DNA of 64,000 nt, taken from positions 1-64,000 of the forward strand of contig JAPYUT010000005.1 of assembly GCA_029940475.1 (NCBI GenBank). The letters run 5' to 3'. How positions within the stretch are numbered: the first letter of the stretch is position 1; each line of letters begins with the position of its first letter. This DNA is from Verrucomicrobiales bacterium. Its GTDB lineage: Bacteria; Verrucomicrobiota; Verrucomicrobiia; Verrucomicrobiales; DEV007. Positions 1 through 64,000 of the stretch are shown one piece after another. Below the pieces are notes generated by a model. The model was not told the origin of the DNA and did no database searches. It was given only the letters and a program-made list of their open reading frames with translations. Position numbers and translations under genes: made by a program.

Positions 1-10
1 GTTCAAAAAC

Positions 11-29
11 AACCAAATAGAATTTGGTT
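11..29 (-). terminator. Possible weak leftward terminator
   Basis: A perfect 8-bp inverted repeat (AACCAAAT / ATTTGGTT, 3-nt loop) is followed on the minus strand by GTTTTTG. It lies about 120 bp past the stop of the leftward gene at 147-1160. The stem is AT-rich, so termination efficiency is doubtful. Confidence 0.35.
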
Positions 30-146
30 AACAATTTATAGCTTATGAGATCAAATTCTGCGCAAAAAGTCAAGAATAAACAAATTCTACTACCCCTCAA
101 CACGATACTCTCCCGAAAACACCGGTTATGGTTTACTTGGAGTGGT

Positions 147-1160
147 TTACCGGGATATTTGCTGCACCCAATCCTCAGTCACCAACTCCGTGATCTCGAT
201 GCCATGCCCCTTCTTTTCCTCCTTACTGTAACGGCGCAACCTGACAATTAAAGGCTTGGCAAAATTGCCATCCAGATAAGCCATTACCTTGTCATGAGTC
301 TCCGTGCCGCGCAGCACATAAGCCACAAAATCAGTCCCGTTGCGTGCCTTGTCCTGCAGAACCACACAACCATAGCGGATTTCCGGAAAGCGGGCGCTGG
401 CGCGATACTTACCGGGCAACCGCCCCATTAGGCGAAACGCATACTCGTGTCCCGTCTTGCTTTCAGGGTTGATGAAATCAGCTGCCGGCACCGGGTTGTA
501 GCAAACCCAGTATTCCCAGTCAATCTTTGCTTCTCCCCCGGTCCACTCAAGGATCGCGTCACGCCGAATGCCGCCTGTGAAAGTGACAACAACCCTGATC
601 AGTGAAGTTTCCAGAGGGCTCAAGAACATGGACGTTGAGGGGACCCGGGCTTTGATAATCTTGTTTTTGGGAGGGTTCCTATCCCGGTAATAGGCGTCGA
701 CAATCCCGCCAAGGGTATCCGCATGGCGGATCGCGCCCTTGATCACCGATACATCCCCCGATTCGCAAAAATTCTTCAACGCAGTGATCATCTTCTCCTC
801 GTATGCAGGGATATCGATCAATTCCACGGCAACCGCGGGTGCCGCGGGTGCCGCGGGTGCCGGCGGCCCGAGATTTTGAGACCTGAAAACCAAATAGGCC
901 GCGCAACACATCATCACGCTCACAAGAACAAGCGGCAGGTAGGGTATTTGCCGGTCGCCCCCTGTTACAGGCGCCTCATTCTCCCAGGGAGTATGCATGT
1001 TGCCCTGCAACTGTATTTTTTCAGCCTCAGAAAGAAAGTTTTGTGCCTTGAAGGTAATTTGCCGGGAAGCCAAGGATGTTGCCTTGCGTGGCTGATAACG
1101 CGGCTTAGCAGCCCGTGAACCCGGGCTTTCGGCACTCTTGTCATCGGTATCAGAGCTCAC
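147..1160 (-). CDS. Single-pass membrane protein of unknown function
   Basis: I do not recognise this 337-residue protein. It has a hydrophilic, basic N-terminal part, one clear membrane segment at about residues 73-92, then an Ala/Pro linker encoded by a 9-bp tandem repeat, and a C-terminal globular domain of about 220 residues. The order suggests a cytoplasmic N-terminus and a C-terminal domain outside the cytoplasm (inference). The start is GTG; no upstream ATG fits. It follows a DUF4407 gene on the same strand with a 98-nt gap and may be cotranscribed with it. No enzymatic motif was seen. Confidence 0.7.
   Translation of the reverse strand: MSSDTDDKSAESPGSRAAKPRYQPRKATSLASRQITFKAQNFLSEAEKIQLQGNMHTPWENEAPVTGGDRQIPYLPLVLVSVMMCCAAYLVFRSQNLGPPAPAAPAAPAVAVELIDIPAYEEKMITALKNFCESGDVSVIKGAIRHADTLGGIVDAYYRDRNPPKNKIIKARVPSTSMFLSPLETSLIRVVVTFTGGIRRDAILEWTGGEAKIDWEYWVCYNPVPAADFINPESKTGHEYAFRLMGRLPGKYRASARFPEIRYGCVVLQDKARNGTDFVAYVLRGTETHDKVMAYLDGNFAKPLIVRLRRYSKEEKKGHGIEITELVTEDWVQQISR
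833..859. repeat. 9-bp tandem repeat (three copies) in a coding region
   Basis: Three exact copies of CCGCGGGTG, continued by a partial copy, encode an Ala-Pro-Ala linker just after the membrane segment of the leftward protein. Such repeats can vary in copy number without breaking the frame. Confidence 0.7.
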
Positions 1161-1258
1161 GGTCTACAACACTGCCATGCCCTTTAAGTCGGCGCAATCC
1201 AACAGTCTGTTGTTCTCCCGTAAAAGGATTCAGCCGGATGCCCTGACAAAGTGCCTTT

Positions 1259-2992
1259 CTATACGGGGAGCCCTTCCGGTTCACCCCCGGAAGCAAAAAA
1301 GGACTCCATGCGCCCGCGCAGGTCATCATAAAAGGTCTCTGCCATCTCATCGAGCATATTCGAGTGCTTGCCGCCGGCGATACCCTTCTCGGCAAGCTTT
1401 AATTTCTCCGTCTCCATGCGCTCCTCAAATGAGCGCTCAAGCTCCATTAAATTCTCGAGAAACTCCTTGGCCGCCCGTGAACGATCAACCCCCTCAATCA
1501 ATGCCTTCTCGAGCGGCTTGTTGTTCTTTGTGGCCAGCAGAAGCCCTCCGCCCTCAAGCCCCTCCATGTAGGTATCGTAACTGTTCAGGAATGCCTCGCG
1601 TTCCTTGTCAAAGCGTACCTCGTCACAGTCCACAAGGGTATCGTAGGGTCCGGGTTTACTGAAAAACTTCACGATCAGGGGAATCGTGTCCACCAGCATG
1701 AACAAGCAGGCAAGGATGCCGTAGGCCATCAGCGCAAAGCTGCCACCAGACTCACCTTTACGAAACAAACTGTGCAGGGCAAGAGTCTGGGTGAGGATGT
1801 CACGACGCGGCTCGGCATTGATCGCCTCTATGCGGACACGCTCATCACCTGCCAGGGTCGCAATCTCACCCTGCAGTCGCTTCAGCTCGTCAGTACGTGT
1901 GGCAACCTGGTCATCAATGCCATCGCGCACCGCCTTCTGCTGCTCAACAAAAAGACCAATCTGGCGCTCCTGAACCTGGTGCTTCAAAGCCGCAACACGT
2001 TGTTTCTCAATCTTCTCTGCCTGGGCCTGCACTGCAACGGCGGCGAGAAACTCACGGGTGACCGTCCCCTCAACGGATGCCACCATGCCACGCAACTGGC
2101 CGGTCTCGATAGTCAGTGCCTTCAAATGCCCACTCATGCGGCCGGTCTCCGCGCGGCGCCACTCGAGCTGGTCATCACGGATGCTCTTGGCGCGTGGCCC
2201 GAGACCGACAATGCCGCTGCGCTGACCATTGATCTCCCGCTCAAACTCGCGCTGCCAGAAATCAAGCTCCCCCTGCAATTTCTGGTAGGATGCCTGCAGA
2301 GTCTCGCTCTCCGTGCCGGCCGCCGCAATGCGCGCGACCTGGCTCGCGGTGGCCGCGTCGACCTTCTTGCGTAAAGCCGCACGTGCCTCCGCGTCAAGGA
2401 CGTTGGCCAGGCCATTGCCTCCCGCCTTGTCGTCCTCAACGATAAAGTTTGCCTCGTAAGTCTTGTCGCGACGAACCCGCAGGGCCTCAATCTGGTTCTC
2501 GACTTCCGTGAGCTTGGCCTCAACGCCCGCCTTGTCCCCGGCAAACTCATCACGCACTGAGGCGATCTCCGCTTCCCTTTCTGTCTCAATCACCGAGCTG
2601 ACGGTGTCCTTGAACAACAGCAAGGTCAGCGGGTGTGAAATGGTCAGCCCCATGAGAATCGCTACTACGATGCGCAGCGAAAACTGGGAAAGTTTCCGCA
2701 GGAACGGTTGGTAGCAACGGTAGGTGGCGAGCAGGGCGCGGTCGATGGTCAGTATAATAAAGCCCCAGACCAGCGAAACCGACACGACCACCCATGGATC
2801 AGCAGTCAGCGTTGCCAGTGCGTAAGAACTGGCAAGGATCGCGAAAGCGGTCGGCACAAGCACCGTGGCGCCAAAGGCCACGTATTTGCGCTGCTCCCAC
2901 TCCGGGCACTTTTCCAGGGCGTCGGTGGAAGCACCGGAGAGCCAGAAGAAAGTCCTGCGGATAAAACGTTGAAACTTATTTGGTTGAGACAT
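1259..2992 (-). CDS. DUF4407 family membrane protein
   Basis: This 577-residue protein fits the DUF4407 family. Three N-terminal membrane segments (about residues 38-62, 66-86 and 104-128) carry the typical stretch with 'ILTIDRALLATYR'. A long, charged, coiled-coil-prone region of about 290 residues rich in Glu, Lys, Arg and Gln follows, then another membrane segment near residues 425-450 and a hydrophilic tail. The family's role is not established; the architecture suggests a membrane-anchored coiled coil. It sits between two other leftward membrane-protein genes, which may form one transcription unit. Confidence 0.85.
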   Translation of the reverse strand: MSQPNKFQRFIRRTFFWLSGASTDALEKCPEWEQRKYVAFGATVLVPTAFAILASSYALATLTADPWVVVSVSLVWGFIILTIDRALLATYRCYQPFLRKLSQFSLRIVVAILMGLTISHPLTLLLFKDTVSSVIETEREAEIASVRDEFAGDKAGVEAKLTEVENQIEALRVRRDKTYEANFIVEDDKAGGNGLANVLDAEARAALRKKVDAATASQVARIAAAGTESETLQASYQKLQGELDFWQREFEREINGQRSGIVGLGPRAKSIRDDQLEWRRAETGRMSGHLKALTIETGQLRGMVASVEGTVTREFLAAVAVQAQAEKIEKQRVAALKHQVQERQIGLFVEQQKAVRDGIDDQVATRTDELKRLQGEIATLAGDERVRIEAINAEPRRDILTQTLALHSLFRKGESGGSFALMAYGILACLFMLVDTIPLIVKFFSKPGPYDTLVDCDEVRFDKEREAFLNSYDTYMEGLEGGGLLLATKNNKPLEKALIEGVDRSRAAKEFLENLMELERSFEERMETEKLKLAEKGIAGGKHSNMLDEMAETFYDDLRGRMESFFASGGEPEGLPV

Positions 2993-3243
2993 GGTCGATA
3001 TGGAATCTTTGAATGATCACTGGGCGCGGCGGAAATTTGCCTGATGATGGTTTGCGCCACAGCAAAGGCCCTTTAATAAATTTAAGATATCTAAGATATC
3101 AGGGAAGTCATGAATATTTTATCCCGCTGGAATTTTCCCCTGGCGCCGTGGGTAACCGTGCTGAGATGCAGGATAAAAGCGCCCATGTGCTCTCACCCGC
3201 GCTATACGCGCAACTTTAAGCGTCTTGAGACAAAAGTCTTTAA

Positions 3244-4233
3244 TCAATCCCTTTTCGGCAGAGCCGGAGGCTTCACGAATCGCCCCCTGGCCCTGACAAC
3301 CTGGTAGGGGGTAATCAAGTCCATGCCCTGGCGGGGCGTGGCATCACTCTCGAACCCGGCAAAGTAAAGCAGGGTGACCACCGAGGTGGAACAGATGTAT
3401 TCAGTCCCGAAATCATCGAGCTCCTCAGGTTTCAGGTTCTCGTTCCAGAGGGCAAACATTCCCGTGAAGTCATAGCCGAAGAAATGCCCCGACTTTTCCT
3501 GGCAGCTAAGGATGCCTTCCCTGATACGCTCCTCGTCGACCCGGTGCCACTTGTCGAGCCTCCAGGCATCCCAGTTATGCGTACGCAGTGAATCGATGTC
3601 TTCCTCCACGTTGGCTCCCTTCTGGCTCTGGCTTGTAAAGAGAGCCATCCTGCCGGGAACCTTGGGATCTTCCACCACGATGGCAAGGTGACCATACCGG
3701 AAAAGCCGGTAGCCGATGACGGTGACTTTCCCCTCGGCAAAAAGTTCGCGTCGCGCACTCCATTTGTCCTTCCGGTAGGCAATGACGTCGCCAACCTTCA
3801 GCGTTCCTGTAATATCCGCCCATGCCGCGTCAGTGATTTCGGTATGTGTCGAGAAGGAACCGGACAGGGCCAGGGAGGTAACGCCCAGAAAAATGGCCAA
3901 GCCCGCCCAGAAACCCTTGCGCCAGAGGCTCTTCCGCAGTGATTTCTTTTTCCTTGCCCAGAGCATCCATGCCGCCAGCACCGTTAATGCCAGCGAGCTA
4001 AGTGTCATGAAATCGACCAGTGGCAGGGATTTTTCCCCTTCGAAGGACTTTACCTGCGCGAAGCTGCCAACGTCCTCAGGCGCAGCACTGGCGGATGGCC
4101 CGTTCTCCGTGACCTCCTCTATCCAGGACAAGATAGCCCAGCCCTCCATATCCCGCAGCCAGATGAGATGAATCGCCTCGTAAATGAGGATGCTGCCAAC
4201 GAGAATGGCAAGGGTCTTGATGATAATTCTCAC
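3244..4233 (-). CDS. Membrane protein with a permuted papain-like (C92/YiiX-type) domain
   Basis: The 329-residue protein has N-terminal membrane segments (about 5-23, 76-93 and 108-126) followed by a soluble domain. That domain begins with 'GDVIAYR', has a His in 'YGHLAIVVED' (H182) and a Cys in 'EYICSTSVVTLL' (C281). The order His-then-Cys, with the motif 'GHLAIV', is that of the circularly permuted NlpC/P60 (YiiX/YaeF, C92) group of putative amidases or peptidases. The assignment rests on motif recognition only. The domain would face the periplasm if the last membrane segment exports it. Substrate unknown. Confidence 0.65.
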   Translation of the reverse strand: MRIIIKTLAILVGSILIYEAIHLIWLRDMEGWAILSWIEEVTENGPSASAAPEDVGSFAQVKSFEGEKSLPLVDFMTLSSLALTVLAAWMLWARKKKSLRKSLWRKGFWAGLAIFLGVTSLALSGSFSTHTEITDAAWADITGTLKVGDVIAYRKDKWSARRELFAEGKVTVIGYRLFRYGHLAIVVEDPKVPGRMALFTSQSQKGANVEEDIDSLRTHNWDAWRLDKWHRVDEERIREGILSCQEKSGHFFGYDFTGMFALWNENLKPEELDDFGTEYICSTSVVTLLYFAGFESDATPRQGMDLITPYQVVRARGRFVKPPALPKRD

Positions 4234-4371
4234 GGCAAACTGACCCCAGGGTTCCTGCTGAAATCTTTGCCGCCCTGCACAGCAACGACTTTTTGTTTGA
4301 TAACCCGTTTAATCTTGGCGACATCAACTTTTATGCAAGCGCTGAAACCCATTCAGGCACAACGCCTTTAA

Positions 4372-4878
4372 ATGCCCAGATTAACCATCCCTGCCACCGC
4401 ACTGATCATTGCCTGCCTTGCCGGCAGTTGCCACGACAACAGAAAGGCGGCCGGCGATACCCCCGGCCAGCTGGCCTCACGCTGGCAAAAGGATCCGGCC
4501 GGTGCCCAAATATGGCTGCTGGAGCAAGTCGGTAACGATCCGCAGCAGTTCATGGCCGCGATCCTGGCAAACGGGCATTTCAGCACCTGGGCCGAAAAGA
4601 CCCCGGCACAGCTGGCCGTGGCAGTGCTTAATTTTCCGGCGACCGAGATTCCCGGCCATCTGGCAGGGGTCTTTGAGCTGTGGGTTGCCGCCGATGCCGA
4701 TGCCGCCGGTAAATTCATCGACGGCACACTCAAGGCCGGGCCGGCGCGGGATGCGGCGGTGATCGCGCTGGTCGAGGGCATCAGGGATGATCACCTCCAT
4801 GAAGCAGTGGCCTGGGCCAGGACCATCGACGATCAGGGCCGGATGTATTCACTACTCGAGTCACTGGCCACGCATTGA
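4372..4878 (+). CDS. Small putative lipoprotein, unknown function
   Basis: The 168-residue product starts with a short hydrophobic signal ending in a lipobox-like AGSC (Cys20), so it is probably a lipoprotein, although Ala at -3 is not ideal. The rest is a helical, Ala/Trp-rich sequence with phrases such as 'DAAVIALVEG' and 'EAVAWARTI' that resemble the short helical repeats of large secreted paralogue families in Verrucomicrobiota (inference from style). The 3' end overlaps the convergent acyltransferase gene by 18 bp. Confidence 0.65.
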   Translation: MPRLTIPATALIIACLAGSCHDNRKAAGDTPGQLASRWQKDPAGAQIWLLEQVGNDPQQFMAAILANGHFSTWAEKTPAQLAVAVLNFPATEIPGHLAGVFELWVAADADAAGKFIDGTLKAGPARDAAVIALVEGIRDDHLHEAVAWARTIDDQGRMYSLLESLATH

Positions 4879-6657
4879 GGCCACGTCCTGGGCGCCAACC
4901 GGCCCTGGCCGCGTCCTTTTGCCGTTGAGCATGGTGCCGATAAAGGTGTAGCGCACCCCAAGCCCATAGATCAAGAGCAGAGGAAGCGTTGTGGCTGCAC
5001 AGGCAATCAAAAATTTAGGCAAGCTGGGCATATCCCAGGTGCTGATCCAAGCCTGCACGAACATGATCACCGGCAGGTGCATAATGTAGAGCCAGTAGGA
5101 GGCATCGGAAAGGTAGCGGATGCGCGGATTTTCGCCCGGGAAAAAGCGGCGGAAAAACCCGATGCATCCGAAGATCATCAGCCATGCGTAGGCAACGGAA
5201 CAGGCGGCTAACAGCTCACCATTGTTCTGGCTCTTGACCAGGCACAAGCCCGCCAGCAGCGGCGGCACGGCAAGGACAAAGCTCAGCGGCCAGAGTTTAC
5301 CGGCCTTGGCTTTAAACCAATCACGACCAAAGCAAACTGCCCCGAAGAAGAAGAAGACGGCATAATAAACCAGAATGGGTGGCCAGGGGAGAACCCCGGT
5401 CGCGGTGGCCGCCCCAAAACCCTCCTTCATCAGTAACTGTGGAAGAAGCGTAACCGGCAGCAGCCAAAGCCAGCAGAAAGGTGAGGTAATCAACCAGTCA
5501 GGCAATGCCTTTAATTTCAGTTTTCCCAGCAACCAAGTGATCAAAATAAAACCCGCCACCAGCCAGACCAGGTAATAAAGGAACCACAGATGATGGAAGA
5601 GGGGTGCGAAAAAAATCAGCATAATCAATCCTGCAAGCCCGGCTCCATGGCCCTCCTCCGCACCATTTTCCCTGAGCGTTGCTGCAATTTGCGGGCGGGT
5701 TTCCCGGATGCGTTGGTAATCCAATACCAGCCCCGCAGGGCTCAGGATTTCGCCCACATAATCGTAAATCCATTGAATCTCTTCCCAGGGAGCTTGAGCC
5801 GTATCCAAAGCGGTTGCTCCATCATTATTGCTGATATTGGGGCCTGCTCCCGCTTCCAGCAGTGCCTCGACAATGTCAGGATGGGCAAAGAACGATGCGA
5901 TCAACAGAGCCGTTGAGCCGTTCTTGTCCTTCAGGTTAAGGTCCGCGCCGGCATCAATCAGCGCCTTGGCCACCTCCACCCGACCGAAGGTGGCTGCTGT
6001 CATGAGCGGGGTGGATTGATCAACCGCGCGCTGATTCAAATCCGTGCCCGCCTGAATGTGCCACTCAATGGCCTCGAGGTTTCCTGTGCCCGCAGCCTTG
6101 CCTATATCGATTGCAGCCCGGGGATTATTCCTTGCCCGGGGCTTTGCCTCCCGTTGAGCTTCCTTGGCAGGTTCACCCCGGAGTTTTCCGACCTCCTCTT
6201 TTTTAACACTGCCATAAATACCCACGGGAATAATGAGTATCCAGATAATGGGCACAAAGATGGCAAGCGGCAGGAGAATCCGCTTGGTGCGGTGTTTGGC
6301 CAGCTGCTTGAGTCCACGATTCCTCCAAAGCATGGCCGTGAAAAATCCGCTCACCAAAAAAAACAGGGGCAGGCGAAACCCGTGGATGGCATGTAGTATA
6401 AACTCGTAGGGACTGTAGGTCTCCGGCACCTCCAGCCCGGCTTGCTCAAGGGGCGCGGCCAGCACAACGGGCACCTCAACCAGCGGCTGATGCAAATCCT
6501 GCGCCGGCCAAATGGGCATGGGAAAAAACGAGATCACTCCGTGCAGCACGATGCCGAGGAGCATCGCGAAGGCGCGCAGGGCATCAAGGTCATGGTAGCG
6601 TTGCGCCACGGTCGCCATCGGTGCATTGGGCTGCGACAAATCGGGGTGGGTTGCCAT
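4861..6657 (-). CDS. Acyltransferase 3 (OpgC-like) with inserted ankyrin repeats
   Basis: The 598-residue integral membrane protein begins with the acyltransferase-3 signature 'RYHDLDALRAFAMLLGIVLH' (conserved Arg and H39) and has about ten membrane segments, including the 'HHLWFLYYL' stretch and a C-terminal 'YWLYIMHLPV' helix typical of the OpgC/MdoC-like group. Such enzymes O-acylate or O-succinylate surface glycans in the inner membrane. Unusually, residues about 181-335 are soluble ankyrin repeats ('TPLMTAATFGRVEVAKALIDAGADLN', and two or three more), inserted after the third membrane segment. The substrate cannot be deduced. Its 3' end overlaps the convergent lipoprotein gene. Confidence 0.88.
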   Translation of the reverse strand: MATHPDLSQPNAPMATVAQRYHDLDALRAFAMLLGIVLHGVISFFPMPIWPAQDLHQPLVEVPVVLAAPLEQAGLEVPETYSPYEFILHAIHGFRLPLFFLVSGFFTAMLWRNRGLKQLAKHRTKRILLPLAIFVPIIWILIIPVGIYGSVKKEEVGKLRGEPAKEAQREAKPRARNNPRAAIDIGKAAGTGNLEAIEWHIQAGTDLNQRAVDQSTPLMTAATFGRVEVAKALIDAGADLNLKDKNGSTALLIASFFAHPDIVEALLEAGAGPNISNNDGATALDTAQAPWEEIQWIYDYVGEILSPAGLVLDYQRIRETRPQIAATLRENGAEEGHGAGLAGLIMLIFFAPLFHHLWFLYYLVWLVAGFILITWLLGKLKLKALPDWLITSPFCWLWLLPVTLLPQLLMKEGFGAATATGVLPWPPILVYYAVFFFFGAVCFGRDWFKAKAGKLWPLSFVLAVPPLLAGLCLVKSQNNGELLAACSVAYAWLMIFGCIGFFRRFFPGENPRIRYLSDASYWLYIMHLPVIMFVQAWISTWDMPSLPKFLIACAATTLPLLLIYGLGVRYTFIGTMLNGKRTRPGPVGAQDVASMRGQ

Positions 6658-6861
6658 TCAGGGTGTCTTGTAATTCGTGGAATAGTATACCGCGCCGGTA
6701 AACAGACAATTTGAAGCTCAATTTTCTGGCACCATCCAATTTATTTCCCCGCCGGATGTGCAAAATTCAGAAAAATATACGAAACCCCATAATGCCGGTG
6801 TAATGCAACATGTATTAAGAGCCGGGTAATGAGACAAACCCTCCACGTCCACTTTAAATTA

Positions 6862-8646
6862 ATGCATTTAAAATCCTTCAAATCCATTCCCGCTCCATGC
6901 CCTCATTTACTGCCTGCGGCACTGCTTGCCTCCTTGTGTTTCACGGCTGCCGCCGAACCGCAATTGAGTTCCTGGTATACCGGGCAGAGCGGCAAGTATG
7001 CGCGTATTTTCACCAGCAAGGAAAATGAGGCGGCGGGCATCACCTCGACCACCTGGAGCCGTGGGCAGGGCAACCAGACCTCGCCGACCTACGCCGGGGT
7101 GCACGAGGTCCACCATGATGCCGGCTGGATCTACATCAGGACCAGCGGACTGGGCTTCCATGTCATGGGCCCCTGGTATCTCAACGCGGCAAAGACCCGG
7201 GACTTCCCGAGCTTCCCCGGCAATACCGCCACCACCTACCGTATCCCGCGCACCCCGAGCGCCTTCAGTGGTGACACCACCACCGGCTTCGGCCCTATTG
7301 GTTACTTCGTCGACGGCGTGGCGCTCTTTGACGCCACCGACACCTTCTCCTACATCAATAGCCGCGGCAGTGACGGCAGCCCGCAGGGCGGCGGGCGCGG
7401 TGACGGTGTCTGGAACCGCGACGCCTATGTCAACGAGGGCGTCACCTTTGACGCCGCCAACGCGCACCAAGCAATGAACCTGCACCACTACCACGCCAAC
7501 GCCCCGGCCATCCGGCACCTGCTCGGTGACAACGTTGACTACGATGCCGGTGCCAATGTCTACAGCGAGAACTTCAACGGCGACCATTCGCCGATCCTCG
7601 GCTGGGTTTCAGATGGCCATCCCATCTACGGCCCCTATGCCTACAGCGATCCCGATGACCCCGCTTCCCCCGTGCGGCGCATGGCCAGCGGCTACCAGAA
7701 GCGTGACGGTAGCAACGCCTCCACCAACCTGAATGTCACCGGGAGAACCACCCTGCCGCAGTGGGCCAACCGGCTGCAGGGACGCACCACCACCCTCGCC
7801 TCCAACCGCTATGGACCCAATGTCAGCACCGCCTACATCCTCGGCCACTACCTTGAGGACTATGCCTACATGGGGGACCTGGGGCTCAGCCAGGGTAGTG
7901 ACTTTGACCTCAATGAGTATAACGGCCGCCTTTGCCGCACCCCGGAGTTTCCGGATGGGGTATGGGCCTACTTCACCACCATCGAGACTGACGGCACGCC
8001 GCTCTTTCCCTACAACATCGGACGCAACTTTTACGGCACGCCCACAGGCGGCAACACCAACAACATCCCGGCAACCGCCACCCGCTCCTTTATTGGCGGG
8101 CCGAGCAAGCAGCACAGCGCGCGCGATACCGACAGGGGCAACGGTGTGCTTACCCTCACCTGGGACACCGTCGAGGGTGCCAGCTACCAGGTGCAGCAGG
8201 GCGCTGACCTGCAAAACTGGACGGAGGGAGGCGACGAGTTCACCGCGACGGCAATCACGCAGACCACCAGCGATACACCAAGCCCCGCCACTCAACCCAC
8301 CCAGTTCTACCGCCTCAAACGCACCGGCATCGCCAACTATGACGATTCCGGATTCGATAACCAGTTCGAGGGAGGCGGCGGAAATAATGGCGGTGGTGGT
8401 GGTGGCGATAACTTTGTCGCCACCTTCACCGGACCTCCCCTGCCTCCTGCCGACGTCATCCAGGAACTACGAATCGGCAATCCCGGCATCCCGGCCGTCC
8501 TCCTCAGCATCGACTCCAGAACCCAGCTCACCATTTCCTTTGACGCCACAGCACTGCCACCCGGAAACCATGCCGTCTATGTCATCTTCACCCCGCCCGG
8601 ACGTCCCCAGCTCACGCTGACTTCCACCAACCGATTCTCCCCCTGA
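6862..8646 (+). CDS. Secreted YHYH-domain protein
   Basis: The product has an N-terminal signal peptide ending near 'CFTAAA' and a central region with the defining motif 'HHYHANAPAIRHLLGD' (near residue 210), followed by 'SPILGWVSDGHPIYGPYAY', the hallmark of YHYH domains (PF14240). A C-terminal extension contains a Gly/Asn-rich linker and a small beta-rich domain. The start at 6862 places the signal peptide at the N-terminus; an in-frame ATG at 6829 would add 11 residues. The YHYH domain has no established activity; its His-rich core suggests metal binding (inference). It is exported and isolated, with the next gene convergent. Confidence 0.88.
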   Translation: MHLKSFKSIPAPCPHLLPAALLASLCFTAAAEPQLSSWYTGQSGKYARIFTSKENEAAGITSTTWSRGQGNQTSPTYAGVHEVHHDAGWIYIRTSGLGFHVMGPWYLNAAKTRDFPSFPGNTATTYRIPRTPSAFSGDTTTGFGPIGYFVDGVALFDATDTFSYINSRGSDGSPQGGGRGDGVWNRDAYVNEGVTFDAANAHQAMNLHHYHANAPAIRHLLGDNVDYDAGANVYSENFNGDHSPILGWVSDGHPIYGPYAYSDPDDPASPVRRMASGYQKRDGSNASTNLNVTGRTTLPQWANRLQGRTTTLASNRYGPNVSTAYILGHYLEDYAYMGDLGLSQGSDFDLNEYNGRLCRTPEFPDGVWAYFTTIETDGTPLFPYNIGRNFYGTPTGGNTNNIPATATRSFIGGPSKQHSARDTDRGNGVLTLTWDTVEGASYQVQQGADLQNWTEGGDEFTATAITQTTSDTPSPATQPTQFYRLKRTGIANYDDSGFDNQFEGGGGNNGGGGGGDNFVATFTGPPLPPADVIQELRIGNPGIPAVLLSIDSRTQLTISFDATALPPGNHAVYVIFTPPGRPQLTLTSTNRFSP

Positions 8647-8753
8647 GGACAACCGCCGGGGGAAGCGGAGCACACGCTAACGCTGAGCAACGGATTTGCG
8701 ATAACGCGCTGAAAAAGCACGCCTCACTTTAAGCATAGAAGGACAAAAAAATC

Positions 8754-9905
8754 CTACTTGTCCCAGCCGTTTGCCTTGATCAGCGCCTTGAGTTCATCAA
8801 TCGCGGCATGGTCGGAAGGCATGCGCTCATGCTTGACGAGATACTTGACGGCATTGTTGACCTGTATCACATCACCCTTGCGACCCACGGGGTTTGCCTT
8901 GACCCCGGCCATGAAGGCCTCGCCCTCCTCCTGCGCCACTGCCGCCGCCTCATCATCCACCTCATAGCAAAGGGATTCCATCAGTCGCAATAACCTGTCC
9001 TTGCCCTTTTTTGTAGCCGCGTCCCTGCGAAGATCGGCGGCGATCTCCGCCCGCTTGGCCATTGTTGCCGCAACGGAAAGCTTTCCGTCCGTGCCACCAT
9101 CAACAGGCCGCTTGCGTAATGGGCGATACCAGATATTGCGAAACCGCACCGGGTTGCCATGGTCCTGGATCTTCAGCGGTCCTTTTTCCGGAAATGCCTT
9201 TGGCTTGGAGCGGCCCCTGTGCCCGCCACCGCCTTCAAGCGGAGTGGAATCCTGTACTACCACGCCATTGATCAACACGGTAAAGGATCCCTCATCAAGA
9301 ACCACGCCGTCCTTGACCACCGGCCGGCGAAAAATAATGTCGTAGCTCTGCCACTGCCCGGGTGCGTGCAGCGGATTGGCCGCCGGCGGCATTACGCCAT
9401 AGACCGATCCTGCAAATCCATCCGGGTAGGTGGCGTTATTGTGGTTATCCAAAACCTGGATTTCGGTCGACCCCATGAGGAAAACGCCACTGTTGCCGCG
9501 CCCCTGGCTGTTGCCCTGAACATTGACGGGTGCCGCCCACTCAACGTGCAGCTGGCAGTCGGCAAACTGCGCCTTGGAACGGATGGTGCCGGCATTCTTG
9601 GCACACTGCACGGCACCGTCGACAACCTGCCAGTCAGCCTTGCGGTTCTTCTTCTCGTGTTCCCAGTTGGCCTTGAAGGAAGCCTCCGTGCCGTCAAAAA
9701 GCACGATGGCATCGGATGGCGGGGCTCCCGGAAGTTTGCCGGGGGTTACCTGCGGCGGCTGCGGGCGGTTCATGTCGTGCACTGCCCACGGGTGATGGTC
9801 ATCCGGAGGATCTCCATAGAACTGCGCCGAGGCAAGGGGGGCGCTGAGGAGGACAAGGAGTATTGCGAGCCTCGCGGGGCGAAATAATGTTAAATCAATT
9901 TTCAT
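8754..9905 (-). CDS. Secreted DUF1080 (3-keto-disaccharide hydrolase-like) protein
   Basis: This 383-residue protein carries a signal peptide ending in 'LASA' and a DUF1080 concanavalin-like fold: 'AIVLFDGTEASFKANW', 'WQVVDGAVQC', 'QLHVEWAAP', 'RGNSGVFLMGSTEIQVLDNHNNATY', and 'PLKIQDHGNPVRFRNIWYRPL'. The family is abundant in planctomycetes and Verrucomicrobiota and includes 3-keto-glycoside hydrolases, so a periplasmic role in glycan or glycoside breakdown is likely but unproven. About 120 C-terminal residues beyond the domain form a helical, charged extension of unknown role. It is divergent from the ThuA-like gene to the right, another protein common in such sugar-catabolic sets. Confidence 0.9.
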   Translation of the reverse strand: MKIDLTLFRPARLAILLVLLSAPLASAQFYGDPPDDHHPWAVHDMNRPQPPQVTPGKLPGAPPSDAIVLFDGTEASFKANWEHEKKNRKADWQVVDGAVQCAKNAGTIRSKAQFADCQLHVEWAAPVNVQGNSQGRGNSGVFLMGSTEIQVLDNHNNATYPDGFAGSVYGVMPPAANPLHAPGQWQSYDIIFRRPVVKDGVVLDEGSFTVLINGVVVQDSTPLEGGGGHRGRSKPKAFPEKGPLKIQDHGNPVRFRNIWYRPLRKRPVDGGTDGKLSVAATMAKRAEIAADLRRDAATKKGKDRLLRLMESLCYEVDDEAAAVAQEEGEAFMAGVKANPVGRKGDVIQVNNAVKYLVKHERMPSDHAAIDELKALIKANGWDK

Positions 9906-10079
9906 GGGATGTCTGATTTAGCCTAAATCGAGGTTGCAGGCAAGCTCCCCGGTCCGCAAAATTAAGAGAGCATCAATGATCATGGGTCGGAAAAACATCG
10001 TTTCCCGGGGCGGTTTTCCGTTGGAAAGCCACACCGCATGCGGTCATACTTGGAAGCTCTTCCAAAAAACCTTTTAAAT

Positions 10080-11135
10080 ATGAAATCAAAAGCACTAACG
10101 ACAGCAGCCCTTGCCATGGTAATGGCAGGCTCCACGGCACTCGCCGCCGATACCCTTGACCTGCCGGGCAAAGACGGCCCCGGGAAGGGGAAAAAAATCG
10201 TCCTGATCTCCGGCGATGAGGAATACCGCTCGGAGGAATCCGCCCCGATGCTGGCAAAGATCCTTTCCCAGAAACACGGATTTGATTGTGTGGTGGTATT
10301 TTCCTGGACTGGAAATTACATCGATCCCAACAACCAGGGCGGATTGCGCGGGCTGGAGGCCCTTGATGATGCCGACCTGATGATTATCGGCACCCGTTTC
10401 CGCAGGCCGGACGCAAAAGGGGCAGCCCACATCACGAAATTCCTCAATTCCGGCAAGCCGGTGATCGGTTTCCGCACGGCGACCCATGCCTTTAACGGCG
10501 GCGGTGCATTTGGTGAGGGTGAGAGCAAGATCAGCTTTGGGCAGTTTGGCCGCAAGGTGCTTGGCGAACAATGGGTCAGCCACCACGGCGGCCACAAGCG
10601 TGAAGGCGCGCGTGGAGTCATCGAGGCCGCCAACAAGGACCATGCCATACTTAACGGGGTGGCGGACGTTTTTGCCCCTTCGGATGTCTACGGTGTCAGG
10701 CACCTCACCGGAGATGACACCATTTTGTTGCGCGGAGCGGTCACCAAGACACTCGATCCCAAGTCCGAGAATATTGCCGGCAAGAAAAACGACCCCATGC
10801 AGGCCCTCGCCTGGCTGCACACCTACACGACACCGGACGGCAAGAAAAAAGCCAGCTCGTTCTGCACCACGGCAGGCGCCTCATGCGATTTCGTCAGCGA
10901 GGGGCTGCGCCGCCTGGTGGTCAACGCTGCCTATCACCTTACCGGCCTTAAGGTCCCGGCGAAGGCGGACGTTGACTACGTCGATGCCTTTTACCCAAGC
11001 TTCTACGGATTCATTCGTGACAAGAACTGGTATAAGGACCTTGATCTGCAGGTGGAAGACTATGGCCTGGGCAAAAAACCGCACGTGATTGACCCGCCGG
11101 GAAGCCCCAAGTGGCCATTCCGCCCGTCTCCATAA
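10080..11135 (+). CDS. Secreted ThuA-like domain protein
   Basis: The 351-residue product has a signal peptide ('MKSKALTTAALAMVMAGSTALA') followed by a ThuA-like, glutamine-amidotransferase-like fold: 'KKIVLISGDEEYRSEESAPMLAKIL', 'LEALDDADLMIIGTRFRR' and 'GKPVIGFRTATHAF'. ThuA-like proteins act in trehalose and other disaccharide use through 3-keto intermediates in some bacteria; many PVC homologues are exported. I chose ATG at 10080 because the signal peptide starts there. It is divergent from DUF1080 and followed after 27 nt by the giant PVC protein. Confidence 0.88.
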   Translation: MKSKALTTAALAMVMAGSTALAADTLDLPGKDGPGKGKKIVLISGDEEYRSEESAPMLAKILSQKHGFDCVVVFSWTGNYIDPNNQGGLRGLEALDDADLMIIGTRFRRPDAKGAAHITKFLNSGKPVIGFRTATHAFNGGGAFGEGESKISFGQFGRKVLGEQWVSHHGGHKREGARGVIEAANKDHAILNGVADVFAPSDVYGVRHLTGDDTILLRGAVTKTLDPKSENIAGKKNDPMQALAWLHTYTTPDGKKKASSFCTTAGASCDFVSEGLRRLVVNAAYHLTGLKVPAKADVDYVDAFYPSFYGFIRDKNWYKDLDLQVEDYGLGKKPHVIDPPGSPKWPFRPSP

Positions 11136-11162
11136 AGGCTGCCGCTGAACATTTTCTACACG

Positions 11163-14100
11163 ATGACCAAAGGAACTGTTGCCCTATGCGGGGCCATTCT
11201 TGCGGTCCACCTAGTGGCGCCACTCGTCGCGGCCGCCGAGTCGTTCATCCACGGCTATCCGGGGAAGCGGAGTTACGTCGCGGGTGAGGAACTTACCTTC
11301 CATCTCTCCACCGACTTGGCGGAGGTCGATCTTGAGATCGCGAGGATCGGGGCGGGGCGCCAGGTGGTCTGGAACGGGAACGGGATTAGGGCCGGAAAAC
11401 ATCCAGTTCCCAAGAACGCCAGCTCGCACGGATGCGATTGGCCGGTTGCCTCCACCATCAAGGTTCCGGAATCGTGGGCCAGCGGTTGCTACGAGGCGCT
11501 GGCGCGCTCGGGTGAGACACAGGGCAACCGGATGTTCTTTGTCGTGAGGTCTTCGCGCCCCGGCCGGGATGCCAAGATTCTCCTGCAACTCGCATCCAAC
11601 ACCTACAACGCCTACAACGGCTGGGGCGGGTTCAGCCTCTACACCTACTGGGGGCCGGCTCACTGGGACAAGGTGCACGAGCCCGGGGATGAACTCGGTC
11701 GCCGGGTCAGCTTCCAGCGACCGTTCGGAGGGATCGATCGCAATTGGGAGCTCCCTTTCATCCAGTGGGCGGAACGCAACGGCTACCGCCTCGACTACGC
11801 GATCAACAGCGACCTCGAGTTCCACTCCGAGATGCTCGAGCACTACAAGCTCGTGCTCAGTGTCGGCCACGACGAGTACTGGTCGGCGCCGATGCGCGAC
11901 CACCTCGAGGCTTACATCGCGAAGGGCGGCAACGTCGCGTTCTTCAGCGGCAATACGTGTTGCTGGCAGGTGCGCAGCCAGGATCGTGGGAACGACCTGG
12001 TGTGTTGGAAGGAAGCCTACGAACAGGATCCCCTCTACAAACCCGGGGGGCATCCACTGCTCAGCACCCTGTGGAGCCACCATCTCGTAGAGCGCCCGGA
12101 GAACCAGCTGACGGGCGTGGGCTTTCTCCGTGGCGGTTTCCACCGCTTCCGGAACGGCATCCCAAACGGCTCGGGCGCCTACGCGGTGCACCGTCCGGAC
12201 CACTGGATCTTCGAGGGGACCGGATTGCTGGAGGGGATGGAGTTTGGGGGGGAGGACACCATCGTCGGCTACGAGTGCGACGGCTGCGAGTTCACGGTAG
12301 TCGATGGTCGGCCCGTCCCGACTGGTAGAGACGGGACGCCGAAGAATTTCACCATCCTCGCGACGGCACCGGCGCGGTGGGGAGAGGGAGATCTCGGTTG
12401 GTACAAACCCGCCCACGATCTGTGGAAGACGAACCAACACGAACACGGCTGCATGGGCATCTACAGCGTGCCCGGCGGGGGGACGGTCTTCACCGCCGCG
12501 ACCACCGACTGGGCGCACGGGCTCGTTTCTGGCAACGCCGGTAGCGGTGGCGTGAACGTCCTCGCCAATGCCTCCGGGCCGCTCGGTCCTGGCCACAACG
12601 CAGAGGTGTTCGAGGGCGGGAATTGGAACATCCTCCACGGCCACTTCGTCGGAAGAGTCGTCGACGAAAACGGCAAGCCACTGCCTCAACAGCTTACCGT
12701 CGAGTTCGGCGCGTCTGAAGAGAACGCGGCGGTCACCAATTGGGGGAAGGCGCCGCAGGCGAGCTACGTGAACGCATCGGCACCGGCTGGCGTGGGCAAC
12801 AACGCGCTGATGAACGACATGCTGTATAGCAGCGGCGTGCCAAGGGAGCAGGCAGGGGTGCGGTTGCGCGGGCTGCCGGCAGGGAAGTATGAGGTGTTCG
12901 CCCTGCTGCGACACTTCGCAGCCGCAGAGTCCAACCAATACCGGTGGGCGATCGGAGTGGATCTCGACCGGCTGGACGATGGTGCGTTCACGGCGCAGGG
13001 CGGCAGCCGGACGGAGTGGATCCGAGCGACCCCCGAGCAGGCAGGCAACTATGCCCGCGCCACGGTTCGCATCTCCGGACCGCAGGAGGCGATCACGATG
13101 ATCTACGACAACCTCAACGAGAGCTTCACCGATGTGATGGGCTTCCAGATCGCGCGCCTGGCGGAGGACGGCAATGCCGAGCCTGGCTTCCGAATCCAGT
13201 TCGACTGCGGTGGCGGTGACCGGGACACGAACAACCATGTCGATCGCATCACCCGCAACGTCCTGAACCGGCTCTCTGGGGAAGCACCGCCGGCTGCGAA
13301 ACTTCCACGCACGGGGAGTGTCCCCGAGGAGCGTCCGGCCATTCGCCCGCCATCAGCGCTGCGCGGTTGGGCAGACTGGGAGCGTGGTAAAAAAATCTTC
13401 GAGAAGATCGAGGTGCCACCAGCGCCGCCGCTCTCGCCGGAAGAGCAGCTGAAAACCTTCAAGCTCGCGCCGGGATACCGCGCCGAGCTGGTGGCCGCCG
13501 AGCCGATGGTCGCCGATCCGGTGTTCTTCGAGTTCGACGCCGACGGGCGGATCTGGGTGCTCGAGTATCGCGGCTATATGCGCGACCTCGCCGGGACCGG
13601 CGAGGCCGATCCGATCTGCCGCCTCATGGTGCTAGAGGACACCGACGCCGACGGGCGCTCCGACAAGAGCACGGTCTACCTCGACGGGCTTGTCATGCCG
13701 CGCAGTTTCGCTTTTGTCGAGGGCGGCCTGCTCCTAGCTGAACCGCCGCACTTGTGGTACTGTCAGGATCAAGACGGTGACCTGGTGTGCGACCGCCGGC
13801 GCAAGGTGGGCAGCTATGGCGTGGCCGGCAACCCCCAGCACACCGCCAACGGCTTGCGGCGCGGCATCGACAACTGGCTGCACAACGCCGATTGGCCAAG
13901 GCGGCACCGGTTTAGCGACGGCGAGCTCATCGAGGAAGAGACGATCCACCGCGGCCAGTTCGGGGTGAGCTTCGACGATGTCGGGCGCTTCTACACTTGT
14001 TACGAGAGCACGGCCGCCGTGATGGATTACATGCCGGAGGAATATGCGCGCCGCCATCCGGGGCTCCTGGCGCTCTCGCGCAAGGGCGGGAACCGGGTGC

Positions 14101-16109
14101 AGTTCGGAGTTGGCACCAAGATTTCCGGCCCGGCGCAGGAAGTCTTCCCCATCCGCCCGACGCCGCAGATCACGCTTGGCGGATTGGAACTGCGCGACGA
14201 CGGCACCCTGCGCACTTACACCGTCGTCGCCGGCACCTGCGTCTACCGGGGCGACCAATTTCCCGCCGATGCACGCGGCAACCTGTTCGTCCCGGAAGCC
14301 GGCGGGCATCTCATCGGGCGTCTCGTCTTGGGAGATGGCCTGACCCCGCAGACCCAACGCCACTATCCCGCCGGACAGGAACTCCTCGCCTCCACCGACG
14401 AACGTTTCCGCCCCATCAACGCGCGCACCGGGCCGGATGGCGCCCTCTACATCGCCGATATGTACAAGGGCATGATCGAACACGTCATCTTTCTGGTGCC
14501 GTGGATCACCGATCAGGTAAAAGCGCGCGACCTTCTCACCGGCAACGACCTCGGTCGCATCTGGCGCATCGTGGCGACGGATCGGCCGATCTCCCACCAA
14601 TCGCCTGCGCTTTCCAAGCTGGATGCCGACGGACTCGTCCGTGAGCTGAACCACCCCAACGGCTGGCGGCGCGACACCGCCCAGCGGCTCCTCGTCGACC
14701 GCCGCCTCGCCGCCGCCGTGCCAGCCCTGACGGCTCTGGCTCGCCAGGGTGAATCTTATCTCGGTCGCCTCCACGCCCTGTGGACGCTGGACGGGTTGGG
14801 AGCGCTCGACTGGCCGACCCTCACCCAAGCCGCCCGCCATGAACATCCCGGCGTTCGCGCGACGGCGTTACGGTTGATGGACAAAATGGACCGCGAGCAG
14901 TGGCGCGCCCGAGTGGTCGAGGAGATCGCGGTGCTGGTCGCAGAGCGCGGGGAGACCGACCCGACCGTTCTGCAGCAGGCGCTGATCACGCTCAGTGCCG
15001 CCGCCACTCAACCGGACGACTACTGTTTGCTCATGGAAATTGTCGCCAAGCAATCCGGTGACCTCGGGCGCACGGCGGCGCTCACCGGCCTCGCCGGTCG
15101 CGAGGCCGCCTGCCTGGAGGTTGCCATGCAGCCGTCTGAGGCAGTGCCCAAAGCAGTCCGCGAAGCGTTCATCCGCGACCTATCCGCGCTCATCGAAATC
15201 GGGACGACCGAGGGCGCCCCGGTCGCGCCGGTGGTGAACTACGATTCGCTCACCGCCGAAGAGATGAAGCGCGCCAAGCTCGGCGCGGAGAAGTACGCGA
15301 TGCTCTGTGCGTCGTGTCACCAATCGCACGGCCTCGGTACGCCTGACGTGACGCCCCGGCTGGCCGCGAGCGAGTGGGTCACTGGCTCTCCCGAGCGTCT
15401 CGCCCAGATCGTTCTCCGCGGCCTGGTCGGGCCGGTCAAGGTGAACGGGGAGGAGTGGAACCTGCACATGCCCGGAATCGGCAACTCGGGTGTGGTCGAC
15501 GACGAGGATCTCGCAGCCATCATCACTTACATCCGCCGCTCCTGGGGCAACGCCGCCGCACCGGTGGCGCCAGATTTGATCGCCGCCGAACGCAAAGCCT
15601 CCGCAGACCGCAAGTTCCCGTGGACGGTTTCCGAGTTGGCGGGCAAAGAGGCGGCCAACAAACCCGCTGCGATCCGCCCGGACGGAAAAGGTCAGCTCGT
15701 CCTCGCGGCCAAAGCCGCGCAACTCTTCGGCAAACAGCTCCGCTACCACCCGGACCTCGATCTCCTCGGCCCGTGGATCAACGAGAGCGACGCCGCCCTC
15801 TGGGTTGTCGACGTCCCGGCAACTGGCCGCTACCGAGTGGATCTCCACTACGCCATGGATGATAAAAACGCCGGCAACACGTGGCGCCTCGAGTCCGATA
15901 CCGGCGCGCTGGATGGCAAAGTTGCAAGCACTGGAGGCTTTGATCAGTTTGCGGAAAGGGGCGTCGGGTTCCTCGAGCTAAAGAAAGGATCCAACCGCAT
16001 CCTCATGCGCGCCGCCGGCAAGCTCGACGGGGAGCTGATCGACCTGCGTGCGATCCGCCTGCAGCTACGACGGCATCGAACTGTTCCGCGAAAGTCCGCT
16101 GGAACTTGA
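11163..16109 (+). CDS. Giant exported DMFase-beta-like / PVC dehydrogenase / cytochrome c fusion
   Basis: At 1648 residues this fuses parts usually found separately. In order: signal peptide (1-25); a domain resembling the N,N-dimethylformamidase beta-subunit C-terminal family (about 95-560), with 'GGFSLYTYWGP' near 154 and 'SVGHDEYWS' near 234; a linker with a beta-rich module; a PVC-type membrane-bound dehydrogenase/beta-propeller domain starting 'LAPGYRAELVAAEP' near 768; HEAT-like helices (about 1150-1300); a class I cytochrome c domain with haem motif CASCH at C1382/C1385/H1386; and a C-terminal carbohydrate-binding-like jelly roll. It is probably periplasmic and may pass electrons from sugar or amide oxidation to a haem. 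Base composition is clearly GC-richer than flanking genes, pointing to recent acquisition (inference). Confidence 0.88.
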   Translation: MTKGTVALCGAILAVHLVAPLVAAAESFIHGYPGKRSYVAGEELTFHLSTDLAEVDLEIARIGAGRQVVWNGNGIRAGKHPVPKNASSHGCDWPVASTIKVPESWASGCYEALARSGETQGNRMFFVVRSSRPGRDAKILLQLASNTYNAYNGWGGFSLYTYWGPAHWDKVHEPGDELGRRVSFQRPFGGIDRNWELPFIQWAERNGYRLDYAINSDLEFHSEMLEHYKLVLSVGHDEYWSAPMRDHLEAYIAKGGNVAFFSGNTCCWQVRSQDRGNDLVCWKEAYEQDPLYKPGGHPLLSTLWSHHLVERPENQLTGVGFLRGGFHRFRNGIPNGSGAYAVHRPDHWIFEGTGLLEGMEFGGEDTIVGYECDGCEFTVVDGRPVPTGRDGTPKNFTILATAPARWGEGDLGWYKPAHDLWKTNQHEHGCMGIYSVPGGGTVFTAATTDWAHGLVSGNAGSGGVNVLANASGPLGPGHNAEVFEGGNWNILHGHFVGRVVDENGKPLPQQLTVEFGASEENAAVTNWGKAPQASYVNASAPAGVGNNALMNDMLYSSGVPREQAGVRLRGLPAGKYEVFALLRHFAAAESNQYRWAIGVDLDRLDDGAFTAQGGSRTEWIRATPEQAGNYARATVRISGPQEAITMIYDNLNESFTDVMGFQIARLAEDGNAEPGFRIQFDCGGGDRDTNNHVDRITRNVLNRLSGEAPPAAKLPRTGSVPEERPAIRPPSALRGWADWERGKKIFEKIEVPPAPPLSPEEQLKTFKLAPGYRAELVAAEPMVADPVFFEFDADGRIWVLEYRGYMRDLAGTGEADPICRLMVLEDTDADGRSDKSTVYLDGLVMPRSFAFVEGGLLLAEPPHLWYCQDQDGDLVCDRRRKVGSYGVAGNPQHTANGLRRGIDNWLHNADWPRRHRFSDGELIEEETIHRGQFGVSFDDVGRFYTCYESTAAVMDYMPEEYARRHPGLLALSRKGGNRVQFGVGTKISGPAQEVFPIRPTPQITLGGLELRDDGTLRTYTVVAGTCVYRGDQFPADARGNLFVPEAGGHLIGRLVLGDGLTPQTQRHYPAGQELLASTDERFRPINARTGPDGALYIADMYKGMIEHVIFLVPWITDQVKARDLLTGNDLGRIWRIVATDRPISHQSPALSKLDADGLVRELNHPNGWRRDTAQRLLVDRRLAAAVPALTALARQGESYLGRLHALWTLDGLGALDWPTLTQAARHEHPGVRATALRLMDKMDREQWRARVVEEIAVLVAERGETDPTVLQQALITLSAAATQPDDYCLLMEIVAKQSGDLGRTAALTGLAGREAACLEVAMQPSEAVPKAVREAFIRDLSALIEIGTTEGAPVAPVVNYDSLTAEEMKRAKLGAEKYAMLCASCHQSHGLGTPDVTPRLAASEWVTGSPERLAQIVLRGLVGPVKVNGEEWNLHMPGIGNSGVVDDEDLAAIITYIRRSWGNAAAPVAPDLIAAERKASADRKFPWTVSELAGKEAANKPAAIRPDGKGQLVLAAKAAQLFGKQLRYHPDLDLLGPWINESDAALWVVDVPATGRYRVDLHYAMDDKNAGNTWRLESDTGALDGKVASTGGFDQFAERGVGFLELKKGSNRILMRAAGKLDGELIDLRAIRLQLRRHRTVPRKSAGT

Positions 16110-16197
16110 GAAATAGCGTGTTGAGTTGAGACAACACCATGTAAGAAAGAGGTCGGGCACTTAGCGGAATCCGTCGGACTGCGCATAGTGGGGTTCT

Positions 16198-16435
16198 ATG
16201 AATTCAGACACCACTTACCGATTTTCTTTCGGTCCATGGAATATCGGTGAAGGGGCCGACCCTTTTGGCCCGGACGTCCGTCAGCCGTATCCGCATGAGA
16301 AAAAGTACGAGCTCTTCCGTTCTCTCGGATTCGAGGGGGTTCAGCTGCACGACGATGATGTTGTTCCTGATCTCGACAGTAAAACTCCGGCGCAACTTTT
16401 GGCTTCGGTCTCCCCCGGGCGGGTTCTTCGAGCAC
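16198..16435 (+). pseudogene. xylA: 5' remnant of a xylose isomerase gene
   Basis: An ORF starting at an ATG with a GGGG ribosome-binding site encodes a recognisable xylose isomerase N-terminus: 'YRFSFGPWNIGEGADPFG' and 'GFEGVQLHDDDVVPDLD', with the conserved HDDD. After about residue 66 the similarity stops; intact enzymes run to about 390 residues, and the rest of the gene is not in the window. The reading frame continues to 16464 and overlaps the 3' end of the leftward neighbour. I read this as the truncated right edge of an acquired block; it would not make an active enzyme. Confidence 0.7.
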
Positions 16436-17464
16436 TCAGTAGAGCCCGTCCAGCAATGAGCTGATATTCACACGGACGATTTCGCCCATTGTTGTGCAGG
16501 AATTAAACGCCGCGCAATGGTGATGCTCCGCGAGCTCGCTGCGTAGCTGGGCGACCTTTTCCGGGGGGGATAATTCATCCCCGGACATAACTTCAAGCAA
16601 TGCCCCGAGCCGGTGCTCGGCAACCTTGCACCGCCGGGCCACCAGGGTGCGCTCCTCCTTGCGATACTGTTCAATGGTCTCTCCGTTAAGGAGGTCATCT
16701 ATCATTGCGACCATCGGTTGATTATCACTGAAGGACTGCGCCATGTACATTTCTTGCCGTCCTTCATACGACTGCTGGTCAAAATCGATCGGTCTCACGC
16801 GATATTGCACCTCTTCAAAGTCCGGCGTGATATCAACCACGTAGTTCACTGCCCGCATGTCTCCAAGCAGGCGGATAAAACAGCGTTCGTTAAACTTCAC
16901 GAACTCCTTGGCGATGCGCACCTCGTTGATCTCGTCACGATGCAGCCAGTCGCGCAGGAATACATCCCCGGGGAGTCCCGCAATATGTTCTTCAATCAGG
17001 GTGTCGCCATTGATCAGGTAATTAATGCGGGTTGGCGAGAGAATATGCTCGAGTTCCAGCCCGTATATTCTCGAGGCATCAGCCCATTTCACGTAATAAT
17101 GGTCAAAGTTGTCATTATAGCGGTTGATGATGCGGATTCGGAATGGCCGTGAATTGCCAAACTCGCCAAAATCAATTCGCTCCACATCCAGGTGCCTGGC
17201 CACTGCTGATCTGCCTCCCATTTTAAGATCCGCATAAATACGTGTCAGCTTGGGACGCAATTCGGCCATCTCGCCCGGGGGATACATGACGCTCTGCCAA
17301 AGCGTTTCCGTGCCTGCCGGCGACTCGTAGGGTGCCGTTTCGCTGAACCGTGAAAGGTCGCGGTAAATTTCCGGGACGCTTGCCACGTGCCTGCCATACT
17401 TGGTCAGGTAGGCATTCAGGGCCGGGCCCACGACGTAGGGAATTTTCTTTTTCGATATTTCCAT
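16436..17464 (-). CDS. Hypothetical protein, possibly kinase-fold
   Basis: This 342-residue soluble protein is not one I can name. It has features reminiscent of the protein-kinase/aminoglycoside-phosphotransferase fold: a Lys in 'YYVKWAD' (K126) with 'YGLELEHIL' downstream, a catalytic-loop-like 'RLLGDMRAVNYVVD' (D202, N207), and a 'RPIDFDQ' stretch (D227, D229) where a metal-binding DFG-like motif would lie. This is pattern reading, not a family match. No signal peptide or membrane segment. Its 3' end abuts the xylA remnant, so a boundary of acquired DNA lies directly next to its stop codon; whether the C-terminus is native cannot be told. Confidence 0.65.
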   Translation of the reverse strand: MEISKKKIPYVVGPALNAYLTKYGRHVASVPEIYRDLSRFSETAPYESPAGTETLWQSVMYPPGEMAELRPKLTRIYADLKMGGRSAVARHLDVERIDFGEFGNSRPFRIRIINRYNDNFDHYYVKWADASRIYGLELEHILSPTRINYLINGDTLIEEHIAGLPGDVFLRDWLHRDEINEVRIAKEFVKFNERCFIRLLGDMRAVNYVVDITPDFEEVQYRVRPIDFDQQSYEGRQEMYMAQSFSDNQPMVAMIDDLLNGETIEQYRKEERTLVARRCKVAEHRLGALLEVMSGDELSPPEKVAQLRSELAEHHHCAAFNSCTTMGEIVRVNISSLLDGLY

Positions 17465-17560
17465 CTTTTCAATACCCTGCCGGAAAAGCTTCCGGGGAGA
17501 TGCTCCATGCGCAACGCAAAAATGATGCCCGAGGGTTCATTTATTGGGCATCCTGCCGTT

Positions 17561-18079
17561 TTATTCCCTTTCCATCCGACCCTCGATACCATGCTTGAGC
17601 AACACGCGCCCACTTCTGGAAATTGGGGCAAGGGTCGCCCTTATCCCGCTGCCACGGCACTTGATAGTAAAGATTTTAAAGTCAGGGGAAATGATAGCAG
17701 TTTCAATTTCCGCCCAGTAGATGACCTGCATATTCCTGGCCGGGCGCCAAAATGGCAACAGTTCAATGCCAAGCGGGGTGAGTATGATGAACGCATGGCG
17801 CAGGCAATGCGCAGTCACCCAGAAACATACAATCGCCGGTGCCAGGGGGACAAGGGCCCACAATGGAGAAACCGCCGCTGCCGGCTCCCCCGCGGCATTG
17901 CCCGCAAGCGGCAGCGCCTTGATAAAAATCCCGCCGGCAACACACAGGCCGGCAATGCCGGCGGTTAAGAATGTCATCGCCTGGCGGGAACGCGTAAAGC
18001 GCAGTTCCTGCTCGGGCCGGGTGACCTTGCGCGGACGGCGGGGCAACAGCTTGCCGGCAAGTTTCTTGACTTCTTTCAT
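17561..18079 (-). CDS. Two-pass membrane protein, unknown function
   Basis: The protein has a basic N-terminus ('MKEVKKLAGKLLPRRPRK'), two membrane segments ('AMTFLTAGIAGLCVAGGIFI' and 'LWALVPLAPAIVCFWVTAHCL') and a cytoplasmic C-terminal domain that resembles bacterial PH-like domains in pattern ('HAFIILTPLGIELLPFW...'). The call is tentative. ATG at 18079 gives a protein of about 172 residues; the same frame opens at a TTG at 18148, only 3 nt after the stop of the aldehyde dehydrogenase gene, so coupling to that gene is possible. Neither start has a convincing ribosome-binding site. Confidence 0.6.
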   Translation of the reverse strand: MKEVKKLAGKLLPRRPRKVTRPEQELRFTRSRQAMTFLTAGIAGLCVAGGIFIKALPLAGNAAGEPAAAVSPLWALVPLAPAIVCFWVTAHCLRHAFIILTPLGIELLPFWRPARNMQVIYWAEIETAIISPDFKIFTIKCRGSGIRATLAPISRSGRVLLKHGIEGRMERE

Positions 18080-18151
18080 CCTGCAACGGGCCGGGGGCAG
18101 CGACACCGTCCACCGGGCCAACTTCCGGTCTTGCCCCTGATTGATCAAGGC

Positions 18152-19660
18152 CTAGCTGATATCGACATATGAGGCGAGGCCCTGCAGGCCGCCTTCCCTC
18201 CCGAATCCACTCTCCTTATAGCCGCCGAAGGGACTGGCGGGATCAAATTTATTGTAGGTGTTCGCCCAAATCACCCCGGCTTTGAGTTCAGCGGCAATCT
18301 TGAATATTTTGCTGCCCTTGTCGGTCCAGACGCCCGCGCTCAGGCCATAACAGGTGTTGTTGGCACGTTCGATGGCCTCGCCCGGGGTGCGGAAAGTCAT
18401 CACCGAGAGCACCGGGCCAAAAATCTCCTCGCGGGCTATGCGGTGACTGGCTGTAACCCCGGTAAAAAAGCTCGGCTTAAACCAATACCCTTCCCCCGGT
18501 AATTTGCAGCCCGACTGATGCAGTTGCGCCCCCTCGGCAACACCGGAATCAACCAACTCGCTTATGCGCGTAAGCTGTGCCTTGGAATTAATCGCGCCAA
18601 TGTCGGTGTTCTTATCCAGTGGGTCGCCCACGCGCAGGGTCTTGATGCGATCGGAAAGCTTGTGGATTACCTGCTCGTAAACCGATTCCTGGACAAGGAG
18701 CCGGGAGCCGGCGCAGCAAACATGCCCCTGGTTAAAGTAAATGCCGTTGATGATACCCTCAATTGCCTGGTCCAGCGGGGCATCATCAAATAAAATATTG
18801 GCCGCCTTGCCGCCCAGCTCCAGGGTAAGCCGCTTGCTGCTTGCCGCTGTAGCGGCAGCGATTTGCTTGCCCACCCGGGTGGAGCCGGTGAACGCCACCT
18901 TGTCAACTCCCGGGTGTTGCACAACTGCCGCTCCGGTGCTGCCTTTACCGGTAACAATGTTTACCACGCCGTCCGGAAGACCTGCATCAGCGATAATCTC
19001 GGCAAGGTGCAGGGCGGTCACGGAGGTGGTCTCTGCAGGCTTGAGAACCACCGTGTTGCCACATGCCAATGCCGGCGCCAATTTCCATGCCGCCATCATC
19101 AACGGGAAATTCCATGGTATCACCTGCCCACATACGCCTATGGGTTGAGGTTTTTTCCCGGGAAAGGCATATTCAAGTTTGTCGGCCCAGCCTGCATGGT
19201 AAAAAAAGTGCGCAGCTACCAGCGGCAAATCAACATCACGTGATTCCTTGATCGGCTTGCCGCCGTCCATGGTCTCGAGGATAGCAAGCTCACGCGAGCG
19301 TTCCTGTACCATTCGTGCTATTCGGTAAATTAATTTTCCGCGCTCAGCCGCCGGCATTTTCCCCCAGGGTCCCGTCAGCGCCTTGCGCGCCGCCTTGACC
19401 GCCAAGTCAACATCCTCCCGGTCTCCTGCCGCAATATCGGTCAGTTTCCTGCCGGTAGCCGGGTTTACAGAGCGAAAAACCCGACCCGACTTGGCGGCGA
19501 CAAACTTGCCGCCAATATAAAGCGAATAGCGTTTTTTCAATGGCACCGGGGTTGATTCCGGTGCGGGGGAATAATCCCATCGATTTCCAAACTCAAGCAT
19601 CGGCTCCACTGCCGCGTGGTGCTTTTTAGGTTTGGCTCTCTTGGTTTTCGATTTTGCCAT
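18152..19660 (-). CDS. NAD(P)-dependent aldehyde dehydrogenase
   Basis: About 502 residues. The ALDH superfamily fold is clear: 'GQVIPWNFPLMMAAWKLAPALACGNTVVLKPAE' (cofactor site), 'VAFTGSTRVGKQIA', the catalytic Glu in 'LELGGKAANILF', and the nucleophile Cys in 'GHVCCAGSRL', with 'EEIFGPVLSVMTF' near the C-terminus. It oxidises an aldehyde to a carboxylate; substrate unknown. A Lys-rich N-terminal extension of about 45 residues precedes the conserved domain. ATG at 19660 is preferred over an in-frame TTG nine bases upstream. It may form a unit with the small membrane protein downstream. Confidence 0.93.
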   Translation of the reverse strand: MAKSKTKRAKPKKHHAAVEPMLEFGNRWDYSPAPESTPVPLKKRYSLYIGGKFVAAKSGRVFRSVNPATGRKLTDIAAGDREDVDLAVKAARKALTGPWGKMPAAERGKLIYRIARMVQERSRELAILETMDGGKPIKESRDVDLPLVAAHFFYHAGWADKLEYAFPGKKPQPIGVCGQVIPWNFPLMMAAWKLAPALACGNTVVLKPAETTSVTALHLAEIIADAGLPDGVVNIVTGKGSTGAAVVQHPGVDKVAFTGSTRVGKQIAAATAASSKRLTLELGGKAANILFDDAPLDQAIEGIINGIYFNQGHVCCAGSRLLVQESVYEQVIHKLSDRIKTLRVGDPLDKNTDIGAINSKAQLTRISELVDSGVAEGAQLHQSGCKLPGEGYWFKPSFFTGVTASHRIAREEIFGPVLSVMTFRTPGEAIERANNTCYGLSAGVWTDKGSKIFKIAAELKAGVIWANTYNKFDPASPFGGYKESGFGREGGLQGLASYVDIS

Positions 19661-19762
19661 CACGGGCAAGTTTAACGGAATCCGGGCAACGAGGCAAGGC
19701 GGGCGGAAATGAATCCCAGCCGGGCATCACCCCTGACATTAACCTCCCCGGTTGACTTCAGG

Positions 19763-20971
19763 CTATTTGGCGGGTGGCGGCATGGCTACTTTAAGGTTTT
19801 GTTTGCCGTTAATGGTCGAGCCCTTAATCGGCGGTAAGCCAAGCAGGAAAGTGGCGAGGTTGCCGGCGTCGCCGTTGCGCACAGGAGGCAGGGACTTGGC
19901 ATTGTGTGGCGGGTTTGCCTCCCCGGGATCAGCGCGCGTGCCTGGATTCAACGCGTAAAGATCGCCGCCGGCATGAACTCCCGCGCCCCATACGTAAAAG
20001 GGGATCGTGTAATTCTTTGCTTCATCAGCCTTGGTGTGGGTCTTGGTAGAGAGCCGTCCGCCGTGATCGGCGGTGACAATCATCGCGGTTTTGTCCTTAA
20101 GGCGCGGGCTGGCCTCAATGAGTGTCAGCAGGTGACCAATCAAGCGATCGACTTTCACGACTGCATTTATATAGGGAGTGCCATTGGCAATATCCCAGCC
20201 GCTGCCGTGCCCCGCAGAATCACAATCCCGCAGGTGCAGCATACTGAAACCAAACGGTTCCCTGGACATGGCCATGACAAATTTGATAATGAGCGGATCG
20301 GTGAGCTCATCAAGCTGGTAGATATTGATCTTGTCCCTGCCGTTGTCAGCTCCCTCAGTATCCGCCTGGCCGTTGCGCTCGTTGTAGCTCAGGTCATAAA
20401 GAACAAACTTTTTCTTGCTCGCAAAAAGGGCGGTGCGCAAGCCGTGATCATGCACCACGTCAAAGGCACTTTGCAGGTAAGCTTTTTTATTGCGGTGCAG
20501 CAACTCCCCTATCTTGGGCGTACTGTTGCTCACCCAGCCGTGGCCGGGGCCCCCTTTAACGCCGCGCCCGGTAATCATGCAGGTGTGATTGGGCAGCGTG
20601 ATGGTGTAATCCGCGTCGGTGCGCGCATTATGGGTATATGAACCCTCGGTAATCAGGCGATAAAAATGCGGCGCCCCCTTGGCGCCGAGCAATTCAACCG
20701 CATCAGGGCGCAACCCGTCACAGCTGATGAGGATGACGTGCTCCGGGCCGGCGGGAGATTGTAGATCACTGAGCCAAAGCAAAAAAACAGCTGCAGCAAT
20801 AGAGGATAAGAAACGATTTCGGTTGGGCACGATCGCAGGTGGAATTGGTAAATTGCGGGATGATTGGAGGGGCGGACGATATGGGAATTCCTTCCCTACG
20901 CCATGGGAAAATTCAGGTAGCAGGTATTTCGTTGTGCGTAGCAAAGCAACAATGCCTAAAGAAAAGAGCAT
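19763..20971 (-). CDS. Exported alkaline-phosphatase-superfamily protein (phosphodiesterase/phosphatase)
   Basis: The core carries the two-metal phosphatase pattern: 'VILISCDGLRPDAV' (metal Asp), the nucleophile Thr in 'TITLPNHTCMITG', 'LRDCDSAGHGSGWD' (Asp/His ligands) and 'MIVTADHGG' (Asp/His). This is the type I phosphodiesterase/nucleotide pyrophosphatase-like group; substrate not predictable. The full frame has 402 residues, but a signal peptide begins only at an internal GTG (20830, 'PNRNRFLSSIAAAVFLLWL'), so translation probably starts there and the protein is exported. It stands alone, divergent from the secreted protein to the right. Confidence 0.88.
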   Translation of the reverse strand: MLFSLGIVALLRTTKYLLPEFSHGVGKEFPYRPPLQSSRNLPIPPAIVPNRNRFLSSIAAAVFLLWLSDLQSPAGPEHVILISCDGLRPDAVELLGAKGAPHFYRLITEGSYTHNARTDADYTITLPNHTCMITGRGVKGGPGHGWVSNSTPKIGELLHRNKKAYLQSAFDVVHDHGLRTALFASKKKFVLYDLSYNERNGQADTEGADNGRDKINIYQLDELTDPLIIKFVMAMSREPFGFSMLHLRDCDSAGHGSGWDIANGTPYINAVVKVDRLIGHLLTLIEASPRLKDKTAMIVTADHGGRLSTKTHTKADEAKNYTIPFYVWGAGVHAGGDLYALNPGTRADPGEANPPHNAKSLPPVRNGDAGNLATFLLGLPPIKGSTINGKQNLKVAMPPPAK

Positions 20972-21118
20972 TTACCGGAGTAGTTAAAAGCAGAGCATAT
21001 ATCGTTAATATTTATAAATAGTAAATTGTAGAGATTATAAATAATCCTTTTTCCCACTCTTTTATCTAAAAAGATTAATTTTTGCGTTCCCTTTTTGATA
21101 AATTTTTGGGAGAATCGA

Positions 21119-21162
21119 GGCTTGCAGCTGCGCACGGTATCCCCTTGCCCGGCTCGCAAGCC
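21119..21162 (+). other. Perfect 7-bp stem in the 5' leader of the secreted-protein gene
   Basis: GGCTTGC and GCAAGCC, 30 nt apart, form a perfect stem in the GC-rich leader 65-110 nt before the ATG at 21229, just after an AT-rich promoter-like stretch (20990-21110). It could be a leader structure. No known riboswitch class was recognised. Confidence 0.3.
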
Positions 21163-21228
21163 ATCCCCGACGAAGCGTCCCCGGCTCTTTGTCCGGGCCT
21201 GCAACCAGCCCTTTCCCAAAGAAAATTC

Positions 21229-23103
21229 ATGACCAAGACACCACCCTTTTTACTGACAACCGCCGTGCTCGCAATGATCTCGGCCTTTCCCTTAATCGCG
21301 CAGGATGAAGCCTGCCTGGGCATCAGTCGCGACACCATTAACTGGCTTGGTTTCCTCGGCGGCGAGGGACCGGCAGACGGGCTCGCCGTTTTCCAAAGTG
21401 ACCCCGCAGACTGGGCAACCGTCCACATTGATCGGGGGAGAGAGCGAACATTGTTCCGCGACGGCTACCCTTCGCAGGTTACAAATGGCTCCAACTTGAC
21501 CGGCTGGGACATCGTCAACGACAACGCCGCTAATGGCGGCGTGCAGTTTCCCCTGGTGGAATATTCAATGCGCAATAACGCCGGTGCCGGTGGTGTGCAG
21601 TTGCTCATCGAATATAATTTTGCCAATCCCCTGCCCTCGGGTTCAGTGATCGTTGTCGGGAAGTTCAACTGGCAACGCAATGTTGGCTTGCGAACGCGCG
21701 CAATAGCAACAGCATATGACAACGAGGGCAACGCACTTCCGCCAACAACCCTTGTCACGGTTGAAAACTATAATTTCAGCGGGCGCACCGGGGTGGATTC
21801 CCTTGCCTGGAACATGGATTATGACGATATCACCGGCGAGTTTGCGCACGAGAAGCCGGGTCAACTTCCAAGCTTTGCCGAAATGGATACTGATTGGCTG
21901 CTGGTCACCACCGTGGCACCAATCTCGCGCATTGAGTTCGACGTGACGGAAAGTCCCTGCGACGCTTCCGGAGCCTCTTTTCCCTTTCGTATTGGTATCG
22001 GAAAGCCGGCCTTTGCAATCCGCGGCGGTAAATTTCATGGCCTTATCGACAATGCGGACCCCACCACTTTCAATACCGGCAGTGGCCTGCTCAAGGTTAA
22101 TAATAAAGGGGGATTCTCCGCCAAGTTCCGTTTTGACGGGGTTGCTTACCGTTTTGGCGGAAAATTCGATGCCGTCGGCAATAACTGGAGCTCAACAGTG
22201 ACCAGCCGTGACGGCCCGCCGGTGGATGTTACCATGGAATTCGGCTCCGATTACACCGGTCTGGGCCTTGCGATAAACGGCACCATTGCCGGGACCCCCG
22301 GCGACTCAACCTTCTCGCTCATGTTCAGTCCCTTCTCATCCGGATGTGAACTGCCTGCCGATATCGGCGGTCCCTACACGGCCCTGGTCGACAGCCCCGC
22401 GATTCCCTCCGATGACCTGCCCGCCGGAAAATGCTACGCCATGGGCAGCGTAAGGGAAAACGGATATACCGGGTTCTACATCCGCACGACCGGTAACGTC
22501 ATTGGCTATGCGGGCGGTTACCTCAACCGCCTGAATGAATTCGCCTTCCAGGCCAACGGCCACACATTGAGAAGCAATAACAGGCGTGAGGACACGATTA
22601 TCGGCACCGTTGTTTTTGAGGAAATGGCCGGAGTCAGTGATTTCAACGGCACGGTCACCGTCTACAAGTCCGATGATACCCGCTACCGTAATTATTATCC
22701 GTCGGGTTATGCATACCAGGCGGCCATCACCGGTTCACATTATATACCACCTGCCCCCGGGTCGTTTAATATCAGCGACATTATGGTGGATGGCTTATCG
22801 CTGAACGATATCTTTTCGCTGAACGGCAGGAAGGCAAACTTTTCTGTCGAGGCCAATTACAAGCGCGTGCGCTTCTCTCCTGTCACGGGTGAAATCGCCG
22901 GAAGATACAGGAACACGGTAGGTGGACGCTGGCGCGCCTTTGGCGGTGTTTTATTCCAGAAAAGTGACATCGGCGGCGGTTGGGCGCTGGGTTCCTATGC
23001 CCGTAATTCAACCGGAAAAATCGGCCTTTTCCTCATCAATGATGAGCCGGAAATCGTGATCGAACCGCCGGTAAAGGTTAAAAAAAGCCGGCATAAATTT
23101 TAA
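21229..23103 (+). CDS. Large secreted protein of unknown function
   Basis: About 624 residues. It starts with a signal peptide ('MTKTPPFLLTTAVLAMISAFPLIAQ'), followed by a beta-rich, Gly/Asn/Thr-rich sequence without recognisable catalytic motifs. The middle contains repeated phrases of the type 'GSGLLKVNNKGGFSAKFRFDGVAYRFGGKFDAVGNNW' that resemble beta-strand modules in large secreted or autotransported verrucomicrobial proteins. There is no PEP-CTERM or sortase tail; it ends in a basic stretch. The frame opens upstream at 21082, but those 49 residues precede the signal peptide and are unlikely to be translated. Confidence 0.7.
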   Translation: MTKTPPFLLTTAVLAMISAFPLIAQDEACLGISRDTINWLGFLGGEGPADGLAVFQSDPADWATVHIDRGRERTLFRDGYPSQVTNGSNLTGWDIVNDNAANGGVQFPLVEYSMRNNAGAGGVQLLIEYNFANPLPSGSVIVVGKFNWQRNVGLRTRAIATAYDNEGNALPPTTLVTVENYNFSGRTGVDSLAWNMDYDDITGEFAHEKPGQLPSFAEMDTDWLLVTTVAPISRIEFDVTESPCDASGASFPFRIGIGKPAFAIRGGKFHGLIDNADPTTFNTGSGLLKVNNKGGFSAKFRFDGVAYRFGGKFDAVGNNWSSTVTSRDGPPVDVTMEFGSDYTGLGLAINGTIAGTPGDSTFSLMFSPFSSGCELPADIGGPYTALVDSPAIPSDDLPAGKCYAMGSVRENGYTGFYIRTTGNVIGYAGGYLNRLNEFAFQANGHTLRSNNRREDTIIGTVVFEEMAGVSDFNGTVTVYKSDDTRYRNYYPSGYAYQAAITGSHYIPPAPGSFNISDIMVDGLSLNDIFSLNGRKANFSVEANYKRVRFSPVTGEIAGRYRNTVGGRWRAFGGVLFQKSDIGGGWALGSYARNSTGKIGLFLINDEPEIVIEPPVKVKKSRHKF

Positions 23104-23149
23104 TTCGCGCACTTAATGTAATGCGGAGGCACCGCGACATTCATCCGTT

Positions 23150-23869
23150 TTGAAAAACCGTGCTAAAATATTGCTGGGATCTTCCGCTTGCCTGGTGATC
23201 CTTTTCGTTACCGTCAGGCTCACGACAGAAGACACAACCGCGCGCAAGGTTCCTGTTGAAAGACAACTTAAGGCTGCCCCGGAAACCGCGGTGCCTGCGC
23301 GCCCTGAGGGCGTCAAGTTGAAAGCCGCCCGGCTTCCGCCTGCGCATCATGCGGAAACCGCGGTGCCTGCACGCCCTGAGGGCATCAAGTTGAAAGCCGT
23401 AAGGCTTCCGCCTGCGCATCAAGAAAATGACGACTATTCGCGTTTGTTTGCCGCGCTTCCTGAGCTTTCATGGTCGCCTGAAGCCGTTGCAGAGACCTTC
23501 GCCGCCAAGGGTAGCGGAAAACTGCACCGGCAGATGCTTGCCCTGCTCCTGGATGCACCCGCAAAACACAAAGCCGATCTCGCTGGCCATGTCGCCAACC
23601 TTACTCCTGATGATGATTACGCGCCTATTGCCTGGCTGATCACAAATCGCAGCGTAAGCGGCGCTGCCATGCAGGCATTGCTGGAAGATCTCCACGATCG
23701 GCCAGCCGACCTCAAGCTACCGGTAATGGCGGGCATCCTCTCCCAGGTAGATCATCCCGGCGCAACTGAGGCAGAACATGCCCTGAATATTTATCTGCAG
23801 GTAAGCCATGGCTATCCCAGTGATGCCTGGCATGCGGAAGTCGAGACATTCCTCGCCACCAGCCAATAA
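23150..23869 (+). CDS. Secreted or membrane-anchored protein with an internal duplication
   Basis: The 239-residue product starts at a TTG with an N-terminal hydrophobic anchor ('LLGSSACLVILFVTVRL'), followed by two near-identical 24-residue repeats ('ETAVPARPEGVKLKAARLPP' and its copy) and the trace of a third, then a helical domain of about 150 residues. I do not recognise the helical domain; its Ala/Leu-rich short helices are similar in style to the lipoprotein at 4372-4878. The strong GGAGG at about 23125 is too far from the TTG to be its ribosome-binding site, so the start is uncertain. Confidence 0.6.
   Translation: MKNRAKILLGSSACLVILFVTVRLTTEDTTARKVPVERQLKAAPETAVPARPEGVKLKAARLPPAHHAETAVPARPEGIKLKAVRLPPAHQENDDYSRLFAALPELSWSPEAVAETFAAKGSGKLHRQMLALLLDAPAKHKADLAGHVANLTPDDDYAPIAWLITNRSVSGAAMQALLEDLHDRPADLKLPVMAGILSQVDHPGATEAEHALNIYLQVSHGYPSDAWHAEVETFLATSQ
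23281..23424 (+). repeat. 72-bp direct tandem duplication
   Basis: Two consecutive 72-bp units (23281-23352 and 23353-23424) differ at only a handful of positions. Both are in frame and encode 24-residue Pro-rich repeats near the N-terminus of the unknown protein. Confidence 0.85.
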
Positions 23870-23922
23870 TACTCGTGCCGGCACCCTTGAGGCCTCCGGC
23901 ATAAGCCGATTGCCGTTTCCAA

Positions 23923-25458
23923 TCAGTAGCCCTTGGCAAAAATTACCCGCTGCGAGCTGGGTTTGCCGGTGAGGATGCACTTGCCTTCCTCGATGAATTC
24001 CCGGCCGTTGGGAATACATCGGATTGTCACCTTGTGATCCTTGGTAATCTTTTCCTCGTCCTCATTTGACCCCGCCCAGTGACACAATGCAAAGCCACCA
24101 TGAATTTCCGGCTTCTCAGGATTTAACGGGGTAAAATACTCCACCAGGTCATCCATTGAATCAATATTCCTGGTGTTGCTCTCCCGTAATGCTGTTGCGC
24201 GTGCAAGCAGGGACTGCTGTATCTCACCGAGGATATTTCCCGTGCCTGTTATAACCTCGTCCCTGGCAAGAAATTGCTTTTCTCGCGGCGGCATGTCGCG
24301 GCGGGCGACGGCTACCGTGCCCTTTTCCATGTCGCGCGGGCCGATTTCCATCCGTAGCGGGACACCTTTTTTAATCCATTCCCAGTTCTTCGCGCCGCCC
24401 TGCATCTCCCGTTTGTCGACCTCCACCCGAATCAACTCGCCACAATAATCCTGCTGTTGCAATTCCCCGGCCAGGGCATCAGCCGCATTGAGAACCTCTT
24501 CACGCGTTTCCTCCCTGGGGGTAATCGGTAAAATAACAACCTGGGTTGGCGCAACGCGCGGCGGCATCATTGCCCCGTCGTCGTCGCCGTGCGCCATAAT
24601 CAGAGTTCCCACCAGCCGCGTGCTGACTCCCCAGCTGGTGGTCCAGCCAAATTGCTTGGAGCCATCACGGCCGGCAAAACTGATGTCTGATGCCTTGCTG
24701 AAATTTTGCCCGAGAAAATGGGAAGTCCCCGCCTGGATCGCCTTGCAGTCCTGCACCATTGCCTCAATGCAAAGCGTTCGTTCGGCGCCAGGGAAGCGTT
24801 CGTTTTCTGTTTTCTCGCCGGTAATCACCGGAATCGCCAAATGTTCCCGGGCGAACTTTTCATAGATGCCAAGAATCTTTTCCGTTTCCTCCCAGGCTTC
24901 CCCATCGGTCTCATGCACGGTATGCCCCTCCTGCCAAAGGAACTCGGCGGTGCGTAGAAACAGGCGGGGACGCATTTCCCAACGCATGACATTGGCCCAC
25001 TGATTAATCAGCAGCGGCAGATCACGGTAACTTTCCACCCACCGCGAAAAAGCCGCGCCAATGATCGTCTCGGACGTCGGGCGTATTACAAGGGGTTCGG
25101 TCAATTTGCCGGCCGGAATCATTTTTGTTTTGCCGTCTTCCCCGGTCTGCACCTCAAGCCGGTGATGGGTCACAACCGCGCACTCGGTGGCGAAGCCCTC
25201 GGCATGCTCGGCTTCTTTCTCGAGATATGACAAGGGGATCAACAGGGGGAAATAAGCATTTTTGTGCCCGGTTGCCTTGAACATGACATCCAGCTGTGCC
25301 TGTATCCGCTCCCACAAGCCATATCCCCATGGCTTAATAACCATGCATCCGCGCACTTCTGAATTCTCGGCAAGGTCAGCAGCGCGAACAACTTGCTGAT
25401 ACCACTCGGGAAAGTCCTCCTGCCGGGTCGGGCTGATAGCGTTTGTCTGCTTGGCCAT
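23923..25458 (-). CDS. proS: Prolyl-tRNA synthetase, archaeal/eukaryotic type
   Basis: The 511-residue enzyme charges tRNA-Pro with proline. It has class II motifs: 'YFPLLIPLSYLEKEAEHAEGF', 'EPLVIRPTSETIIGAAFSRWV' (motif 2 region), 'MRPRLFLRTAEFLWQEGHT' and the anticodon-binding domain starting at 'PTQVVILPITP'. The absence of an editing (INS) insertion and the C-terminal tail ending in Tyr mark the type 3, archaeal/eukaryotic-like ProRS found in some bacteria. It is transcribed alone, leftward. Length is normal for this class. Confidence 0.96.
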   Translation of the reverse strand: MAKQTNAISPTRQEDFPEWYQQVVRAADLAENSEVRGCMVIKPWGYGLWERIQAQLDVMFKATGHKNAYFPLLIPLSYLEKEAEHAEGFATECAVVTHHRLEVQTGEDGKTKMIPAGKLTEPLVIRPTSETIIGAAFSRWVESYRDLPLLINQWANVMRWEMRPRLFLRTAEFLWQEGHTVHETDGEAWEETEKILGIYEKFAREHLAIPVITGEKTENERFPGAERTLCIEAMVQDCKAIQAGTSHFLGQNFSKASDISFAGRDGSKQFGWTTSWGVSTRLVGTLIMAHGDDDGAMMPPRVAPTQVVILPITPREETREEVLNAADALAGELQQQDYCGELIRVEVDKREMQGGAKNWEWIKKGVPLRMEIGPRDMEKGTVAVARRDMPPREKQFLARDEVITGTGNILGEIQQSLLARATALRESNTRNIDSMDDLVEYFTPLNPEKPEIHGGFALCHWAGSNEDEEKITKDHKVTIRCIPNGREFIEEGKCILTGKPSSQRVIFAKGY

Positions 25459-25579
25459 GATTTGCTGGGAATGGTCGTCGCACGGTGCGGATTTGCAAAT
25501 TATCGGGACTGGGGGGCCCGGTTAAAACTTCTCATCCGGGCTTGATCACAACCATCCGCTCTGACACAATTCGCAGTGC

Positions 25580-26392
25580 ATGCATACCTTCACGCGCCGC
25601 CGCTTCCTTAAGGCCTCAGCACTCACCGCCGCTGCCTTGGGCTCGGGCAACGCCGATTCTCCCGCCGCCACAAAGCTCGAGGAGGGATTTACCAGCCTGT
25701 TCGACGGCCATACCCTGAAGGGTTGGCACAAAAACCCGCAGCGCATTGGCCATGGCACAGGCGGCACCTGGCGGGCTGAGAATCACAGTATCACCGGTGA
25801 ACAGGATCCCCCGGGTTCAGGTAATGGCGGCATCCTGCTTACCGATAAGAAATTCGGTGATTTTGAGCTGCGTTTGGACATCCGGCCGGACTGGGGGGTG
25901 TGCAGCGGTCTTTTCCTGCGCGGTAACGATCGCGGGCAGTGCCTGCAAATGATGGTCGATTACCATGACGGCGGTAATGTTGGCCATATTTACGGTGAGG
26001 GAACAGGTGGTTTCAATACCCGCCATTTTGACATCGATGGCACCATGAAAGACGGCAAGTTGACCGGGCTTAAGGCACGCCCGAAAGTCAATAAACCTCC
26101 GCTCGACTACTCGATCTCAGGTGAAAAGTTCTGCTCAATCTACCGGGTTAACGACTGGAACAGCGTGCGGGTGAGCTGTGTCGGCAAACACCCGAAAGTC
26201 ATCACGTGGATAAACGGCGAAAAAATCTGCGAGTTCAATGCCGCAAGCTACAAGGGACCCGGGTTTGATCGGGATAAGGTAGCCGGAACCCTTGGCAGCG
26301 AGGGCAGTATTGCAGTGCAGGTTCACGGCGGTGGCGGCTGGCCAAAGGGCGCCAAGTGCCACTGGCGCAATATCCGCATTAAGGCCCTTTAG
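25580..26392 (+). CDS. Tat-exported DUF1080 protein
   Basis: A twin-arginine signal ('RRRFLKASALTAAALGSGNA') precedes one DUF1080 domain filling the rest of the 270 residues: 'GFTSLFDGHTLKGWHKN', 'WRAENHSITGEQDPPGSGNGGILLTD', 'DFELRLDIRPDWGVCSGLFLRG', 'GAKCHWRNIRIKAL'. The domain is lectin-like and includes 3-keto-glycoside hydrolases. Tat export suggests folding, perhaps with a metal, before export (inference). The gene is divergent from proS and convergent with the M20 peptidase. Confidence 0.9.
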   Translation: MHTFTRRRFLKASALTAAALGSGNADSPAATKLEEGFTSLFDGHTLKGWHKNPQRIGHGTGGTWRAENHSITGEQDPPGSGNGGILLTDKKFGDFELRLDIRPDWGVCSGLFLRGNDRGQCLQMMVDYHDGGNVGHIYGEGTGGFNTRHFDIDGTMKDGKLTGLKARPKVNKPPLDYSISGEKFCSIYRVNDWNSVRVSCVGKHPKVITWINGEKICEFNAASYKGPGFDRDKVAGTLGSEGSIAVQVHGGGGWPKGAKCHWRNIRIKAL

Positions 26393-26405
26393 GGAGCGCT
26401 TAACA

Positions 26406-27578
26406 TTACCCTGGGCGAACTTCCCCCTCCAAAAATTGCCTGTAAAAGGCAACGCCTCGCTCGAGTTGCGCTTCCTCGATCCACTCATCGGCAGTATGGG
26501 CCTGCGCTATATCTCCCGGGCCGGCCGCCACCGAGGGAATGTCACCCTCCCCGGCAAGAACGGCGGCATCGCAAAACCAGGGCGCGCCGGTCAACTTTGG
26601 TGAACAGGGCAGGGCAATAAGACGCCGAACGAACTCATTTTCCTGCGGTGTATCGAGAGGATTACAGCTTAACCCGGCTTTAACCGTGCTACCGCCCGCT
26701 CCGTGTTCCTCCAAAAAAGCCCGCACCAGCTTGAGGGCTTTTTCAGGAGCAAGGGCAGGAGTCACCCGCAGGTCAACGCATATTGAGCAATCACCCGGCA
26801 CAATATTAGTGCGCGTCCCGCCATGAATCCGGCCAATATTAATGGTCGGATGACCCAGCGTTTCGTCGAGATAAGGGCCACTGGACAATTCGTGGCTGAA
26901 TTTTTTCTCCAGCAGGTTCACCAGTCCTGCCATCTTCACAATCGCGTTTTCACCACGCTCCGGTGTTGATCCATGCGCCGTCTTGCCCGCAGTGGATATC
27001 TCCAGCCACTGGGTTCCCTTGTGTTTATGGACGATGTCGCAGCGGGTTGGCTCCCCAACCAGCGCAAAATCATATTCCCCGGCATGCTTCCTTGCAAAAT
27101 GGCGGGAGCCCGGCTGGCCGGTTTCCTCTCCCATAAAGCCAACAAAGGTGACGCCAATATCCAGCTCGCTGATCCGCTCCCCTCCCAGTTGCTTTAGGGC
27201 CCACAGCATTGCCGCCATTGTGCCCTTGGTGTCACAGGCGCCGCGGCCATATATTTTCCCCTGCCGCCGCTCACCCCCGAAGGGATCAATGCTCATTGCG
27301 CCCACGCCAACAGTATCCAGGTGCGGGCCAAGTAAAACCGCGGGCTTGCCTGCTCCTCCGGGAAAAGTCCCCACCACGTTCGGACGGCCCGCTTCGACCT
27401 CATCAAGTTGCACCCGTGCGCCGATATCCTGTAATATCCGGCCAACAGCCCGTGCTATTTTTTCCTCGCCGGTATTGTCACTGGCCGTTCCGGGGTCATC
27501 TTCCGGATTGACGCTTGGGATCCGGATTAATGCTGCCAACAACTCGCCAACCGAGGCATATTTGTCCTGCAATTTCAT
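26406..27578 (-). CDS. M20 family metallohydrolase (ArgE/DapE-like)
   Basis: The 390-residue protein has the M20 dizinc pattern: 'LLGPHLDTVGVGAM' (His, Asp), bridging Asp in 'GRGACDTKGTMAAM', Glu pair in 'GFMGEETGQPGSR', and a dimerisation domain with 'TIIVNGRIHGGTRTNIVPG'-like sequence ('NIGRIHGGTRTNIVPGDC'). It removes an N-acyl group from an amino acid or dipeptide; ArgE (acetylornithine deacetylase) is the closest named activity, but no arginine-pathway gene is near, so I give no symbol. Soluble, cytoplasmic. Confidence 0.9.
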   Translation of the reverse strand: MKLQDKYASVGELLAALIRIPSVNPEDDPGTASDNTGEEKIARAVGRILQDIGARVQLDEVEAGRPNVVGTFPGGAGKPAVLLGPHLDTVGVGAMSIDPFGGERRQGKIYGRGACDTKGTMAAMLWALKQLGGERISELDIGVTFVGFMGEETGQPGSRHFARKHAGEYDFALVGEPTRCDIVHKHKGTQWLEISTAGKTAHGSTPERGENAIVKMAGLVNLLEKKFSHELSSGPYLDETLGHPTINIGRIHGGTRTNIVPGDCSICVDLRVTPALAPEKALKLVRAFLEEHGAGGSTVKAGLSCNPLDTPQENEFVRRLIALPCSPKLTGAPWFCDAAVLAGEGDIPSVAAGPGDIAQAHTADEWIEEAQLERGVAFYRQFLEGEVRPG

Positions 27579-27617
27579 TCTGCCTTGCCCTCCCGTGCTC
27601 CTTTCAATTAAGGTTTT

Positions 27618-28586
27618 TCAAGGCCGCCCCGCAGTCATGGCCATATAATCAAGATACCAATTCACGTATTTTGGAACCCCCTCGGCAATCGGTGTGGATG
27701 GAAAATAACCAAGCAGTTCACCCGCTTTTGAAATGTCCGCAAATGTGCGCGGCAGGTCGCCCGGCTGTTCGGGCAATTGATTGATTTCCGCCTTTTTGTC
27801 CAGTGCCCGTTCAACCAGCTCTATAAGCTCTGTAAGTGTAGTCGTCTGTGAGCCGCCTAAATTGAAAACATCAAAAATAGGTCCGCTATAGGCCAGTGCC
27901 GCGACAATCCCCTCAACGATGTCTTCAACATATGTGTAATCGCGGGCACTTGACCCGTCGCCAAATTTAGGAATGGGTTTTCCTTCGTTGATCAAGCGGG
28001 TAAACTTCGATATCGCCAGGTCGGGGCGCTGCCGCGGGCCATAAACAGTGAAGAACCTCAGGCAAACCGTGCGGATATTATTCAGGTGCGCGTATGTGGA
28101 GCAGAGTTGCTCGCCGGCCAGTTTGGTAGCGGCATATGGACTTATCGTCTGGTCAATGCGATCCAGCTCACTGAACGGCAGTTTTTTATTGAGGCCATAG
28201 ACTGATGAGCTCGAGGCAAAGATGAGCTTTGGCGTGGCGGCTTTTTTGATGGCCTCAAGCAAACGAAACGTGCCTTCGATGTTAGTGCGCAAATACAGCT
28301 CGGGATACTCGCGGGATGGACGCACTCCCGCCCGGGCAGCTAAATGAATCACGGCATCATAAGGCGGTCGGTCGAACGTTTTTTCGAGCACCGCCGGATC
28401 ACAAATATCGCCCTCCACAACTTGCAAGGATTCGCCGCTAGCCGCTATATTAGCACGCTTGATCGCCGGATCGTAAAAATCATTGAAATCATCAATGACG
28501 GTCACTGACACACCGTCGTGTATCAGCCTTTCAACCAAGTGGGAGCCAATAAAGCCGGCTCCACCAGTAACAAGAATTTCAGGCAT
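27618..28586 (-). CDS. NAD-dependent nucleotide-sugar epimerase (UDP-glucuronate 4-epimerase-like)
   Basis: Extended SDR protein of about 322 residues: Rossmann motif 'VTGGAGFIGSHLVERL', Ser in 'FASSSSVYG', catalytic 'YAATK', and 'YGPRQRPDLAISKFTRLI', which is typical of the UDP-glucuronate 4-epimerase group. It would supply UDP-galacturonate for LPS or capsule, in keeping with the LPS genes about 2 kb away. ATG at 28586 puts the glycine-rich loop right after the start; the frame opens at 28628. Substrate specificity is inferred, not proven. Confidence 0.88.
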   Translation of the reverse strand: MPEILVTGGAGFIGSHLVERLIHDGVSVTVIDDFNDFYDPAIKRANIAASGESLQVVEGDICDPAVLEKTFDRPPYDAVIHLAARAGVRPSREYPELYLRTNIEGTFRLLEAIKKAATPKLIFASSSSVYGLNKKLPFSELDRIDQTISPYAATKLAGEQLCSTYAHLNNIRTVCLRFFTVYGPRQRPDLAISKFTRLINEGKPIPKFGDGSSARDYTYVEDIVEGIVAALAYSGPIFDVFNLGGSQTTTLTELIELVERALDKKAEINQLPEQPGDLPRTFADISKAGELLGYFPSTPIAEGVPKYVNWYLDYMAMTAGRP

Positions 28587-28761
28587 AGATGCTGCCTTCC
28601 TGACAGACACGCCATCATATAGAAACATGAATTATCCGGCAAGTAAAAGCTTGAGCGCCTCCCCGGCTTATCGATTTTCTTTTTAACTTGATTAAAATGA
28701 ATAATTTATGCACAATATTAGTGAAGCCATGCCCATGAGGTGACAGGTTTATTGAAAACCG

Positions 28762-28790
28762 TTGACACAAGGGCAATTACTCGCATTAAA
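28762..28790 (+). promoter_or_regulatory. Candidate sigma-70 promoter
   Basis: TTGACA (28762-28767) is followed after 17 nt by ATTAAA (28785-28790), upstream of the gene at 28839. The -35 is perfect and the -10 weak. A palindrome overlaps the -10. Confidence 0.5.
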
Positions 28791-28797
28791 TGCGAGT
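28779..28797. promoter_or_regulatory. Perfect 9-bp palindrome over the -10, candidate operator
   Basis: ACTCGCATT and AATGCGAGT flank a single central A, giving a perfect 19-bp inverted repeat that covers the proposed -10 of the promoter at 28762-28790. A repressor dimer bound here would block initiation. No regulator gene is adjacent. Confidence 0.5.
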
Positions 28798-28838
28798 AGG
28801 CAAACCCTCTATTTTTGCGATTAAAAAGATTTTAAATC

Positions 28839-29516
28839 ATGAGTGACGAGACGCCAACTCCTCCGGAAAAACCTTCCTCTAAAACTTCCTCGGTTCCCTT
28901 AAAAAAGGAAACGGTACGAATCACCTTACGTAAGGGTGCGGGCTCCGGGTCTGCCCCGACGCCGGCTCCCGGTGTACCGCCGGCTCCCAAGCCTCCGGCT
29001 CCACCGCTGGGCGCAAAAACCGTCCCCTTGACGCCCGCTCCACCCGCTGCCGCTCCACCCGCTGCAGGTGCACCGCTGGCTCAACCAACTGCCAAGCTCA
29101 CTCCTGCCGGCACCCCCTCCGCACCGGGCAGCACAAGACCGCTGCCGAAAGCAACCGTAAAACTGCAACCAACAAAGGCTCCCAGCGCCGCAGGCAGTGG
29201 GGTTGCGCCAATTACCACCGGACAATTGTCCGGGGAACTTGACGACAACAGCGCAGAGGCAGGCACCACTCCGTTTGCTGCAATTTGCCTGGTGATCGCC
29301 TTGGTGGCGTTCTCGATAGGATTCTTCACTTCACAGGAAATTTTTGAACAGGATAAAAGTGGCGAGCCCACGTATGCCGTTCCTTACCGTGACTACAGGC
29401 ACGGCAGCTACGAAAAAATAGTGCGTGCAACCGGCGAAATTAATTGGGCCTATACCTTTTCTGACAACCTGCCTGAAATCAAGGACTACGCAGCATGGAA
29501 GAAACAGCAACTGTAG
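28839..29516 (+). CDS. Pro/Ala-rich single-pass membrane protein
   Basis: The 225-residue protein has a Thr/Lys-rich N-terminus ('KKETVRITLRKG'), a long low-complexity Pro/Ala stretch of about 80 residues, one membrane segment ('AAICLVIALVAFSIGFFTS') and a short C-terminal part. The Pro/Ala region would be cytoplasmic and extended (inference). No enzymatic motif. A candidate promoter and operator lie directly upstream, and trxA lies downstream behind a 320-nt gap. Confidence 0.75.
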   Translation: MSDETPTPPEKPSSKTSSVPLKKETVRITLRKGAGSGSAPTPAPGVPPAPKPPAPPLGAKTVPLTPAPPAAAPPAAGAPLAQPTAKLTPAGTPSAPGSTRPLPKATVKLQPTKAPSAAGSGVAPITTGQLSGELDDNSAEAGTTPFAAICLVIALVAFSIGFFTSQEIFEQDKSGEPTYAVPYRDYRHGSYEKIVRATGEINWAYTFSDNLPEIKDYAAWKKQQL

Positions 29517-29836
29517 ACCGTCCGTGCTTAATTTAATAACCCGCTTCTTTATCTGATGCCTTTTGCCATTGTTGCCCTTCTTGCCGCCCTGGTTCTACTC
29601 GTGCTTGAAATTCTCAAGTGATTCAGTGGTTCTGTCAGTGCGTGAAATGCCGATTTGAGCGCTGCTGTTAGTTAGGATCGGTTTTACCGCAGTGCGGGGT
29701 GTCCGGGTCGGGTATCCGCCACCAAACCCTCTTCCCGGTTGCCGATGTAGAACGGAAGCTTGCGCCCCGGTTTACTGCGTGTAATGAAAGGAGTCGGGCG
29801 CTTTATACCATCTGAAACTATTCCTTATCTAAAAAC
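29517..29836. other. 320-nt gap before trxA
   Basis: It contains one hydrophobic mini-ORF at 29556-29621. The remainder shows no tRNA or known RNA family and no convincing terminator. A weak AT-rich stretch (29799-29825) just before trxA may hold its promoter. Confidence 0.4.
29556..29621 (+). CDS. Possible 21-residue membrane microprotein
   Basis: ATG to TGA encodes a 21-residue peptide that is almost wholly hydrophobic (MPFAIVALLAAL, then Val/Leu-rich, ending EILK), i.e. one membrane-spanning helix with a basic C-terminus. No clear ribosome-binding site precedes it. Chance occurrence cannot be excluded. Confidence 0.25.
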   Translation: MPFAIVALLAALVLLVLEILK

Positions 29837-30166
29837 ATGGCAGACGAAAAAATCGTTATCCTTAATTCCGAAAACTTCGAGGCCGAGGTCAAGAACAGTG
29901 ACCGGCCAGTGCTTGTTGACTTCTGGGCAGAGTGGTGCGGCCCATGCAAAATGCTCAGTCCGCTGCTTGATGAATTGGCCAATGAAAAGGGCGAGGCCGT
30001 CAAGATTACCAAGGTAAATATTGACGACAACCAGGAGCTGGCGGTTGAATTCGGCGTCAAGTCCATCCCAATGCTGTTGTTCTTCCAGGGCGGCGAAGTT
30101 AAAGATCAAATTGTTGGCGTTGCCGGTAAGGATGCAATTAATGCCAAGCTGGACGCGTTGCTATAA
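29837..30166 (+). CDS. trxA: Thioredoxin
   Basis: A 109-residue thioredoxin with the full redox motif WCGPCK (C34, C37), the 'VLVDFWAEWCGPC' strand and helix, the cis-Pro region 'KSIPMLLFFQGGEV' and a typical C-terminal helix. It reduces protein disulfides in the cytoplasm using thioredoxin reductase. It is followed after 70 nt by lpxC/fabZ on the same strand; cotranscription is possible. Confidence 0.96.
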   Translation: MADEKIVILNSENFEAEVKNSDRPVLVDFWAEWCGPCKMLSPLLDELANEKGEAVKITKVNIDDNQELAVEFGVKSIPMLLFFQGGEVKDQIVGVAGKDAINAKLDALL

Positions 30167-30236
30167 GGCCGGGCACACTTAATATAACAGGATGCCTGCA
30201 CAGGATTGAGATATTGCCGGTTATCAACCTTACTGA

Positions 30237-31550
30237 ATGAGCATTCCACCACAGCGCACACTTGCTGCCAGCGCATCTCTGGAGGGCACCTCGCTCCACA
30301 CGGGGGAAAAGGTCACCCTTACCATGAGTCCCGCGCCACCAAACAGCGGTATACTTTTTAGAAGAATTGACCTCGATGATCAACCGTTTATTCCGGCTGT
30401 TGTTGATAATGTGCAGCAGGTTGAACGCGCCACCACCATCGCTGTCGGGTCAGTAAAAGTTCACACCGTCGAGCATGTCATCAGTGCGCTCACCGGCATG
30501 GGGGTAGACAATGCCATTATCGAAATGAACGCCAATGAGCCGCCAATCGGTGACGGCTCAGCTGCTCCTTACGTTGAATGTATCAAGACCGCCGGCATCA
30601 CGGACCAAGATCAACTGTGTAGTGTTTTCGAGGTGCGCGATCCCATTCATATCGAAGTCGGCGACGGCTCTCTCATCACCATCGTTCCTGACAAAGCGTT
30701 TCGTATATCCTGTACGCAAGTGGGACCCGAGGGAAAAATGACACAGTATTTCTCCACTGAAGTTACTCCCGAAATCTATGAGAAGGAAATTGCCCCGGCC
30801 CGCACATTTGTCTTTTATGAAGACGTTGAGCCGCTCCTGGAAAAGGGCCTCATTAAAGGCGGGTCGCTTGAAAATGCAGTGGTTGTCAGGGATAATTCAG
30901 TGCTCAGTAAAGAACCCTTGCGTTTCGAGAATGAATTTGCACGGCACAAGGTTCTTGACGTGATCGGTGACCTGATGCTGGCCGGAAAGCGCATCATGGG
31001 ACATGTTATCTGTGTCAAGCCCGGTCACGGGCCAAACACACAAATGGCGCGCCGGCTTAAAAAGGCGTTCGGCGAAATCATTTCCATGACGCCGCCAGTG
31101 AACATCCCCACCGGGGAAGGTGCCCTGGACATCAACGAAGTGATGCAGATCCTTCCGCATCGCTACCCCTTCCTGTTGCTTGATCGCATCATTAAATTTG
31201 AAGGGGACAACAAGTGCACGGGTATAAAGTCGGTCACTATTAACGAGCCCTTCTTCCAGGGACATTTCCCCGATCATCCTGTGATGCCGGGTGTATTACA
31301 ACTTGAGGCAATGGCACAACTCTCCAGTATCATGCTGCTGCGCAAACCTGAAAATCAAGGCAAGATGGGATATTTTATGAGTGCTGACAGGGTCAAGTTT
31401 CGCAAGCCCGTCGTCCCCGGAGACACTCTTTTTATAGAGGGCGAGGCTATCAAAATCAAAAGCAGCGTCGGTCATGCAAGATGCCGCTGTATTGTCAACG
31501 GCCAGATCGTTTCTGAGGCTGAACTTAAGTTCAGCCTCTTGTCGCGGTAA
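30237..31550 (+). CDS. lpxC/fabZ: Bifunctional LpxC/FabZ: lipid A deacetylase and 3-hydroxyacyl-ACP dehydratase
   Basis: The 437-residue fusion joins two enzymes that share a 3-hydroxyacyl-ACP-linked pathway. Residues 1-290 are LpxC, which deacetylates UDP-3-O-acyl-GlcNAc: zinc ligands H80 ('HTVEH'), H237 and D241 ('HKVLDVIGDL'), and H264 in 'KPGHGPN'. Residues about 298-437 are FabZ, which dehydrates 3-hydroxyacyl-ACP: H308 in 'LPHRYPFLLLDRI' and E357 in 'GVLQLEAMAQ'. The fusion is known from Bacteroidota and PVC bacteria. lpxA follows. Essential for LPS and fatty acid synthesis in such cells. Confidence 0.97.
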   Translation: MSIPPQRTLAASASLEGTSLHTGEKVTLTMSPAPPNSGILFRRIDLDDQPFIPAVVDNVQQVERATTIAVGSVKVHTVEHVISALTGMGVDNAIIEMNANEPPIGDGSAAPYVECIKTAGITDQDQLCSVFEVRDPIHIEVGDGSLITIVPDKAFRISCTQVGPEGKMTQYFSTEVTPEIYEKEIAPARTFVFYEDVEPLLEKGLIKGGSLENAVVVRDNSVLSKEPLRFENEFARHKVLDVIGDLMLAGKRIMGHVICVKPGHGPNTQMARRLKKAFGEIISMTPPVNIPTGEGALDINEVMQILPHRYPFLLLDRIIKFEGDNKCTGIKSVTINEPFFQGHFPDHPVMPGVLQLEAMAQLSSIMLLRKPENQGKMGYFMSADRVKFRKPVVPGDTLFIEGEAIKIKSSVGHARCRCIVNGQIVSEAELKFSLLSR

Positions 31551-31645
31551 TCATTTACCTTCGTGCCGGCTCCTTATAATTGTGCCCGGTTTGCCGCTCA
31601 TCGTTTACTTGCGATATTGGCACTCGTGGTTGATTCTTCCCCGTT

Positions 31646-32434
31646 GTGGCAGCCTGCAAAATTCACCCCACTGCCGTAATCGGCAGCGGTGCCCGGTTGG
31701 GTAACGATGTTGCCGTGGGGGCATATTGCTTGATTGGGGATGAGGTCGAAATTGGTGACCAGTGTGTGTTGCATGGTCACGTCACGCTGGAGGGCCCGGC
31801 AATCATCGGGCCGGAAAATGAATTCTACCCGCATTGTGCAATTGGCGGGCGCAGTCAGGACCTTAAATACACGGGAGAGCCCACCTTTTTGAAAATTGGC
31901 TCCGGGAATACATTTCGGGAATTCGTGACCGTTCACCGGGGAACCTCACCGGGGGAAAGCACTACTGTCGGCAATGGGGGATGTTTTTTGGCATATTGTC
32001 ACATTGCCCATGACTGTGTTGTGGGAGACGGCGTAATTTTCTCTAACAACGGCACTCTCGCCGGACATGTGAATATAGCTGACAACGCAATTCTTGGTGG
32101 CCTGTCCGCCATTCATCAGTTTTGCCGGGTTGGCCGGCATGCGCTTACCGGTGGTTGCTCAAAAATTGTTCAGGATGTTCCCCCCTTTATGATTGCCGAC
32201 GGCAACCCGGCACGGGTGCGTGGTGTTAATTCTGTGGGATTGCAGCGACATAATTTTCCTGAGGGGCAAATTCGAGCCCTCAAGGAGGCATATAAAACCA
32301 TTTATAAGCGCAACCTAAATGTGGCCGCAGCCATATCCGAGCTCAAGGAAAGTAATGCCGCAAAAGAAACCAATCATCCCGTTAATGAGTTGATTGCCTT
32401 CGTGGAAGCCAGCCAGCGGGGCATTATTCACTAG
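31646..32434 (+). CDS. lpxA: UDP-N-acetylglucosamine acyltransferase
   Basis: The 262-residue protein shows left-handed beta-helix hexapeptide repeats ('IHPTAVIGSGARLGNDVAVGAYCLIGDEVEIG') and the LpxA-type 'GRSQDLKYTGEPTFLKIGSGNTFREFVTVHRGT', with the catalytic His probably in 'CHIAHDCVVGDG'. It adds the first 3-hydroxyacyl chain from ACP to UDP-GlcNAc, the step before LpxC. The start is GTG at 31646; an in-frame stop at 31631 excludes longer forms. It lies 95 nt after lpxC/fabZ, as is usual. Confidence 0.96.
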   Translation: MAACKIHPTAVIGSGARLGNDVAVGAYCLIGDEVEIGDQCVLHGHVTLEGPAIIGPENEFYPHCAIGGRSQDLKYTGEPTFLKIGSGNTFREFVTVHRGTSPGESTTVGNGGCFLAYCHIAHDCVVGDGVIFSNNGTLAGHVNIADNAILGGLSAIHQFCRVGRHALTGGCSKIVQDVPPFMIADGNPARVRGVNSVGLQRHNFPEGQIRALKEAYKTIYKRNLNVAAAISELKESNAAKETNHPVNELIAFVEASQRGIIH

Positions 32435-32439
32435 AATTT

Positions 32440-33033
32440 TTAATGTGGCACCCCCGCAATTTTTTGTAGGCTATTTTTAATGTCTGTGAACGCACCGTTA
32501 TCAATCACCGGTTTGCGTTCATCCCAGGCTGGCTGTGGAACCGGTGGCAGCTTGAGCCACGAACGACATCCGCCATGCTCGCTCCGGTAGTTTATTCTCC
32601 AGGTTTGCCCAAGTCGATATATGCGCACCAGGGCCACCCTGATGGCTGGCGGATCACCGGCAGACTGTGCCCAGTCAAAGCGCTCGCGGATTGTCGCGCT
32701 GCTCCATATATGAAATGGTTCAAGCAAGGACACGGTATCCCAGAGAGTAAGGGTCCAGGTTGAGTCCAGTTGTGCCCAATACTTGATTTTTATCTCATCT
32801 CCAGGCTGGTAATCCGGCTGCCCGGGCTTTTGTGTGTCGGGCGGGCAGGCAGTTCTCACCCGCTCTGCCTGTTCGTGAAAAAGCGTAGGAAACAAGGCAA
32901 ATTGATCATGCTCAAACGTAAATCCTCCGCGTCCCTCACGGATCCCGCCCTTGCGGAGAATAAGACTCTGTCGGCCGGAGCCAAGCGCTTCACAGATTAG
33001 CGACCACTCCTTAAAGGCTGCTGATAAATTCAC
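32440..33033 (-). CDS. DUF1802 family protein
   Basis: The 197-residue protein begins 'AFKEWSLICEALGSGRQSLILRKGGI' and continues 'FTFEHDQFALFPTLFHEQAERV', the recognised pattern of DUF1802, a cytoplasmic family of unknown function. It starts at GTG and is convergent with lpxA, with 5 nt between stop codons. No signal peptide. Confidence 0.8.
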   Translation of the reverse strand: MNLSAAFKEWSLICEALGSGRQSLILRKGGIREGRGGFTFEHDQFALFPTLFHEQAERVRTACPPDTQKPGQPDYQPGDEIKIKYWAQLDSTWTLTLWDTVSLLEPFHIWSSATIRERFDWAQSAGDPPAIRVALVRIYRLGQTWRINYRSEHGGCRSWLKLPPVPQPAWDERKPVIDNGAFTDIKNSLQKIAGVPH

Positions 33034-33072
33034 GGCTAAATTGTGGGGCTCTAGCCTTCATGATGCAAGGCA

Positions 33073-33101
33073 TTGACTCTGTTACCGTAATTTGGTATTG
33101 T
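33073..33101 (+). promoter_or_regulatory. Sigma-70 promoter for tRNA-His
   Basis: TTGACT (33073-33078), a 17-nt spacer and TATTGT (33096-33101) make a good promoter about 80 nt before the tRNA-His gene; transcription may continue into rnc. Confidence 0.6.
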
Positions 33102-33183
33102 TGCCGTTCTCCCGCGAGCGGGCGGATTATATGAATTGATTCGTCCTCCCGCGTGAGTTTCGTATAGCAATTGTCGAGAGACG

Positions 33184-33259
33184 GTGACCGTAGCTCAGTT
33201 GGTAGAGCCCCGGTTTGTGGTACCGGTTGTCGCGGGTTCGAGTCCCGTCGGTCACCCCA
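33184..33259 (+). tRNA. tRNA-His (anticodon GTG)
   Basis: A cloverleaf folds: acceptor GTGACCG with CGGTCAC, D-arm 'AGCTCAGTTGGTAGAGC', anticodon stem CCGGT/ACCGG with loop TTGTGGT (anticodon GTG), T-arm with TTCGAGT, discriminator C and encoded CCA (33257-33259). The base at 33183 is G, matching the G-1 that pairs with C73, which is diagnostic for tRNA-His. Confidence 0.97.
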
Positions 33260-33325
33260 CCTCGATTAATATTTAGTGGGTATTCTGACGGAATATTGTT
33301 TCCATCATAAAAAACTTCACGGGCC

Positions 33326-34021
33326 ATGGAATCTCTGGAAAAGATAATTAATTATAAGTTTCGCAATCCTTTATTGCTTGCTGAGGCGCTTACCCATCCG
33401 AGCCTTGCCTACGAAACCCACAGACCACATTTTGACAACCAACGATTGGAGTTTCTGGGTGATGCCGTGCTTCAGCTTGTATTAACCGTTGAGCTTTTTA
33501 AGCGCTTCCCGGATTTTGCTGAAGGGGCGATGACCAAATTACGCTCTCGCCTTGTTTCCCGGGATGCGCTACAGGAGTATTCGCGAGACATTGAGCTGGG
33601 AAAATATCTCCTTGTCGGCAAGGGTGAAGATGCCTCCGGCGGGCGTGAAAGGGCAAGTGCCCTTGCTGATGCATTTGAATCTCTTGTTGGTGCCGTTTAT
33701 CTGGACTCAGGACTTGAGGAAGCCGGCTGCTTTGTGTTATCTTGTGCTTCAGCCAAAATAAACAGTGTTTCGGCGGGACCAATCGAGCAAAACCCTAAGG
33801 GAGAATTACAGGAAATACTGCAACGGCTGGCTCATTTTCCCCCGGCATATTTTGTGGTCGACGAATCTGGTCCTGACCATCAAAGAATCTTTGTCTCTGT
33901 AGTGAAGTGGGGAGAATTAACCCTTGGCCGCGGCTCAGGATCCAGTAAGAAAGAGGCTGAGACGGTGGCGGCGGCAGCGGCCCTTGAAAAACAACTTTGG
34001 AATACTCTTAAAAAGACTTAA
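33326..34021 (+). CDS. rnc: Ribonuclease III
   Basis: The 231-residue endonuclease cleaves double-stranded RNA, including rRNA precursors. The signature 'QRLEFLGDAVLQLVL' with catalytic Glu/Asp is at residues about 38-52; a second acidic pair occurs in 'ALADAFESLVGAVYLD'. A C-terminal double-stranded RNA-binding domain ('NPKGELQEILQRLAHFPPAYFVVDESGPDHQRIFVSVV', 'GSGSSKKEAETVAAAAALEK') completes it. It lies 66 nt after tRNA-His on the same strand. Confidence 0.97.
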   Translation: MESLEKIINYKFRNPLLLAEALTHPSLAYETHRPHFDNQRLEFLGDAVLQLVLTVELFKRFPDFAEGAMTKLRSRLVSRDALQEYSRDIELGKYLLVGKGEDASGGRERASALADAFESLVGAVYLDSGLEEAGCFVLSCASAKINSVSAGPIEQNPKGELQEILQRLAHFPPAYFVVDESGPDHQRIFVSVVKWGELTLGRGSGSSKKEAETVAAAAALEKQLWNTLKKT

Positions 34022-34055
34022 CCCGGCAATTTTTTGGTCGTGGACTTATTAATTT

Positions 34056-34081
34056 GTGAATTTAATAAGCGGTAAATTCAC
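34056..34081 (+). terminator. rnc: AT-rich hairpin after rnc, possible terminator
   Basis: GTGAATTTA and TAAATTCAC form a perfect 9-bp stem with an 8-nt loop, 35 nt after the rnc stop. The following sequence (TGTTAATATTTG) is only moderately U-rich, so termination is uncertain. Confidence 0.35.
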
Positions 34082-34148
34082 TGTTAATATTTGTGTGTAG
34101 CTTCTAAATAAAATGTTTAGTCCCACGAAAAGTTACCTGTTGGTGGGC

Positions 34149-34220
34149 TGTTGACAGCTTATAAACACACGCCCGGAAGCGGGGAACAGTATAAGTGACA
34201 GTGTGGAACTGTCCTTTTAG
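34149..34220 (+). ncRNA. Possible structured non-coding RNA
   Basis: A nested fold is visible: CTTATA (34158-34163) pairs with TATAAG (34190-34195), enclosing a CCCG-GAAG-CGGG hairpin (34172-34183), with imperfect outer pairing on both sides. Upstream, CCCAC (34122-34126) could pair with GTGGG (34142-34146). The family is unknown; it may be an sRNA or leader of the DUF2007-like gene. Confidence 0.25.
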
Positions 34221-34332
34221 GAAGTTATTCGTGCCTTTAAGATTAAGAATAAACACGGATCTATTACTTATCTTTCTTAAAGAGCTGGCAATAACCTGAA
34301 TAATCCCGGGGAGAAACATCTCAGATTGACCC

Positions 34333-34578
34333 ATGCGCACTGTTGCCAATTGCTTAAATATATCTGAAGCCCAAAGCATTTGTATTGTCCTTGATGCCAG
34401 CGGCATAAAATCATTTATCCCTGATGAGAACGTAGCGACGGCGGCCCCCTATCTTTTTGCCACAAAATCTGGAGTAAGGGTGCAGGTTGCAGTAAAAGAC
34501 GAGGTTCGGGCAATGGAGGCTATTTCGGATGCTGCGCGAACGGTAAAACCCGATGATAACCAACAACAATCGATCTAA
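34333..34578 (+). CDS. Small DUF2007-like protein
   Basis: The 81-residue protein ('TVANCLNISEAQSICIVLDASGIKSFI', then 'GVRVQVAVKDEVRAMEAI') matches the pattern of DUF2007, a small cytoplasmic ferredoxin-like domain of unknown role, often called a putative signal-transducing protein. Its stop is 3 nt before the cupin gene, so the two are probably cotranslated. Confidence 0.75.
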   Translation: MRTVANCLNISEAQSICIVLDASGIKSFIPDENVATAAPYLFATKSGVRVQVAVKDEVRAMEAISDAARTVKPDDNQQQSI

Positions 34579-34581
34579 AAA

Positions 34582-34920
34582 ATGGATCTCACCAACCGAT
34601 CGCAGATACCGGAAACCGGAGTTTCCCACAATAAGAGTATCCGCAAGCGGGTGCTTATTGAAAATGGAAGAATTCCAAAGCTGACCAATTTTAGTCAATC
34701 AACGATTAAGCCCGGACAACATTGCCCGGCACACACACATCCCGACATGTGGGAGGTTTACCTGGTAGAAGCAGGACATGGAATAATGGTTCTGGACGGT
34801 GAAAAAATCAGCCTTCAGCCTGGTGATCGGCTGATAGTTGAACCTGGTGAGCAACACTCGATGCAAAACCACAGTGCCAGCGACGACTTATTGCTGACCT
34901 ACTTTGGGATCGAAGAATAA
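34582..34920 (+). CDS. Cupin domain protein
   Basis: A 112-residue single-domain cupin: motif 1 'HCPAHTHPDMWEVYLVEAGHGIMVLDG' with its His/Glu metal ligands and motif 2 'PGDRLIVEPGEQHSMQN' with the third His. It probably binds a divalent metal. The reaction cannot be told; many such small cupins bind sugars or act as isomerases. It forms a unit with the DUF2007-like gene and is convergent with the metallophosphoesterase. Confidence 0.9.
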   Translation: MDLTNRSQIPETGVSHNKSIRKRVLIENGRIPKLTNFSQSTIKPGQHCPAHTHPDMWEVYLVEAGHGIMVLDGEKISLQPGDRLIVEPGEQHSMQNHSASDDLLLTYFGIEE

Positions 34921-34942
34921 GAATCTTAGCGCTTGCCTGTCA

Positions 34943-35797
34943 TTAATTACGGCAAACCAGGATCCTGGATGTAACTCTTCCCCACCCCTCGAGGGCAATG
35001 GAATCTTTGAAAAAATGTGCGATTGCGTGTGCTCCGAGCCCCGCCCCGGAGTCACAAATGGCCGGTAAAGTCAGGTAATGGATTCCACTTTGCTCATCCG
35101 TGATGAAGCCACCATCATGGTCGTGGCCGTTAAAGTGAGCCGCAACCGAAGGGTTGCGATCAAGCATTTGAAGCAAATCTGAATAATTCCAACACTGATG
35201 TCGCAAGCTTCCTGATTTTTGATTTGCCACCATGTGATTGAGGACCAGCACCCGATCGCCAGAGTTATTGGCCTGTACCAACTGGCGTTCAATTTGACGC
35301 ATTTGTGAGTTTCCTGCCCTGCCGTTCCAGTGTTGTCCTGAGGGATCACCCCGGCGGCGCAACTGGGCAAGATCATGCTTCGCCTGTATGCCGTCCAGGT
35401 CAGCGGAAGCCACGGAAACTTCGGTCGAGTCAATGGCTATTAGGCGCCACCCGTCGCGTCTCAGGCGCTCTCCTGCAATATTTGTGATGCCAAGCCTCGA
35501 TGCAACTTCCTGGCGTCCCAAGGGCCCTGCTAGGTCATGGTTGCCCAGTATGTGAATGAAAGGGTGAACAGAATCACCAAGGACACACAGGACAGCATCA
35601 AGGTGAGGGCTCTCGTTGGAATCGACAATGTCACCAAGATTTACGACTGCCAGCAGATCATTGCGGTTAAAGCATTCAATTGCCTCGGCAAGATACTGCA
35701 ATGATTGTCGATAGTGACACTTGCCCAGATTTTCCCGATCAGCATATTGCACATCTGAGAAAATACCGAGAGAGAAAAGGGGCCGAGGGGAGGGCAT
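34943..35797 (-). CDS. Metallophosphoesterase (ADP-ribose/CDP-alcohol diphosphatase-like)
   Basis: About 284 residues of a calcineurin-like phosphoesterase: 'LGIFSDVQYAD' (metal Asp), 'VVNLGDIVDSN' (bridging Asp), 'HILGNHDLAG' (Asn/His), 'VLVLNHMVANQ' and 'HFNGHDHDGGF' (His ligands). The 'DVQYAD' and 'YRQSLQYLAEAI' stretches resemble Mn-dependent ADP-ribose/CDP-alcohol diphosphatases (ADPRM type), which hydrolyse nucleotide diphosphate linkages. ATG at 35797 fits the conserved start; the frame opens 20 codons upstream. Confidence 0.85.
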   Translation of the reverse strand: MPSPRPLFSLGIFSDVQYADRENLGKCHYRQSLQYLAEAIECFNRNDLLAVVNLGDIVDSNESPHLDAVLCVLGDSVHPFIHILGNHDLAGPLGRQEVASRLGITNIAGERLRRDGWRLIAIDSTEVSVASADLDGIQAKHDLAQLRRRGDPSGQHWNGRAGNSQMRQIERQLVQANNSGDRVLVLNHMVANQKSGSLRHQCWNYSDLLQMLDRNPSVAAHFNGHDHDGGFITDEQSGIHYLTLPAICDSGAGLGAHAIAHFFKDSIALEGWGRVTSRILVCRN

Positions 35798-36065
35798 AAC
35801 ACAATATAGCTTAAAGGGGGCTATCAAATGCGCGAAATCACACCCAATCGCCAGCAAATTTAAAATTTACTTGTGTTTACTATCACACATGCCATATTAT
35901 TTTAAATTTGAGACACAAAGTTGATACGAAAAGCAAAGAAGTTTGCAGGAAGGTATTCATGCAGACCAATTAGAGCGCAACCAGCCTCGGAATCAGAGAA
36001 GCTCCGTCTCGGGTCTTCTGTGAGCTGTAACACTCTGTAAAGAGGCTGGGTGCGCTCGATTTTGG

Positions 36066-36743
36066 ATGAGCAAGCGGGGTAAAAATGAGCTTGTTCAAAG
36101 GCAAGCATGTAGGTTTAACGACAAAAATTGCTCAAGCAACGAATTGACGACCAGTGCTGTACTGGTGAACGCTATAGGGGTGACACAATCCCGCGAACAG
36201 ACCATTCTCCGGCGATGCGTATTCTTTGATCGAGATGGAGTGGTTAACCTGTCCCCAGGATCCGGCTATGTCACTGACGTGGCAGAATTTTCTTTGCATG
36301 ATGGCGTGGGCGAAGTGCTGCAAATAGCCCACGATCGGGATTGGCTTGCCATTATTGTAAGCTCGCAGCGATGCGTGGCGAAAGGATTGATTGATTTAGA
36401 GGGACTGGAACGGATTCATCGATTGATGCAAATACAATTAATGGATCGATACGGATCAAAATTTGATGCTATTTATGTCTATACGGGTCAACCGGGAACC
36501 GAGCAGTGGGAGAAGCCCAGGCCGGGCATGATTCATCAGGCTTGCAAGGATTACGCTATAGATCCTGGAAAGTCGATCCTCATTGGTGATCAGGACAGGG
36601 ACATAGAGATGGCCATCAGCGCTGGCATTGGCCAAACCATTCGGGTTTTGACAAGTCTAGGTAATCAAGAAAACAAGGTGGTGGCGAATCAAACAGTGCA
36701 ATCGATAGGGGAAATGGTTGCTGCGGTGCGCGAATTATTGTAG
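36066..36743 (+). CDS. HAD-IIIA phosphatase (GmhB/HisB-like)
   Basis: The C-terminal 175 residues carry HAD motifs: I 'RRCVFFDRDGVVN' (nucleophile and acid Asp), II 'AIIVSSQRCVAKGLI' (the family has T/S-N-Q-x-x-x-x-x-G), III 'EKPRPGMI' (Lys) and IV 'SILIGDQDRDIEMA' (Asp pair). This is the group of heptose-1,7-bisphosphate and histidinol phosphatases. The zinc-binding Cys cluster of canonical GmhB is missing: 'YVYTGQPGTEQWEKP' replaces it. The first 45 residues are not conserved and the true start may be downstream. It precedes the selenoprotein gene by 50 nt. Confidence 0.82.
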   Translation: MSKRGKNELVQRQACRFNDKNCSSNELTTSAVLVNAIGVTQSREQTILRRCVFFDRDGVVNLSPGSGYVTDVAEFSLHDGVGEVLQIAHDRDWLAIIVSSQRCVAKGLIDLEGLERIHRLMQIQLMDRYGSKFDAIYVYTGQPGTEQWEKPRPGMIHQACKDYAIDPGKSILIGDQDRDIEMAISAGIGQTIRVLTSLGNQENKVVANQTVQSIGEMVAAVRELL

Positions 36744-36792
36744 AGCCTTTCTGTGCGGGGTAGCAGTAACCCCGGGCAAGAAAGGGTTGAAA

Positions 36793-37797
36793 GTGAGCTC
36801 AAAGAATAAATCATTTCATCAGAGCCGGGGAAGAGCCGCGGTTATGTTTGCGGTGATTCCACTGGCCTGTATTGCGCACATTATCTGGGGGCTTTTTTTC
36901 GGCGGGCGGCAACAATGGCCCGTTGTGGAAATGGTTTTGATTACAGCTGCCGTGATTTCACTGTTGCGCATGCTGGTGGTCAAGCCCTTTCGGTATGGAT
37001 TACTAACGCTTAATATTTTTGCCTGGTTGCTTGCGGGCGGCTTCCTGTGGTGGACCCAGGTTTATTCATCTTACCCGAAAATGAACGCGAAGATAAGTGT
37101 GGGGGAAAATATTGCGGGGCGGTTTTCCTCTTTCGAAACAACGGCAGTATCGGGGCTTCGTGCCGCGCCGGTTAACGATGGCGACAGGCCCTCAGAGATG
37201 GCACCCGCGCCGATCAAAATTGAGCTGGCGCTCCCGGAGGAGGAGGAAATATTTCTGGACGCCTCCGGTAAATCTTTTCACTTAACACCCGCACCCGTCA
37301 CGGCACAGGAAAAAATAACAAGCACCGTCCCGGCAAGGAGTGGCGGCGCGATAGCGCTTAGACAGGCTCCATTTTTGGATCAATCAGCTGCGACGCTGGT
37401 GGTGTTTTTTCGTGGGTGGTGGTGACCCTTTTGCATAGGGGAGCTGGTGCAGCTGCAAAAGGAATATTCAAAATTCAAGGATGCTGGAATTGAAATTTTG
37501 GCGATCTCCGCCGGCTCTCCCGAGGATGCCCAAAAAGCAAAAAAATTATCCGGCGCCGAGTTTGAAGTGCGGGTCGATGAATCGGGGCAGATAATGGATC
37601 AGTTTGGACTGCGCGATATTGCCGGTAATCCATTTACCGGAGAAGATGTTGCCCGTGCTGCGACATTGCTTGTTTCCCGGCAAGGCAAGCTACTTTGGGC
37701 AAAATACGCAGAGAATTATCGCGTGAGAATGAAAGTTGATCATCTCTTGTTGCTGGCGCAGAACGCCTTGCTGGCGCACCGCCAATCCGACCGATAA
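36793..37797 (+). CDS. Membrane-anchored peroxiredoxin-like selenoprotein (UxxC)
   Basis: One open frame of 334 residues if TGA at 37423-37425 is read as selenocysteine (U211). Three N-terminal membrane segments (about 16-37, 44-63 and 67-88) are followed by a periplasmic-facing linker and a redoxin domain. The sequence around the TGA reads 'LVVFFRGWW-U-PFC', where AhpC/TSA-like relatives have 'RGWWCP(F/Y)C', so Sec replaces the first active-site Cys and C214 is the partner. Downstream, 'ENYRVRMKVDHLL' is the usual tail of this family. Codon frame is unbroken on both sides. GTG at 36793 has AAAGGG six bases upstream; an ATG at 36718 would overlap the HAD gene. It is a putative periplasmic thiol peroxidase or reductase. 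It is convergent with mnmG; no sel genes are in the window. Confidence 0.83.
37423..37425 (+). other. Recoded TGA (selenocysteine codon)
   Basis: The only stop codon in the 334-codon frame sits exactly at the first redox cysteine position, with a SECIS-like hairpin starting two bases later. Sense-codon mutation or sequencing error (TGC or TGT to TGA) is the alternative. Confidence 0.8.
37427..37462 (+). promoter_or_regulatory. Candidate bacterial SECIS element
   Basis: CCTTTTGCA (37427-37435) and TGCAAAAGG (37454-37462) form a perfect 9-bp lower stem. Inside it, GCTG (37443-37446) and CAGC (37450-37453) pair around a GTG loop (37447-37449), with a 7-nt bulge on the 5' side only. The apical loop starts 21 nt after the TGA and begins with G, within the range for bacterial SECIS hairpins that bind SelB. 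Confidence 0.75.
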
Positions 37798-37808
37798 CCA
37801 GAGCCCAT

Positions 37809-39698
37809 TCAAGCCTTTTCGGCACGATTCAGCCAAATTGCCAACACGGCGATATCAGCTGGTGTGATACCACTGATGCGACCGGCCTGACCAAGCGTGG
37901 CTGGACGCACGGCAGAGAGCCTGACGACAGCTTCATTTTTCAGACCACTCAAAATCGAATAATCGATATCAGAGGGGATAAGGTACGTCTCCATACGCCG
38001 TGTGCGCTCAACCATGGTTGCCTGCCGTTGGATATAGCCGGCATACTTGAATTCAATCTCAAGCAGGCTCCAAATTTCTTCCGGGAATTGATTTAGCAAT
38101 GCCCGGGGTAATCCGGACACTGTATTATCCGGCTTACGGAACCACGCATCCAGCTTGAGGCCTTCGTGGACAAGTTGGCCGCCGAGCTTAATTCCTTCCG
38201 AAAGCCGTTGCGCTTTAATACGAACGCGCTCCGCGCGTTGGCCGCAGGCCAACCCGCAGGTTTCAGCGATTGGAGTGAGGCGTAGGTCGGCATTGTCCTG
38301 ACGCAACAACAATCGATATTCCGCTCGGCTGGTAAATATGCGATAAGGCTCGGTAACGCCCGAGGTCACCAAATCATCAATCATTACACCGATATATGAA
38401 TCGGCTCGCGATAAGGTAAAAGCAGGCCGCGCAAGAATTTTCAATGCCGCGTTGGCGCCCGCAACGAGACCCTGCCCGGCAGCTTCCTCATAACCCGAAG
38501 TGCCATTGATTTGTCCTGCGAAGTATAGACCCTCCACCGTTTTGGTCTCCAGCGTTGAGAAAAGTTGGTCGGGGGGGCAGTAATCATATTCAACTGCGTA
38601 TCCGGGCCGTATGATTTCCGCTTTTTCCAGGCCGGCAATGGAACGGATGAATTCATATTGAACGGAGTAAGGCAGTGAGGTGGAAACGCCGTTCACATAA
38701 TATTCGTTGGTATGCCTACCCTCGGGTTCCAGAAATACCTGGTGGCGGTCCCGGTCTGCAAATTTAACCACTTTATCTTCGATCGATGGACAATATCGTG
38801 GACCGACGCCTTCAATCATCCCAGAATACATCGGCGATTGATCCAAATTGGATCGAATAAGATCGTGTGTGGATCCATTGGTGTAGGTAATCCAACACGG
38901 CGATTGTTCCACGTGGAACAATGGATTTCCCCACTGATTAAGAGTAAAGGTGGCATTTGTCTCGGCAATATCATCCCCTGCTCCGATCGTATCAGCCATG
39001 AAGCTGAACAATGGAGGAGATTCGTCACCATCTTGCCTTTCACAGGCTGAATAATCGATGGATCGGCCATTCAAACGACAGGGCGTCCCGGTCTTGAAGC
39101 GCTCAACACGAAACCCGAGACTTAAGAGCGTCTCTGAAAGGGTAGAGCCAGCATCACCCATTCGTCCCCCCCGCTGGTTTTGTTTACCCACATGCATCAG
39201 CCCCCGCATAAAGGTTCCGGAACTAATGATGACCGCCTTGGCGCGAAAGGACATTCCAAGATTAGTGGATACCCCCGTGATACGATCCCCGGAAACTTGT
39301 AAACCGGCGACATTTCCCTGATGCAAGTCGAGACCGTCTTGGGTTTCCAGGAGATGCTTCATCCGGAATTGGTAGGCTTTTTTATCACATTGCGCGCGGG
39401 GCGCCCGGACGCTGGGTCCTTTGCCGGCGTTAAGCATTCGGAATTGTATGCCGGTCGCATCGGTGTTTAAGCCCATCGCTCCGCCAAGTGCGTCAATTTC
39501 TCGTACCATGTGACCCTTGGCCAAGCCGCCTATGGCGGGATTGCAGGACATTTGTCCAATGGTGTCGAGATTTTGCGTAAGTAGTGCCACTTCACAGTTC
39601 AGCCGCGCCGCTGCCAGTGCCGCCTCAATGCCGGCATGGCCGCCGCCGATTACGATAACATCGTAGGATTTTGGAAAGGTATAGGCCGCGTTTTGCAT
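37809..39698 (-). CDS. mnmG: tRNA uridine 5-carboxymethylaminomethyl modification enzyme MnmG
   Basis: The 629-residue FAD enzyme has the dinucleotide motif 'VIVIGGGHAGIEAALAAARLN', the family patterns 'CNPAIGGLAKGHMVREIDALGG' and 'GKGPSVRAPRAQCDKKAYQ', 'GQINGTSGYEEAAGQGL', and an MnmE-binding helical C-terminal domain. With MnmE it modifies wobble uridine 34 of several tRNAs. Length is normal. The codons for 'LFHVEQ' contain a perfect parS palindrome (38905-38920). mnmG (gidA) is commonly near oriC in bacteria. Confidence 0.97.
   Translation of the reverse strand: MQNAAYTFPKSYDVIVIGGGHAGIEAALAAARLNCEVALLTQNLDTIGQMSCNPAIGGLAKGHMVREIDALGGAMGLNTDATGIQFRMLNAGKGPSVRAPRAQCDKKAYQFRMKHLLETQDGLDLHQGNVAGLQVSGDRITGVSTNLGMSFRAKAVIISSGTFMRGLMHVGKQNQRGGRMGDAGSTLSETLLSLGFRVERFKTGTPCRLNGRSIDYSACERQDGDESPPLFSFMADTIGAGDDIAETNATFTLNQWGNPLFHVEQSPCWITYTNGSTHDLIRSNLDQSPMYSGMIEGVGPRYCPSIEDKVVKFADRDRHQVFLEPEGRHTNEYYVNGVSTSLPYSVQYEFIRSIAGLEKAEIIRPGYAVEYDYCPPDQLFSTLETKTVEGLYFAGQINGTSGYEEAAGQGLVAGANAALKILARPAFTLSRADSYIGVMIDDLVTSGVTEPYRIFTSRAEYRLLLRQDNADLRLTPIAETCGLACGQRAERVRIKAQRLSEGIKLGGQLVHEGLKLDAWFRKPDNTVSGLPRALLNQFPEEIWSLLEIEFKYAGYIQRQATMVERTRRMETYLIPSDIDYSILSGLKNEAVVRLSAVRPATLGQAGRISGITPADIAVLAIWLNRAEKA
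38905..38920. other. parS partition site inside mnmG
   Basis: TGTTCCACGTGGAACA is a perfect 16-bp palindrome that matches the conserved bacterial parS motif bound by ParB (one symmetrical variant of TGTTTCACGTGAAACA). It lies within the mnmG coding sequence. Confidence 0.85.
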
Positions 39699-39768
39699 GT
39701 GCGCTTACGGGAAGGGTAAAAAGAAACTTACGATATTCGCTTGGTGGAGCAAGCCGCTGAAAGCAAAA

Positions 39769-39784
39769 TGTTCCACGTGGAACA
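39769..39784. other. parS partition site upstream of mnmG
   Basis: A second exact copy of TGTTCCACGTGGAACA, 71 bp upstream of the mnmG start and 864 bp from the first. Two identical 16-bp palindromes this close are not expected by chance. Confidence 0.88.
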
Positions 39785-39908
39785 TTTATTGATAGCCAAG
39801 GAAGCTAAACTTTTCAAAACAGCAAAATTACGCACAGGGGCAAACTAAAACATAATGCATTTATAATCAACGCATTAAGATTTCAGAAGGTTGGCGGATC
39901 TATTAAAT

Positions 39909-39917
39909 TGTGGATAA
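39909..39917 (-). promoter_or_regulatory. DnaA box
   Basis: TGTGGATAA on the plus strand is TTATCCACA on the minus, a perfect match to the DnaA consensus. It may serve in replication control or DnaA-dependent regulation. Confidence 0.45.
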
Positions 39918-40059
39918 GGGAAGGTATAGGCAGCAGCATTAAACTTGGGAGGCACACAGAAAAGAAGAAGAAGACAGATGAAAGCAGTAGCGGAAACGCA
40001 ATCTTAAATTAAAATCGCAACCTAGAATCATTGCAGAAATAAGATAACTTATACGGATA

Positions 40060-40644
40060 ATGTCCAGACGATTCAGCATCAGCATATTTCTTGTTTTAGT
40101 GTTCGTGGCAATTCGCACACTGCCGGTATACGCGGGCGGCGAGGTGCAGGAAGATCTGGCCAATATTTCACCAATGGCCGCCCTTGCCCTGTGTGGTGGA
40201 ATGTTCTTGCCCCGGCGCCTTGGTATCGGATTGACCTTTGGCGCTTTCATAATAAGTGACATCCTGATCAATCTTCATTATCACCAGCCCCTGCTGAATG
40301 CTTATTCCATTATCCTGTTGTTTGTTTTTGCCGGCCTTTTTATGGCAGGTCATTTTTTACGCAAGAGCGGCAGGCTAATGGTACTGCTGGGGGCCAGCGT
40401 TGGCGGCACAGTGCTGTTTTATTTAGTAACCAACACGGCGGCGTTTTTTTATGACCCGGCTTACCCTAAGATTTTTTCAGGATGGGTTCAGGCCAACAGC
40501 CTTGGCGTGCCAGGGTATCCGCCTGCGTGGGCATTCGGGTTGCGCTCACTTGCAGGGAACCTAGCATTCGCGGTGGCTTTCTATTTAGCCTTACTCCCAA
40601 GACATGAAGATGCGGCAGTTTCTGCCACGGTTCGCGCAGCGTAA
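40060..40644 (+). CDS. DUF6580-type multi-pass membrane protein
   Basis: The 194-residue protein has about five membrane segments and the pattern 'NISPMAALALCGGMFLPRRLGIGLTFGAFIISDILIN' characteristic of DUF6580, which resembles the substrate-binding (S) components of ECF vitamin transporters. Substrate unknown; that it works as an S component is inference. No ECF energising genes are adjacent. The pdh operon begins 16 nt downstream, so they are likely cotranscribed. Confidence 0.75.
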   Translation: MSRRFSISIFLVLVFVAIRTLPVYAGGEVQEDLANISPMAALALCGGMFLPRRLGIGLTFGAFIISDILINLHYHQPLLNAYSIILLFVFAGLFMAGHFLRKSGRLMVLLGASVGGTVLFYLVTNTAAFFYDPAYPKIFSGWVQANSLGVPGYPPAWAFGLRSLAGNLAFAVAFYLALLPRHEDAAVSATVRAA

Positions 40645-40660
40645 AGGACCATCCCATTGC

Positions 40661-41737
40661 ATGACCAATCAGCCGGAAGATCAATCAAATTACGCTCAGG
40701 CGGAAGTTAACCTTCAGCTTGATGCCGACCAAAAGATAAACCTGATGCGTGACATGATCCGCATCCGCCGCTTTGAGGAAGCCGCCCTTAAATATTACAA
40801 TGCCGGCAAAATGGGCGGGTTCCTGCATCTTTATATCGGGCAGGAATCCATCGCCATTGGTGCCGTTTCGTTGTGCGGGGAAAATGATCATATCATAACC
40901 GCATACCGCGATCACGGGCATGCACTGGCAGTTGGCATGAACATGAACGAATGCATGGCGGAGCTTTTCGGCAAAAGCACCGGTTGCTCCAAGGGCAAGG
41001 GTGGCTCCATGCATTTCTTTGCGCCCGACAAGAACTACTGGGGCGGGCATGGTATCGTCGCCGGGCAAACTCCGCTCGGGCTGGGTCTTGCTTATGGCAT
41101 TAAATATAAAGGACTTAATGGAGCCGCGCTGTGCTTCCTTGGTGATGGCGCGGTGAATCAGGGGACCTTCCACGAATCCCTGAACCTGGCAACATTGTGG
41201 GATTTGCCGGTCATCTACATTATCGAAAACAACGGCTATTCAATGGGCACGAGCCAAGAGCGCTCGTCGGCATTCAAGGGCAGTCTTGCACAACGAGGCG
41301 AGGCTTACGGCATCGCATGGGAAAGTGCCAGGGGTCACGATCTCTACGAAGTGCGGGCGAAAACCCAGAAGGCATTCAACCGTGCGCGGAACGAAAGCCG
41401 GCCGACCATTCTGGAGCTGGCTACTTATCGTCACCAGGGGCATTCCGTGGCGGATGCCAATGCCAAGAAATACCGCACGCCGGAGGAGATCGGACACCAC
41501 AAGGAAAATTTTGATCCCTTAAGTCTATGGAAAAATCAATTGCTGAAAGAGGGCGTCTTGAGCGAGGAAAAGCACAGACAAATTGATGGTGAGGCCAAAG
41601 CAGAGGCAAAGGCGGCGGTCGAGTTTGCAGAGCAAAGCCCCTATCCCGAGATTTCTGAAATTACCGAGGATGTTTACTTTGAAGTCGATCAAGGCAGCAC
41701 CGCTGGCAAGACCGGGCGGCATTTTTTTCACGATTAA
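40661..41737 (+). CDS. pdhA: Pyruvate dehydrogenase E1 component, alpha subunit
   Basis: About 358 residues. Thiamine diphosphate/Mg binding is visible at 'FLGDGAVNQGTFHESLNLATLWDLPVIYIIENNGYSMGT'; the phosphorylation-loop and active-site region 'GGHGIVAGQTPLGLGLAYGIKYK' and the C-terminal 'YRHQGHSVAD' also match. It decarboxylates pyruvate with PdhB in the cytoplasm and feeds acetyl groups to PdhC. ATG at 40661 has AAAGGA nine bases upstream and lies 16 nt after the DUF6580 stop. The frame extends upstream to 40604, but homologues start here. Confidence 0.97.
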   Translation: MTNQPEDQSNYAQAEVNLQLDADQKINLMRDMIRIRRFEEAALKYYNAGKMGGFLHLYIGQESIAIGAVSLCGENDHIITAYRDHGHALAVGMNMNECMAELFGKSTGCSKGKGGSMHFFAPDKNYWGGHGIVAGQTPLGLGLAYGIKYKGLNGAALCFLGDGAVNQGTFHESLNLATLWDLPVIYIIENNGYSMGTSQERSSAFKGSLAQRGEAYGIAWESARGHDLYEVRAKTQKAFNRARNESRPTILELATYRHQGHSVADANAKKYRTPEEIGHHKENFDPLSLWKNQLLKEGVLSEEKHRQIDGEAKAEAKAAVEFAEQSPYPEISEITEDVYFEVDQGSTAGKTGRHFFHD

Positions 41738-41761
41738 CCGAAATTTACTGAACGCCCCCCC

Positions 41762-42745
41762 ATGCCCATGACCCTTTATCGCCACGCTATCAACAGGGCA
41801 CTTAATGAGGAACTCGCCAATGACGAGAATGTCGTGATTATCGGCGAGGAAGTTGCCGAATATGACGGCGCCTACAAGGTAACCGAGGGCCTGTGGAAAA
41901 AGTGGGGGGACAAGCGGGTGGTGGACGCACCAATTTCCGAGGCAGGTTTTATCGGCATGGGAATCGGCGCATCGATGCTAGGGGTGCGCCCGGTGATGGA
42001 ACTGATGTTCTTCAGCTTTGCCTATGTTGCATTTGATCAATTGATCAACAATGCGGCGTGCGTGCGTTACATGTCGGGGGGATTGATTAATTGCCCGATC
42101 GTTGTGCGTGGCCCGGCCAACGGCGGCACCAGTGTCGGGGCCACCCATTCCCATGCCCCGGAAAATCTTTTTGCCAACATGCCTGGGCTCAAGGTTGTAG
42201 TGCCCGCCACCGCGCGGGATGCGTATGGCCTCATGAAGAGCGCCATCCGAGACAATGACCCGGTTTATTTTATGGAAAATACCCTGCTTTACGGCGACCC
42301 GGCCGCAGCCTCCGATCTGGACGACGGGGAATTCACCCTGCCAATTGGCAGCGCCGAGGTTAAACGCAGCGGAACGGATGTAAGCCTTATTGCCCATGGC
42401 CGCTCGGTGCTCGTTGCCCTTGAGGCCGCGAAGCAGCTAGAGGAAGAAAAAGGCATCAATGCCGAAGTTGTGGACCTTCGCTCAATCCGGCCCCTTGATG
42501 AGGAAACCATTCTCCAGTCCGTGGCAAAAACCCACCGCGCAGTTTTAATTGACGAGACCAAGCCGTTTTGTGGAATCAGTTCTCAAATTGCCACCACTAT
42601 CCAGCAGGAAGTCTTTGATGACCTTGACGCCCCGGTGTTGCGTGTTACCTCAATCGATGCACCCGCCATTTACAGTCCGCCGCTGGAAAAAGAGCAGGTT
42701 CCCAATGCCCGGCGAGTTGTCGAGAAAGTCATGCAATTGGGTTAG
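41762..42745 (+). CDS. pdhB: Pyruvate dehydrogenase E1 component, beta subunit
   Basis: The 327-residue partner of PdhA: 'IIGEEVAEYDGAYKVTEGLWKKWG', 'DAPISEAGFIGMGIGASMLGVRPVMELMF', 'VRGPANGGTSVGATHSHAPENLFANMPGLKVV' and 'VVDLRSIRPLDEETI'. It forms the heterotetrameric E1 with PdhA; the gene follows after 24 nt and precedes pdhC by 49 nt, so it is part of one operon. Length and motifs are normal. Confidence 0.97.
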   Translation: MPMTLYRHAINRALNEELANDENVVIIGEEVAEYDGAYKVTEGLWKKWGDKRVVDAPISEAGFIGMGIGASMLGVRPVMELMFFSFAYVAFDQLINNAACVRYMSGGLINCPIVVRGPANGGTSVGATHSHAPENLFANMPGLKVVVPATARDAYGLMKSAIRDNDPVYFMENTLLYGDPAAASDLDDGEFTLPIGSAEVKRSGTDVSLIAHGRSVLVALEAAKQLEEEKGINAEVVDLRSIRPLDEETILQSVAKTHRAVLIDETKPFCGISSQIATTIQQEVFDDLDAPVLRVTSIDAPAIYSPPLEKEQVPNARRVVEKVMQLG

Positions 42746-42794
42746 ATTAACCCGGCCACACCGGCTGAATTGATACCACCGAGAGTTCCAAGAG

Positions 42795-44057
42795 ATGCCA
42801 AATTTCGTGCAAATGCCAAAGTTGAGCGACACCATGACGGAGGGAACTCTCTTGAAATGGCTGGTAAAAGTTGGCGACAAGGTGGGTGTCGGAGATCCGC
42901 TTGCAGAGGTTGAAACAGACAAGGCAACCATGGAAATGGTCGCTTTTGATGAGGGAACCGTCGGGGCACTCTATGTGCAGGAGGGAAGCAAGAAAGCACT
43001 TGGGGAGCCCCTGGCGGTTTTACTCGAGGAGGGTGAGGATTTACCGGAGCAACCTGTCACCAGTGCCACTGCGTCCGATGAAAACGGCGAGGCGCAATCC
43101 ACTGAGAGCATCACTGCCCATGTCACAGAGGCCGTGCCGCTACCCTTTGCCGGCGAAGGGCGGATCAAGGCATCACCCCTGGCGCGCAAGATTGCAGCAG
43201 CTGAAAGCATCGACTTGTCGAGAATTGCCGGTAGCGGTCCCGGTGGGCGCATCGTGAAACGTGATCTCGAGAAAGCCATCGATAATCCCGCAAGCGGTGT
43301 TGCCAGGGTTGCCTCGACAGGGGGGACATCGCGGCTGACCACGGTGAGCCCAAAACCTTCCGGCAGTGGCGACCAGCGCATGATGTTGAGTTCGATGCGC
43401 ACAATCATTGCGCAGCGACTGCTTGCCTCCAAAACTCAGATTCCACATTTTTATCTTCATGTGGAACTGGACGCCGAGCCCCTCATGGTTCTAATCAAAC
43501 AGGCAAATATAGCTGCTGCGGAAAATTCTAACAAGCTTACAATCAATGACTTCGTGCTTAAGGCTGCTGCCAGTGCTGCCGTGGCACAACCTAAGGTCAA
43601 CGCTTCTTTTGACGGCGATGCAATTATTCAATATGCCTCAGTAGACTTGTCAGTGGCAATTGCCGTTGATGATGGCCTGGTAACCCCGGTGATTCGATCC
43701 GCACAGGAAAAGAGTATTCTTGAAATCAGCCTTGAGGTGAAGGATTTGGCTCAAAGGGCGAGGGCAAAAAAACTATCCCCCGACGAGTTCAGCGGGGGAA
43801 CGTTAACGGTTTCCAACCTGGGCGCATACGGGGTGGACAGCTTCGATGCGATTATCAATCCGCCACAATCCGTCATCCTGTCGATTGGCGGCATTGTCAA
43901 CAAGCCGGTGGTCAGCAAAGAGGGTCAAATTGTGCCGGGCAAGCGCATGAACGTGGGCATAAGCTGTGACCACAGGGTGGTTGACGGAGCGGTGGGGGCA
44001 GAATATCTCGCGGAATTCAAGAAGCGTATGGAGAATCCGGCGAGCATTCTTGTCTAG
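42795..44057 (+). CDS. pdhC: Pyruvate dehydrogenase E2, dihydrolipoamide acetyltransferase
   Basis: 420 residues in the usual order: one lipoyl domain with the lipoylated Lys in 'EVETDKATMEM' (about K43), a linker, an E1/E3-binding peripheral domain ('KASPLARKIAAAESIDLSRIAGSGPGGRIVKRD'), a second linker and a catalytic domain ending with 'ISCDHRVVDGAVGAEYLAEFK'. It transfers the acetyl group to CoA. No E3 (lpd) gene follows, so dihydrolipoamide dehydrogenase must be elsewhere. Confidence 0.96.
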   Translation: MPNFVQMPKLSDTMTEGTLLKWLVKVGDKVGVGDPLAEVETDKATMEMVAFDEGTVGALYVQEGSKKALGEPLAVLLEEGEDLPEQPVTSATASDENGEAQSTESITAHVTEAVPLPFAGEGRIKASPLARKIAAAESIDLSRIAGSGPGGRIVKRDLEKAIDNPASGVARVASTGGTSRLTTVSPKPSGSGDQRMMLSSMRTIIAQRLLASKTQIPHFYLHVELDAEPLMVLIKQANIAAAENSNKLTINDFVLKAAASAAVAQPKVNASFDGDAIIQYASVDLSVAIAVDDGLVTPVIRSAQEKSILEISLEVKDLAQRARAKKLSPDEFSGGTLTVSNLGAYGVDSFDAIINPPQSVILSIGGIVNKPVVSKEGQIVPGKRMNVGISCDHRVVDGAVGAEYLAEFKKRMENPASILV

Positions 44058-44180
44058 GCCGGGTAAGCCAATTGTAAGATCCTTTAATTTAGAATCCTTA
44101 CATTGCGCGCTGCCGCATTGCAGTTCCAGGGGACACTGGATTCTCCGGCAGTTTAGGGAACAAGCAACGCTGCCTTCAAC

Positions 44181-46256
44181 TCACGCGAGAACTCCGCCGC
44201 CATCCCCGCCGCCATCAATAATCGATTGCAGGTGAATGTGTTCCGACTTTTCAAGATCCGCGTCATCGCGAATTACCTGACGGGCAAGATCGCGGGCCTG
44301 CTGAACGAGTGCGGATTCTGTGAGCAAATCCCCCAGTTTCAATCCGCTAATTCCGCTTTGTGCGGTGCCAAGCAGCTCGCCGGGCCCGCGCAGCGCAAGA
44401 TCTGCCTCAGCAATTTCAAAACCGTCCGAACTGTTTTCCAGCACTTGCAGCTTTTCACTTGTCTCAGTGGTGGGCTTGTCGGCCATCAGGACACAGTAGC
44501 TCTTGTGCGTTCCCCTGCCGATTCGACCCCGCAACTGGTGCAGTTGCGCCAAGCCGAAGCGCTCAGCGTTGTAGATATACATAATGTTGGCGTTGGCGAC
44601 ATCAACGCCGACCTCAATAACAGTGGTGGCAACGAGAACATCCGTTTTAGCTGCCCGAAAATCACGCATAATTATTTCCTTTTCATCCGCAGCAACCCGG
44701 CCGTGTAGCAGGCTGCATTTAAAGGGAGCAAGTGACTTCACCCAGGCCTTGAATTCTCCCTCAACTGATTGAGCCTTAAGCTTTTCAGAATCTTCCACCA
44801 GGGGATATACGATGTAGGCCTGCCTGCCTTTTTCAAGTTCCTCCTTGAGAAAACCAATTGCTTTTTGCTGATCCTTTCCAGCAGCACGCACGGCAGTGAC
44901 AATTTTACCTCGACCCGCGGGCAATTCATCGAGGACAGAGACATCAAGGTCGCCATAAACGGTTAGCGTCAGGGTGCGGGGAATCGGCGTGGCGGTCATC
45001 ACCAGCACGTCCGGGCACACTCCCTGCCCAATCAATCGCCCGCGTTGTGTAACGCCGAATTTATGCTGCTCATCAATGACAATAAGGCCAAGGTTTTCAA
45101 ATTCGCCGGAGCTGTAGAACAGTGCGTGTGTGCCAACCAGAACCTGTGGCGCGGAATCCTCAAAAAGGGGCATTTCCTCATTCTCTTTTCTTGTTGCCGT
45201 GCGCAGGCCAATACGGATTCCCAGTGGCTCAAGCCACCGGCTCAACACCAGGTAATGTTGCTCGGCGAGGATTTGTGTTGGTGCCATCAGCGCCGCCTGG
45301 CAACCGGATTCAACGGCAAGTAAAATCGCCGACACGGCAACCAGCGTCTTACCGGACCCGACATCACCCTGCAGTAACCTGTTCATTGGGCGTGCAGCGG
45401 CAAGATCGGCCCGGATCTCGGTGATACAGCGGGATTGTGCCCCGGTCATTTCAAAGGGCAGCGAAGCAATCAATTGCTTTAAAAGTTCTCCCGGACCGCA
45501 GTGCACGGCTCCGGGCAAAGCGGCATGCCGTGCCCTACGCTGAGCAACCTTGAGCTGCAGGATAAAAAATTCCTCAAGGGCGAGGACGCGGCGGGCTTCA
45601 GCGAGCTGCGTTTCTGTTTCGGGAAAGTGAATTGCCCTCAGTGCTTGCTCACGCGGCAATCTCGGTTTTTTTTGAAGAGCGCCGGGGCATGGTAAAATTT
45701 CAGGGAAATTACCGGTTCCAAGCTCAGAGGAAATTTTAAACAGCGCCGTGCGCAATAGGCGCTGGTTGATGCCTTCCTTGAGAGGGTAGACAGGGGTGAT
45801 GCGGCCAAGGTGGATGCTTGATTCCTCGCATCTCGGGTCAATGATTTCAAATTCGGGATGGTCGATGACCAGTCGCTTGCCGCTTTGTTTAACTTTCCCG
45901 TAGACAATGATTTGGTGACCAACGGCGATCAGCTTGTGAATAAAAGCCATGTTGAACCAGCGCAAAGTGACACGGTTCAGGCCACCGCTATCTGCATCTT
46001 CAACCGTCGCCTCAAAAAAACGCCGGCGCCCGAAGAAACGCTTTGCCGTATCAATAACTTCACCCCGCAGGCAGACAGCCCTTCCGGTTTCGTTGGCAGG
46101 AAAGGCGCTGAATTGACTTCGGTCCTCATAGCGCCGCGGATAATATGCCAGGAGATCGGCGGCGGTGCGGCACCCTATTTTTTCCAGTTTAGCAGCCAGC
46201 CTTTTATCGACTGCCTGCAGTTCTGCGACCGGGGTTTCAGGCAGGAGGGGGGGCAT
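44181..46256 (-). CDS. recG: ATP-dependent DNA helicase RecG
   Basis: The 691-residue helicase remodels stalled forks and branched DNA. An N-terminal wedge/OB domain ('CLRGEVIDTAKRFFGRRRFFEATVED') precedes the SF2 motor: Walker A 'LLQGDVGSGKTLVAVSAI', DEQH box 'LIVIDEQHKFGVTQRGRL', motif III 'VMTATPIPRTLTLT', and motif VI 'QLHQLRGRIGRG'. Normal length. It follows recJ after 11 nt, so the two repair genes are cotranscribed leftward. Confidence 0.97.
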   Translation of the reverse strand: MPPLLPETPVAELQAVDKRLAAKLEKIGCRTAADLLAYYPRRYEDRSQFSAFPANETGRAVCLRGEVIDTAKRFFGRRRFFEATVEDADSGGLNRVTLRWFNMAFIHKLIAVGHQIIVYGKVKQSGKRLVIDHPEFEIIDPRCEESSIHLGRITPVYPLKEGINQRLLRTALFKISSELGTGNFPEILPCPGALQKKPRLPREQALRAIHFPETETQLAEARRVLALEEFFILQLKVAQRRARHAALPGAVHCGPGELLKQLIASLPFEMTGAQSRCITEIRADLAAARPMNRLLQGDVGSGKTLVAVSAILLAVESGCQAALMAPTQILAEQHYLVLSRWLEPLGIRIGLRTATRKENEEMPLFEDSAPQVLVGTHALFYSSGEFENLGLIVIDEQHKFGVTQRGRLIGQGVCPDVLVMTATPIPRTLTLTVYGDLDVSVLDELPAGRGKIVTAVRAAGKDQQKAIGFLKEELEKGRQAYIVYPLVEDSEKLKAQSVEGEFKAWVKSLAPFKCSLLHGRVAADEKEIIMRDFRAAKTDVLVATTVIEVGVDVANANIMYIYNAERFGLAQLHQLRGRIGRGTHKSYCVLMADKPTTETSEKLQVLENSSDGFEIAEADLALRGPGELLGTAQSGISGLKLGDLLTESALVQQARDLARQVIRDDADLEKSEHIHLQSIIDGGGDGGGVLA

Positions 46257-46267
46257 GGCAAAGAAGT

Positions 46268-47995
46268 TTATTTTTCAGTTGCACGAATTGCCCGAACGTT
46301 CATTTGCAGGCTAACCCGACCGCGAAAATCGTTGCGCATGATCGCAAAGGCAACATCCCAGGGCGGCGGCGGCAATTTATTTTCTACTCCGTTAAAGTAG
46401 ATTGCATCACAGACAGCATTGCCCTGTTGCAGAGTGAAGCGGTAATGTTTGTCTTTAAGGATACGCGGTTCGGAGGTGAGGTTAACATTGCGGGCCAGCA
46501 GCACCGGCTCAGGATTTGCGGCGCCGAAAGGCTCGAGCTGCTGGTAATGTTCAAGAATTTGCAGGCGCAACTGCTTAAGTGAGCATTCGGTATCGATGTG
46601 AAGCCGTGGCACCAGGTCATCAGGCGTGGTGGTGTTGCGCACATAGTCGTTTAGATGATTGCGAAAGGAATCGATATTATCCTCGTGGATAGAGATGCCG
46701 GCAGCCATGCCGTGACCCCCGCCGGAGAGCAGGTGTGGGCGTCCCGAGTTGATAACATCCACCAGGGATATGCCCTCAATACTTCTGCCGCTGCCCTTTC
46801 CGACACCGGTTTCATCAATTGATATAATAAAGGTCGGGCGGTGAAATTTTCTTGAGATTCGTGAAGCCACAATGCCAACCACGCCAGGATGCCAATCGCG
46901 ATCAGCAATAACGATACCATGGCCACATTCCCCGGCTTTACCTTTTTCTATTGCTTCAAGAGCCTCCCCAGAAGCCTTGTGTTCAAGCTCCTGGCGCTGC
47001 TGATTTTGTTTGTCCAGCCGGGCAGCCAGTTCCCGCGCGTGCTTTGGATTTTCACAGAGCATGAGGTCAAGCGCGGCAGTTGCCGTATCAAGTCGACCAG
47101 CCGCGTTTAGTCGTGGGCTGATACGAAAACTGATATCCTGGGCTCCATATGGCGGGTCAATCCCGGCGATTTCGGCAAGTGCGGCCAGCCCGGCGTTGTG
47201 GGTGTGGGCCAATTCCAGCAATCCCCGGCGCACCAGTATACGGTTCTCTTCCTTTAATGGCACAATGTCAGCAATCGTGCCAACAGCCACAATGTCGAGG
47301 TAGTCACGCAGGTTAAAGCCATTCACCGGGCGTTCCTTAAGCATTGCGTGAGCAAGCTTAAACACAACCCCGGCGCTGCAAAGGTAATCAAATCGGGAAG
47401 ATAAGCCCGGCCCGGGTGCTTTTGGGTTAACCAGCGCGCAACAATCCGGGAGCCCGTCCGGAGAGGGCTCGTGATGATCGAGAATGACTGTTTCGACCCC
47501 TTGTTCCCGCAACCATGTGATCTCGTCAATTGATGTAGTGCCGCAATCGACGGCAATCAGCAGGGCAGGCGATTGCTCGGCAAGGCAACGCTGAAGTCCC
47601 TCGATAGAAAGTCCGTATCCCTCGTCAATGCGATGTGGTAAAAAAGTGCCGACAACTACATTATATGCATCGAGAACGGTTTTGAGAAGGGTTAATGAAG
47701 TGACTCCATCAACATCATAGTCGCCATAAAGCGCCACTTTTTCGCCCCGGTCTGCTGCGGCAAAAACCCGCTCGACAGCTGCGGCCATATCCGGCATTTC
47801 AAAGGGATCCGCGAGATCCGCGAGCTTGGGGTCGAGGAAGGAATCATACTCTGCAGGGGAAGCAATATTCCGGTTGGCGAGGATGGCGTCAATAACCGGT
47901 GAAAAGTCAGAACAAGAGTCGCCGGTATCCGCAATTACCGGGGTTTTAATGATCCAGTGAGTCTGGGTGGTTTCGCTGCCGGTTTGCGCACTCAC
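46268..47995 (-). CDS. recJ: Single-stranded-DNA-specific 5'-3' exonuclease RecJ
   Basis: The 575-residue exonuclease has DHH-family motifs: 'VALYGDYDVDGVTSLTLLK' (metal Asp), 'IAVDCGTTS', the DHH box 'VILDHHEPSPDG', and 'LLSGGGHGMAAGISI' of the DHHA1 domain. It degrades single-stranded DNA in recombination and base-excision repair. Its GTG start overlaps the TGA stop of the upstream thioredoxin-like gene, suggesting translational coupling. recG follows. Confidence 0.96.
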   Translation of the reverse strand: MSAQTGSETTQTHWIIKTPVIADTGDSCSDFSPVIDAILANRNIASPAEYDSFLDPKLADLADPFEMPDMAAAVERVFAAADRGEKVALYGDYDVDGVTSLTLLKTVLDAYNVVVGTFLPHRIDEGYGLSIEGLQRCLAEQSPALLIAVDCGTTSIDEITWLREQGVETVILDHHEPSPDGLPDCCALVNPKAPGPGLSSRFDYLCSAGVVFKLAHAMLKERPVNGFNLRDYLDIVAVGTIADIVPLKEENRILVRRGLLELAHTHNAGLAALAEIAGIDPPYGAQDISFRISPRLNAAGRLDTATAALDLMLCENPKHARELAARLDKQNQQRQELEHKASGEALEAIEKGKAGECGHGIVIADRDWHPGVVGIVASRISRKFHRPTFIISIDETGVGKGSGRSIEGISLVDVINSGRPHLLSGGGHGMAAGISIHEDNIDSFRNHLNDYVRNTTTPDDLVPRLHIDTECSLKQLRLQILEHYQQLEPFGAANPEPVLLARNVNLTSEPRILKDKHYRFTLQQGNAVCDAIYFNGVENKLPPPPWDVAFAIMRNDFRGRVSLQMNVRAIRATEK

Positions 47996-48609
47996 TTGGG
48001 AAGCACCTTTTCATCTTTGGCCTTTGCATTGTCGGGATCGGAGAGCATCAGCTCTGCCACGCCAATGAGCTTGGCAAATTCCCTAAGCGGTATCTCGACA
48101 CCAATGTAGTTTTTTCGTTGCCTGTAGCTGTGCGCCAGGATAAGCCCGCGGGAATCAAGCGCAGCGAGACAAGGCACGCCCCGCCCCGCCGCCTGATTGA
48201 TAAAGTCCAGCCCCTTATGAGAGTTGAAGCGCAATGCCGGCCAGGGCATTTTTTGGTCACTCATATATTGTTTCATTTCCTGCTCACTGTCATCGAAACT
48301 TACAAAAACAATCTCGAAATTCGCTCCAGCCGCCTTGGCATCAGTGTAAAATTTAACCAGGGCAGGAGTGAATTTTTTACAGTTGGGGCTCCAGCCTGCC
48401 GAGAAATAAAGCAGGAAATGATCAATTGCTTTTTCGGGGTTAAGCGCGTGTGCAACGAGTTTTCCGCCTTTAAGCTTAACGAGTTTTTCCGCCAGGGATT
48501 TAGCGACAATAACAGGGTGGGGTAACCGGGGTAACTCGAGGCCTTCCTGGGCGGGCGCCATGCCCGCAAGCAGCGCGGCGACAACAAAAGAACAAAAACT
48601 TGGTTTCAT
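47992..48609 (-). CDS. Secreted thioredoxin-like protein with SxxC motif
   Basis: About 205 residues: a signal peptide ('MKPSFCSFVVAALLAGMAPAQ'), then a nucleoredoxin/tryparedoxin-like domain with 'DHFLLYFSAGWSPNCKKFTPALVKFY' and 'FEIVFVSFDDSEQEMKQYM'. The first redox Cys of the usual WCPPC is Ser (AGC), leaving only one cysteine, so a standard dithiol mechanism is impossible. 'RGVPCLAALDSRG' is the cis-Pro region. It starts at ATG 48609, where the signal peptide begins, and overlaps recJ by 4 nt. Confidence 0.85.
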   Translation of the reverse strand: MKPSFCSFVVAALLAGMAPAQEGLELPRLPHPVIVAKSLAEKLVKLKGGKLVAHALNPEKAIDHFLLYFSAGWSPNCKKFTPALVKFYTDAKAAGANFEIVFVSFDDSEQEMKQYMSDQKMPWPALRFNSHKGLDFINQAAGRGVPCLAALDSRGLILAHSYRQRKNYIGVEIPLREFAKLIGVAELMLSDPDNAKAKDEKVLPK

Positions 48610-48694
48610 GACAGAAGGAGGATTAATACCATAAAGCCAGTCGGTGGGGATTCCAGAACGGAATTGTCCAAAAGCCGGCGGTTTACTTAATTTG

Positions 48695-50029
48695 TCATGT
48701 GGGTGACTTGCCGCCGCCGCGCCTAACCCAGATGTAAATGGCCGCCCCTGCAGCAATTGTTGCCAACCCCCAGAGTGATTCCTGGGGATGGGTCAGCAAC
48801 AAACGGAACTCCAGGTAAAAGGCCATGGCCAGGAACAAAAATGGCGGCAGAGGGTAGAGCGGGCAGCGAAAGGGGCGGGGCAGATCCGGCTTGCGTGCCC
48901 GCAAAACGACCACGCCAAAAACCGTCGCAGCCAGCGAAAGATTAAGCACAAATTCAAGGTATAGTATAATTTGTTTGGGCTCCGCCCAAAGCAGGCCGAG
49001 CGCAAGCAGTGTTTGCAGGGCGATGGCAACCACCGGGACACGGTGGCGGTTGGTGTGCGCCAGCAGGCGCAGGGAGGTATAATCCTGACCCAGCATTTGG
49101 CCAACTCTTGGCCCGGCCCAGGTCATGGCGCTGATCGCGGAAATCAAACCGAAAGCGATCAGAATACCGACCAGTGTCCCGCCGCGCTCGCCGAAGAGGT
49201 GTTGTGCGACAATGAGCCCGACTTCTTCTTTACCGGCCATCTTGTCAGCCGGCGTGCTGGCGAGGAATCCCGCATTTACAAGCAGGTAGAGGAGTAGAAC
49301 TGCAAGCGTGCCGAAAAAAAGCGCGCGTGGCACACTGCGCCCGGGATCGCGTACTTCGCCGGCAACGTAGGCAGCGGCGTTCCAGCCGGCGAAGGAATAG
49401 TTGACGAAGAAAAGTGATATGGCGAATGGCGCGCCGGTAATGACAGCCCAGTCCCCGGGTGTCGGCGCGAAGGAAACCGAACCTCCTCCTGCGGACAACA
49501 GCCCCGCAACGGCAAGGCCCAGCACCAGGAGGAACTTGAGCGTTGTGAAAAGCAGCTGGAATCCGCTGCCAATCGGCAGTTTCCACAGGTGGCAGGCAGT
49601 GACGGCAAGAAGCACCAATACAGAGAAGATCATTGCGTTGTCGGCTATCCCCAGTGCACCTGCCAGGTAAGTTCCAAAGAGCAATGCACTGAAGGCCACC
49701 GGGGCAGCGAAACCCACCGTCAAAGATATCCAGCCGGAGAGAAAGCCAGCCGCCGGGTGATAAATTCTGGACAGGAGGTGATATTCACCTCCGCAACGTG
49801 GTAATGCGGCCACCAGTTCCCCGTAGCAAAGGGCTCCGCACAGGGCATATATACCGCCAATTACCCACAACAGGAGGATGGCAAACCCGCTGTTAATCCC
49901 GGCAAGTTGCCAACCGAGGCTGGTGAACACGCCGACGCCCACCATGTTGCCAATCACCAGAGCGGCTGCCACCGGCCAGCTGATCTTTGCGGGGGTCATT
50001 ATTTTGCCATGTTGATTTAAGTCAGCCAT
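48695..50029 (-). CDS. APC-superfamily amino acid permease
   Basis: About 444 residues with twelve expected membrane segments. The N-terminal 'WPVAAALVIGNMVGVGVFTSLGWQ' (substrate-binding helix 1) and 'LCYGELVAALPRCGGEYHLLSRIYHP' are hallmarks of amino acid-polyamine-organocation transporters. Substrate not predictable. ATG at 50029 was chosen; an ATG at 49999 is also possible. It ends 85 nt before the thioredoxin-like gene on the same strand. Confidence 0.92.
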   Translation of the reverse strand: MADLNQHGKIMTPAKISWPVAAALVIGNMVGVGVFTSLGWQLAGINSGFAILLLWVIGGIYALCGALCYGELVAALPRCGGEYHLLSRIYHPAAGFLSGWISLTVGFAAPVAFSALLFGTYLAGALGIADNAMIFSVLVLLAVTACHLWKLPIGSGFQLLFTTLKFLLVLGLAVAGLLSAGGGSVSFAPTPGDWAVITGAPFAISLFFVNYSFAGWNAAAYVAGEVRDPGRSVPRALFFGTLAVLLLYLLVNAGFLASTPADKMAGKEEVGLIVAQHLFGERGGTLVGILIAFGLISAISAMTWAGPRVGQMLGQDYTSLRLLAHTNRHRVPVVAIALQTLLALGLLWAEPKQIILYLEFVLNLSLAATVFGVVVLRARKPDLPRPFRCPLYPLPPFLFLAMAFYLEFRLLLTHPQESLWGLATIAAGAAIYIWVRRGGGKSPT

Positions 50030-50126
50030 GGCTGCGGGCTGTGCGCAACGTCCCATGCAAAACACCCCGCGAACAAAGCGGCGGCTGGCCACATTTTCCC
50101 GGCAAGGAAGGCTTTGACATTAATGA

Positions 50127-51482
50127 TCAAATAAGCTCGGGCATTGGCCTGTGGCCGTCGACCAGATAGTGCGGTCGCCCGGTCAGGTCAGGCAAGGTGG
50201 TCGTGTTGGGATCAATTCCCATGTTGCGGTAAAGCGTGGCCATGATTTCACCCATGTGCACCGGCCGTTCGGTTGCCTCGGCGGCGGTGCTGTCGGTGGC
50301 ACCGATGACCTGTCCGGTCTTCATGCCTCCTCCCGCAAGCAATGCACAGGATACCTTTGGCCAGTGGTCGCGACCGCCCTTGGAGTTGATTTTAGGCGTG
50401 CGCCCGAACTCGCCCCAGGCACAGACGGTTACATCATTGGCCATTCCGCGTTCGTGCAGGTCCTCAATCAGCGCACTAAGTCCCTGGTCAAACATTGGCG
50501 CGTGGGAACGCATCCCGCCGGCGTTGTCGGAATGGAAATCCCAGCGACCATAATTAAGGGTCACACATCGTGCCCCTGCCTCAACCAGCCGCCGGGCAAG
50601 CAGGAAATGCTCATTGTTACGCGGCGCGCCGTCACCCACGTTTTTCACATCTCCCTTGCCGTAACGTTCGCGAACGCGAGGAGCTTCTTTTTCCAGGTTG
50701 AGCGCGTCGGCAAGTCTGCTGGAGGTGAGCAGATCAAATGCCTGCCGGGTAAAACCGTCAAATCCTTCCATCTTGCCATTGGCATCCATGTCGCGCCGCA
50801 AACGATCAAAGGAGTTGAGTAATCCCTCGCGTTCGTCCAGTCGCGCCGGCGTGATGCCGTTGAGCACCATGTCGCCCATGCCCTGGCCGGCAGGCTTGAA
50901 AGGGTCGTGCTCAACACCAAGATAACCTGATTTACCTGATGCCCCGTAGGGGGGATGTCCCGCCTTCGGGGCAAGGCCAACGAAGGCGGGCGTCTGGACA
51001 TTACCGGAGCCCATCAGCCTGGAGAGCGTTGCCCCTATTGAGGGCCACCCGCCGGGTGGCTGGCCGTTATTGTTAAAGGTGGACCCTTTGCGCCCGGTAT
51101 AACACATGAATGAATCATGACTGCCGCCTGGGGCACCAATAACCGATCGCACGGCAATGCACTTGTCCATGATCTTTGCCATCCCGGGCAATAATTCACC
51201 GATCCGGATGCCGTCTACATTGGTTGAAATGGAGCCTAAATCACCCCGGTATTCGGATGGAGCTTCCGGCTTGGGATCCCAGAGATCCTGATGCGGTGGA
51301 GCGCCGGCCATGTAGACCATGATGATTGCCTTGTGAGAGCGCTTAATGCCAGCCTGTGACTCAGCCTGCAAAAGTCCCGGCAGGCTCAAGCCCCCCATGC
51401 CAAGGCAGCCAACGCGCAACAAATCACGCCTTGAGACTCCATCACAAAGCCTTCCAGCGGTATTTCCCCGGATATTGAGCAT
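50127..51482 (-). CDS. Tat-exported DUF1501 protein
   Basis: About 451 residues. A Tat signal ('SRRDLLRVGCLGMGGLSLPGLL') precedes a DUF1501 domain of the sulfatase-like (alkaline phosphatase) fold: 'IIMVYMAGAPPHQDLWDPKPEAPSEYRG', 'YTGRKGSTFNNNGQPPGGWPSIGA', 'CAWGEFGRTPKINSKGGRDHWPKVSCALLAGGG'. It is abundant in planctomycetes and Verrucomicrobiota; function unproven. Such genes are usually paired with a DUF1553/DUF1549 gene, but none is adjacent here. ATG at 51482 is preferred over a TTG at 51545. Confidence 0.88.
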   Translation of the reverse strand: MLNIRGNTAGRLCDGVSRRDLLRVGCLGMGGLSLPGLLQAESQAGIKRSHKAIIMVYMAGAPPHQDLWDPKPEAPSEYRGDLGSISTNVDGIRIGELLPGMAKIMDKCIAVRSVIGAPGGSHDSFMCYTGRKGSTFNNNGQPPGGWPSIGATLSRLMGSGNVQTPAFVGLAPKAGHPPYGASGKSGYLGVEHDPFKPAGQGMGDMVLNGITPARLDEREGLLNSFDRLRRDMDANGKMEGFDGFTRQAFDLLTSSRLADALNLEKEAPRVRERYGKGDVKNVGDGAPRNNEHFLLARRLVEAGARCVTLNYGRWDFHSDNAGGMRSHAPMFDQGLSALIEDLHERGMANDVTVCAWGEFGRTPKINSKGGRDHWPKVSCALLAGGGMKTGQVIGATDSTAAEATERPVHMGEIMATLYRNMGIDPNTTTLPDLTGRPHYLVDGHRPMPELI

Positions 51483-51706
51483 CTGTAAATATAGATCAGG
51501 ATTGTTGTTACTGGCAAGTAACTGATGACAAGCGAAGCGGGCCAACTTTCAGGTGCAGGCGGGAAGTTTTCCACGGCGACAACTCAGACATGAGGGTTTT
51601 AGCCGAACCGAACGAGGCAATCAGATTCCAGCGTCATTCGATTTACTCAATGTTTTTCGATAAAATATCATATTGAGACACAAGTAGATCCAAGTCAGGA
51701 TGACAC

Positions 51707-54700
51707 ATGCAGACAACTGAGGGCATACCCGAGAATGCCATAACGGAAGGGCAAGAGAAGCCCGGCAGCCAAGACGAGCCTATATCTTCACCAAAGGGAT
51801 TTTGGGCACTCTTTATTGTTCAGCTTCAGGGTGCCTTTAGTGACAACCTTTTCAAGTTTCTCGTAGTTTTCACCAGCATCAAAGGCAGCCCTCCCGAGGA
51901 ACAAGCATTTCGCGTGTTTTTGGTGGCTGCTGTTGCCGCCCTCCCATTCATCCTTTTTTCGATGGTGGCGGGCTGTTTAGCGAGCCGCTTTTCCAAAGGG
52001 CGGGTTATCACGTGGACCAAGATCCTGGAAATAGGCATCATGATCCTGGGAGTTTTAGCGCTCAAGACATTGGATTTTAACTTCATGTTGGTGGTGATCT
52101 TCTTGATGAGCGTCCAGAGTGCGATTTTCAGTCCCGCCAAATACGCCTCTATCCCGGAGCTTTTGCCGAGCAAAAAGCTGAGCTGGGGGAACGGGGTAAT
52201 CGGGCTGGGCACCTTTGGCGGCATTATCGCGGGCGTAACAGCGGCCGGCATTCTTTATGAAAAAGTATTTGGGGCAGACAAGGTGTGGATGGCAGGAGCT
52301 TTTTTAATCTGCCTTGCTGTGGCCGGGGCGTGGATGTCACGTTCTATAACCCGTTACCCGGCGGCGAGTCCGGGCAAACGAATCCAGATTAATTTTATTG
52401 GCGACCTTATTGGCAATCTTAAACTTGTCGCAAAGAACAGAGTGCTTGGGCTCGCGATGGTGGGCAGTGTTTACTTTTGGCTGCTTGGGGCACTGTATCA
52501 GTCGACGCTGATTGTTTACGGAGATAATTTTAATCCATCACTCAGCGCGGACCAAATGGGTTATATGCAGGCTTTCCTTGCGATTGGCATAGGCGCAGGT
52601 TGTGGCCTTGCTGGTTATTTATCAGGCAATAAGGTGGAATACGGCTTGATTCCCCTAGGCGCCTTTGGGCTTGCGGCATGTTCAATTATTTTAGGGATTT
52701 TTGAATTCAGCTTTTTAGGGGCAAGCGTTGTGTTGACCTTTCTGGGCATAGCCGGCGGTTTCTTCATCGTGCCGATCAATGCACTAATCCAGCATTTGCC
52801 TGAGCGTAAAGATAAAGGTCCGGTTCTGGCAGCGAACGGCTGGCTGTCATCTGCAGGGGTTTTCTTGGCGGCCCTGCTTTTTTACCTTCTCAAGGGGGGG
52901 ATTGGAGTCGACGCAAAAGTAATGTTTTGGATTATTGGAACGGTTACCGTTGTGGGAACAATATATGCGGTTTGTCTGGTTTCGGACTCTCTCGCACGGT
53001 TCGTGTTATGGGCACTTACCCACACCTTTTACAGAGTGCGCGTCCTCAATCGGGAAAACTTTCCTGAGCGCGGCGGCGCGTTGCTGGTCTCCAATCACCT
53101 GTCTATGGCTGACGCACTCTTTGTCATTGCCTCCACCGACCGGCGGATTCGCTTCATCATGCACCAGGACCAGTTCAACAAGTGGTGGGTCAAGCCGATA
53201 GCAAGAATGCTCAAGGTAATCACCATATCTGCAGATTTCGGCCCCAAGGAGCTGATAAAGTCGCTCAAGCAGGCAAGTGATTGCGTAAAAAACGGCGAGG
53301 TGGTTTGCATCTTTGCAGAAGGTGAAATCAGCCGCATAGGCGGCCAGACACTGCCTTTCCGCAAAGGCATGGAGTTGATCATGAGAAAGCTTGATGCACC
53401 GGTTATACCGGTGCATCTCGACAACGTCTGGGGCAGCATTTTCAGTTTTCAGCGCGGCCGGGTCTACTGGAAGATCCCGCGGCAGATTCCCTATCCAATC
53501 ACCGTGAGTTATGGCGAGCCGATGTCCTCCGGATCCCTGCCACACGAGGTTCGCCGCGAGGTCGTTGCACTAAGCGCCGAGGCATGGAACCAGCGCAAGG
53601 GACGTCTCCCGACGATTGGACAGGCCTTTGTGCGCACGGCTCGGCGGGCACGCGGCCGGATGGCCTTTGCCGATAGCAGTGGCAAGGAATTAAGTTACAT
53701 GAAGGCCCTTATCGGGGCACTGGTCTTGGCCAAGAAGCTTCGCAAACACTGGGACGGGGAGCAGAATGTTGGAATCCTGATTCCTCCATCTGTGGGTGGT
53801 GCCCTGGCTAACCTTGCGGGCATCCTGATGGGCAAGACGGTAGTTAACCTGAACTATACGCTTTCCGGGGAGGGGATTCGATCCTGTGTAGAGCAATGCA
53901 ACATCAGTTGCGTGATTAGCTCAGAGAAGGTCATCCGCAAATTAAAGATAGACCCCGGTGTGCCAATGATTGCCCTTGAGGAAATCGCGACCGATACCAC
54001 AAGGCGCGAAAAGATCGCGGCTGCGGCAATGGCTTTCCTGTGTCCCCGGAAGATGTTGCTACGCAGGCTTGCCGGCGGCCGGACGATCACCCTGGATGAT
54101 ACCGCAACCATCATCTTCAGCAGTGGCAGCACCGGGGAGCCGAAAGGCGCAATGCTCAGCCATTACAATATTGTTTCAAACATGATGCAGCTTAACCAGG
54201 CGTTCGATTTCAAGCACGATGACCGTTTCCTTGGCGTGCTGCCGTTCTTTCATTCGCTTGGCTTCACCGCCACCCTGATTGGGCCTGCGATCCTGGGCGT
54301 TGGTGCCGCTTACCATCCCCTGCCGACAGACACACGATCCATATCAAAGCTGATCCCGCATTACAAATTAACCCTGCTTTTGGCCACTCCGACATTTCTG
54401 CAGCTTTACCTGCGGGGCTGCAAGCCGGAGCAGATGGAAACCATAAACCTGGTCGTCGTCGGCGCGGAGAAACTGCCACAGCGCCTGGCCGATGCCTTCG
54501 AGGAAAAGTTCGGTATTCAGCCGCTTGAGGCTTACGGCTGCACGGAGTGTTCACCTGGTGTTGCCGTCAATACACCAAGCCTTGTAGATGGTGAAATTGA
54601 CCAAAGCGGTAATCGCCCGGGAACCATTGGTCGAGCATTGGCAGGCATGAGTGTAAGGATTGTAAATCCGGAAACCGGGGCGAGTTGTGGTTTTGATGAG

Positions 54701-55183
54701 GCCGGCCTGATGTGGGTAAAGGGCCCGAATATCATGCAGGGCTATCTTGGAAGGGATGACCTGACGGCCGAGGTAATTGATAATGGATGGTATAACACAG
54801 GCGATATTGCTGCCATTAATGAGGACGGGTTCATTACGATTACCGATCGCCTGAGCCGGTTCAGTAAGATTGGCGGGGAAATGGTTCCGCACATCAAGAT
54901 TGAGGAGGTTTTGCACAGCGTTGCGGAACTGACCGAGCAGTCTTTTGCAGTTACCGGGTTGCCGGATGAGAAAAAAGGCGAGCGCATCGCGGTTCTTCAC
55001 ACCCTGGAAGAGCAAGCGCTGGAAAAAGTGATTGCCGGTCTGGCAGACGCGGGCATTCCAAATTTATGGAAGCCGAAAAAGGACCAGTTTTTCCAAGTGT
55101 CAGAACTTCCCTACCTCGGAAGCGGCAAACTTGATTTAAAGGGCATTAAAAATGTGGCGGCAGAACGGGTGGCAGGCATATAG
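51707..55183 (+). CDS. aas: LplT-Aas-type fusion: lysophospholipid transporter, PlsC acyltransferase, acyl-ACP synthetase
   Basis: One 1158-residue protein with three parts. Residues about 20-430 are an MFS transporter like LplT, which flips lysophospholipids inward ('LFIVQLQGAFSDNLFKFLVVF'). Residues about 440-640 are a PlsC acyltransferase with the H-x4-D motif in 'VSNHLSMADALFV' and 'IFAEGEISR'. The remainder is an AMP-binding acyl-ACP synthetase ('TIIFSSGSTGEPKGAMLSHYN', 'YGCTECSP', 'GWYNTGDIAAINEDGF'). It re-acylates lysophosphatidylethanolamine. In E. coli LplT and Aas are separate. ATG follows AGGA by seven bases. Confidence 0.95.
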   Translation: MQTTEGIPENAITEGQEKPGSQDEPISSPKGFWALFIVQLQGAFSDNLFKFLVVFTSIKGSPPEEQAFRVFLVAAVAALPFILFSMVAGCLASRFSKGRVITWTKILEIGIMILGVLALKTLDFNFMLVVIFLMSVQSAIFSPAKYASIPELLPSKKLSWGNGVIGLGTFGGIIAGVTAAGILYEKVFGADKVWMAGAFLICLAVAGAWMSRSITRYPAASPGKRIQINFIGDLIGNLKLVAKNRVLGLAMVGSVYFWLLGALYQSTLIVYGDNFNPSLSADQMGYMQAFLAIGIGAGCGLAGYLSGNKVEYGLIPLGAFGLAACSIILGIFEFSFLGASVVLTFLGIAGGFFIVPINALIQHLPERKDKGPVLAANGWLSSAGVFLAALLFYLLKGGIGVDAKVMFWIIGTVTVVGTIYAVCLVSDSLARFVLWALTHTFYRVRVLNRENFPERGGALLVSNHLSMADALFVIASTDRRIRFIMHQDQFNKWWVKPIARMLKVITISADFGPKELIKSLKQASDCVKNGEVVCIFAEGEISRIGGQTLPFRKGMELIMRKLDAPVIPVHLDNVWGSIFSFQRGRVYWKIPRQIPYPITVSYGEPMSSGSLPHEVRREVVALSAEAWNQRKGRLPTIGQAFVRTARRARGRMAFADSSGKELSYMKALIGALVLAKKLRKHWDGEQNVGILIPPSVGGALANLAGILMGKTVVNLNYTLSGEGIRSCVEQCNISCVISSEKVIRKLKIDPGVPMIALEEIATDTTRREKIAAAAMAFLCPRKMLLRRLAGGRTITLDDTATIIFSSGSTGEPKGAMLSHYNIVSNMMQLNQAFDFKHDDRFLGVLPFFHSLGFTATLIGPAILGVGAAYHPLPTDTRSISKLIPHYKLTLLLATPTFLQLYLRGCKPEQMETINLVVVGAEKLPQRLADAFEEKFGIQPLEAYGCTECSPGVAVNTPSLVDGEIDQSGNRPGTIGRALAGMSVRIVNPETGASCGFDEAGLMWVKGPNIMQGYLGRDDLTAEVIDNGWYNTGDIAAINEDGFITITDRLSRFSKIGGEMVPHIKIEEVLHSVAELTEQSFAVTGLPDEKKGERIAVLHTLEEQALEKVIAGLADAGIPNLWKPKKDQFFQVSELPYLGSGKLDLKGIKNVAAERVAGI

Positions 55184-55223
55184 ACCTTGGCGGCATGACA
55201 CAGCAGCACCGACCATATGTTTC

Positions 55224-56441
55224 TCAGTATATCAGCACACTTGCCCGCCGCTTGGCAAAAGCGGCAAGGTCAGCCTGCCAGTAGGCGCGGATTTCCTTAA
55301 GCGGCTGTCCGGCAAGGATTGCGTTGGCACTTTCTGGATGAACGAGCAGCTTATCGAGGTGTACAACCTGCCACTTTTCGCGATAAAGCTTGCGCAGGGC
55401 AAGCGCCATTGTGATTCCGAGGTCGACAGTTCGGGCATGGTGGTCTGTTAGCAGGATACGAACTCCGCCGCAGCGCTGTCCTGCAAATTTACTGGCCATC
55501 GGAGTAAAGGAAGCGGGGACAAAATCAATTCCCGGCAAATGTGCCTGCTTTAGCACCGCAGCAAAGTCCCCGGCGTTGATATAGGGCGCACCGACGAGCT
55601 CAAAGGGCCGCTTAGTGCCGCGCCCGACAGACAGGTTGGTGAATTCAAGGAGCCCAACGCCCGGGTAAAGTATTGCCGCCGGAAGATTGCGAATATTGGG
55701 CGAAGGGTTAGTCCACCGCAGACCCGTGGCACCAAAGAGCTGTTGACGTTTCCAGTTACGAATAGGAATAACAACCAAGTCAAGATCAGTAAAACGTTCC
55801 TGCCGGAACAGCCTCGCCAACTCGCCGGTCGTCATCCCGTGGCGGACAGGAATTTTATGGTATCCGGTGAAAGTTTGCTTACCATCAAGCAAGGGTCCTT
55901 CGACGATGATTCCACCAATCGGGTTTACCCGGTCGAGGACGAAAAACTTGCACTTGGCCAATTGTGCCGCCTCCATGCAATTGCCCATGGTGGAGATATA
56001 GGTGTAAAAGCGGCAACCGATATCCTGAATGTCGAATACCAGGGCATCAATGTCCTTGAGAAACCCGGGAGAGGGTTTGCGCGTTGCACCATAAAGGCTG
56101 TGGATTTTCAACCCGGTTTTGCGATCAATACCATCGTCAATTTTTCCCTCAGCAGTGCCGCGGATGCCGTGCTCGGGACTAAATAGCCTCACAAGCTTCA
56201 AATTTGGAGCTGCGTGGAGCAGGTCGATTGTTGTTTTGCCATTGCGCGCCTGTCCGGAATGATTGGTGATTAGGCCGATCCTCAACCCTGCGAGTGGCTT
56301 GAAAGAGGATTGAACCAGGGAATCGATGCCATTTAATACATTACCTTTGAGTGTTGGTACTACACACAAAAGCAATTGTAGGCTCAAGGCCTGGCAGTAG
56401 CCTGCGGCCCGTTTATGTAATTTGCCGGTAAACACTGCCAA
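55224..56441 (-). CDS. namZ: Exo-beta-N-acetylmuramidase NamZ-like (DUF1343)
   Basis: The 405-residue protein has an N-terminal hydrophobic segment, then DUF1343: 'GLRIGLITNHSGQARNGKTTIDLLH', 'RLFSPEHGIRGTAEGKIDDGIDRKTGLKIHSLYG', 'DALVFDIQDIGCRFYTYISTMG', 'FVLDRVNPIGGIIVEGPLLD' and 'TNLSVGRGTKRPFELVGAPYI'. Characterised members release MurNAc from non-reducing ends of peptidoglycan fragments. It lies 18 nt after deoC and is likely cotranscribed with it. Confidence 0.9.
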   Translation of the reverse strand: MAVFTGKLHKRAAGYCQALSLQLLLCVVPTLKGNVLNGIDSLVQSSFKPLAGLRIGLITNHSGQARNGKTTIDLLHAAPNLKLVRLFSPEHGIRGTAEGKIDDGIDRKTGLKIHSLYGATRKPSPGFLKDIDALVFDIQDIGCRFYTYISTMGNCMEAAQLAKCKFFVLDRVNPIGGIIVEGPLLDGKQTFTGYHKIPVRHGMTTGELARLFRQERFTDLDLVVIPIRNWKRQQLFGATGLRWTNPSPNIRNLPAAILYPGVGLLEFTNLSVGRGTKRPFELVGAPYINAGDFAAVLKQAHLPGIDFVPASFTPMASKFAGQRCGGVRILLTDHHARTVDLGITMALALRKLYREKWQVVHLDKLLVHPESANAILAGQPLKEIRAYWQADLAAFAKRRASVLIY

Positions 56442-56459
56442 TTGGGCTACTCTCTCATT

Positions 56460-57347
56460 TTATCCCATCGGGAAATAATCGGCGCTCTGGTAATTACCGT
56501 CTGTCATTTTGGCAATCTGCAGGGTTACATCAGTAAGCAGTGAACTAGCCCCGAAACGAAACAGCTTCGGTGTCAGCCAGGCATCTCCCAGCGTTTCCTT
56601 AACCATTACCAGATACTGCAGGGCCTCCTTGGCGCTGCGGATTCCCCCGGCGGGCTTCATACCGATTTTCCGGCCGGTTTCATAATAATAATCACGAATT
56701 GCCTCAAGCATGACAAGGCTGACCGGAAGCGTTGCCGCACTCGCAATCTTGCCGGTGGATGTCTTGATAAAGTGTGCACCACTGCGCATGGCTATATCAC
56801 TGGCAAGGCGGACTTTGTCGTAGGCTCCAATTTCACCGGTCTCAAAAATCACCTTGAGGTGGGCTTTGCCGCATGCCTTGCGCACAGCACGGATTTCGCT
56901 GCCGACACGTTTAAGGTCGCCGCGCAAAAAGGCACTGCGCGCAATCACCATGTCGATTTCCTTGGCTCCTTCGGCGACCGCGAAGCGAACCTCGTCAAGA
57001 CGCATTTCAAGCGGAACTTGTCCTGAGGGGAAAGAAGTGGCCACGGAAGCAACACCGACTTTTGAACCCGCAAGCAACTTTTTCGCCTTGCGCACAAGGT
57101 TTGGATAAACACAAACCGCAGCACAAGGCGGGCAAACATATTGCGCCGACATTGGCGTAAGTGCCTTATGGCAAAGGTATTGAAGTTTTCCGTCGGTATC
57201 CGAACCTTCAAGCGTGGTCAGATCCATCATCGAAACCGCGAGCCTGAGGCCAGCGGACTTAGTCTCGGTTTTAATGCTGCGCCTTGTGAATTTCGCTGCC
57301 CGTTCCTTGACGCCGACCTGATCGACACTGGCGGAGGGAAATTTCAT
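56460..57347 (-). CDS. deoC: Deoxyribose-phosphate aldolase
   Basis: About 295 residues, a TIM barrel class I aldolase. It cleaves 2-deoxyribose 5-phosphate to glyceraldehyde 3-phosphate and acetaldehyde. Schiff-base and proton-transfer lysines are in 'AHFIKTSTGKIA' and 'GMKPAGGIRSAKEAL'; 'AAVCVYPNLVRKAKKLL' and 'VGVASVATSFPSGQ' are other conserved parts. ATG at 57347 is preferred; the frame also has a TTG at 57380. It is the long DeoC form. namZ follows closely. Confidence 0.93.
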   Translation of the reverse strand: MKFPSASVDQVGVKERAAKFTRRSIKTETKSAGLRLAVSMMDLTTLEGSDTDGKLQYLCHKALTPMSAQYVCPPCAAVCVYPNLVRKAKKLLAGSKVGVASVATSFPSGQVPLEMRLDEVRFAVAEGAKEIDMVIARSAFLRGDLKRVGSEIRAVRKACGKAHLKVIFETGEIGAYDKVRLASDIAMRSGAHFIKTSTGKIASAATLPVSLVMLEAIRDYYYETGRKIGMKPAGGIRSAKEALQYLVMVKETLGDAWLTPKLFRFGASSLLTDVTLQIAKMTDGNYQSADYFPMG

Positions 57348-57405
57348 CAAGAACGCAGGCAATACTGGATTGGCGGGCAAAAAGATTACCCATTTTTGGA
57401 TATTT

Positions 57406-58221
57406 TCAGAATAATCGCAGCATATCCTTTATCGATTGCCGCCAGAGAAAAAACAAGCCGCGCCAGGAATAGCGAAAGGTTCCATTGCCTGACAGGCGGA
57501 TGAGGCCGCGGTCAAGGTTGTGATCGATCTGGTTACGCATTTCCCGTTCAGCGATGTTGCGCAGGTCATCAGGGCGGTCTTCCTGTAAATGATCCTTTGC
57601 TATGCCGCGATGAGCCAGAAAAGCGCGGTGTGAATTAAGTATTTCCGCGAACGACTGGCTTGCGGGCGCACGCTTGATTTCAATGTCCGGGGTGATCTTC
57701 ATGGAATAGCTGAACGGATAGTTCCAGGTAGTCCATGTTTTCCCGTCCGAGGTGCGGGAGGAGACACTCATATATGCAAAAGCCACATGGCTTTGCTGGT
57801 TGAGGTTGATTGTGGCCTGGGCCTTTAATTCAGGATCATAAAAAAAGCGGGTAAACTGTTCCACCCCGTCCCACTCCCAGCCCGAGTCCTGGGCATGTTC
57901 AAATCCAGCGTCTTCAACATCACTGGTGAATTGCTTGAGTAACCGGGATGTGTCAGCCGGCGGATAACGGTGGCGCATCTTCTTGTCGAGCGGCAAACGA
58001 AGTGTCCGAATGCGTGTCAGTAAATCCAGCCAAGGCAGGAAGAACCAGCCGCTAATTGCCGTGCAACCCCATATTATGTTGTTATTTCCGAGGAAGTAGC
58101 CGGCAAGAAATGTCGCAACAATTATCGCAGGGACACTGCATTTACGAATCAAGGGCAGGTTGAATGTACGGCAGGCAAGAGCAAGAAACAGGGTGCCGAT
58201 GACAAGCAGGAATTCGAACAT
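57406..58221 (-). CDS. Membrane protein of unknown function
   Basis: The 271-residue protein has three N-terminal hydrophobic segments (about 3-17, 28-48 and 52-68), a soluble domain of about 150 residues with no recognised motif, and an amphipathic C-terminal end ending 'WRQSIKDMLRLF'. It is on the same strand as deoC, with 58 nt between. Function unknown. Confidence 0.65.
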   Translation of the reverse strand: MFEFLLVIGTLFLALACRTFNLPLIRKCSVPAIIVATFLAGYFLGNNNIIWGCTAISGWFFLPWLDLLTRIRTLRLPLDKKMRHRYPPADTSRLLKQFTSDVEDAGFEHAQDSGWEWDGVEQFTRFFYDPELKAQATINLNQQSHVAFAYMSVSSRTSDGKTWTTWNYPFSYSMKITPDIEIKRAPASQSFAEILNSHRAFLAHRGIAKDHLQEDRPDDLRNIAEREMRNQIDHNLDRGLIRLSGNGTFRYSWRGLFFLWRQSIKDMLRLF

Positions 58222-58309
58222 AAAAAATTACCGGCTGCGGGTTACTACGCAGATAACGGGGCTTTTAATATACATTGCTCAGGGAGGTGACGACAAAAAT
58301 TAGTTCAGG

Positions 58310-59395
58310 CTAGGCCGCCGGAGGAGGATTTTCGGCTGTTTGTGCCTGATTTCCGGGTTCTTCGACCAATAGGGAATTCTGTTGAAGATCCGCAAAAATC
58401 AGTCTCCCGGCACTTGTCGGCAGAGCTCCGGAGACAACCACCTCAACGGTTTTACCCAGTAATTGCACAGCCCGGTTGACGACAATCATTGTGCCGTCAG
58501 GCAAGTAACCAACCGCTTGGTTTTCGTCTCGACCTTCTTTCATCAGGGTTAATTCAAGATGGTCGCCGGGGCTTACTGTTGGCCGAAGTGCACGCGCGAG
58601 ATCGTTGAAATTAAGGACTTTTACTCCCTGTAGCTGCGCCACCTTGCCGAGGTTGGCATCGTTAGTGGCAATGTGGGCATAAAGTCGGCGAGCCAACTGG
58701 ATAAGCTTGGTATCCACCAGTGCTTCTGCTTCCATCCGGGATTCGTGGATGCTAACCTGCAAGCACGGAGTTTGTTTTAACTGCTCAATTGACTCGAGTC
58801 CGCGCTTACCGCGCTCGGACTTAATTACGTCGGGCGCGTCGGCCAGAATGTGCAACTCGTCGAGCACGAAACGCGGGATGATGATGGTTCCCCCGAGAAA
58901 ACCTGTCTCGCAGACCTTGGGCAAGCGACCATCAATAATCACATTGGTATCCACAATCAGCGGTTGATCCACCAGTGAGTCCTGACGGAAACGGACGTAG
59001 GGGATAATGAATGAAAATTCTTCACGGTTTGAACGCAGCGCCAGCATTGTTCCCAGGAAACCGAGGCCCGTGTAAACCGTCAACTTGATGACATTTTCGA
59101 TGGTTTCATGGTTTTCTATCCCGCGAAACCAGATATTATCAAAAAAATTGACGCGTAAAATCAGCCAGGCACAAAACAAGCCGACCATTAAGCCTATCGT
59201 GCCATGTGAAAAACCCCGGAAAGTAAAATAACGCAGCAGGTGGTCGAGAATAATTAACAGGGCTCCATAGCAGGCGCCGGCTGTGGCTCCGAGGTGCACA
59301 CCGGCCTCGAAGCTCTTGGCAATGATCATTCCAATAGCGATACAGATCGCAAGGACTATCCCGCGGATGATATTAATTGAAAGAGTACTATCCAT
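58310..59395 (-). CDS. Membrane PIN/TRAM domain protein (YacL-like)
   Basis: About 361 residues. Four N-terminal membrane segments precede a PIN nuclease domain with the first metal Asp in 'LIVDTNVIIDGRLPKVCETGF' and others in 'DELHILADAPDVIKSERGKRGLE' and 'YAHIATNDANLGKVA', then a TRAM RNA-binding module ('VSPGDHLELTLMKEGRDENQAVGYLPDGTMIVV'). This is the YacL-like family of putative ribonucleases; activity is not proven here. ATG at 59395 precedes the first membrane helix. Confidence 0.92.
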   Translation of the reverse strand: MDSTLSINIIRGIVLAICIAIGMIIAKSFEAGVHLGATAGACYGALLIILDHLLRYFTFRGFSHGTIGLMVGLFCAWLILRVNFFDNIWFRGIENHETIENVIKLTVYTGLGFLGTMLALRSNREEFSFIIPYVRFRQDSLVDQPLIVDTNVIIDGRLPKVCETGFLGGTIIIPRFVLDELHILADAPDVIKSERGKRGLESIEQLKQTPCLQVSIHESRMEAEALVDTKLIQLARRLYAHIATNDANLGKVAQLQGVKVLNFNDLARALRPTVSPGDHLELTLMKEGRDENQAVGYLPDGTMIVVNRAVQLLGKTVEVVVSGALPTSAGRLIFADLQQNSLLVEEPGNQAQTAENPPPAA

Positions 59396-59481
59396 GAACC
59401 GGATCGATTTATCACGAAGGTGGCTTATATGCAACTGCTACCCGTTCCGGGGAGAGCGCTTTTATAGCGAGCATGATTTTA

Positions 59482-60477
59482 CTATCGTCCGCCGAGAAAT
59501 CCCTTGCGCCGGGGGCTGACTTTGCTGCCTGGAGGACCATCGTCAGCTTTACTGCTGTCACGGTAACGCAGGATGCCGCTGCGCCTGATATTTACAAGAA
59601 ATGCCTGCAGTTCCTTCTTTAGCTCCGGATCATTCAGCAATGCTGCCAGCAATCCGTCGCCATTGTTGATCTTGTCAGTAAAAGCACTGATGCCCTCGGC
59701 AGCACTGGAGAGCTTGCTTATCCCTTGCTCCAAGGCCGCAACCGCATCACTGCCGCGCTCAATCAAGGGTGTTATTTTTTTCGATGCAGTATTGAGATTG
59801 GCACTGGCGTTTTTAAGATTAGTCAAGAGGGCACGGAGATTGTCGGTGTTATCTTCGGCGAGGACGCGCTTATTGATTGATCCCACGGCCGCGGTCATTT
59901 CACGCACCGCAACATTAAAGCTTTCCAGGTTTTCCTCGTGTAAGATTTTTTGATCGATTTTCCCGACAGCACTGCCAAGGTCCACCAGTGCACCCCTGAT
60001 ATCCTCCAGGACCAATTGCCCCTTGGCTGAAAGATTTTCAGCGGATGAAGCCAGCGCACTGAAGCCGGTGCCGCGATCGCCCTTCAAGATGCTTCCCGGC
60101 TTAATGAATTTGCCGGAGAGTTCTTTTGGAACCGTGATTTCGATCAAGGCATCCCCGAGCAGGCCGCTGCTGCCGACTGTAAACTTGGCATTTTCAGGAA
60201 TTTGAAAGTCCTCGAATATCTCCAGATCTACAATTGCGCCGGCGTAATCACTGATATTGACCCGCGGTGGGTTGGCTACCCTGCCAATTTTTACCCCGCC
60301 AAGGCGGATTTCTGTGTCTTTTACCAGTCCCCCGCCATCATTAAACATCACGGTTAGCGGGTAGGTTTTTTTGAACCTCTCGTTAAAGTCACCAAACTGG
60401 ACAATGAGCCCGCCAAGCACGATGAGACTGATGAGCAGAAAAAATCCCACCAGAAGTTCTGTGCGTTTTTCCTTCAT
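59482..60477 (-). CDS. mlaD: MlaD-type MCE protein
   Basis: The 331-residue protein has one N-terminal membrane anchor ('ELLVGFFLLISLIVLGGLIVQFG') and an MCE domain ('VMFNDGGGLVKDTEIRLGGVKIGRV', 'FTVGSSGLLGDALIEITVP'), followed by a helical, coiled-coil-like tail. In the Mla system MlaD forms a periplasmic hexameric ring moving phospholipids between membranes. The mlaF ATPase gene is just upstream in transcription order; no mlaE permease gene is adjacent. Reading is partly by family similarity. Confidence 0.9.
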   Translation of the reverse strand: MKEKRTELLVGFFLLISLIVLGGLIVQFGDFNERFKKTYPLTVMFNDGGGLVKDTEIRLGGVKIGRVANPPRVNISDYAGAIVDLEIFEDFQIPENAKFTVGSSGLLGDALIEITVPKELSGKFIKPGSILKGDRGTGFSALASSAENLSAKGQLVLEDIRGALVDLGSAVGKIDQKILHEENLESFNVAVREMTAAVGSINKRVLAEDNTDNLRALLTNLKNASANLNTASKKITPLIERGSDAVAALEQGISKLSSAAEGISAFTDKINNGDGLLAALLNDPELKKELQAFLVNIRRSGILRYRDSSKADDGPPGSKVSPRRKGFLGGR

Positions 60478-60555
60478 TTTTGTGTTTCAGGGCCTATGGG
60501 CAATGCCACATGAAGCGTCGCTAATTTGGAAGAATAACCCACAATCACGCTTTTT

Positions 60556-61326
60556 CTAGGACGGGACGCCGGAATGCCCGGAAACGAAATTTATCACCAC
60601 TGGATCCTTGCAATCACGAAGTTCTGCGGGTGTTCCACAGAAATAAACCATTCCCTCGTGCAGGAATGCGATACGATCAGCGATTGTCTCCGCGCTTTTC
60701 ATGTCATGGGTTACGACCACGGATGTCACGCCATAATGTTCCTGCATCTGTAAAATCAATTTGTTGATAGCGCCGGTTGCTATCGGGTCCAGCCCCGCCG
60801 TCGGCTCATCGTAAAGTATTAATTCGGGGCGGGTAATCATTGCCCGGGCCAGGGCCACGCGTTTACGCATCCCGCCACTCAGGTCGATTGGCATTTTGTT
60901 GATATGTTCAGCCAGGTCCACGAGCTCAAGTGCCGCGGTCACTTTTTCGGTTAATTTGTCAGGAGCGCCCTCCCTGCTCTCGCGCAGAGGGAAGGCGACG
61001 TTTTGTCCAACACTCATTGAGTCAAACAGTGCACCGTTTTGGAATAAAAGGCCAATGCTCTGCCTGACCGTTGCCAATTTTCGTTTTGAGAGCATCGCGA
61101 TGTCCTGCCCCTTGATTAACACCCGCCCATTATCGGGGCGCATGAGGCCGGTGATGTGTTTAAGAACAACGCTTTTGCCGCCACCACTTGCCCCGATTAA
61201 AACCATTGTTTCACCCTGGCGGATTTCAAGGGTGACGCCGCACAGGATTTTTTGTATTCCGATGGACTTGCTTAAATTATCCAGGCGGACAAAGGCAGCA
61301 GCCGAATTTCCGTTTCCCTTACTCAT
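60556..61326 (-). CDS. mlaF: ABC transporter ATPase MlaF
   Basis: The 256-residue ATPase has Walker A 'VLIGASGGGKSVVLKHITGL', signature 'DLSGGMRKRVALARAMI', Walker B 'PELILYDEPTAGLDPIAT' and H-loop 'SVVVTHDMKSA'. The 'GASGGGKSV' Walker A is typical of MlaF-type, MCE-linked ATPases. It powers phospholipid transport with MlaE and MlaD. mlaD lies 78 nt downstream. It is divergent from uvrA. Confidence 0.94.
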   Translation of the reverse strand: MSKGNGNSAAAFVRLDNLSKSIGIQKILCGVTLEIRQGETMVLIGASGGGKSVVLKHITGLMRPDNGRVLIKGQDIAMLSKRKLATVRQSIGLLFQNGALFDSMSVGQNVAFPLRESREGAPDKLTEKVTAALELVDLAEHINKMPIDLSGGMRKRVALARAMITRPELILYDEPTAGLDPIATGAINKLILQMQEHYGVTSVVVTHDMKSAETIADRIAFLHEGMVYFCGTPAELRDCKDPVVINFVSGHSGVPS

Positions 61327-61432
61327 ATCGATACATAAGACCTATCCGCACCGGAGTCGAAACGCAAACAGCGTTGCCGCTTGAATCCATTTGTCTTGGA
61401 AAGGCTGCGATTTTCGTCCTAGCTAAGCAGAC

Positions 61433-64000
61433 ATGCCGAGACGCAAAATCGCCAATAGAACAACCCGGGCAACCGGCAAGGGCACCAAGAATACAGCGCG
61501 AGCCAATAGCAGTCGCGACATTATCCTGCGCGGGGTAAGGCAGAACAATCTCAAGGGCTTCGATCTCTGCTTACCGATAGGAAAACTCATTGTTGTTACA
61601 GGACCGAGTGGCAGCGGCAAGTCCTCGCTCGCCTTTCAGACGATCTATGCTGAGGGTCAGCGGCGTTACATCGAGACCTTTTCACCCTATACGCGTCAAT
61701 TTTTTGAGCGCATGGATAAACCCCGGGTGGATGAGGTCGCGGGGATTCCTCCCGCCATCGCCATCGAGCAGGGCAATGCTGTACGCACAACGCGCTCGAC
61801 AGTTGGCACGCTTACCGAAATAAACGATTATCTGAAGCTTGCCTTTCCGCGCCTGGCCACGGCGCAGTGTCCCGAGTGTTCCGCTGAGATTAGCCCGGCT
61901 ACTGCTGAAGATGCTGTTCGTTATGCAGTTGAACGGCTTGTTGGCAAATCACTGCTGGTTGTATTCAGTGTCGCGGCACCTCCGGGCACAGTGCCGACAG
62001 AGTTTTTTGCGTTCCTGCACTCACAGGGGTACCTGCGCGTGTTTGTCGCGGGCACACTTTACCGCACAGATGAACCGGGAACTTATTCCCGCAGGAAATT
62101 ACCCGCAATGGTGTGCGTGGTACAGGATCGAATCAAAATCAGCCGGGGGATTAAAATGCGCGCCCGTCTTGCTGAAGCCGTTGAGATGGCCCTTACCCTG
62201 GGCAAAGGGAAAGTGACCTTGATCAACAGGGAAAACGGCAAGCAACATGTCTTTTCACGTGGCTGGCACTGTGCATCCTGCGACTTGCCTCTTCGCGGCC
62301 CCTCACCCGGTCTTTTTTCCTTTAATAATCCACTTGGAGCCTGTCCTGATTGTCGTGGCTTCGGGAGAACGCTGGGGATTGATCTTTCCCGTGCGTTACC
62401 TGATCATTCATTGTCGATTGAAGACGGTGTTGTCAGGGCTTTTCAGGGCGAACGCGGCAGGGAATGCCGGGAGGATTTACTGCGCTGTGCCGGCATACGC
62501 GGCGTGAATCCCTCAACTCCTTTTGGAGATTTATCGAAAGCTGATCAAAAGTGGATTCTTTACGGTGAGAAAAGTGATGCTGAAAACAACTGGCAACGTG
62601 GGCGCTGGTACGGGGTGCAGGGTTTTTTTGATTGGCTGGAAACAAAATCATACAGGATGCATGTCCGTGTTTTCCTTAGCCGCTACAGGTGCTATTCCAC
62701 CTGTAAGGCCTGCCGTGGCACCCGGCTGCAACCCGAAGCATTGAACTATAGGGTCAACGGCATGACCCTGCCGGATTTTTGGGCCATGCCGATTGTAAGC
62801 CTCTCAGCTGAAGTGTTGCAGATCAGCAGGGAAAAATTACCGCTTGATCCAACCACGAGCCTGATTCTCGGTGAAATTCAAAACCGACTTTCCTACCTTA
62901 TCCGTGTTGGTCTTTCCTACCTCAACCTTGACCGCACGGCACGATCTCTTTCCGGCGGGGAATTACAGAGAGTCCACCTGACTACCTGTCTTGGAGCTTC
63001 TCTGGTAAATACACTTTTTGTGCTTGATGAACCGAGCATTGGCTTACATCCCCGCGATACGAGGCGGTTGATCGAGATCATGAAGAGCCTGCGCGATGCC
63101 GGCAACACGGTGCTTGTTGTCGAGCATGAGGAAAGTGTTATCCGGGCGGCTGACCATGTGGTGGATGTCGGGCCGGGGAGAGGAGAGAACGGAGGAGAAT
63201 TGGTCTATGAGGGACCGCCGATGGAAACCCCCGTTGAGGGCTCCCTGACTTCTCAATACCTGAGCGGGCAGCTCGAAATCAAGGTTCCCCATAAGCGACG
63301 AAAACCAAACCGGGCACAAATGCTGCGCATCATTGGCGCAACCCACAACAACCTTAAAAAAATCAACATTGATATTCCACTCGCCCGGCTTGTCTGTATT
63401 TCCGGCGTTTCTGGATCGGGCAAGTCAACGTTAATAAACGATGTCGTTTATAGAAATCTAGTCCGTGACCGTGGCGAAGTTACCGACGAGCCGCCCGGGC
63501 AGGTAAAGGCTATCAGGGGAGCGGGACAGATTGGCGAAATTGTGCTGGTCGATCAATCTCCCCTTTCCCGGACACCACGCTCAACGCCGGTTGTTTATGT
63601 CGGCGCCTTTGAGCATGTGCGTGCACTGTTTGCCGAGACGCCGGAGGCCAGGGCAGCAGGGCATAAGCCCGGTTATTTCAGCTTTAACTCAGGTTCTGGT
63701 CGCTGCGGCCGCTGTTCCGGGAATGGCTTTGAGAAGGTTGAAATGCAGTTTCTTTCTGATCTTTATGTAAGGTGCCCGGAATGTGAGGGGAAGCGCTATA
63801 CCCGCGCCACATTGGAAATTCTTCTCGAGACCAAATCAATCCATGACATTCTTGAATTCACCGTGGCATCCGCCCTTGTCTTTTTTAAGGCACGGGATGA
63901 TAAAAAATCCACCAAAGTGGCCAGTGCCCTGGAATCTCTGGCAGAGGTTGGCCTTGGTTATTTAAAGCTTGGACAACCGCTTAATACCCTCAGCGGAGGT
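61433..64000 (+). CDS. uvrA: UvrA excinuclease ABC subunit A (3' end beyond window)
   Basis: 856 codons are present, no stop reached. First ABC half: Walker A 'GPSGSGKSSLAFQTIYAEGQRRY', 'CASC'/'CPDCRGFG' zinc motif, signature 'SLSGGELQRVHLTTCLGASL', Walker B 'TLFVLDEPSIGLHPRDT'. Second half: Walker A 'SGVSGSGKSTLINDVVYRNL', zinc fingers 'CGRCSGNGFEKVEMQFL' and 'CPECEGKRY', and the second signature starting at the edge ('NTLSGG'). It recognises bulky DNA damage with UvrB. Some chlamydial and related UvrA proteins are tandem, about 1800 residues; this one could be too, but the sequence ends first. Confidence 0.95.
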   Translation, partial: MPRRKIANRTTRATGKGTKNTARANSSRDIILRGVRQNNLKGFDLCLPIGKLIVVTGPSGSGKSSLAFQTIYAEGQRRYIETFSPYTRQFFERMDKPRVDEVAGIPPAIAIEQGNAVRTTRSTVGTLTEINDYLKLAFPRLATAQCPECSAEISPATAEDAVRYAVERLVGKSLLVVFSVAAPPGTVPTEFFAFLHSQGYLRVFVAGTLYRTDEPGTYSRRKLPAMVCVVQDRIKISRGIKMRARLAEAVEMALTLGKGKVTLINRENGKQHVFSRGWHCASCDLPLRGPSPGLFSFNNPLGACPDCRGFGRTLGIDLSRALPDHSLSIEDGVVRAFQGERGRECREDLLRCAGIRGVNPSTPFGDLSKADQKWILYGEKSDAENNWQRGRWYGVQGFFDWLETKSYRMHVRVFLSRYRCYSTCKACRGTRLQPEALNYRVNGMTLPDFWAMPIVSLSAEVLQISREKLPLDPTTSLILGEIQNRLSYLIRVGLSYLNLDRTARSLSGGELQRVHLTTCLGASLVNTLFVLDEPSIGLHPRDTRRLIEIMKSLRDAGNTVLVVEHEESVIRAADHVVDVGPGRGENGGELVYEGPPMETPVEGSLTSQYLSGQLEIKVPHKRRKPNRAQMLRIIGATHNNLKKINIDIPLARLVCISGVSGSGKSTLINDVVYRNLVRDRGEVTDEPPGQVKAIRGAGQIGEIVLVDQSPLSRTPRSTPVVYVGAFEHVRALFAETPEARAAGHKPGYFSFNSGSGRCGRCSGNGFEKVEMQFLSDLYVRCPECEGKRYTRATLEILLETKSIHDILEFTVASALVFFKARDDKKSTKVASALESLAEVGLGYLKLGQPLNTLSGG

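Follow-up and report, generated by a model that had tools for sequence, protein, structure and literature searches.

The window analysed here is a 64,000-nucleotide stretch of contig JAPYUT010000005.1, from a Verrucomicrobiales genome. On its forward strand lies a gene for a predicted 334-residue selenoprotein (Table 1), which a mechanical ORF list splits in two. When the frame is read directly, the sole stop codon between GTG 36793 and TAA 37795-37797 is a TGA, and the sequence-only reading, which had described two ORFs in one frame with the TGA alone between them, was thus correct in its coordinates. For the C-terminal ORF, which the list begins at GTG 37447, there is no separate N-terminus tied to a start codon. 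In the joined translation the residues around position 211 read VVFFRGWW-U-PFCIGELVQLQ, including the RGWW-U-PFC motif reported earlier. The downstream part had been described as a continuation of the redoxin fold, and this is borne out by Pfam matches that run through the TGA: the joined protein scores 61.9 bits with PF00578 (AhpC-TSA; cut-off 26) over residues 180-309 and 40.3 bits with PF08534 (Redoxin), both matches being continuous. The putative selenocysteine (Sec) and its partner form a UxxC motif, U211-P-F-C214, with both ends invariant in the family.

Table 1. Features of the selenoprotein locus in the window
Feature	Position	Strand	Basis
Probable ribosome binding site, AAAGGG, 6 nt before GTG 36793	36781..36786	+	read directly; inference
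Selenoprotein gene, 334 aa: three membrane segments, linker, AhpC/TSA redoxin domain with UxxC	36793..37797	+	
Predicted membrane segment 1, residues 18-36	36844..36900	+	hydropathy; helical in model
Predicted membrane segment 2, residues 45-63	36925..36981	+	hydropathy; helical in model
Predicted membrane segment 3, residues 70-88	37000..37056	+	hydropathy; helical in model
Linker, residues 97-177	37081..37323	+	mostly low model confidence; 103-124 modelled as helix
Redoxin domain, residues 178-334, peroxiredoxin/ResA fold	37324..37794	+	Pfam, alignment, model, Foldseek
TGA read as Sec, residue 211 of 334	37423..37425	+	readthrough, conservation in homologues
SECIS-like hairpin, apical loop 21 nt after UGA	37427..37462	+	minimum energy -14.3 kcal/mol
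SECIS-like lower stem	37427..37435 with 37454..37462	+	predicted fold
Partner Cys214 of UxxC, invariant	37432..37434	+	alignment of 29 sequences
Upper stem with comparative support, nt 16-21 with 25-30 after UGA	37441..37455	+	codon covariation
SECIS-like upper stem	37443..37446 with 37450..37453	+	predicted fold
Apical loop GUG	37447..37449	+	predicted fold

The host genome (3.97 Mb in 130 contigs, 92% complete) contains selA, selB, selC and selD, each above its cut-off. The first, second and fourth score 483, 328 and 361 bits, respectively, against curated profiles, and selC, a tRNA-SeC with the anticodon TCA (UCA), scores 62.7 bits for a gathering score of 47. The selD gene (L018, G000:C79:2856-3782, + strand) itself carries a TGA in the context LSKTCG-U-AAK, whose CG-U-AAK portion is the known Sec site of SelD. 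Because selD also holds a TGA, two or more UGA codons of this genome are probably translated as Sec.

Homologues with one in-frame TGA are present in 28 of the 289 genomes of the same order, that of the window included. Their translations place the TGA at the identical site, RG[WHYF]W-U-P[FYW]C, and among all 289 genomes a single homologue (L031, genome G110) has a Cys there (WCPYC); the column in which relatives had been expected to show Cys or Sec therefore holds 28 U and one C. Alignment of these 29 sequences (A1) revealed the invariant residues F205, R207, G208, W210, U/C211, P212, C214, L218, G278, G283 and R310. With Cys forms almost absent from the order, the family appears to be used nearly always in its Sec form. 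All 28 genomes with a TGA-containing homologue possess selA, versus 96 of the 289 genomes overall (hypergeometric p = 1.9e-15, with genomes treated as independent and kinship ignored). A class-wide profile search yielded five further matches, every one with a TGA and one with a TAG as well. In one homologue outside the order (L171, G581:C73), one TGA and one TAG fall within the matched frame.

Since the diversity of alignment A2 ruled out scanning by back-translation, we used in its place the DNA pattern MGNGGNNNNTGGTGACCNTWYTGYNTNNNNGANYT, which corresponds to R-G-x-W-U-P-[FY]-C-[hydrophobic]-x-[ED]-L with U as TGA. At least 119 matches to RGxW-TGA-P[FY]C (L051-L169) were found among genome contigs, for approximately 0.2 expected by chance from base frequencies. 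They span about ten phyla, with representatives in Verrucomicrobiota, Planctomycetota, Gamma-, Alpha- and Deltaproteobacteria (Pseudomonadota), Myxococcota, Rokubacteria, Methylomirabilota, Acidobacteriota, Neomarinimicrobiota and Spirochaeta. The TGA is kept over all this range, and a sequencing error at 37423 is therefore excluded. The two ORFs in the mechanical list, and the single base that separates TGA from TGC or TGT, could suggest two genes or a pseudogene, i.e. a membrane protein ending at the TGA followed by a redoxin fragment, with the TGA as a nonsense mutation or an error in a Cys codon, but this reading, to which we give practically no credence, is refuted by the conservation of the TGA in the 28 homologues of the order and the pattern matches, and also has against it the conservation of both halves across the TGA, the synonymous covarying stem that follows it (see below) and the occurrence of selA in all 28 genomes.

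Decoding of the TGA as Trp or Cys, through a changed code or a suppressor, would equally generate the full protein. However, other long genes nearby read well under table 11, tRNA-SeC, SelA, SelB and a Sec-type SelD are all present, and the TGA sits at the position of the redox Cys with a SECIS-like stem alongside, which leaves this explanation with a negligible probability.

Downstream of the UGA, the mRNA of the window gene has the potential to fold CCUUUUGCA...UGCAAAAGG around the upper stem with its GUG loop. The bacterial SECIS model, as described in a recent review, calls for a G in the first two positions of a loop of 3-9 nt, located 16-37 nt from the UGA, and an energy of at most -7.5 (PMC13188914); the window hairpin has these properties, as its loop, distance and energy indicate (Table 1). 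An Rfam scan of the region gave no match, and, judged by energy, the window hairpin by itself does not stand out from shuffled sequences (z = -0.37). With a generic SECIS energy score, the relatives taken together do only slightly better than synonymous nulls (mean z = -0.66). Since the energy of the single hairpin is not significant and the generic score is weak, we relied on codon covariation specific to the stem.

In the group to which the window protein belongs (17 sequences, E-L-[VG]-[QK]-[LF]), the stem formed by nucleotides 16-21 and 25-30 is paired in 90 of 102 cells, where permuting codons within amino-acid classes gives 83.9 +/- 1.2 (none of 5,000 permutations as high, kinship ignored). 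Compensatory changes include CTG..CAG to TTG..CAA in three relatives (C-G to U-A) and GAG..CTC to GAA..TTC in one other (G-C to A-U). Sliding the stem partner by 1-3 columns reduces pairing to 20-46%, versus 88% in register. The signal is also found in the LQGLQ group (30 sequences), where CTGCA[A/G]-GGN-[T/C]TGCAG forms Watson-Crick pairs in every one of 180 cells. In this group, Gln CAA occurs with Leu TTG in 24 cases and CAG with CTG in 6, with no mixed pairs (Fisher p = 1.7e-6); both codon changes are synonymous, the covariation is backed on a more varied set as well, and 0 of 5,000 codon permutations within amino-acid classes, again with kinship ignored, reach the observed pairing. In two further groups, different stems occupy almost the same position (68/68 and 101/105 pairs), and in the Cys homologue L031 the hairpin is gone (-1.2 kcal/mol). 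The synonymous covariation suggests that constraint on the RNA accounts for at least part of the conservation of the peptide after Sec. Together with the co-occurrence of selA, the covarying stem adds support to the initial proposal of a probable UxxC selenoprotein. In the group of L054 (30 proteobacterial or myxococcal loci, ELRRW), a candidate apical loop (AGUU[G/A]) follows the UGA at a distance of only 16 nt, the shortest that the published SECIS model allows.

The three N-terminal membrane segments noted in the sequence-only reading were recovered by hydropathy analysis. Pooling the pattern matches with the homologues of the order and removing duplicates gave 126 distinct Sec sequences, of which 98 have three such segments, 6 have two, 3 have one and 19 have none. 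In an AlphaFold2 model based on 48 alignment rows, the redoxin domain has pLDDT values mostly >90 from about residue 200, and the N-terminal segments are helical with moderate confidence (pLDDT about 60-77). Much of the linker is an insert that the window protein shares with its closest relatives, L022 and L023, and with no others. The best solved matches of the model in Foldseek are the Bcp/PrxQ and AhpE peroxiredoxins (Bcp4 3hjp, 5enu, and AhpE 1xvw).

A maximum-likelihood tree of 125 rows places the window protein among 16 membrane-type sequences from Verrucomicrobiota that form one clade (support 100/100). The Cys form L031 is nested inside this Sec clade, so a change from Sec to Cys is likely to have occurred there. 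Soluble relatives make up 22 of the 125 rows, 17 of them in one clade. A mostly soluble sister form with E-L-x-A-L after Sec and a stem of its own (GAGC/GCUC) occurs in Planctomycetota, Gammaproteobacteria and Desulfobacterota (L056, L065, L071, L081, L082, L086, L088, L100, L104, L113, L115-L117, L136, L145, L158 and L167). One of these loci, L136, comes from a record labelled as a Klebsiella pneumoniae MAG but holds the gammaproteobacterial soluble form, and this MAG is probably mislabelled.

Given these soluble relatives, and as segment 1 could be a signal, the window protein might be a soluble-type Prx-like selenoprotein exported after cleavage of its hydrophobic N-terminal part rather than anchored. 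We regard this as very improbable, as a signal peptide needs one hydrophobic segment and three are present in 98 of the 126 sequences over about ten phyla. For a membrane-anchored protein, the orientation has to be considered. The window protein has four K/R residues ahead of segment 1, a single one in the loop that joins it to segment 2, and further K/R in loop 2, a pattern that favours a cytoplasmic N-terminus and a periplasmic redoxin domain. In the 98 three-segment relatives, loop 2 is richer in K+R than loop 1 in 62 and poorer in 27. Because this positive-inside signal is weak across the family, we consider the periplasmic location only fairly probable. In the opposite orientation (N-out, C-in), the redoxin domain would be cytoplasmic and receive electrons directly from cytoplasmic thioredoxin. 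The weakness of the signal and a TrxA-like gene in the window (29837-30166), of a kind present in most bacteria, are in line with such an arrangement, but both the K/R distribution of the window protein and the balance of loop 2 over loop 1 in its relatives point the other way; we deem it rather unlikely.

The sequence-only reading knew of no membrane-anchored redoxin among described selenoproteins. We likewise found the three-segment form described nowhere in the sources compared, but soluble UxxC Prx-like selenoproteins have been known since the 2000s. Prx homologues carrying a thioredoxin-like UxxC were described in the Sargasso Sea set (PMC1088965), 225 Prx-like 1 and 68 Prx-like 3 sequences were counted in the GOS set (PMC2398784), and a 2026 review tabulates Prx-like thiol:disulfide oxidoreductase selenoproteins with PF00578 and UxxC/UxxU motifs (PMC13188914). 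By description, these bacterial proteins, with WP_010940744.1 as representative, share with ours the AhpC-TSA fold, a Sec first in UxxC and a SECIS just after the UGA; ours would be set apart by the three N-terminal membrane helices found in most relatives here. The main text of this literature makes no mention of a membrane anchor for the UxxC Prx-like family, and the membrane-anchored form is absent from the portions of the curated selenoprotein catalogues examined; single membrane-type members may be hidden in published sets. The same review lists a Redoxin family selenoprotein, HEU0032618.1 (PF08534, UxxC; PMC13188914), which by this brief description shares the redoxin fold and the UxxC motif and may belong to the same family as the window protein.

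None of the NCBIfam models (June 2026) scores above its cut-off with the window protein. Every one of the 29 sequences in alignment A1 matches the SelL-related redox protein model NF040769 in the same redoxin-fold region (best 1.9e-13), but the window protein scores 37.6 bits for a cut-off of 120, over residues 198-300 only. ResA gives the best sequence match, its CxxC aligning with U211-C214 so that Sec211 falls on the first active-site Cys; the score with its model (NF002854) is 36.9 bits for a cut-off of 170. ResA/TlpA thiol-disulfide oxidoreductases are membrane-anchored proteins with an extracytoplasmic CxxC thioredoxin fold, and ResA has one membrane segment, whereas the window protein has Sec in place of Cys and three segments. 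The Bcp/PrxQ and AhpE peroxiredoxins are the closest in solved fold but differ in having a TxxC motif, with Thr three residues before the peroxidatic Cys. In our reading, Sec211 would take the place of this Thr, and Cys214 would lie near that of the peroxidatic Cys. The modelled protein has the peroxiredoxin fold and lacks the TxxC/TxxU signature.

No conserved redox neighbour gene pointing to a substrate was found near the relatives of the window protein. The only recurring neighbours, named by reading of their sequences, are mnmG downstream (convergent, 9 loci) and a gene for a HAD-family phosphatase upstream (5 loci), neither of them redox related. In five Planctomycetota loci (L139, L057, L078, L166 and L168), a gene that reads as MOSC-like precedes the redoxin selenoprotein gene on its strand by 11-65 nt, and the two possibly form an operon. 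Elsewhere in the window, positions 30237-31550 read as a fused LpxC-FabZ gene of 437 aa.

Taken as a whole, the comparative sequence data make it very probable that the locus encodes a single 334-residue Sec protein with a three-helix anchor and a UxxC redoxin domain. The UGA at 37423 would be read as Sec by SelB and tRNA-Sec, as directed by a SECIS hairpin within the next 37 bases. The product would be anchored by its three N-terminal helices, with the redoxin domain probably on the periplasmic side, and the best reading is that of a predicted membrane-tethered, probably periplasmic, Sec-containing thiol oxidoreductase or peroxidase. The peroxiredoxin fold, together with the CxxC motifs of thioredoxins and ResA, leads us to infer that Sec211 would most likely attack, at the membrane, a substrate in oxidised form, be it a disulfide, a sulfenic acid or a hydroperoxide, that Cys214 would resolve the intermediate as a selenenyl-sulfide and that an external thiol donor would re-reduce the enzyme.

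More speculatively, these widespread, almost always Sec-dependent membrane-tethered redoxins might have their substrate in or at the membrane, such as lipid hydroperoxides of its periplasmic face, with the three-helix part serving, beyond anchoring, as the site for substrate or electron donor. We hold this proposal to be distinctly improbable; if true, the family would be a functional counterpart in bacteria of membrane-protecting selenoenzymes such as GPX4. The family, present in about ten phyla, is easily overlooked because ordinary ORF calling splits the gene. It would add to the redoxin selenoproteins a membrane-bound class that uses Sec almost to the exclusion of Cys, and it offers a clear example of a peptide following Sec (ELQGLQ, ELVQL) that appears to be kept at least partly by an RNA hairpin. 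It also opens to testing the question of why some bacteria need selenium at the membrane.

Follow-up and report, generated by a model that had tools for sequence, protein, structure and literature searches.

The window, a 64,000-nucleotide stretch at the start of a contig from a Verrucomicrobiales bacterium, holds on its forward strand an open reading frame that continues through a single TGA (37423-37425) and would encode a Prx-like selenoprotein of 317 amino acids (36844..37797, from an ATG at 36844; an in-frame GTG at 36793 is an alternative start upstream). With the TGA translated as an amino acid, the upstream frame, which ends at 37425, runs on into a downstream frame of 116 amino acids. 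Read as selenocysteine, the TGA would supply the first residue of U-P-F-C, where a CPFC motif has its first Cys (local motif W-U-P-F-C), and relatives carry TGA at exactly this position, with Cys in one. The Pfam AhpC-TSA domain (PF00578) matches across the TGA (E 8e-17; 61.8 bits against a cut-off of 26). No NCBIfam model reached its cut-off for the 317-aa protein, the best being SelL_rel_redox (NF040769; 37.4 versus 120 bits), the TxxU active site of the Sec-containing peroxiredoxin proper is absent, and a plasmid search returned distant peroxiredoxin-like matches only.

In the predicted structural model, three transmembrane helices are followed by a linker of low confidence and by a thioredoxin-fold domain with the UxxC motif; U194 stands at the start of a helix (195-206). 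Peroxiredoxins Bcp/PrxQ and AhpE ranked first among solved structures in a fold search; by sequence, the nearest solved structure was ResA, with U aligned to the first Cys of its CxxC. The N terminus and the loop between the second and third helices are rich in Lys and Arg, and three helices with positive charges inside suggest that the thioredoxin-fold domain lies on the periplasmic side. From established knowledge we infer that the protein acts either as a thiol:disulfide oxidoreductase or as a thiol peroxidase.

Directly after the TGA, and separated from it by one base (C37426), lies a nested hairpin (37427-37462). Read directly from the sequence, CCTTTTGCA (37427-37435) and TGCAAAAGG (37454-37462) form nine Watson-Crick pairs, and the inner stem pairs GCTG (37443-37446) with CAGC (37450-37453) around a G-first GUG loop (37447-37449) that begins 21 nt from the UGA. 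The first-pass annotation had described both this perfect 9-bp stem 1 nt after the UGA and the inner stem with its loop, and RNAfold reproduces exactly the same structure (-14.3 kcal/mol). The arms of the outer stem are CCUUUUGCA and UGCAAAAGG, and U37454 can pair in either stem: an alternative A37442-U37454 pair, in competition with the innermost pair of the outer stem, lengthens the apical stem to 5 bp (AGCUG, 37442..37446; CAGCU, 37450..37454; written through, AGCUG-GUG-CAGCU). It is this apical stem that the relatives conserve, and 27 of 28 TGA relatives have a G at the first or second position of the loop, the putative SelB contact.

Published criteria for bacterial SECIS elements (bSECIS) call for a stem-loop directly 3' of an in-frame UGA, with an upper stem of 4-16 bp, a loop of 3-9 nt with a G among its first two nucleotides, a UGA-loop spacing of 16-37 nt and an MFE of at most -7.5 (PMC13188914). 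The window hairpin, its upper stem no shorter than 4 bp, with a GUG loop, a 21-nt spacing and -14.3 kcal/mol, does have the spacing and loop identity that had been put forward as those of bacterial SECIS elements; taken together, however, the same criteria hold at 1092 of the 2120 TGAs of the window on both strands (52%), so spacing and loop G are not diagnostic alone, and we rejected the criteria as proof. Single-sequence folding was also rejected as proof: against dinucleotide shuffles the 66-nt fold showed no excess stability (z = 0.29), with 122 of 200 shuffles equally good. Against synonymous-codon shuffles, the first 48 nt folded marginally better (MFE p = 0.034), an outer stem of at least 9 bp was similarly uncommon (p = 0.037), and the apical hairpin alone reached p = 0.10. 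Perfect 9-bp stems that open within a few nucleotides of the codon were seen for 2 of the 2120 TGAs; the pairing that had been singled out is rare, and it is mostly unconserved. An Rfam scan of 37300-37600 gave no relevant match. The window hairpin alone is weak evidence, and the comparative evidence decides.

Among 58 genomes of the same family, 25 had a match to the protein, and in 23 of these (22 besides the window's own) a TGA stands at the motif position; the remaining two encode Cys, one of them (G008) in a more distant protein. The TGA relatives share 21-55% identity and their frames are otherwise open. In the alignment, R-G-x-W-[U/C]-P-x-C is invariant, and the TGA is aligned with Cys, not Trp. 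Searching the order and the phylum with profiles brought up more TGA cases, from two additional families (one genome, G187, and a pair, G210 and G348). SelB was found in 18 of the 23 carrier genomes, the five lacking a match all being at most 85% complete; when the count was restricted to genomes of 90% completeness or more, SelB was present in 13 of 13 carriers versus 8 of 24 non-carriers (Fisher p = 7e-5, related sequences being treated as independent).

In each of 28 TGA sequences and 85 Cys homologues we scored the best apical hairpin (minimum stem 4 bp; loop of 3-6 nt with a G at its first or second position) against synonymous-codon shuffles. The TGA set had a hairpin in 27 of 28 cases, with a mean score of 14.6 versus 5.2 for shuffles and a mean MFE z of -1.55, whereas the Cys set had one in 45%, with a mean of 4.3 versus 4.0 and a z of -0.19 (p = 1.7e-13 for the difference between the two sets, with related sequences treated as independent and the Cys set more distant). 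The Cys sequences as a class thus lack any excess over synonymous shuffles, in keeping with what the first-pass annotation had expected of them. The two observations that it had named as counting against a SECIS element do occur, each to a minor extent: 13% of the Cys sequences reach the high-score class, and one of the 28 TGA relatives lacks a perfect hairpin. That relative (L029) has an A.C mismatch in the stem; because the gene contains Ns, assembly quality may be the cause.

Within the register seen in the window, 86.5% of apical-stem cells are paired, falling to at most 45% when the register is slid by 1-3 nt. Compensatory changes occur at three of six apical-stem pairs (C-G to U-A, G-C to A-U and G-C to C-G), as had been proposed as a check, and appear at the codon level as covariation from GAG-CUG..CAG-CUx to GAG-UUG..CAA-CUx and to GAA-CUG..CAG-UUC. 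Among the relatives the outer 9-bp stem was found not to be conserved, with 65% of cells paired over the seven pairs tested; the conserved element is the 5-6-bp apical stem and not the outer stem. Equivalent hairpins also occur in two other registers. A second group of relatives has CUGCAA-GGU-UUGCAG three bases further on, with one compensatory change (A-U to G-C), although pair counting inside this group alone met too little variation to decide; a third pair of sequences (L158 and L159) has AACUCCG-AGUUG-CGGAGUU further upstream, as read from the sequence. The residues beneath the three registers differ accordingly (ELVQL, ELQGLQ and SELRSF). The register shifts among relatives with the G loop kept. 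Selection on the RNA is the simplest reading of this pattern.

Two related genomes also encode a second, apparently soluble paralog of AhpC/TSA type (L045/L156 in G035; L157 in G020), with SADWU-P/G-FC and a TGA followed by a strong hairpin. The paralog hairpins, GCAGCU-GGUCG-AGCUGC and GCAACU-GGUCG-AGUUGC, are compensatory between the two.

The only Cys ortholog (L026, from genome G056) branches within Sec proteins, with L025 and L028 (support 0.967), and the same scoring found no hairpin after its Cys position. It appears to record one clear switch from Sec to Cys with loss of the hairpin, as the first-pass annotation had predicted. Its genome still encodes SelB, presumably kept for other selenoproteins.

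The genome that contains the window has the genes for decoding selenocysteine: a tRNA-Sec with anticodon TCA (UCA), SelA (483 bits), SelB (327.6 bits over the cut-off) and SelD are all present. SelD has an in-frame TGA of its own (CGUAAKIDPVG; locus position 1528) with a CCC-GGUC-GGG hairpin after it, which makes it a probable selenoprotein as well, in a form already known for SelD. A second SelB-like match (L010, C27:86812-87945), at 186 bits and below the cut-off, covers 336 of 581 positions in a 421-aa frame, and a weak match to the tRNA-Sec model lies at C27:88116, less than 200 bases away; these are probably EF-Tu and an ordinary tRNA.

We put at about 95% the probability that 37427-37462 forms a bacterial SECIS element for a UxxC Prx-like selenoprotein. 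The mRNA would encode a membrane-anchored, thioredoxin-fold Prx-like oxidoreductase with an in-frame UGA and the SECIS hairpin directly after it; from established knowledge, SelB carrying Sec-tRNA(Sec) would bind the G-containing apical loop and stem and bring selenocysteine to the ribosome when it reaches the UGA, so that the product has the redox motif U-P-F-C in place of C-P-F-C. Homology of the frame across the UGA, conservation of the UGA, the covarying apical hairpin and its absence in Cys homologues, together with the Sec machinery, argue for this at the level of sequence. Were the UGA instead a real stop or a lesion (a pseudogene or a sequencing error) and the hairpin a coincidence of codons, the lack of significance under dinucleotide shuffles and the 52% of window TGAs that pass the bSECIS criteria would be as expected; this is nonetheless very improbable, and is in effect refuted by the TGA kept in divergent relatives with otherwise open frames, and further opposed by the covariation and the complete Sec machinery.

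Readthrough of another kind, with the UGA read as Trp or Cys in the lineage or by a near-cognate suppressor and the hairpin serving another purpose such as pausing, draws on the fact that the Sec reading of the UGA comes from sequence; it too is highly unlikely, because the neighbouring mnmG gene has TGA as its stop codon, so that this genome uses UGA for termination as well, because the TGA is aligned with Cys rather than Trp, and because the Sec machinery is present and SelB tracks the gene. Just as little probability attaches to a true selenoprotein whose hairpin is kept by amino-acid constraint (ELVQL) alone and not as RNA structure. The p of only 0.10 for the window's apical hairpin fits that idea, but across the TGA set the hairpin score is almost threefold above synonymous shuffles, codon choices covary, and relatives with ELQGLQ or SELRSF have the hairpin in another register.

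The mechanism is well known, and the subfamily is without coverage in the curated protein models searched. Standard annotation would end the enzyme immediately ahead of the catalytic residue and list the remainder as a separate ORF. We consider it reasonably likely that the locus represents an uncurated Prx-like subfamily, membrane-anchored, almost always dependent on Sec and with its centre in one Verrucomicrobiales family, in which the SECIS element moved between three registers with its G loop and function kept and was lost in one Sec-to-Cys switch. The family would be a well-supported membrane-anchored selenoprotein in a phylum unmentioned by the selenoproteome papers searched, and its Sec and Cys orthologs with three hairpin registers would form a compact natural data set on how coding constraint and SECIS structure coexist.

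Compared with described bSECIS elements (PMC13188914), the window hairpin likewise lies inside the coding region, 3' of the UGA, with a 3-nt apical loop starting GU, and nothing in it falls outside that model; its long, AU-rich, perfect outer stem is mostly missing in relatives. Its assignment to this class is consistent with a structure that selection appears to maintain in TGA genes and that the Cys homologues lack. UxxC Prx-like selenoproteins are likewise established, as "Prx-like 1" of the Global Ocean Sampling set (PMC2398784) and as the Prx-like family (PMC1088965). The protein described here shares with them an AhpC-TSA domain (PF00578) with a UxxC motif, but differs in its three predicted N-terminal transmembrane helices and variable linker, Prx-like 1 having been compared by its description. 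With the ResA/TlpA-type membrane-anchored thiol-disulfide oxidoreductases it has in common a membrane anchor, a thioredoxin fold and a U that aligns with the leading Cys of the CxxC in ResA, and it differs from them in having three transmembrane helices, Sec for Cys, and peroxiredoxins first in the fold search.
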